Assembly: GCF_030651745.1 (NCBI RefSeq)
Contig: NZ_JAUSCC010000150.1
Location: 1-6,932, forward strand
DNA: 6,932 bases
Source: Methylophaga sp.
Lineage (GTDB): Bacteria > Pseudomonadota > Gammaproteobacteria > Nitrosococcales > Methylophagaceae
Direction of reading: 5' to 3'
The first letter of the stretch is position 1; the number at the start of each line of letters is the position of its first letter. Shown here in pieces: positions 1 through 6,932 of the stretch. Under the pieces are notes generated by a model, which was not told the DNA's origin, searched no databases, and saw nothing but the letters and a program-made list of their open reading frames with translations. A program made the translations under genes and the position numbers.

Positions 1-35
1 AGATAACTTTGTCGCCACGGTTAAAATGCAAATCC

Positions 36-49
36 CTGATTTTGATCAG
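36..49. promoter_or_regulatory. FNR/Anr-like palindrome (weak candidate operator)
   Basis: The sequence CTGAT-TTTG-ATCAG is a perfect 5-bp inverted repeat with a 4-bp spacer. Its core TGAT-N4-ATCA matches the core of the FNR/Anr/CRP-superfamily consensus TTGAT-N4-ATCAA, missing only the outermost base on each side. It lies about 210 bp upstream of the start codon at 259. That is far from a usual activator position unless the leader is long or the site serves another promoter. The match alone is weak evidence, since 10 specified bases can occur by chance. Confidence 0.2.
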
Positions 50-178
50 TGGTGCCATTATTTTTTGCCGATATCAAATATAAAGACCGCTAATTTTCTT
101 GAATCGCTGATGTTAAGTCAAATCGCTGTGTGGAAAAACCATTCTTTATCGGCTAAAGTGTTGTCGCCATTTCAAGTA

Positions 179-218
179 TCAGGAACTTGTTCTGTTAATG
201 CTGACTCAAAGTTCCTGA
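179..218. repeat. Perfect 10-bp inverted repeat upstream of the MxaD-like gene
   Basis: The arms TCAGGAACTT (179-188) and AAGTTCCTGA (209-218) are exact reverse complements separated by 20 bp. The arm centres are 30 bp apart, close to three helical turns, which would put both half-sites on the same DNA face. The repeat ends 40 bp before the start codon at 259. It could be an operator bound by a dimeric or paired regulator, or a hairpin with a large loop in the mRNA leader. No T-tract follows the right arm, so it is not an intrinsic terminator. The repeat is seen directly; its function is inferred. Confidence 0.55.
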
Positions 219-258
219 AGATATTGTGGTAAAACTACCGATCAAACGGAGAATCTTA

Positions 259-822
259 ATGAAGAAATTTTTACAAATCGTTGCTGCAACAGTTATTGCT
301 CTACCTTTAGTAGCAACAGCTCATGGCCCTACCCGCCAACAAGTTGAAGAAAAGGTTGTTATTAATGCGGCCCCGGAAAAAGTCTGGGAAATGCTCAAAG
401 ATTTCAGTGCTATCGACCAGTGGCATCCTGCTGTTGAAAGCGTGGAAATGAAAGCTGATAACGTCCGTGTTCTGACGTTGAAAAGCGAAGGCAACCCGAC
501 TATCACTGAAGAATTAGAAAAAGTTGATGACGAAAGAATGTCTGTCATCTACAAAATCACCGATATGAGTGTCGTCAAAACCATCACCTTCAACAGTAAA
601 GATACGCCTTATTACACACTGCCTGTATCAACCTACAAATCATGGATGTTTGTAAAAGAGGTTGATGGTGGTACAGAAGTTATGTGGCGTGCAAAATTCT
701 ACCGTTCGTTCATGGATAACCCTCCTGTACCTGAAGGTCAGGCTGACGCTGACGCAGTTGCAGTCGTTACCGAAGTTTACAAAACCGGTCTGGAAAATCT
801 GAAAAATATCATGGAGAAATAA
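259..822 (+). CDS. Secreted MxaD-like SRPBCC-domain protein
   Basis: This encodes a 187-residue predicted periplasmic protein. Residues 1-21 form a classic signal peptide (MKKF, a hydrophobic core, then an A-T-A cleavage motif), so the mature protein would begin at H22 with HGPT. The remainder looks like a START/SRPBCC (polyketide cyclase-like) fold: VVINAAPEKVWEMLKDFSAIDQWHPAV at about 34-60 is the typical opening of that family, and the C-terminal helix ends GLENLKNIMEK. The HGPT mature start and overall layout recall MxaD, a periplasmic protein of methanol dehydrogenase gene clusters, reported to help electron transfer from the dehydrogenase to its cytochrome. I am confident of the fold and secretion, less so of the MxaD role, because no dehydrogenase gene is visible. 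The ATG at 259 is chosen over an in-frame GTG at 226 because GGAGA (248-252) lies 6 nt upstream and the signal peptide starts there. Its stop codon overlaps the next start (TAATG). Confidence 0.85.
   Translation: MKKFLQIVAATVIALPLVATAHGPTRQQVEEKVVINAAPEKVWEMLKDFSAIDQWHPAVESVEMKADNVRVLTLKSEGNPTITEELEKVDDERMSVIYKITDMSVVKTITFNSKDTPYYTLPVSTYKSWMFVKEVDGGTEVMWRAKFYRSFMDNPPVPEGQADADAVAVVTEVYKTGLENLKNIMEK
813..817 (+). promoter_or_regulatory. Ribosome binding site fixing the propeller gene start at 822
   Basis: GGAGA lies 4 nt before the ATG at 822, inside the last codons of the MxaD-like gene. It matters because it supports initiation upstream of the terminator hairpin at 855-884, so the hairpin is inside the coding sequence and not in a leader. 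Confidence 0.65.
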
Positions 823-1814
823 TGCTTTTTTCTATTAACGAAAATGCATTTTTTAAAGCGACCCTTAACCGGGTCGCTTTTTTTGTGCTTGCCAGTTTTA
901 GCCTGTCGGCCTGCGCAGAACCTGCCAATTATGCGTTTATCAGTAATCAGCTAAGTAATGACATCAGTGTTATTGATATCGATAAACAAACCGTAGTCAG
1001 TACCATTACTGTGGGTACAGCTCCTGCTGGTGTAGCGTTAAGTCCGGATGGTCAGCGTGTATTGATTACCAATCCAGACAGTCAGAATATTTCGGTATTA
1101 GACGCCCGCCAATTAACTGAGATCAGTCAAATCCCGGTAGGCCAAGGTCCTGTAGGCATTGCCACCAATCATAATGGCAGTCTGGCATATGTTGCTGACT
1201 GGTATGAGCATAAAATCAGTGTTGTTGAAGTAGATAAACAACTTATCCGTAAACGTATTGATGTCGGAAATTCCCCGGCCGGCGTGATTCTTAATGAATC
1301 ACAAAACCGTTTATATGTCGCTAATCGTGATGATAATTCGGTGAGCATAATTGATACGATCACCGAGAAGGTTATTGAGACAGTCGAAGTTGGACAAGCT
1401 CCGTTTGGCCTTGCCTTAACGGCTGATGGCAAGCGGCTTTTCAGCGTCAATGTGCAGGATAACAGTGTCAGCATGATAGACACCGATAGTCTCGCGGTAA
1501 TTGCAACGATTGAAGTCGGAGAATGGCCTTACTGCGCCGTGAGCAGTCCTGATGGCAAATTTCTTTATGTCACCAATCAGGATGAAAACACGGTATCTGT
1601 GATTGATATTGCTGCCGCTGAAACTATCAATACCATTGAGGTGGATGATAGTCCGGAAGGCATTGATATTACCGCCAATGGTAAGCATCTTTATGTTTCA
1701 AACTGGGGAAGTGGCAGTGTTTCCATCATTGATACTACAACCGGCAAACGTATTGAAGATATTAAAACCGGAGATGGTAGCCGTGCCTTTGGCGATTTTA
1801 TTATCAGCCAATAA
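822..1814 (+). CDS. YVTN-family seven-bladed beta-propeller lipoprotein
   Basis: The product has 330 residues. Residues 1-31 form a lipoprotein signal: a short n-region with K12 and R17, a hydrophobic stretch, and the lipobox L28-S29-A30-C31. The residue after the cysteine is Ala, which under the E. coli sorting rule favours the outer membrane. From Y37 to the end there are exactly seven repeats of 42 residues. Each carries variants of (Y/I)V(T/A)N, SV(S)(V/I)ID, (I/V)xVG, PxG and a closing (D/N)GK, the signature of YVTN/YncE-like NHL-type propellers. Such proteins usually bind partners or ligands and need no catalytic residues. The start overlaps the preceding stop by one base (TAATG), suggesting translational coupling, and GGAGA precedes it. 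Codons 12-21 form an intrinsic terminator. Pairing with an MxaD-like protein suggests a role in PQQ-linked oxidation or its assembly in the envelope; this is inference. No closer function can be read from the sequence. Confidence 0.9.
   Translation: MLFSINENAFFKATLNRVAFFVLASFSLSACAEPANYAFISNQLSNDISVIDIDKQTVVSTITVGTAPAGVALSPDGQRVLITNPDSQNISVLDARQLTEISQIPVGQGPVGIATNHNGSLAYVADWYEHKISVVEVDKQLIRKRIDVGNSPAGVILNESQNRLYVANRDDNSVSIIDTITEKVIETVEVGQAPFGLALTADGKRLFSVNVQDNSVSMIDTDSLAVIATIEVGEWPYCAVSSPDGKFLYVTNQDENTVSVIDIAAAETINTIEVDDSPEGIDITANGKHLYVSNWGSGSVSIIDTTTGKRIEDIKTGDGSRAFGDFIISQ
855..884 (+). terminator. Intrinsic terminator embedded in the propeller gene's signal-peptide codons
   Basis: AAAGCGACCC (855-864) and GGGTCGCTTT (871-880) form a perfect 10-bp stem around the loop TTAACC. 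The right arm runs into a total of seven T residues (878-884). This is a textbook Rho-independent terminator for plus-strand transcription and lies 32 nt after the stop of the MxaD-like gene. On the other strand the arm is followed by only three T residues and then A residues, so it looks unidirectional. It sits in frame inside the next gene, encoding K12 to F21 of its signal peptide. Confidence 0.85.
930..1811 (+). repeat. Seven tandem 126-nt units encoding propeller blades
   Basis: Seven coding units of exactly 126 nt start at 930, 1056, 1182, 1308, 1434, 1560 and 1686, and the stop codon follows the last unit directly. The protein pattern recurs in register without insertion or deletion, while the DNA has diverged, so this is an old duplication and not a recent expansion. 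The last unit departs from the pattern at its end (GSRAFGDFIISQ in place of the PxG...DGK motif), as may be expected of the blade that closes the ring. Confidence 0.85.
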
Positions 1815-1826
1815 CACTCTTAGACC

Positions 1827-2609
1827 GTGCAGATAGAATCACTGGCAGTAACCGATCCAGCTTTGAAAGGGCAAGCAGATATCATTGCTGCCCGCTGTGG
1901 TTTACAACTCGTCTCACTGAATACAGATCTGCCTCAGCTGGTGCTTACCGATACTAGATTGGAGATCCGGGTTCCCGGTCTGGGAGGTCCGATATTTATC
2001 GATTTTACCGCCGGTAAAAACCAACACCGCCGACAGTTTGGTGGCGGCCGTGGTCAGCCATTAGCCAAAGCCGTTGGACTCAAAAAAGGGGCTAACCCGT
2101 ATATTGTTGATGCAACAGCAGGTTTTGGCAGAGACGCATTTGTATTTGCCAGCTTAGGCTGCCGGGTCACCTTGATAGAACAGAATCCTGTCATGGCAGC
2201 TTTGTTAGCCGATGCGTTACAGCGAGCTGTCGCGGATGATGATGTTGCGGAGATCATTTCGCGCATGCAACTACATCACGGTAATGCCGTGAACTATCTG
2301 GCCAGTCTTGCTGAAATTGACCGACCTGATGTGGTTTATCTGGATCCGATGTATCCCTCAAGGGATAAAACTGCATTGGTCAAAAAAGAAATGCAGCTGT
2401 TACATCAACTGGTAGGCCCCGATAGCAATAGCTCGGATTTACTTAATATGTCGCGGGAAGTTGCTTTAAAAAGAGTGGCTGTCAAACGACCTAAAGGTGC
2501 GGAGTTTTTTGCCAATCAACAACCGCATGTCAGCATCGAAAGCAAAAATACCCGTTACGATATTTACACCCTTAAATTCGCTAACGGCGTTGTTTATCCA
2601 ACTCTCTAA
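1827..2609 (+). CDS. rsmJ: 16S rRNA (guanine(1516)-N(2))-methyltransferase RsmJ
   Basis: RsmJ (formerly YhiQ) transfers a methyl group from S-adenosylmethionine to N2 of G1516 of 16S rRNA in the cytoplasm. The 260-residue product is close to the 250 residues of the E. coli enzyme and shows its hallmarks: FGGGRG at 71-76, the SAM-binding motif [11 protein letters not shown] at 95-104, IEQNP at 117-121, the catalytic-region motif VVYLDPMYP at 169-177 followed by KTALVKKEM, and VKRPKG at 219-224. The start is GTG: an in-frame TAG lies two codons upstream (1821-1823), no ATG start is near, and the N-terminus from this GTG aligns in length with known RsmJ. No good Shine-Dalgarno sequence precedes it. 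It lies 12 nt after the propeller gene, so it is probably co-transcribed with it, although the functions seem unrelated. Its 3' end overlaps the convergent rarA by 29 bp. Confidence 0.95.
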
Positions 2610-3903
2610 GATGGGCCAGCTTTTCGGCAATTTTGATTTCCAGACCACGATTCACCGGCTGATAGTATTGCCGCTGCGGCATGGTTTCAGGAAAATAATT
2701 TTCCCCCGCCGCATAGGCATCCGGCTCGTCATGGGCGTAACGGTATTCTTTACCGTAATCGAGTTCTTTCATTAATTTGGTGGGTGCATTTCGCAAATGC
2801 AATGGCACTTCCGCTGAACCAAAATTTTTGGCATCCTGCATCGCAGCTTTAAAGGCGGTATAAACGGCATTACTTTTAGGTGCGCTGGCAAGATAAACCA
2901 CGGCTTGAGCTATCGCCAGCTCGCCTTCTGGGCGTCCCAACTTATCAAAGCTCTCCCATGCATCCAAAGCAATGCGTAATCCACGTGGATCGGCATTACC
3001 AATATCTTCAACCGCCATTCGCACGATGCGACGCATCAGATAGACCGGATCACAGCCGCCATCCAGCATTCTGCACAGCCAATACAAAGCGCCATCCGGT
3101 GAAGAACCACGAACTGACTTATGTAATGCCGATATCTGATCGTAAAAGGCTTCACCGCCTTTATCAAAGCGTCTTAACGTGCCGGATAAAACTTCAGCCA
3201 GATCGGCTTCATCAACTTCTGTTTGCTGTTTGCTATCTGCCAGATCAATGGCAATTTCCAGCAGATTCAGTACTCGCCGTCCATCACCATCAGCAGCTTG
3301 CGCCAATTGTTCACGCAGTCTGTCATCCAGTTTGATATCACGACCGGCAAGACCGCGAATACCATCCTGCATCGCCCGATCAATGATCAGTTTTAAGTCG
3401 TTCACTTCCAGAGATTTGAGCACATAGACCCGTGCTCTTGATAGCAAGGCATTGTTCAGTTCAAAAGAAGGGTTTTCGGTGGTGGCACCGATAAAAGTAA
3501 ATGTGCCATCTTCAACATAGGGCAAAAAGGCATCTTGCTGAGATTTGTTAAAACGATGTACTTCATCAACAAATAACATGGTGCGTCGACCACGCTCCTG
3601 CTGCAGTTGCTTAGCTCGGGTAACGGCTTCCCGTACTTCTTTAACACCAGCTAACACCGCAGAAATACTGATAAATTCTGCATCGCAATATCCGGCAATC
3701 AGCCGTGCCAATGTGGTTTTCCCAGTGCCAGGAGGTCCCCAGAAAATCATTGAGTGCGGTTGACCAGTGGCAATCGCCTGTCTTAATGGCTTGCCTTCAG
3801 CCAGCAGATGCTGCTGGCCGATATAGTCATCCAATGTCTGCGGCCGCATCCGGTCAGCCAATGGTCGGCCAACCTGTGGATGCAGATTATCAAACAGACT
3901 CAT
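2581..3903 (-). CDS. rarA: Replication-associated recombination protein A (RarA/MgsA)
   Basis: RarA is a cytoplasmic AAA+ ATPase related to clamp-loader subunits and to eukaryotic WRNIP1/Mgs1. It acts at stalled replication forks and DNA ends. The 440-residue product matches the family length (447 in E. coli). Visible motifs are Walker A GPPGTGKT at 56-63, Walker B MLFVDE at 109-114 followed by [14 protein letters not shown], sensor 1 [12 protein letters not shown] at 139-150, and the arginine-finger segment LLSRAR at 153-158. The C-terminal region has the conserved stretches [44 protein letters not shown] and [16 protein letters not shown], which cover the tetramerisation domain. The start ATG overlaps the stop of lolA (TAATG) and lacks a strong Shine-Dalgarno sequence, so translation probably depends on coupling with lolA. 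The gene order ftsK-lolA-rarA is as in E. coli. No serS, the usual next gene in E. coli, follows; rsmJ lies there in the opposite direction. Confidence 0.97.
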
Positions 3904-4535
3904 TAGGGAATATCGCCCACCACATCAACACCTTCAGGTGTTATAAATTTAAATCTTGAGTCAGGTAGACCCGCATTAATCCGGACATTATTGAATACCA
4001 GCCGAGTACGCTGATCAAAACTGTCGACCATCAACATTTCACGGATACCGTTCGCATCAAACGCCAACGCAACAGTTTGATAGGTATTATCGTTTTCTTT
4101 CGGCATCAATCGAACCCATTGCAGTTCATCTTCCGATTCCAGCTCGACAATATTGTATTCAGCCTCAGGCAATGTATTACCTGAAAGTAATCCGGCAGGC
4201 GTTTCGGCTAAAGCTTCGTCTTGCAGTTTGACGGTAATTTGTTCTAAATCGACGTCGTAAAACCAGATCCGCTCACCATCAGCAACGATTTGTTGAGGAA
4301 AAGGCGTGTCATAATCCCAGCGAAATTTACCGGGTCTGGATAACAAAAACTGCCCGGTGGCTTCCTCTACCACCTGTCCATCGGTATCAATCACAGTTTG
4401 CTGAAAGTCGGCTTCCAGCTGTGAAACCTGCTTTACAAAATTATTGAGCCTATCGATAGCTGATTCAGCAAAAGCCAATGAAGGCAGGATCAAACCGCCT
4501 AAGAGCAACCACTGTGTTGCACAGCGTTTTATCAT
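3903..4535 (-). CDS. lolA: Outer-membrane lipoprotein carrier protein LolA
   Basis: LolA is the periplasmic chaperone that takes lipoproteins released by LolCDE at the inner membrane and hands them to LolB at the outer membrane. From the chosen ATG the product has 210 residues (about 203 in E. coli). It begins with a signal peptide [19 protein letters not shown] and an A-F-A cleavage motif, giving a mature start at E24. The mature part shows family features: [18 protein letters not shown] at 30-47, RPGKFRWDY at 67-75, whose first arginine sits where the functional Arg43 of E. coli LolA lies, [14 protein letters not shown], and PAGLLSG. An in-frame ATG at 4595 would add 20 residues rich in cysteine (DCVCCLSC) ahead of the signal peptide. 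I prefer 4535 because GGAG lies 7 nt before it and the signal peptide then has a normal n-region. The stop overlaps the rarA start. Confidence 0.95.
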
Positions 4536-4542
4536 TTTTCTA

Positions 4543-4546
4543 CTCC
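4543..4546 (-). promoter_or_regulatory. Ribosome binding site deciding the lolA start
   Basis: On the minus strand GGAG precedes the ATG at 4535 by 7 nt (GGAGTAGAAAAATG). The alternative in-frame ATG at 4595 lies within the ftsK stop region and inside a small palindrome, and has no comparable site. Confidence 0.7.
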
Positions 4547-4582
4547 AAATCGTTTCAGAACAACTAAGACAACAAACGCAGT

Positions 4583-4601
4583 CAACTAATTGCATTAGTT
4601 G
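4583..4601. repeat. Perfect 8-bp palindrome over the ftsK stop codon
   Basis: CAACTAAT and ATTAGTTG are exact reverse complements around a 3-nt loop. On the minus strand the stem contains the ftsK stop codon and the first bases of the in-frame ATG at 4595. Another copy of CAACTAA lies at 4561-4567. The stem is AT-rich and has no T-tract, so it is not a strong terminator. It might hide the upstream ATG and steer initiation to the lolA start at 4535, or slow ribosomes leaving ftsK. Confidence 0.45.
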
Positions 4602-6895
4602 CGTGGTGGTGGGGCCAATACTTCGCGACTACCATTCGTTTGCATTGCAGATACCACACCTGCTGCCTCCATCGCTTCGACAATTCGGGCCGCACGGTTA
4701 TAACCAATTTTCAGGCGACGCTGCACACCAGAGACAGAGGCACGGCGGCTCTCTGTGACAATTTGCACTGCCTGGTCATAAAGCGGATCGGTCTCACCAT
4801 CACTGGCATCACCAATACCTGCACTTTCGCCATCATCATCGGAGATATCCTGAGTGATTTCTTCCAGATAATTAGGACCGCCTTGTGATTTCAGGAAATT
4901 CACCACGGCATGCACTTCATGATCATCCACAAATGCGCCGTGAACACGTTCCGGTAAACCGCTACCAGGTGGCAGATACAGCATATCGCCCTGGCCTAAT
5001 AGTTGTTCAGCGCCCATCTGATCAAGGATGGTGCGCGAATCTATACGTGAAGAAACCTGAAACGCCATACGGGTTGGAATATTGGCTTTAATCAAGCCGG
5101 TAATAACATCCACCGAGGGTCTTTGCGTGGCCAAAATCAAATGAATACCAGCGGCACGGGCTTTTTGCGCCAGGCGGGCAATCAGTTCTTCCACCTGCTT
5201 GCCAACTACCATCATCATATCGGCTAATTCATCGATGATAACGACGATAAATGGCAAAGTTTCCAGCGTCGGGATTGGTTCACCGGGCAATACTTCTGCC
5301 ATTGGGTCAGGAATCGGCTCGCCATTATCGATGGCATCCTGCACTTTCTTGTTATAGCCAGCAATATTGCGCACGCCCAATGCTGCCATCAAAGGATAAC
5401 GTCGTTCCATTTCCGCGACACACCAACGCAGTGCATTGGCGGCCTCTTTCATATCGGTAACCACAGGCGTCAATAAATGCGGAATATCTTCGTAAATCGA
5501 TAATTCCAGCATTTTCGGATCCACCATGATCAGGCGAACCTCTTTTGGTGTGGCTTTATAAAGCAGGCTGAGGATCATTGCGTTAACGGCAACTGATTTA
5601 CCCGAGCCTGTTGTACCGGCAACCAGCAGATGAGGCATTTTTTCAAGGTTGGCAACCACGGGTCTACCAGCGATATCTTTACCCAAAGCCATGACCAATG
5701 GGGATTTACTGTTTTCGTAATCACTGCATGCCAGAATTTCGCGTAACCGAACCACTTCACGAATTTCATTGGGAATTTCCAGACCAACAAACGGTTTGCC
5801 CGGAATAATTTCAACAATACGCACGCTGGTAATGGATAACGCCCTGGCCAGATCTTTTGCCAGACCACTGATGCGACTGACCTTGATCCCTGCTGCCGGT
5901 TGCAATTCAAAGCGGGTTACTACCGGACCGGGCTGAACCTCAACGACCTGAACTTCCACACCAAAATCTTTTAACTTTAATTCGACCAGACGCGATAACG
6001 CTTCTAACACTTCTTCGCTATACCCCGTGGTGATTGCTTTTGGCATGTCCAATAAAGACAAGGTTGGCATACCCGGCGCATCAGGTGTTTCGAACAAGGG
6101 TTGCTGGCGTTCTTTTTCTTCACGCTTGCTAGGCTCTTTCACCACTATCTGTGGTTCAACCCGTACTTTAGGCTTACTTTGCATTTTTTCTTTCTGCGCG
6201 ATAAAGCTTTCTTCACGCTGTTGACGAGTGCGTCTGATTTGCAAATTGCCCTGTAATTCACGACTCCAACGAGACACATGGATCAATACCACCATCGCCA
6301 TCGCCCCCAGCCGGTCAATCACCATCAGCCAGGATAAGCCGGTAAACAATGTCACCCCTGTCAGCAATAAAGCTAATAGCAATAAACTGGTGCCCGATGC
6401 TCCGAATACCGCTTCAAACCCTTGACCAACGGATTGTCCAAGTACACCACCCGCCCCTTCCGGTAAATATTTTGCATACTCAACCAGACTGAGCGATGAC
6501 AAGCCACTGGCAGCTGCCAATGCCATAATCAATCCGACAGATTTCAATACCCAGAAATGTAATTCATCATCGCCATCAGCACGCTTGCCCCAGCTGAATA
6601 ACAGCCAGCCACTGAATCCCAGCATTAATGGCGCCAGATAAGCAGGTAAACCAAAAGCAAACAGCAAAGTATCTGCAAGCCAGGCACCGACAATACCTCC
6701 CCGATTGGCGATAAAATCGTCAGTTCCGGTGGTCGACCAGCCAGGATCGGTAGGTTCGTAGGTGATTAAAGACAGTAATAGATAAGCCGCCAATGCCAGC
6801 GCCAGGATCAGTGCTGCTTCACGAAGTCTGAACCCGACTGCGCCAGCGGAGACATCTGGTTTATTTTTGTCGTTTGCCCGTGTCGCTTGTGCCAA
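4595..6895 (-). CDS. ftsK: DNA translocase FtsK
   Basis: FtsK is an inner-membrane divisome protein whose cytoplasmic motor pumps DNA at the septum and activates XerCD recombination at dif. The 766-residue product is a compact form compared with 1329 residues in E. coli, whose linker is very long. The N-terminal domain has about four membrane segments, near 27-46, 79-102, 114-135 and 168-192, with another hydrophobic stretch at 193-207. A charged linker follows at about 210-285. The motor has a conserved alpha part from about 290, Walker [10 protein letters not shown] at 426-434, Walker B VVIIDE at 551-556, and [13 protein letters not shown] at 588-600. An acidic stretch ([21 protein letters not shown]) at 683-703 leads to the winged-helix gamma domain (about 704-760), with [14 protein letters not shown], which would read KOPS polarity sequences. 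The start is TTG: an in-frame TAA lies ten codons upstream, no ATG or GTG lies between, and GGA sits about 9 nt before it. lolA follows. Confidence 0.97.
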
Positions 6896-6932
6896 TGTGA
6901 TATTTCCAATGAAGCCAATTGATTAAACGCAG
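6896..6932 (-). other. Start of the ftsK upstream region, cut by the window edge
   Basis: Only 37 bp upstream of the ftsK start are present. They contain an in-frame stop (6923-6925, TAA on the minus strand) that bounds the possible ftsK start, and a GGAAA sequence at about 6903-6907 that could serve as a weak ribosome binding site. No promoter can be judged from so short a stretch. Confidence 0.5.

Follow-up and report, generated by a model that had tools for sequence, protein, structure and literature searches.

Genes and features of the locus

The window, by which is meant the whole stretch of Methylophaga DNA that was analysed (6,932 nucleotides), aligns over its first 4.8 kb at 88% to M. 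muralis and carries one behind the other the genes for an MxaD-like secreted protein, a YVTN beta-propeller lipoprotein and an rsmJ-like 16S rRNA methyltransferase (Table 1). The MxaD-like protein is 97% identical to P0121, described by its sources as an SRPBCC family/MxaD protein of Methylophaga. The propeller gene begins within the stop codon of the MxaD-like gene, the two overlapping as TAATG, and in most of the relatives in which the propeller start likewise abuts the MxaD-like stop, GGAAA or GGAGA is found where the window has its possible Shine-Dalgarno sequence. Both the GGAGA and the ATG that the preliminary description of this DNA had assigned to the propeller gene upstream of a hairpin are thus present. 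Judged by reading the sequence, the beginning of the propeller protein would be a lipoprotein signal peptide, with a charged n-region (K12 and R17), a VAFFVLASF core and the lipobox LSAC.

Table 1. Positions of genes and sequence features in the window
Feature	Position	Strand	Details
MxaD-like SRPBCC (Polyketide_cyc2) secreted protein gene	259..822	+	PF10604, E 5.8e-26; stop TAA 820-822
GGAGA, possible Shine-Dalgarno sequence of the propeller gene	813..817	+	within the final MxaD-like codons
YVTN beta-propeller lipoprotein gene	822..1814	+	TIGR02276 repeats, E 6.9e-69; Lactonase/YNCE match; ATG 822-824
Putative lipoprotein signal peptide including Cys, 31 codons, MLFSINENAFFKATLNRVAFFVLASFSLSAC	822..914	+	lipobox LSAC, Cys 912-914 = codon 31; from translation
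5' stem arm AAAGCGACCC	855..864	+	codons K-A-T and first base of L
Loop TTAACC	865..870	+	6 nt
3' stem arm GGGTCGCTTT	871..880	+	end of R, V-A, first two bases of F
T-tract, seven T	878..884	+	last base of GCT, then TTT TTT (Phe-Phe)
In-frame GTG	885..887	+	sole alternative start between hairpin and Cys in the window
rsmJ-like 16S rRNA methyltransferase gene	1827..2609	+	PF04445, E 5.2e-88; NF008012 match below cut-off

A hairpin with a T-tract in the signal-peptide frame

Codons 12-21 of the propeller gene (855-884; AAA GCG ACC CTT AAC CGG GTC GCT TTT TTT, KATLNRVAFF) can fold into a hairpin whose 10-bp stem contains 6 G-C pairs and is followed by TTTT up to 884, three of the seven T at 878-884 doubling as stem partners of A855-857. 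It lies 33 nt into the propeller ORF and 32 nt past the MxaD-like stop. An in-frame stem of ten pairs with seven T had been proposed for this place and is borne out, as is the proposal that translation of the hairpin would supply the arginine of the n-region and the start of the hydrophobic core ahead of the lipobox. With its G+C-rich stem, short loop and adjoining T-tract, the site has the sequence features expected of an intrinsic terminator. None of the other terminator-like sites in the window, 8 in all, has as many pairs, though shuffled windows average 7.2 such sites and the scan alone is weak proof. The segment 835-900 folds at -22.6 kcal/mol, whereas its shuffles average -10.2 (z -4.6) and none of 200 equals it. 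Neither the window nor L131, a locus from outside the family, had an Rfam match above the gathering score.

Conservation in the family

The search covered 57 genomes from one family, taken to be the GTDB Methylophagaceae, to which the Methylophaga sp. UBA3192 genome (G002) belongs. The propeller is found in 45 of these, in 44 at E <= 2.8e-99 and in one as a contig-end fragment beside an MxaD-like gene; two of these 44 are not whole, that of G039 reaching residue 296 and that of G001 being broken by a frame change. In M. muralis Bur 1 (L001, 4564-5552) a frame change near 5290-5313 breaks the propeller ORF into a 249-aa ORF and a remainder in another frame, either a pseudogene or an assembly error, and the MxaD-like gene of Methylophaga sp. 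UBA2689 (L005, 4001-4612) has an apparent in-frame insertion of ~51 nt, its match falling in two pieces over a 612-nt span. A best protein match of 46% had suggested that the propeller gene had arrived recently, inserted after an ancestral mxaD terminator, an idea that was dropped, the pair being found in near relatives.

The junctions upstream of all 45 propellers, together with the window, make up 46 family rows. Every one of them has a stem with a T-rich tail at the MxaD-propeller junction (that of L016 contains two G-U pairs), and in 45 an in-frame start, ATG in 42 and GTG in 3, stands upstream of the hairpin. The exception is L019 (G038), where the hairpin is present and the first in-frame ATG of the propeller falls inside its loop. 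In this locus the frame of the overlapping ATG meets a stop after the hairpin, and the propeller frame is without a lipobox cysteine; the row was entered in the overlapping-ATG frame for the codon alignment and for both recoding tests described below. L074, which has a different and weaker stem, was left out of the codon-block alignment, and the 45 rows that remain share one codon register, GCC or GCT (GTT in L019) followed by two codons that are mostly TTT TTT. The loop is shorter by one whole codon in four of these rows, so that the frame is preserved, and at the protein level the family keeps the pattern KA-x-L...[RK]-x-AFF. Alignment of orthologous loci had been proposed to show whether stem complementarity is conserved, with compensatory changes, along with the frame; the family orthologues keep both.

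The distance from the MxaD-like stop to the stem is 24-32 nt in 40 of the 44 family rows measured and 60-80 nt in the other four. One clade (L029, L032 and L035) ends the MxaD-like gene with TGA and has a spacer of ~53 nt before the propeller start; despite this displaced start the hairpin remains 30 nt from it, as expected if it is part of the propeller gene.

Codon choice beyond the needs of the peptide

Synonymous recoding separates what the peptide requires from what the RNA adds. When the codon block of 36 distinct rows was recoded with synonymous codons at pooled usage in 300 null sets, the mean minimum free energy of the block was -5.0, compared with -16.7 observed, and the lowest mean of any null set was -6.3. 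Recoding of entire signal peptides, using each locus's own codon usage and a strict terminator criterion, gave an expectation of 1.02 terminators in the family signal peptides and a maximum of 7 in 200,000 draws, against 43 of 46 observed, figures made optimistic by the relatedness of the rows. The three rows missed by the strict criterion are L018, in which a TTC breaks the T-tract, L032, with four G-C pairs, and L074, with three G-C pairs in a different register. The hairpin thus goes far beyond chance, and the peptide alone cannot explain it.

The T-tract is likewise kept in the choice of codons. At the final two codons of the block in the 45 aligned rows, phenylalanine is written TTT 85 times and TTC twice, three more codons being Leu, while elsewhere in these signal peptides the ratio of TTT to TTC is 65:24 (p 2e-6, again optimistic for related rows) and in the remainder of the two genes it is 352:210. 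Codon 2 of the block encodes alanine in 34 distinct rows, and in all 34 it is GCG, which these genes use less than any other Ala codon.

Covariation of the two arms was followed in an 11-pair helix over 38 distinct rows with flanks, the helix being defined from these same sequences. Of its cells 96.4% are paired, against 89.0% in shuffles and 27.5-66.8% in registers displaced by 1-3 columns; changes on both sides occur at seven pairs (3.7 in shuffles) and double-change cells number 48 (13.7 in shuffles), while further pair types, 14 against 13.7, show no excess in these 38 rows. Eight pairs of this helix are also in the RNAalifold prediction. The stem has its axis where third codon positions face third positions, and an exchange is seen there: Lys AAG goes with Ala GCC in 25 of 25 distinct rows, and where Lys is AAA the Ala of codon 8 turns to GCT in 6 of 6, a fully synonymous compensatory change. 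At block codons 3 and 7 the residue pairs T-V, A-A, V-I, I-I, A-V and V-A occur in the 36 distinct rows and T-I, T-A, I-V and I-A are absent from them; signal-peptide residues 14 and 18 thus covary, as they would if their codons had to pair in the RNA. A tree made from only the mature propeller has too few independent double changes for any base pair to be significant by itself; where double changes are present none of those listed, which cover pair 11-22 in part, runs in the opposite direction, and with few of them per pair the evidence for covariation comes from a limited number of events. Taken with the codon choice, this pattern suggests that selection keeps the element both as RNA, in stem and T-tract, and as protein, in the charged n-region and the Phe-Phe core.

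Controls and occurrence outside the family

Paralogous MxaD-like and propeller pairs of the same family have a strong terminator in 0 of 23 junctions, L115 and L116 having a weak hairpin of four G-C pairs with a T tail. The 349 ORFs in 400 kb of G042 were accompanied by 30 called terminators, of which one lay inside a same-strand ORF, where it precedes a plausible later ATG; in 400 kb of G310 there were 12 beside 359 ORFs, with three in same-strand ORFs, 166-527 nt from the first start.

Among six additional genomes from the order of G002 none had a propeller match at E <= 1e-40, and three genomes from each of the orders of G193 and G128 gave no new locus. A class-level draw of 369 genomes yielded 14 new propeller loci, all 14 with an MxaD-like gene upstream. 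Four of them (L120, L122, L125 and L131) have a terminator in the signal-peptide frame, formed by different stems, two (L129 and L130) have a hairpin that apparently stands before the start, in L130 as judged by eye, and in eight none was seen. The propeller is common in the order around G310, perhaps Burkholderiales (a guess on our part), being present in 172 of the 201 genomes searched, and 62 junctions were taken from there: those of G198 and G310, the 20 best others and 40 more in roughly rank order, with G509, G553, G600 and G615 skipped. P0251, P0268, P0278 and P0303, which combine PF10604 and the propeller in one chain, looked like domain fusions; this was set aside, P0251 (from Bradyrhizobium diazoefficiens according to its source) keeping a second signal peptide in mid-protein, so that it probably represents two genes joined through a frame error.

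Together with 12 of the draw loci these junctions number 74, of which 72 were scored after L132 and L161 were dropped, the rank order making this a non-random sample. An in-frame terminator is present in 26 of the 72, against 3.28 expected from synonymous recoding and a maximum of 13 in 200,000 draws, and was not called in the other 46. Upstream of the hairpin, 18 of the 26 cases have an ATG and 8 have only GTG or TTG, and the distance from the stop to the first G-C pair is 21-49 nt. When the T-tract is ignored, the stem is stronger than synonymous recodings at p <= 0.05 in 35 of the 72. On a quick tree of 118 rows the presence of the terminator, as called and with threshold misses included, changes at least 17 times, and outside the family the element therefore seems to have been gained, lost or rebuilt often.

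Some outside loci (L134, L136, L141, L167, L170 and L184, and also L151 with p 0.07) have a strong stem in the signal peptide and an uncalled T-tract; these are either decayed terminators or hairpins with another use. The signal-peptide ORF of L152 contains a perfect 12-bp palindrome, GTAGAGACAGGG...CCCTGTCTCTAC, without a long T-tract, which might be a dispersed repeat.

Translation of the hairpin and alternative readings

That the hairpin is translated is suggested by its conservation in frame, and the question matters, as the same letters could belong to an ordinary intergenic terminator followed by an ORF that had been called too long, with translation beginning only after the hairpin. GTG 885 in the window would permit this, as would some start between the block and the cysteine in 21 of 44 family rows; the hairpin of the distant relatives L129 and L130 appears to precede a plausible ATG, and L097, from a background sample, is one case of a terminator ahead of a plausible start. 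A cysteine follows the hairpin block in 44 of the 45 aligned family rows, with L019 and L074 having no lipobox-type cysteine after the hairpin, and start codons were counted up to the last cysteine after the block, the first not being the lipobox in several rows. On this count no ATG, GTG or TTG stands between block and cysteine in 23 of the 44 rows, and in the other 21 a start there would leave 3-9 residues before the cysteine, too few for a signal peptide. In the window the GTG shares the propeller frame, and a start there would leave nine residues, close to the ten or so that had been estimated, and its position is ATG or ATA in the close relatives L004, L005 and L015. Add to this that the frame is preserved in the four rows whose loop is one codon shorter, and a late start becomes very improbable; orthologues that begin downstream, which had been named as grounds for abandoning the idea of a double function, do not fit the family. 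That one stretch serves as RNA hairpin and as signal peptide, as the preliminary description had it, is supported by the stem and the frame of the orthologues and by the recoding null.

The converse reading, in which the peptide rich in K, A, R and F is the conserved thing and the hairpin a by-product of its amino acids, can point to the peptide pattern kept in the family and to Ala-rich signal peptides, which on recoding yield a chance terminator in up to 22% of cases in single outside rows; yet the recoded peptides as a whole give 1.02 per 46 and 3.28 per 72 where 43 and 26 were observed, and with synonymous wobble positions that covary and an Ala codon 2 that is always GCG this is the least credible of the alternatives. 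An inverted repeat acting at the level of DNA, be it a protein-binding site, a member of a repeat family or an uptake sequence, would account for the perfectly palindromic arms but not for stem sequences that diverge widely across lineages while the pairing and the one-sided T-tract persist, and deserves hardly more credence. Better placed, and still unlikely, is a selected RNA element that is no terminator and serves mRNA processing or stability, at the 3' end of the MxaD-like message, or control of the rate of propeller translation. The six outside loci listed above, from L134 to L184, in which a stem that beats most recodings persists without a called T-tract, speak for it, as does a stem at p <= 0.05 in 12 of the 46 outside rows that have no called terminator. 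A stability stem requires no T-tract, whereas in the family the T-tract is kept beyond coding need, and outside it tails of T6-8 recur with different stems. We therefore think it probable that the hairpin is a working Rho-independent terminator, embedded in the propeller signal peptide and translated as such, with the propeller expressed by read-through.

Proposed mechanism and published parallels

With such a terminator, RNA polymerase leaving the MxaD-like gene would in most family rows meet the hairpin 24-32 nt past the stop codon, and the majority of transcripts would end there, with a protected 3' end and only the MxaD-like gene on board. The smaller part would read through and become mRNA of the propeller and, in the window, of the rsmJ-like gene, which comes next downstream and would be served by the same read-through transcripts. 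As the terminator lies inside the propeller coding sequence, no promoter upstream of the gene can bypass it; every full propeller mRNA would then be a read-through product and the expression of the gene would be set by read-through.

The most direct comparison is with the E. coli terminator tR2, which, in the available text of PMC4824070, is repressed at short distances past a stop codon, reaches an efficiency of ~0.9 once it is ~27-30 nt past it, and loses only ~10% of its efficiency to translation when placed 30 bp inside an ORF. Set against these data, the stop-to-stem geometry predicts effective termination in most rows. The construct W48 of the same work, with tR2 30 bp after the AUG of an E. 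coli reporter, resembles the present case further in lying >27 nt past an upstream stop, and differs in being artificial, whereas the element of the window is natural, conserved and probably protein-coding. That termination lowers the lipoprotein relative to its secreted partner, as originally suggested, is plausible and fits these E. coli data as far as the available text of PMC4824070 gives them. As to the probable strength, regulation and purpose of the terminator, such analogy helps and would point to a ratio, fixed or tuned by translation, with the MxaD-like protein high and the propeller low. A strong terminator inside an ORF would be expected to yield non-stop mRNAs, as invoked for an ORF-internal terminator in that part of PMC4824070, a cost that counts against the proposal.

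By its place in a translated ORF, ahead of the coding region that it would control, the element also resembles an attenuator. A counterpart is known from E. coli in the pyrBI attenuator, where the terminator is contained in the gene of a leader peptide, presumably pyrL. There too an intrinsic terminator lies within a translated ORF, and a ribosome close behind the polymerase can block folding of the hairpin (PMC4824070, in the available text). The difference is that the ORF of pyrBI encodes a separate leader peptide, whereas the ORF in question here supplies the signal peptide of the very protein that would be controlled. Premature and ORF-internal 3' ends in E. coli (PMC7815308) offer a broader likeness, premature termination tuning downstream expression there as well; covarying terminators that double as signal peptides are not described in the text available of that paper, in which the term 'signal peptide' occurs 0 times. 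No terminator conserved inside a signal peptide came up in the literature surveyed by title and abstract opening, with few subscription journals covered. Terminators inside translated ORFs as such are known, pyrBI being an example.

A bolder extension, which we hold only tentatively and regard as doubtful, is that the gene attenuates itself and that terminators are a recurrent source of signal peptides. Since the hairpin lies ~30 nt into an ORF that in most family rows begins over or directly beside the upstream stop, the polymerase would escape or not according to how fast a ribosome re-initiates at the propeller start. The gene would then have its transcription switched on by translation of its own signal peptide, and the ratio of the partners would be tied to translation. 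Because the G+C-rich stem encodes charged and Ala residues and the T-tract Phe-Phe, terminators may recurrently seed signal peptides, and the different stems of L120, L122 and the order of G310 would then be repeated cases.

Significance

The locus offers a natural stretch of 30 nt on which two constraints appear to act, that of an RNA terminator and that of a signal for protein targeting. Such elements could, it may be suggested, escape both the terminator finders in which coding sequence is masked and the gene callers that steer clear of terminators. The natural and diverse variants would allow the coupling of ribosome and polymerase to be tested at operon junctions, and for the organisms themselves the arrangement would mean that the second member of a gene pair, in the family and beyond it, could be expressed only through read-through of a terminator.
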